Positions 1-13,433 of a stretch of 13,433 bases of DNA are shown here, piece by piece; the first letter of the stretch is position 1; each line of letters starts with the position of its first letter. The notes beneath the pieces were generated by a model. The model had not been told where the DNA came from, searched no databases, and worked only from the letters and a program-made list of their open reading frames with translations. Location of the stretch: NCBI GenBank assembly GCA_016210495.1, contig JACQUC010000235.1, positions 1 through 13,433 of the forward strand, read 5' to 3'. The DNA is from Chloroflexota bacterium. Lineage in GTDB: Bacteria; Chloroflexota; FW602-bin22; JACPRP01. Position numbers and translations under genes: made by a program.

Positions 1-12
1 CTGGCAGGCTAG
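1..12 (+). CDS. possible 3' end of atpG (F1 gamma subunit), truncated by window edge
   Basis: The first twelve bases read Leu-Ala-Gly-stop in the frame that ends at the TAG at 10-12. The next gene is atpD, and the usual bacterial order is atpG-atpD-atpC, so this is probably the end of the gamma subunit. Three residues cannot identify a protein; the call rests on gene order alone. Confidence 0.3.
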   Translation: MAG

Positions 13-1425
<1,413 letters not shown>

Positions 1426-1430
1426 GGGTC

Positions 1431-1850
1431 ATGGCTACATTGAGGCTAGAGGTAATCACAGGGGAGCGAGTCGTCTACTCTGACGATGTAGATATGGTCG
1501 TGGCGCCCGGCTCAGAGGGCGAACTCGGCATTCTTCCTCATCACGCTACTCTTCTTACCGCCTTGCAGCCGGGAGAGCTCAGGGCGAAGAAGGGCTCGGA
1601 CGAAGTGGCGATGGTTGTCAGCGGCGGATTCATGGAGGTTTGCCGCGACAAGGTGGTCGTGCTCGCCGATGCGGCTGAACGGGCTGAGGAGATAGACGTT
1701 GCACGGGCCCAGGCCGCGCGCCAGAGGGCGCAGGAGCGGGTGGCCGAGCAACGAAGTCGTATCGACCTGACTCGAGCGGAGGCATCGCTGACGCGGTCAC
1801 TGGCGCGCCTGAAAGTCGCTGAGAAGATGAGGAGGAGGCGTCAGAGGTAG
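1431..1850 (+). CDS. atpC: F1Fo ATP synthase subunit epsilon
   Basis: Epsilon subunit of the F1 central stalk, which couples rotation to the c-ring and can brake ATP hydrolysis. The 139 residues have the family layout: an N-terminal beta sandwich (about 1-85) carrying the signature [19 protein letters not shown] (30-48), then a charged helical tail (about 90-139) rich in Arg, Ala and Glu that corresponds to the mobile inhibitory helices. The Arg-rich C-terminus (RRRRQR) is strongly basic. The ATG lies five bases after the atpD stop, with AAGGG overlapping that stop as a weak ribosome site, so the two genes are almost certainly cotranscribed and coupled. Confidence 0.95.
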
Positions 1851-1873
1851 GGCGACTGGCGAGCGGACAACGA

Positions 1874-1897
1874 TAGGCCGGGAGTCCTACCCGCCTA
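1874..1897 (+). repeat. imperfect hairpin in the atpC-murA gap
   Basis: TAGG and CGGG, separated by one bulged C, pair with CCCGCCTA across a seven-base loop. The 52-base gap holds nothing else recognisable and there is no T-run, so it is not an intrinsic terminator. It could be a decayed relative of the GTAG-headed palindromes elsewhere in the window, but the GTAG is missing here (ATAG instead). Confidence 0.35.
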
Positions 1898-1902
1898 GTG
1901 CC

Positions 1903-3162
1903 GTGGAAAGGTTTCTGATCAGGGGAGGCCGCGCCCTTCGGGGGCAAGTCAGGATCAGCGGGGCCAAGAACGCGGCCCTCCCGGTTATGGCAGCTACCCT
2001 GCTTACGGCAGAAGAGTGCATTGTCGACAATGTCCCCTGCATTGAAGATATTCGCACGATGGCTGAGCTGCTTGCCCGGCTGGGTTGCCACGTCGATTTT
2101 GACGAAGATAGGCACCGAATTCGAATCGCGGCGCGCCAGGTCGACAAGCTCGTGGCACCGGAAGAACTGGCGACAAGGATGCGAGCCTCGTTCCTGGTGA
2201 CGGGCCCGCTACTGGCCCGTTTTGGCGAGGTGGAGGCTCCGCAGCCGGGTGGCTGTGCCATCGGCCGACGTCCGGTGGTAGTCGACATCAAGGGCTTTGG
2301 GGCCATGGGGGCCAGTGTCGCGCAGCAAAACGGCACTTACCAACTGAGATCCGACCGTCTCGTCGGGCAGAGGTTGTATCTGGACTATCCCAGCCACACG
2401 GGCACCGAAAACCTATTGATGGCGGCAAGCCTGGCAAAAGGCAAGACGATAATAAAGAACGCTTCGGCCGAGCCCGAGGTGGTAAGTCTTGCTTCGTACC
2501 TGGTGGCGATGGGAGCGCGGATTTTCGGGGCTGGCACCAGCATCATCGAGGTCGAAGGCGTGGACCGGCTGTACGGCGCGCACTTTCGCGTGATCCCGGA
2601 TCGGATCGAGGCGGGAACGTTCGCCATCGCGGCGGCGATCACGGGTGGGGAGGCATTGCTGAGGGACGTCATCGTGCCCCACATGGATCCCCTTACCCAC
2701 AAGCTGCGGGACGTCGGGATTGAGGTCGTCGAGGGGGAAAGCACGTTCCTCGTCAGATCGACAGGCAGGCTGTCGGCTATTGAGGTACAAACGCTGCACT
2801 ATCCCGGCTTTCCCACCGATCTACAGGCCGCATTTGCTACATTGTTGACGCAGGCCGATGGCACGAGTCTGGTACACGAACGAGTGTACGACGCCAGGCT
2901 GCAGTACGCCGGGGAGCTGGAGAAGATGGGCGCGCGGATAAGCGTCAGCGGACAGACGGCAACTATCGACGGTCCTTCGCGCCTGATTGGAACCAAGGTG
3001 CGAGCGCTCGATATCAGGGCTGGTGCCGCACTGATATTGGCTGGCCTGGTTGCCGAAGGAGAGACCGAGATTTCCGACATCCACCACATCAGCCGTGGCT
3101 ACGAGAACATCGACGTGAGGCTGCGGGACCTGGGGGCGGACATCCAGCGCGTGGAGGATTAG
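1903..3162 (+). CDS. murA: UDP-N-acetylglucosamine 1-carboxyvinyltransferase
   Basis: Cytoplasmic enzyme of the first committed step of peptidoglycan synthesis: it transfers enolpyruvate from PEP to UDP-GlcNAc. The 419 residues form the two-domain EPSP-synthase fold. Visible are the start [18 protein letters not shown] with Lys22-Asn23, the active-site loop GGCAIGRRP with Cys118 (equivalent to E. coli Cys115), GFPTDLQA with catalytic Asp306, [13 protein letters not shown], and [10 protein letters not shown] near the end with Arg399. Having Cys rather than Asp at the loop predicts fosfomycin sensitivity of the enzyme itself. The start is GTG, chosen because the protein then begins exactly like the family; no good Shine-Dalgarno is in range (GGGAG at 1880-1884 is too far), so expression may depend on readthrough from atpC. 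Confidence 0.97.
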
Positions 3163-3212
3163 TTCCGCCCTTGAGCGTTCGCAGTCGATCCGTCGTACTT
3201 GGACTCACGGGA

Positions 3213-3271
3213 TGTAGTGCAGGGGCTTGTCCCCTGCTGGGGAGGAGCGGGGGACAAGCCCCCGCACTACA
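3213..3271. repeat. inverted pair of GTAG-headed hairpins (BIME/REP-like)
   Basis: Two 22-base arms (3213-3234 and 3250-3271) are reverse complements with one mismatch, around a 15-base loop. Each arm also folds alone: GCAGGGG/CCCCTGC around CTTGT (3219-3237), and GCGGGGG/CCCCCGC around ACAAG (3247-3265). The outer ends read TGTAG on the plus strand and CTACA at the far side, so each hairpin is headed by GTAG on its own strand. This is the head-to-head arrangement of bacterial interspersed mosaic elements. There is no T-run, so it is not a classical terminator, but the stem could stabilise the murA mRNA end or block readthrough. Confidence 0.8.
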
Positions 3272-3316
3272 TACTTCCTACCCAAAGCTCTCCATCCCTC
3301 ATACGGTTATCTGGCA

Positions 3317-3324
3317 AAGGGGAG
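3317..3324 (+). promoter_or_regulatory. ribosome binding site that fixes the mreB start
   Basis: AAGGGGAG lies five bases before the ATG at 3330. The open frame reaches back to 3171, but that extension reads through the palindromic repeat and has no family similarity. This site and the family N-terminus agree on 3330. Confidence 0.75.
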
Positions 3325-3329
3325 TTTAC

Positions 3330-4340
3330 ATGTTTGCCAAACAGATCGGCATTGACTTGGGCACGGCTAACGTGCTGGTTTACGTCAGAAGGAAAGGCAT
3401 TGTGCTCAACGAGCCATCTGTCGTGGCGATATCTAACGCCGACAACAGGCTGATGGCTGTTGGGAACGACGCCAGGGCGATGCTGGGGCGAACTCCGGGC
3501 AGCATCACGGTGATTCGTCCTATGCGTGATGGCGTCATCGCTGACTACGTCATCACGGAAGCGATGTTACGATACTTCATTACAAAGGTGTGTGGGCGAT
3601 TCCGGCTTTTCAAGCCGGAAGTGATGGTGTGCATTCCAGCCGGCGTCACGAGTGTGGAGCAGCGCGCGGTTCACGACGCCACGATCCAGGCGGGGGCAAG
3701 GACGGCCTATCTCATAGAAGAGCCCCTTGCCGCAGCAATCGGGGCAAAGATACCGATTCATCTGCCCAGCGGGCACGTGGTGGTCGACGTCGGCGGTGGT
3801 ACGACAGAGGCCGCCGTAGTCTCGCTCAACGGCATTGTGGTCAAGAATTCGGTCCGCGTGGCTGGGAGCAAGCTGGACGATGCGATAGCGGCGTATATCA
3901 AGAAGAAGTATAATTTGATGATCGGCGATGGCACGGCTGAGACGATTAAGATGGAGATAGGCAGCGCCCTGCCGCTGGAGCAGGAGTTGTCCATGGAGGT
4001 TAGGGGAAGGGATCAGGTGGGCGGTTTGCCGAAGACCATTACGATTCGTTCGCAGGAGATCAGAGAGGCCATTGCGGATCCCCTGGCAGCCATTGTGGCG
4101 GCCGTCAGAACCGTGCTTGAGCAGACGCCACCAGAACTGGCTTCCGACGTGATCGACAAAGGGATGGTGTTGACGGGCGGTGGGGCTTTACTCAGAAACC
4201 TGGATCGGTTATTGGCGCAGGAAACGGGTGTCCCCTGCTACGTGGCAGATGACCCCATGGCGTGTGTGGCCGTCGGCGCAGGGCTGGCACTGGAACGCAT
4301 CGACGTTTTGCGCAAGAACTTGCCCGTGACGGAGAGTTAG
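3330..4340 (+). CDS. mreB: rod-shape determining actin homologue, MreB/Mbl type
   Basis: Bacterial actin that forms membrane-bound filaments guiding lateral cell-wall synthesis. From the ATG at 3330 it is 336 residues, the usual length. Actin-fold ATPase motifs are all present: phosphate 1 [11 protein letters not shown] (9-19), EEP (130-132), phosphate 2 [10 protein letters not shown] (151-160), and adenosine motif LTGGGALL (281-288). Other family blocks are [34 protein letters not shown] and [11 protein letters not shown]. The start [14 protein letters not shown] resembles Bacillus Mbl more than the canonical MreB, and the position downstream of murA also matches mbl. No mreC or mreD follows. 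It therefore implies at least partly rod-like or filamentous growth. The stop is eight bases before purQ, so this wall gene and the purine genes may share a transcript. Confidence 0.95.
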
Positions 4341-4348
4341 CACCCACT

Positions 4349-5071
4349 TTGAAATTTGCCGTTATCGTCTTTCCCGGCACCAATAACGAGGCCGATTGCT
4401 TCCACGTCGTCAGGGACGTGCTACACCAGCCGGTACGCTACGTTTGGCACAAAGAGACCGATCTATCGGACTTCGACTGTTTGATCCTCCCCGGCGGCTT
4501 CTCTTATGGCGACTACCTGCGGGCCGGCGCGATCGCTCGCTTTTCCCCTGTTATGAAAGCGGTCGAGCGCTTTGCCGGCACCGGCGGACTGGTGATCGGT
4601 ATCTGCAACGGCTTTCAGATTCTAACGGAATCAGGTCTTTTGCCGGGTGCTCTCACCCGAAACGATTCGCTCCAATTTCGCTGTCAGTGGGTCCAGATCA
4701 GGGTCGAGAGCAGCGACCTTCCCCACCTGTCCCTGTGCAGCCGGGGGCAGGTTCTGCGCATGCCCATCGCCCATGGGGCCGGTAGCTACTACGCCGACAG
4801 TGCTACTTTACAGCGCTTGAAGGCGAATGATCAGATCGTCGTCCGCTATTGCGTGGGCGATGGCACCGTGACCAGGCAGTCCAACCCAAACGGATCCGTG
4901 GAGAACATCGCCGGCATCTGCAACAAGGATAGAAATGTCTTTGGCCTCATGCCGCACCCCGACCGCTGCGCCGAAGCCGTACTGGGCGGGGTGGATGGAT
5001 TATTGATATTTGAGTCGATTCTTACCTCCTGGCGGCCCCCAGGGCCGCCGGAAACCCAAACACAATTGTAG
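4349..5071 (+). CDS. purQ: phosphoribosylformylglycinamidine synthase, glutaminase subunit
   Basis: Class I glutamine amidotransferase that releases ammonia for PurL in step 4 of purine synthesis (FGAR to FGAM). With the TTG start the protein is 240 residues and begins [12 protein letters not shown] as expected; GGAGAG at 4331-4336 is a distant ribosome site. An upstream ATG at 4262 would add 29 residues overlapping mreB without family similarity and is rejected. Motifs: [20 protein letters not shown], the nucleophile elbow GICNGFQ with Cys86, and MPHPDR with His203. The third triad residue is normally Glu (HPE) but here is Asp205. The last dozen residues ([12 protein letters not shown]) are encoded by a palindrome at 5031-5049 and the stop TAG by the GTAG of the next repeat, so the tail looks repeat-derived. 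Confidence 0.95.
5031..5049. repeat. perfect hairpin inside the purQ 3' end
   Basis: GGCGGCCC (5031-5038) and GGGCCGCC (5042-5049) pair perfectly around CCA. It encodes part of the proline-rich tail of PurQ that has no counterpart in the family as I remember it. There is no T-run and no GTAG head; it stands next to two GTAG-headed palindromes and may belong to the same inserted block. Confidence 0.7.
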
Positions 5072-5106
5072 CCGCAGGCTTGAGCCTGCGCGTAGCCGTC
5101 TGACGG
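5068..5106. repeat. two consecutive GTAG-headed palindromes, purQ-purL spacer
   Basis: The first reads GTAGC, then CGCAGGCT (5073-5080) and AGCCTGCG (5083-5090) around TG. The second is GTAG at 5092-5095 followed by CCGTC, T, GACGG (5096-5106). The GTAG at 5068-5071 supplies the purQ stop codon TAG. They occupy about half of the purQ-purL spacer; no promoter is evident. Just downstream is the ten-base palindrome ACGATATCGT (5116-5125), of unknown meaning. Confidence 0.7.
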
Positions 5107-5149
5107 TTGTACGAAACGATATCGTCTACCGAGCTGCCGGGAGAGTATT

Positions 5150-7360
5150 TTGGTTGATGCACGGACTCTAGCCGAAGTGGCGCTGACGAGAGAAGAATAT
5201 GATCTGATCGTCCAAAAGCTGGGCCGCGAGCCCACGCCGGTGGAGCTTGGCATGTTCGGGGCGATGTGGAGCGAGCACTGCGGCTACAAGAACTCCAAGC
5301 TGCTGTTGGGGCTTTTTCCTACTCAATCAGAGCGCGTGCTGCAAGGGCCAGGGGAGAACGCGGGCGCGGTGGACATCGGCGATGGACTCGCAGTGGTCAT
5401 GAAGATTGAAAGTCACAACCATCCCAGCGCCATCGAACCCTACCAGGGGGCCGCTACAGGCGTTGGCGGAATAGTGAGAGATATCTTCACGATGGGTGCA
5501 AGACCTATCGCTCTGTTGGACTCACTGCGCTTCGGGCCGCTGAATCAACCGCGCAATCGTTATCTTACAGCCGGCGTCGTGGCCGGCATCGGCGACTACG
5601 GCAACTGCATCGGCGTGCCGACGGTGGGCGGAGAGGCCTTTTTTGCGGAGTCGTATTCCGGCAATCCGCTGGTCAACGCCATGTGCGTCGGAACGATCGA
5701 GGCCAGCAAGCTGATCACGGCCAAGGCCACGGGAGCAGGCAACCCCCTGGTGCTTGTTGGCGCCGATACCGGCAGAGATGGCATCCACGGTGCCACGTTT
5801 GCCTCGGTGGAGCTGAACGAGAAATCGGAGGAGCGGCGTCCCGCTGTGCAGGTCGGCAACCCGTTTCTTGAGAAGCTGCTTATCGAAGCGTGCCTCGAGC
5901 TGCTGGACACCGACTACATCGTAGGCATGCAGGACCTGGGAGCGGCCGGCATCACCAGCTCCATTGTGGAGAGCGCCAGCAAAGGCGACGCGGGGGTCGA
6001 CGTGGACGTGGCGAAGGTATCACGGCGCGAAGAGGGCATGACACCCTATGAGGTTGTGCTATCCGAATCGCAGGAACGAATGCTGGTCGTGGTGAAGAAG
6101 GGTTGCGAGGACAGGGTCAAGGCTATTTTCGACCGCTGGGAGCTGCACTCGGACGTGATCGGCGTGGTGACCGATGACGGACTGGTGCGCGTCAGAGAGG
6201 GCGGCTCAATCGTCGCGGAGATACCGGCCAAGATTCTTACCGAACCACCGCTCTATCGTCGCGAAGCGGTCAGACCCCAGTATTTGGAGAGTGCGTGGGG
6301 CTTCGATCCGGAGCAGTTGCCCGAACCGGCCAACGTGGGTGATGTTCTGTTGAGATTGCTCGGCTCGCTGAATATAGCATCGAAGGAATGGGTATACCGG
6401 CAGTATGATCATACGGTGCAAACGAATACCTTACTGGCGCCGGGCGAGGGAGACGCGGCGGTTTTGCGCGTGAAGGGGACAAACAAAGCCATTGCACTGG
6501 CGACGGACTGTAACGCGCGCGTCTGCTACCTGGATCCGTACCAGGGCGGGGCCATTGCCGTGAGCGAGGCCGCCCGAAACGTCGTGTGCGTAGGAGCCGA
6601 GCCGCTGGCGCTGACCAACTGTCTGAACTTCGGCAATCCGGAAAAGCCTGACATATTCTATCAGCTCGATCAAGCGGTCAGGGGCATGGCCGATGCGTGC
6701 AGGCAGTTGGGAACGCCAGTCATCAGTGGCAACGTGAGCCTGTACAACGAGACCAACGGGGAAGCCGTATACCCCACCCCGGTTATCGGAATGCTCGGGT
6801 TGATAGAGGATGTCGAGTCTCGCTGCTCGATGGGCTTCAAGAGCGAAGGAGACGTCGTGGCGCTCTTAGGCAACGCGACTGGCGCCGGTCTCGGCGGCTC
6901 GGAGTACTTGCAGGTCGTGCACGGCCGGGTCACGGGGAGACCCCCAGGGATCGATCTGGAATTCGAGAAACGGCTGCAGTCGTGCTGCCTGGCAGCCATA
7001 CGGTCGGGTCTGCTTGAGTCGGCGCACGATTGCAGCCTGGGTGGTCTGGCTGTGGCCCTGGCGATTTGCTGCATTGCCGGCGGCATCGGGGCGAGAACAG
7101 ATCAATCTTCATTTGGCCAGCGCGGCAGCGATTTCCTTTTCGGCGAGGGCCAGTCACGCATTGTCGTATCTCTCAAGAGAGAGAGGATCGCGAAGTTTGA
7201 AGAGTTCGCGCGCGAGTTCGGCGTGCCTCTTCATTTGCTGGGCGTCGTCGAAGGTGACAGGCTGGTGATCGGCGAGTCTATAGACCTGCCGGTCGACGAG
7301 ATGGCGGGCGTCTGGAAAGGATCGCTAAGTGAATCTTTTGACAAGCGTCACTCGCCGTGA
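5150..7360 (+). CDS. purL: phosphoribosylformylglycinamidine synthase, synthetase subunit (small type)
   Basis: ATP-dependent enzyme that uses ammonia from PurQ to turn FGAR into FGAM. At 736 residues it is the small PurL type, which works as a complex with separate PurQ and PurS, unlike the roughly 1300-residue fused enzyme of enterics. Motifs: MWSEHCGYKNSK (39-50), GPGENAGAVDIGDG, the ATP/Mg and catalytic segment KIESHNHPSAIEPYQGAATG (85-104) with His89, and in the second half YDHTVQTN, LDPYQGGAIAVSEAARN, GNVSLYNETNG and the AIRS-like HDCSLGGLAVA. TTG is used as start, with GGAGAG (5140-5145) four bases upstream. No purS occurs in the window. The last codons contain the likely purF promoter. 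Confidence 0.96.
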   Translation: MVDARTLAEVALTREEYDLIVQKLGREPTPVELGMFGAMWSEHCGYKNSKLLLGLFPTQSERVLQGPGENAGAVDIGDGLAVVMKIESHNHPSAIEPYQGAATGVGGIVRDIFTMGARPIALLDSLRFGPLNQPRNRYLTAGVVAGIGDYGNCIGVPTVGGEAFFAESYSGNPLVNAMCVGTIEASKLITAKATGAGNPLVLVGADTGRDGIHGATFASVELNEKSEERRPAVQVGNPFLEKLLIEACLELLDTDYIVGMQDLGAAGITSSIVESASKGDAGVDVDVAKVSRREEGMTPYEVVLSESQERMLVVVKKGCEDRVKAIFDRWELHSDVIGVVTDDGLVRVREGGSIVAEIPAKILTEPPLYRREAVRPQYLESAWGFDPEQLPEPANVGDVLLRLLGSLNIASKEWVYRQYDHTVQTNTLLAPGEGDAAVLRVKGTNKAIALATDCNARVCYLDPYQGGAIAVSEAARNVVCVGAEPLALTNCLNFGNPEKPDIFYQLDQAVRGMADACRQLGTPVISGNVSLYNETNGEAVYPTPVIGMLGLIEDVESRCSMGFKSEGDVVALLGNATGAGLGGSEYLQVVHGRVTGRPPGIDLEFEKRLQSCCLAAIRSGLLESAHDCSLGGLAVALAICCIAGGIGARTDQSSFGQRGSDFLFGEGQSRIVVSLKRERIAKFEEFAREFGVPLHLLGVVEGDRLVIGESIDLPVDEMAGVWKGSLSESFDKRHSP

Positions 7361-7366
7361 TACTAT
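7338..7366 (+). promoter_or_regulatory. probable sigma-70-type promoter for purF operon
   Basis: TTGACA (7338-7343) is a perfect -35 box, followed by a 17-base spacer and TACTAT (7361-7366) as -10 box, with TG one base before it (7358-7359), an extended -10. It overlaps the purL 3' end. Transcription would begin near 7373 and leave a leader of about 235 bases before purF containing two GTAG hairpins. Spacing and boxes are seen directly; activity is inferred. Confidence 0.55.
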
Positions 7367-7401
7367 TTTTGTAGCTAGGTTCTGGTGCAAAACACAAAAG
7401 C

Positions 7402-7427
7402 GTAGGGGCGGACGTCTCTGTCCGCCC
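7402..7427. repeat. GTAG-headed palindrome, first copy before purF
   Basis: GTAGG followed by arms GGGCGGAC (7406-7413) and GTCCGCCC (7420-7427) around GTCTCT. No T-run follows. It would lie in the untranslated leader if the promoter at 7338-7366 is used. Confidence 0.8.
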
Positions 7428-7499
7428 AGGGGTGGGGCGGGGGCGTCGCAGCCATCGCGCACCCAAAACTAGCCAGTTTCTGGCGAACAAAGCCAAAGC

Positions 7500-7522
7500 G
7501 TAGGGGCGAGGCAACCTCGCCC
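7500..7522. repeat. GTAG-headed palindrome, second copy before purF
   Basis: GTAG (7500-7503) followed by arms GGGCGAGG (7504-7511) and CCTCGCCC (7515-7522) around CAA. Same head and lower stem (GGGCG/CGCCC) as the copy 98 bases upstream, but different upper stem and loop, with pairing kept. Confidence 0.8.
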
Positions 7523-7610
7523 TGGGGCGGGGAGCGGCCGCATCGACCTGGTTTAGCGTCTAAGAGTAGGCTGTGGTGGATTGGGCAGGTGCCTCGAAGC
7601 GGAATATGAA

Positions 7611-9008
7611 GTGACCGACGACCTCAAAGAAGCGTGCGGGATATTCGGCATATACGGCCCGGGTGAGGATGTGGCCAGGATCACGTTCTTTGGGCTGTAC
7701 GCTCTTCAGCATCGCGGGCAGGAGAGCGCTGGCATCGCGACTGGTGACGGCGCTCGAATCCGGGTGTTCACGCGCATGGGGCTCGTGTCTCAGGTCTTTG
7801 GCGAAGACGACCTCTCCCGATTGTCCGGGCACATTGCCATCGGCCACACCCGTTATTCGACCACGGGAAGCTCACGTGTGGCAAACGCGCAGCCGATAGT
7901 GGTCGAGGGCCCGCGTGGGCAGTTGGCGCTGGGGCACAACGGAAATCTGGTCAACATTCAACACCTGCGGGACGAGATGTCCGCCGAGGGCCATTGCTTC
8001 GACACGACGACCGACAGCGAGATTATTGGCCGGCACCTGGCGAGCGTTCCTGCGCGAGATTGGACTGAGGCAATCCAGGTTACCATGCCCAGACTCCAGG
8101 GTGCGTACAGCCTGGTCCTCGCGTCGAAAGACAAGCTGTTCGGTGTACGCGATCCTCTTGGGCTGCGCCCCTTATGCATAGGTCGTCTGAATGGCGCGTG
8201 GGTATTGGCTTCGGAGTCGTGCGCGCTCTACACGGTGGGTGCGGATTTTATCAGGGAAGTCGATCCCGGTGAGATTGTGGTGATCGACTCGAACGGATTG
8301 CAGAGCCTGTCGGGGCTTAGGAGCACCCGTCGCGCGCTCTGTATCTTTGAATTCATCTACTTCGCGCGGCCGGACAGCGTCATTAACGGCAAGTTGGTTC
8401 ACTTAGCTAGGCAGGAGATGGGGCGACAACTGGCGCGGCAGCAGCCGGTCGACTCCGACATCGTCATTGCGGTTCCGGATTCGGCGGTACCGGCCGCCAT
8501 TGGTTACTCGCAAGAGTCGGGTATCCCCCTGAGCGAGGGGTTGATAAAGAACCGCTACATCGGGCGCACGTTCATTCAGCCGGACCAGCGCATCCGAGAG
8601 ATAGGCATAAGCCTCAAGTTTAATCCTTTGCCCGAGGTGCTGAAGGGCAAGCGAGTGGTCGTCGTCGACGACTCGATCGTGCGCGGGACCACCACGAAGC
8701 CGATAGTTAGACTGCTGCGGAAAGCCGGCGCCAGGGAGGTACACGTACGAATACACGCGCCTCCGATGCGCTACCCTTGCTACCTTGGAGTTGATACGGC
8801 ACGAAGCGACGAGCTCATCGCCGCGCGGCTCTCGGTCCCGGAGATAGCCCGTTACATAGAGGCCGATACGCTGGCATATCTGGAGCTAGATCGCCTGGTG
8901 AAGAGCGTGAGCGCGAAGGCTGATGACTTCTGTCTGGCCTGTTTCAACAGCGATTATCCTGTGCCGGTGCAACTCGAGCTAGACAAATTCGTCCTGGAGC
9001 GGCAGTAG
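7611..9008 (+). CDS. purF: amidophosphoribosyltransferase
   Basis: First committed and usually feedback-controlled enzyme of purine synthesis: PRPP plus glutamine gives phosphoribosylamine. From GTG 7611 it has 465 residues. The Ntn glutaminase half begins TDDLKEACGIFGIY; Cys9 would be the nucleophile exposed by propeptide removal, and LQHRGQESAGIA, GHTRYSTTG and HNGNLVN follow. The phosphoribosyltransferase half carries the PRPP loop VVVDDSIVRGTT (350-361). Cys244, Cys390, Cys441 and Cys444 match the four [4Fe-4S] ligands of the oxygen-labile Bacillus enzyme, so this is the iron-sulfur type. The frame is open to a TTG at 7581, which would add ten residues; neither start has a strong ribosome site, and I chose GTG because the short propeptide matches the family. 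purN follows after seven bases. Confidence 0.93.
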   Translation: MTDDLKEACGIFGIYGPGEDVARITFFGLYALQHRGQESAGIATGDGARIRVFTRMGLVSQVFGEDDLSRLSGHIAIGHTRYSTTGSSRVANAQPIVVEGPRGQLALGHNGNLVNIQHLRDEMSAEGHCFDTTTDSEIIGRHLASVPARDWTEAIQVTMPRLQGAYSLVLASKDKLFGVRDPLGLRPLCIGRLNGAWVLASESCALYTVGADFIREVDPGEIVVIDSNGLQSLSGLRSTRRALCIFEFIYFARPDSVINGKLVHLARQEMGRQLARQQPVDSDIVIAVPDSAVPAAIGYSQESGIPLSEGLIKNRYIGRTFIQPDQRIREIGISLKFNPLPEVLKGKRVVVVDDSIVRGTTTKPIVRLLRKAGAREVHVRIHAPPMRYPCYLGVDTARSDELIAARLSVPEIARYIEADTLAYLELDRLVKSVSAKADDFCLACFNSDYPVPVQLELDKFVLERQ

Positions 9009-9015
9009 GAAGTAT

Positions 9016-9672
9016 ATGATCAGGCTAGGTGTTATGGCCTCCGGCAGAGGCAGCAATCTTCAGGCCATCATCGACACTATCGAGCGGGGAGAGTTGGCCG
9101 CCGAGATCGCCATCGTCGTGAGCAACCGCACCGAGGCCCAGGCGCTGGCGCGAGCCGGGCGGCACGGCGTGGCCAAGGCCGTCTTCGAGCGTAAGGGCTT
9201 CGCATCGCGCCTGGAGCGAGACCTGGCCATGGCGGAGTGCTTGAAACGGCACGCGGTCGACCTGGTGGTTATGGCCGGCTACGACCAGGTGGTGGCTGAT
9301 GAGTTGCTGCAAGCGTTCGCCGGCCGTGTGATCAATATCCACCCATCGCTGCTGCCTGCGTTTGCCGGCGGCCTTCACGCGCAGGCGGATGCCTTTGCGC
9401 ATGGCGTGAAGGTGTCCGGGTGCACCGTTCACTTCGTGACGCCCGGCGCCGTCGACGGAGGACCGATAATCCTTCAAAAAGCGGTGCCTGTGTTGGAAAG
9501 CGATGACGCCGAGACCCTCGCCGAGCGCATTCTCAGGGAGGAGCATCATCTCTTGCCCGAAGGAATCAGGCTGTTTGTCGAGGGAAGACTGGCCATAGAG
9601 GGCAGAAAAGTGCGGATCAGAAGGCCTGATCGATTGGAGGGTTCGGGTGCCCACGAAGACCCCCGGCGATGA
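9016..9672 (+). CDS. purN: phosphoribosylglycinamide formyltransferase, folate-dependent
   Basis: Transfers a formyl group from 10-formyltetrahydrofolate to GAR in step 3 of purine synthesis. The 218 residues show the start IRLGVMASGRGSNLQAII with the phosphate-binding GSN (12-14), INIHPSLLP with Asn107 and His109, and the Asp loop AVDGGPIILQ with Asp147, completing the Asn-His-Asp catalytic set. AGGAAG six bases upstream overlaps the purF stop region and supports the ATG. The C-terminal tail after RLAIEGRKVRI is short and basic, and the last 26 bases overlap the next gene, indicating translational coupling. purM, which often lies between purF and purN, is missing here. Confidence 0.95.
   Translation: MIRLGVMASGRGSNLQAIIDTIERGELAAEIAIVVSNRTEAQALARAGRHGVAKAVFERKGFASRLERDLAMAECLKRHAVDLVVMAGYDQVVADELLQAFAGRVINIHPSLLPAFAGGLHAQADAFAHGVKVSGCTVHFVTPGAVDGGPIILQKAVPVLESDDAETLAERILREEHHLLPEGIRLFVEGRLAIEGRKVRIRRPDRLEGSGAHEDPRR
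9636..9641 (+). promoter_or_regulatory. ribosome binding site inside purN that fixes the GTPase start
   Basis: GGAGGG lies five bases before the GTG at 9647, inside the purN reading frame. It is among the strongest ribosome sites in the window and makes the 26-base overlap with purN credible. Confidence 0.75.
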
Positions 9673-10213
9673 CGAGATCAATTGCAAGGTCGTTTATTAC
9701 GGTGCGGCGGCGAGTGGCAAGACGAGCAACTTGACTCGCCTGCACGTCGAAGCTCCTGCTGAAGCCAAGGGCGAATTGCTGGCGCTGGCGGCAGAGCCGG
9801 GGTTCTTCGACTTCTTGCCGCTGGATCTCGGCGTCGTTCGTGGCCGTAAGGTCAGGTTTCACATATACAGCAGTCCGAGTCAAACGGCTCACTTGTCTAC
9901 GCGAGAGATGCTCCTTTCAGGCGTTGATGGAATCGTCTTTGTCGTCGATTCCCAGCGGAACAGGTTTCGTGAGAACGTGACGAGCTTCGAGGAGATGGAA
10001 CATATCTTGCGGGCGCTTGGCAGGCCGACAAGCGATGTGCCGCTTGTGCTACAATACAATAAACGTGATCTGCCTGATGCGATGCCCGTGTCCATTCTGA
10101 ATGCTCGCCTGAACAGTCTGACGCTTCCGTCCTTTCCCGCGGTAGCCACCAAGGGGTTAGGTGTGATGAGCACGTTGCGGTCGATTGGCGAGTTGGTTCT
10201 GGCGAAGTTGTAA
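9647..10213 (+). CDS. MglA-like small Ras-family GTPase with degenerate switch regions
   Basis: A 188-residue protein that aligns end to end, from memory, with the bacterial polarity GTPase MglA: KVVYYGAAASGKTSNL (14-29, P-loop GAAASGKT), KGELLALAAE, FFDFLPLDLG, GVDGIVFVVDSQ, VLQYNKRDLPDA (G4 NKRD 138-141) and AVATKGLGV (G5). Two switch features are lost. Where MglA has about three more residues, including the Arg and Thr of switch I before FFDF, this protein has only AAEPGFFDF (48-56). Where MglA has VPGQ, it has SPSQ (76-79), so the switch II glycine is Ser though Gln is kept. Nucleotide binding looks possible; hydrolysis and switching look impaired. It begins with GTG after a strong ribosome site within purN, and lies 26 bases before purH. 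No MglB/roadblock partner is in the window. Role unknown. Confidence 0.85.
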   Translation: MPTKTPGDDEINCKVVYYGAAASGKTSNLTRLHVEAPAEAKGELLALAAEPGFFDFLPLDLGVVRGRKVRFHIYSSPSQTAHLSTREMLLSGVDGIVFVVDSQRNRFRENVTSFEEMEHILRALGRPTSDVPLVLQYNKRDLPDAMPVSILNARLNSLTLPSFPAVATKGLGVMSTLRSIGELVLAKL

Positions 10214-10239
10214 TAAGGCAGACGTTGAATGAGGTCGTT

Positions 10240-11790
10240 ATGAGAGCCATTTTGAGCGTGTCGGACAAGGGTGGTCTGGTCGAGTTCGCGCGTGGTCTCC
10301 ATCAGCTCGGCGTCGAGATTTTCTCAACTGGCGGGACGAAGCACGCGCTCATCGAGGCAGGTGTGAGCGCACGTAGCGTGTCCGATCTTACCGGGTTTCC
10401 CGAGATACTGGATGGCCGGGTCAAGACCCTGCACCCTATGATTCACGGGGGAATTCTGGCGCGTCGAGAGCTTCCACAACACGTTGCTCAGTTGAAGCAG
10501 CACGGCATCGGTGCTATTGACATCGTCGTCGTCAATCTTTATCCTTTTGCCAAGACCGTCGCCAAACCGGAAGCCACTCTCGAGGAGGCCCTTGAAAACA
10601 TCGATATTGGAGGCCCGACGCTGATTCGTGCTGCGGCGAAGAACTACACCAACGTGGTCGTCGTGGTCGATCCGAAGGACTATGAAGACGTTTTGGATGA
10701 ACTGGGCTCCACCGGGGACGTTTCTCAGGGAAAGCGGCGGGTGCTTGCTGCGAAGGCTTTTCAACACACGGCGATCTATGATACGCACGTGGCTACGTAT
10801 TTGAGGCCACCTATCCTGACTCTGCCGGAGAGCATGACGGTTGCTCTCGAGAAGGTACAGGGCCTGCGCTATGGAGAGAACCCGCACCAGGACGCGGCGC
10901 TCTACGCCGATAGCACCATCGCGATCCGATCTGGCACTATCGTGGGGGCACGACAACTGTCCGGCAAGGAACTGTCGTTCAACAATATACTTGACCTGGA
11001 TGCCGCGTTCAACTGCGCGCGCGATTTCGGGTCTGTCGCGGTGGCCATTGTGAAGCACGGCAACCCTTGCGGGCTTGCCTGTGGCGAGGAACTGGCGGAA
11101 ACCTACCAGCGAGCGCACGAGGGCGATCCTGTCTCGGCGTTTGGTGGCGTGATCGGGCTCAACCGCGTGGTGGATGTGGCGACGGCGGAGCTGATCTATC
11201 AAAACTTCTACGAAGACATCATCGCTCCCGGGTACGCCGCGGAGGCACTGGAGATTCTGAGAAGGAAGAAGGATCTCCGGGTACTGCAAGCCGAATTTGT
11301 GGGCCGGGAGCCTGCGGGCGCATGGCCGGCGAGCCAACTGGACCTCAAGCGGATTAGCGGAGGGTATCTGATCCAGACCCCTGACGTAGTGGCTGAGGAT
11401 GCGCTGTCGCTGAAGGTGGTTAGCGAGCGCGAGCCAACGCTGGAGGAGCTGACCGACCTGGTGTTTGCGTGGCGTGCAGTCAAGCACGTGAAGTCTAACG
11501 GCATCGTGCTGTCCAAAAGGCTTTCGCTGGTTGGCGTGGGAGCCGGACAGATGAGTCGCGTGGATAGCGTCGAGATTGCCGTGCGCAAGGCTGGGCACAG
11601 GGCCGTCGGCTGCGTACTGGCTTCGGATGCCTTCTTCCCGAAGGCCGACGGTGTGGAGGCGGCCGCGTCCGCGGGCGTATCGGCGATCATCCAGCCGGGC
11701 GGATCCATCCGCGATGATGAAGTTACAAGGACGATCAACAAGCATCATTTGGCGATGATCTTCACCGGTCAGCGCCATTTCAAGCACTAA
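10240..11790 (+). CDS. purH: bifunctional AICAR transformylase / IMP cyclohydrolase
   Basis: Catalyses the last two steps to IMP: formylation of AICAR by 10-formyltetrahydrofolate, then ring closure. The 516 residues comprise an MGS-like cyclohydrolase domain (about 1-140) with SVSDKGGLVEFARGL, FSTGGT, GRVKTLHP (59-66) and NIDIGGPTLIRAAAKN, and the transformylase domain with RYGENPHQ (210-217), LSFNNILDLDAA, the catalytic KHGNPCG (272-278), SAFGGVIGLN, KSNGIV and the closing RHFKH. The ATG at 10240 has GAGG five bases upstream and matches the family start; the frame is open to a TTG at 10225. It probably belongs to the purF-purN-GTPase transcript. Confidence 0.97.
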   Translation: MRAILSVSDKGGLVEFARGLHQLGVEIFSTGGTKHALIEAGVSARSVSDLTGFPEILDGRVKTLHPMIHGGILARRELPQHVAQLKQHGIGAIDIVVVNLYPFAKTVAKPEATLEEALENIDIGGPTLIRAAAKNYTNVVVVVDPKDYEDVLDELGSTGDVSQGKRRVLAAKAFQHTAIYDTHVATYLRPPILTLPESMTVALEKVQGLRYGENPHQDAALYADSTIAIRSGTIVGARQLSGKELSFNNILDLDAAFNCARDFGSVAVAIVKHGNPCGLACGEELAETYQRAHEGDPVSAFGGVIGLNRVVDVATAELIYQNFYEDIIAPGYAAEALEILRRKKDLRVLQAEFVGREPAGAWPASQLDLKRISGGYLIQTPDVVAEDALSLKVVSEREPTLEELTDLVFAWRAVKHVKSNGIVLSKRLSLVGVGAGQMSRVDSVEIAVRKAGHRAVGCVLASDAFFPKADGVEAAASAGVSAIIQPGGSIRDDEVTRTINKHHLAMIFTGQRHFKH

Positions 11791-11822
11791 TATGCAACTG
11801 GTGGGAGGGGGAGTGCGGCTGT

Positions 11823-12146
11823 ATGCCCATCTACGAGTATGAATGCCTGGCCTGCGGCGTTCATTTCGAGCGCAGGCAATCTGTGAAAGACGAACCTATC
11901 AGGTCCTGCCCGGAGTGCCCTGGCCAGGCGCGAAAGGTTATTCTTCCGGTGGGAATCATCTTTAAGGGGTCTGGGTTTTACGTTACCGACAACCGGGGGA
12001 AGAACGCCGCGGCGACCTCAGCCCAGCCAGCCGCTGGCGACAACGGGGCCAAATCGGATACCTCCGCGAAATCCGAGAAGTCCGAAACGAAGTCGGGTGC
12101 CAAGGCCGGCACGGACGCTAAGCCCGCGGCCGAGACTGGTACCTGA
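11823..12146 (+). CDS. FmdB-family zinc ribbon protein
   Basis: A 107-residue protein starting [12 protein letters not shown], the signature of the FmdB/CxxC_CxxC_SSSS family. Four cysteines, Cys8-Cys11 and Cys29-Cys32 (SCPEC), form one zinc ribbon, followed by the usual [14 protein letters not shown] (45-58). From residue 60 the protein is low-complexity Ala, Ser, Lys, Thr, Glu and Gly, presumably disordered. FmdB was named as a regulator of formamidase in methylotrophs, but most members have no established function and I do not assign one. A GGGAGGGGGAG ribosome site (11803-11813) precedes the ATG by nine bases. Separated from purH by 32 bases, it may be in the same transcript. Its stop lies inside a hairpin shared with dtd. 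Confidence 0.85.
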
Positions 12147-12160
12147 TGTACCATCAGGTA
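12140..12160 (+). promoter_or_regulatory. perfect hairpin spanning the fmdB stop and the dtd ribosome site
   Basis: TACCTGATG (12140-12148) and CATCAGGTA (12152-12160) are exact reverse complements around TAC. The left arm contains the TGA stop of the zinc ribbon gene (12144-12146), the right arm contains AGG (12156-12158), the only plausible Shine-Dalgarno for the dtd ATG at 12169. It could hide that site until a ribosome ending the upstream gene opens it, or be a protein-binding dyad. It lacks GTAG and is not of the repeat family. Confidence 0.6.
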
Positions 12161-12168
12161 ACTGGCTG

Positions 12169-12606
12169 ATGCGTGCGATTATCCAGCGGGTCACCGAGGC
12201 CTCGGTTAGCGTCGGAGGACGTGTCGTCGGCGAGATCGGCCAAGGCCTCGTCGTCCTCGTCGGGGTCAAGCAGGCAGATACCGAGGCCGATGCCAAGCGA
12301 TTGGCCGAGAAGAGCGCTCTGCTAAGGATTTTTGCCGACGAGGCCAGCAAGTTCAACTTATCGGCCGTGGACGTATCTGCCGAGATATTGGTCGTGTCTC
12401 AGTTCACAGTGTACGCGGATACGCGCAAGGGCCGGCGCCCGAGCTTTGTCGATGCTGCGGCGCCCGATGTGGCCGAGCCCTTGATAGAACGATACGCGGA
12501 GTTCCTCCGCAACTTCGGTCTCAAGGTGGCGACAGGATGGTTTGGCGCTCACATGCTTGTCAAGATACTTAACGATGGCCCCGTGACCGTTATTCTCGAC
12601 ACGTGA
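12169..12606 (+). CDS. dtd: D-aminoacyl-tRNA deacylase
   Basis: Proofreading enzyme that removes D-amino acids (and glycine mischarged on tRNA-Ala) from tRNA. The 145 residues show the family start [29 protein letters not shown], the signature [17 protein letters not shown] (77-93), FGAHMLVKI and the Gly-cisPro motif NDGPVT (135-140) placed in the partner's active site. The open frame extends upstream to 12097, but that part overlaps the zinc ribbon gene and lacks similarity; the ATG at 12169 gives the exact family N-terminus. The last codons are repeated almost exactly 76 bases downstream, where the copy continues in frame for seven more codons, suggesting the present C-terminus was remade by a repeat insertion. 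Confidence 0.95.
12581..12602 (+). repeat. dtd 3' end, first copy of a 22-base direct repeat
   Basis: Encodes the VTVILDT ending of dtd. It is 20/22 identical to 12657-12678; the two differences turn a GTT codon into ATC. The copies flank a 54-base block holding a GTAG-headed palindrome. Confidence 0.75.
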
Positions 12607-12620
12607 GAAGTTGGCCGCTG

Positions 12621-12650
12621 GTAGGGGCGTCCGCCTCAGGCGGACGCCCA
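12621..12650. repeat. GTAG-headed palindrome between dtd and the CBS gene
   Basis: GTAG (12621-12624), then arms GGGCGTCCGCC (12625-12635) and GGCGGACGCCC (12639-12649) around TCA: an eleven-base-pair perfect stem. No T-run follows, only CACCCCCG. It lies between the two copies of the dtd 3' end. Confidence 0.85.
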
Positions 12651-12656
12651 CCCCCG

Positions 12657-12700
12657 CCGTGACCATCATTCTCGACACCACAGATGTTTACCGGAAATGA
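12657..12700 (+). pseudogene. displaced duplicate of the dtd 3' end
   Basis: 12657-12678 repeats 12581-12602 with two changes and reads VTIILDT in the same phase relative to the motif. It continues as TDVYRK and stops at TGA 12698-12700, just before the ribosome site of the CBS gene. This looks like the original dtd terminus, cut off from the gene by the palindrome block. Only about 14 codons are recognisable, so the interpretation is inferred. Confidence 0.5.
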
Positions 12701-12702
12701 AG

Positions 12703-12709
12703 AAGGAGG
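12703..12709 (+). promoter_or_regulatory. ribosome binding site of the CBS gene
   Basis: AAGGAGG, nine bases before the ATG at 12719, is a near-perfect Shine-Dalgarno and fixes the start. Confidence 0.75.
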
Positions 12710-12718
12710 CCTGATCAA

Positions 12719-13354
12719 ATGTACGTGCGCGATTACATGACCACCAGCGTGATCACCTGCTCGCCTGAAACACTCGTGGTGGACGCACAGAAATTGATGG
12801 ATGAGCACAAGATCCGTCGGCTGCCGGTAATGGATGGTGAAAAGCTAGTTGGTATAGTCACCAAAACAAAGCTGCGGGATGTCGCTCCTTCCCCAGCCAC
12901 CTCCTTGAGCATTTGGGAACTGAACTATCTGCTGGCGAAAATGAAGGTCAAAGAAGTGATGGAGAAGCGCGTGGTCACGTGCGCCCTGGACACGACCATC
13001 GAAGACTCGGCACTTATCGCCAAGCAGCATGGCGTCGGCGCTTTGCCCGTGGTTGAGAACGGTAGGCTGATGGGCATCATCACGGTGACGGATGTATTGA
13101 ACATCCTCATAGAGGTGTTGGGGCTGCAGAAGCGCAGCGTGCGACTTCACATTGTGAAGTCGTTCGTCGCCCGGCCGTTGGGAGAGATCACCAGCGTGAT
13201 CAACGAGCACAGGGTCGAGATCTACAGTATGTTCTCACTTACGGTGCCGAGAACTAAGCGCAAGGACTTGATAGTACGCCTAAACACAGAAGATGCCGGC
13301 CCAATCGTCGAGGATCTACGGTCGCGGGGTTACACCGTCGAAGTGAGCAAGTAG
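12719..13354 (+). CDS. tandem CBS domain plus ACT-like domain protein (AcuB-like)
   Basis: A soluble 211-residue protein with two CBS motifs forming one Bateman module: residues about 1-57 (YMTTSVITCSPETLVVDA ... RRLPVMDGEKLVGIVT) and about 75-133 (KVKEVMEKRVVTCALDTTIE ... GALPVVENGRLMGIITVTDV). Residues about 140-211 look like an ACT fold (RPLGEITSVINEHRVEIYS ... RLNTEDAGPIVEDLRSRGY). Such proteins bind adenine nucleotides, and the layout resembles AcuB of Bacillus, whose exact role is unclear; a regulatory sensor role is inferred, the partner is unknown. The linker between the CBS motifs (55-74) is hydrophobic and may be a helix. The stop codon TAG belongs to the GTAG head of the next palindrome. 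Confidence 0.85.
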   Translation: MYVRDYMTTSVITCSPETLVVDAQKLMDEHKIRRLPVMDGEKLVGIVTKTKLRDVAPSPATSLSIWELNYLLAKMKVKEVMEKRVVTCALDTTIEDSALIAKQHGVGALPVVENGRLMGIITVTDVLNILIEVLGLQKRSVRLHIVKSFVARPLGEITSVINEHRVEIYSMFSLTVPRTKRKDLIVRLNTEDAGPIVEDLRSRGYTVEVSK

Positions 13355-13375
13355 GGGCGCGATTAATCGCGCCCC
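13351..13375. repeat. GTAG-headed perfect palindrome at the end of the CBS gene
   Basis: GTAG at 13351-13354, with GGGGCGCGATT (13354-13364) followed directly by its reverse complement AATCGCGCCCC (13365-13375): 22 bases with no mismatch. TAG at 13352-13354 is the CBS gene stop. The remaining bases to the window end hold the small palindrome ATGCGCAT (13376-13383) and no gene. Confidence 0.85.
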
Positions 13376-13425
13376 ATGCGCATTATGCTAAGCAGTCGTT
13401 AGGTCGGCAGACGTACGGTCTTAAT

Positions 13426-13433
13426 GTAGGGGC
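13426..13433. repeat. start of another GTAGGGGC element, cut by the window edge
   Basis: The last eight bases are GTAGGGGC, the same head as at 7402, 7500, 12621 and 13351. Whether a palindrome follows cannot be seen. Confidence 0.5.

Follow-up and report, generated by a model that had tools for sequence, protein, structure and literature searches.

The coexistence of RAYT-specific REP families in one genome is already documented in other bacteria, and REPs headed by GTAG have been reported from Chloroflexi (Di Nocera 2013, PMC3733652). That paper and Nunvar 2010 (PMC2817692) describe GTAG REPs and REPtrons that share much with the hairpins analyzed here: a GTAG head on a GC-rich stem, an arrangement as inverted doublets, the presence of several families in one genome, repeat-specific RAYTs, RAYT-REP co-evolution, a TAG that provides the stop codon of neighboring genes, and occurrence in Chloroflexi. 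Our elements differ from those descriptions in their Dehalococcoidia-like MAG lineage, their own stem words and the G-rich tail of one family, S1. Because of the 2013 report, GTAG REPs are not new to this phylum, in which an earlier, sequence-only reading of this DNA had considered a REP system worth describing. A further likeness is to TnpA-REP subclass 2.4 (PMC6006769), whose REPs are of the canonical long and "double foot" types, and is one of described traits: a G-C foot right after GTAG and, in relatives of the window organism, two-headed GTAG...CTAC palindromes and REPs within the RAYT frame. Unlike double-foot REPs, every hairpin in the window has a single head (0/8 two-headed). Among the group 2 and 3 TnpA-REP/REP duos tested in vitro (PMC8266576), the S. 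maltophilia (group 3) type is the one that our REPs resemble, being perfect palindromes whose foot directly adjoins GTAG.

The window, by which we mean the whole 13,433-nt stretch of DNA analyzed, contains eight GTAG-led perfect hairpins (a perfect stem of at least 7 pairs beginning no more than 4 nt after GTAG), against a mean of 0.24 and a maximum of 2 in 100 dinucleotide shuffles, and all of the GTAG hairpin loci named by the sequence-only reading exist, including the cut copy (Table 1). The protein database lists the contig at a length of 13433, in keeping with its apparent end at that copy. Among all 4-mers, GTAG has the top rate at window hairpins (8/71), the next highest count being 4. 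The word GTAGGGGC matches five times where 0.44 matches are expected, and none of 200 shuffles reaches five. The locus given as 5068-5106 stood as a hairpin over its first part, to 5090, the rest being a separate candidate hairpin. The head and lower stem, said to be kept, are retained as a GGGC foot directly after GTAG at four of the six loci (7402, 7500, 12621, and 13351), while the feet at 3214 and 5068 are different. An Rfam scan returned four matches, each scoring under its gathering threshold, and the families concerned (frameshift elements and miRNAs) are not meaningful in this context.

Table 1. Coordinates of GTAG hairpins and associated features in the window.
Feature	Position	Strand	Remark
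REP hairpin, first half of inverted REP doublet (REPIN)	3214..3237	+	GTAGT + GCAGGGGCTTGTCCCCTGC
REP hairpin, second half of inverted doublet	3247..3270	-	GTAG outward
REP hairpin, GTAGC + CGCAGGCTTGAGCCTGCG	5068..5090	+	TAG of GTAG is the purQ stop codon; assigned from form only
Candidate second GTAG hairpin	5092-5106		5 pairs, 1-nt loop
REP hairpin, GGCGGAC..GTCCGCC family (S1)	7402..7427	+	Dispersed copies and RAYT flanks in relatives
G-rich tail of S1 REP, AGGGGTGGGGCGGGGGCG	7428..7445	+	Verbatim after S1 hairpin in G001 (L137)
REP hairpin, GGGCGAGG-CAA-CCTCGCCC	7500..7522	+	
G-rich tail of 7500 REP, TGGGGCGGGG	7523..7532	+	
Leader, copy 1 of 98-bp tandem pair	7372..7410	+	Runs into 7402 REP
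Leader, copy 2 of 98-bp tandem pair	7470..7508	+	Runs into 7500 REP
REP hairpin, GGGCGTCCGCC-TCA-GGCGGACGCCC	12621..12649	+	Assigned from form only
REP hairpin, GGGGCGCGATTAATCGCGCCCC	13351..13375	+	CBS-domain gene has the TAG of GTAG as its stop codon
Truncated REP (GTAGGGGC)	13426..13433	+	Where contig seems to end

The claim that the hairpins sit only between genes or at gene ends holds for seven of the eight GTAG heads. The remaining hairpin, on the minus strand at 10052-10028, lies within a coding gene and looks like a chance occurrence. All four internal gaps longer than 75 nt are occupied, as had been noted (167, 78, 220-250 and 112 nt, the third varying with the purF start and all depending on the gene starts adopted), and the eight remaining gene junctions of the window have no GTAG hairpin. 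GC-rich hairpins downstream of genes would also be expected if they were intrinsic transcription terminators of operons, an interpretation to which we attach very little probability: no T run follows any hairpin, a terminator scan found four sites in the window compared with 8.4 in shuffles and none of them at a GTAG hairpin, and terminators are not expected to have a common GTAG, to occur as inverted doublets or to lie on both sides of RAYT genes.

Copy-number, flank and RAYT tests were run on the genomes of relatives rather than on that of the window organism, the closest relative (G001) having a PurL that is 69% identical. Three of the six window stems recur in relatives as dispersed repeats: the 7402 stem, or S1 (46 copies in G001 and 161 in G021), the 3214 stem (GCRGGGGCTTGTCCCCYGC; 17 copies in G001 and 25 in G039) and the 13351 stem (seven places in G007 and one in G021). 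S1 is found in six of 60 genomes, and the richest two, G001 and G021, are those whose RAYTs it flanks. The exact 7500 stem occurs at two places in a single one of 60 relatives; neither the exact 5068 stem nor the 12621 stem matched in any of the 60, so that these two are assigned to REPs by form only. Inverted doublets with heads outward, as at 3214-3270 in the window, were present at 18 of 20 fetched S1 loci in G021, a figure that is not a rate, as the loci were picked mostly for two close matches.

The expected enrichment of GTAG at hairpin feet stands out in samples of two relatives. In 210 kb of G001 there are 35 GTAG hairpins, whereas six control heads yield 1-3 and GGTA yields 8; in 286 kb of G007 there are 83, compared with 3-12 for the seven control heads used there. 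Counts for TAGG, a word that overlaps GTAG, are 21 in G001 and 60 in G007. A perfect stem is opened by 15 of 30 GTAGGGGC words in G001 and 88 of 184 in G007, compared with 0 or 1 for each rearranged control word (five per genome), and in G007 GTAGGGGC is followed by 24 different 5-mers. GTAG hairpins avoid genes in these two relatives as well, with 41 of 113 lying within ORF proxies, which cover ~80% of the DNA, against 47 of 67 control hairpins. Among the first 20 pur loci of the relatives listed, the purL-purF gap of one (L002) also has GTAG hairpins, with other stems; the other loci were judged too diverged for an empty-site comparison.

A search for Y1 HUH genes flanked by the matching hairpin, proposed in the sequence-only reading, led to RAYTs in the relatives. 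Matches to NF047646 above the cut-off occur in seven of 13 genomes, and in seven of 41 relatives of G001, 25 of which have no RAYT match. GTAGGGGC exceeds its own reversed control in only five of 14 genomes and is no commoner than it in nine; together with the 25 relatives lacking a RAYT match, this makes the RAYT-REP system patchy. RAYT-matching stretches number 14 in G001 and 21 in G007 (some genes are split in two); the RAYT-like genes of G007 number about 15, and the stems that flank them are of many kinds. The RAYTs tied to the 7402 and 3214 stems pass the NCBI cut-off for NF047646, the RAYT-like genes tied to the 13351 stem (L261, L270) score below it, and a scan of ten flanked proteins gave ten matches, only four of them above the cut-off. 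All 57 aligned RAYT proteins (120-260 aa, out of 71 genes) have HxH, and 50 of them have the Y in the YI.NP motif that we take to be the catalytic tyrosine. One protein (L220) aligns to E. coli TnpA-REP 4er8 with an E value of 5e-5. Some RAYT frames contain a stop (L204, L206), and others contain REPs (L129, L133, L136, L140).

The S1 stem adjoins six RAYT genes (L213, L220, L144, L204, L232, L245) and is the same on both sides of three of them (L220, L232, L245); a stem fitting the 3214 pattern flanks L212 and L206, near-identical 13351 stems flank L261 and L270, and GGGCGAGGCTTGCCTCGCCC, related to the 7500 stem, lies on both sides of RAYT L273 in G005. Of the 59 RAYT genes for which 400 bp of sequence extends to each side, 24 have GTAG hairpins on both, against 24 of 498 control ORFs, all drawn from G001 and G007. 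Under the loose settings used, controls too often have a hairpin on one side or more (185/498, against 41/59 RAYT genes). Where a RAYT gene has two flanking hairpins, they carry the same stem (similarity of 0.9 or more) in 22 of 28 cases, against 3.7% of other pairs, and RAYT similarity correlates with stem similarity (r 0.42, 0/2000 permutations, 42 genes).

These flanks also bear on whether the hairpins could be ends or remnants of IS200/IS605, or MITEs moved by another transposase, which we consider highly improbable. The ends of IS200/IS605 are hairpins too, strongly IS200-like Y1 genes occur in the relatives, and next to one of these, L137, lies an S1 hairpin, on a single side. However, a matching GTAG hairpin pair surrounds none of eight Y1 hits with E <1e-24 (L111-L117, L122, of which L111, L112, and L116 are near contig ends), and matching pairs instead flank genes that match NF047646. 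Target duplication is, moreover, not general: it was seen at 0/39 elements in G001 (control 0/188), 5/160 in G007 (one being a second REP and three lying in one cluster; control 2/790) and 1/7 in the window (control 0/161).

Collectively, the hairpins in the window and, in relatives, their dispersal, the RAYT genes, the matching flanks and the RAYT-stem correlation support the proposal that these are REP elements of a RAYT transposase; we put at roughly 93% the probability that they are REPs belonging to RAYT (TnpA-REP) systems, and that several RAYT paralogues, with their own stems, coexist or have coexisted in this Dehalococcoidia-like Chloroflexota genome. The stems do not seem to vary freely, as had been proposed; they look instead like a set of families, every one with a RAYT of its own. 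Free drift of the stem within a single REP family, with a RAYT that reads only head and foot, would account for the head and GGGC foot common to many stems and for some stems that differ by a few paired changes, but it is unlikely given that the stems are discrete repeated words, many of them tied to a RAYT, and that stem similarity tracks RAYT similarity. The stem changes are probably due to the coexistence of several RAYT-specific REP families.

By analogy with published biochemistry on other REPs, each RAYT would be a Y1 HUH nuclease that recognizes its cognate REP in single-stranded DNA by binding to the GTAG head and the hairpin, makes a cut beside the REP and helps to copy it elsewhere. 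Several RAYT paralogues with individual REP stems may coexist or have coexisted in one genome, which would then hold several REP families with a common head, often a GGGC foot, and upper stems that differ in paired fashion. Judging from their positions, copies would survive mostly where they are harmless, between genes or at gene ends. RAYT-tied REPs would be extended to uncultured Dehalococcoidia-like bacteria, and the RAYT-like genes of G007 with their many stems would offer a natural enzyme-substrate set for hairpin reading by HUH nucleases.

A G-rich tail follows S1 REPs in 41 of 42 copies in G021 and 25 of 33 in G001. Canonical G-quadruplex was rejected as a name for this tail, as only 3/42 and 2/33 copies, respectively, have the four-run form; with so few, "G-rich tail" is the safe name. 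REP oligonucleotides are themselves described as forming tetraplexes in PMC7709200. The two tandem leaders in the window are 79% identical over 39 nt, including 9 nt of REP head and foot, and 22 of 30 positions are identical before the REP head. In the 7402/7500 pair, leader, head, foot and tail align, and the inner stems differ and would belong to separate families. It is possible, though we advance it only tentatively, that the S1 REP unit is larger than the hairpin, comprising a C-GTAG-hairpin and, on the strand of that hairpin, a conserved tail rich in G (AGGGGNGGGG..., a few copies being capable of a canonical G-quadruplex), and that upper stems are exchanged within the unit like cassettes. 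If so, a single stem swap would be enough for a REP to pass from one RAYT to another and would explain the far-reaching diversification of paired stems. Neither a G-rich REP tail, in the parts of the open-licence literature searched, nor a stem-swapped tandem pair with like leaders and different stems, in the literature passages on REPs, was found; both, if confirmed, would bear on the origin of new REP families.

Two other traits were considered and set aside. Two-headed REPs as a new type were dropped because they equal the published double-foot REPs (PMC6006769); in the G007 sample, two-headed GTAG...CTAC palindromes account for 52 of the 140 elements, and in G001 for 6 of 38. Stop-codon placement as a strong trait was rejected, as the effect here is weak and is already published (PMC3733652), and the peak in stop-codon offset arises in part by construction, a TAG being contained in any GTAG. 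In G007 the TAG is the stop of a 100-codon open frame for 26 of 138 hairpin GTAGs, compared with 528 of 4975 without a hairpin (19% vs 11%, binomial p 0.003), and in G001 for 0 of 35, compared with 84 of 1387.

The GTAG-headed hairpins of this contig are very probably REPs, and their changing stems are probably separate REP families, each linked to a RAYT (the Y1 HUH transposase TnpA-REP); the window probably carries the remains of several REP/RAYT systems. ORFs and Pfam matches outline a gene cluster on the plus strand throughout, which we take, with names assigned from Pfam families and PurQ also matched by name, to run atpD, atpC, murA, mreB, purQ, purL, purF, purN, an Arf-like GTPase gene, purH, a zinc-ribbon gene, dtd and a CBS-domain gene. 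Eight GTAGs in the window head a perfect hairpin, where shuffled sequence averages 0.24 (no more than 2 in any of 100 shuffles), and GTAG ranks first among all 4-mers as hairpin head. With gene starts as chosen in this analysis, hairpins occupy all four gaps longer than 75 nt, as had been proposed, and no GTAG hairpin was found at the remaining eight junctions. Seven heads lie between genes or at gene ends, in line with the accompanying claim; the eighth is inside a gene and is probably a chance occurrence. A contig ending inside GTAGGGGC would be expected if the assembly broke at a repeat. The end of dtd is present twice, at 12581-12617 and 12657-12693 (78% over 37 nt), flanking the REP at 12621, with an alignment score of 42 (shuffle maximum 23); flank duplications are not general among the relatives' REPs.

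GTAG hairpins and neighboring features in the window
Feature	Position	Strand	Setting
Inverted hairpin pair	3214-3270		gap/gene end
Single GTAG hairpins	5068, 7402, 7500, 12621, 13351		gaps or gene ends
Eighth GTAG hairpin	10052	minus	inside gene
Further GTAGGGGC	13426		contig ends within it
Palindrome GGCGGCCCCCAGGGCCGCC, without GTAG	5031-5049		within purQ 3' end
Arf-like small GTPase gene (PF00025)	9647-10213	plus	overlaps purN, upstream of purH

Two of the eight window GTAGs supply a gene's stop codon. The CBS protein ends at residue 211, as do its eight closest relatives (71-80% identical), and its REP therefore lies precisely where the gene already stopped. PurQ is 240 aa long and its closest relative 229 aa, with many others listed at 229 to 242 or more, and this length comparison does not demonstrate lengthening as far as the REP. 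TAG stops account for 26/138 hairpin GTAGs vs. 528/4975 GTAGs without a hairpin in the relative G007, and for 0/35 vs. 84/1387 in the relative G001, a weak effect in these samples. GTAG REPs are described in PMC3733652 as frequently supplying TAG stops.

Among 80 of 564 stretches matching PurL, the closest genome is the Dehalococcoidia MAG G001 (69% identity), followed by UBA6077 (G002), whose purL-purF gap (L002 12263-12453) holds four GTAG hairpins with stems unlike the window's. GTAGGGGC is more frequent than its reversed control in 5 of the 14 relatives, with the highest counts in G007 (903 vs. 283) and G001 (393 vs. 168), and falls below it in 9 of 14. Sampled DNA contains 35 GTAG hairpins per 210 kb in G001 and 138 per 686 kb in G007; density varies with the piece, since 20 G007 pieces at contig starts hold 83 hairpins in 286 kb and 20 pieces mostly inside long contigs hold 55 in 400 kb. 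When GTAGGGGC words were picked irrespective of pairing, 15/30 in G001 and 88/184 in G007 started a perfect stem, whereas none of five rearranged words did so more than once; GTAG stands out at hairpin feet in these samples. The stem-starting words of G007 have 24 distinct 5-mers following the foot, and therefore the upper stem varies with pairing kept, as the sequence-only reading had described for the window. The elements tend to avoid genes in these two relatives: 41/113 (G001 11/28, G007 30/85) lie inside ORF proxies, a greedy set of long ORFs covering about 80% of the DNA, vs. 47/67 control hairpins.

Six window-stem patterns were searched against 60 genomes. The 7402 stem (family S1) has 161 copies in G021, 46 in G001, 10 in G039, 5 in G022, 2 in G023, and 1 in G067; it has zero copies in 54 of the 60, and its reversed control has zero in all 60. 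The window's exact 7402 stem-loop, GGCGGACGTCTCTGTCCGCC, is among the copies listed for G001 and G039. The 3214 stem occurs in G039 (25), G001 (17), G021 (3), and G043 (1), the 13351 stem at seven places in G007 and one in G021, and the 7500 stem at two places, both in G056; no match to stem 5068 or stem 12621 was found in these 60 genomes.

The Y1 family PF01797 is present in 11 of 14 relatives. The NCBI model for REP-associated tyrosine transposases, NF047646, was run on 10 flanked proteins and hits every one of them, four above its cut-off; the cut-off is passed in 7 of 13 genomes. Among 41 relatives of G001, 7 pass it and 16 have a match at E 0.001; 25 have none at that threshold. Our table of RAYT-like genes holds 71 genes from 22 genomes, 15 of them from G007 with many stems, and leaves out matches that are more IS200-like (except L115) and lower matches without a fetched neighborhood. 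The 57 proteins of 120-260 aa have an invariant HxH, and 50 of them the YI.NP tyrosine. An S1-flanked G001 protein aligns to the solved E. coli TnpA-REP structure 4er8 (E 5e-5). Genes flanked by the 7402 or 3214 stems exceed the NF047646 cut-off, except L144 (67.6 bits); L261 and L270, with a 13351-like stem, score under it.

Among RAYT genes with 400 bp available on each side, a GTAG hairpin stands on at least one side of 41/59 vs. 185/498 control ORFs from G001 and G007, and on both sides of 24/59 vs. 24/498. The stem is the same on both flanks in 22 of 28 genes with two-sided hairpins, compared to a baseline of 3.7% of different-gene pairs (18% of 72 such pairs within one genome), so that RAYT genes flanked by the same hairpin do occur in the relatives. 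Across 42 genes with a tight hairpin, RAYT protein similarity correlates with stem similarity (r 0.42 when every pair is counted, 0.37 for pairs from different genomes and 0.59 for pairs from one genome; 0/2000 permutations for each value), to which kinship of close pairs contributes. This correlation and the matched flanks speak against the earlier idea of one REP system with freely varying stems and for several families. If movement proceeds as PMC8266576 reports for other species, the RAYT would read GTAG and hairpin in single strands and cut at CT (or CA), guided by GTAG.

REPs of this kind are already known, and the present hairpins add a member, because the published traits match: PMC3733652, PMC2817692, and PMC3116915 describe REPs with their cognate RAYTs, doublets in inverted arrangement, genomes with more than one family, and members in Chloroflexi. 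As to the suggestion that a REP system in a Chloroflexota-like genome would merit description, such systems occur in the relatives, and the phylum is not new. As in subclass 2.4, in the part of PMC6006769 consulted, two-headed palindromes occur in G007 (52/140 elements) and REPs lie within RAYT frames of relatives (L129, L133, L136, L140), 3' of the HUH motif and with the frame unbroken.

Two details may be novel, the tandem pair 7402/7500 and the G-rich tail of S1. The tandem pair spans 98 bp (whole-stretch alignment score 59, shuffle maximum 32; leader alone 22/30 identical, score 28, maximum 24 in 1000 shuffles) with unlike inner stems, and may reflect stem replacement or two insertions. 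The tail (at least two G runs within 22 nt) lies downstream of S1 hairpins on the same strand in 41/42 G021 and 25/33 G001 copies, counted in fetched stretches with the two members of a doublet non-independent; the same criterion upstream gives 0/42 and 0/32, and other families give 4/21, 0/10, 6/40, and 5/92. The window's 7402 tail matches that of a G001 copy verbatim. Speaking against the tail as a family trait, S1 copies just 5' of RAYT frames lack it in G001 (L142, L143, L145, L260), although those of G021 have it. The nucleotide preceding GTAG is C in 60/62 cases. Among 20 fetched G021 loci (L296-L315), selected mostly as pairs, 18 hold S1 doublets of two sizes, seven spanning 63-89 nt and eleven 166-270 nt, and in several compact doublets both G-rich tails are mutually complementary.
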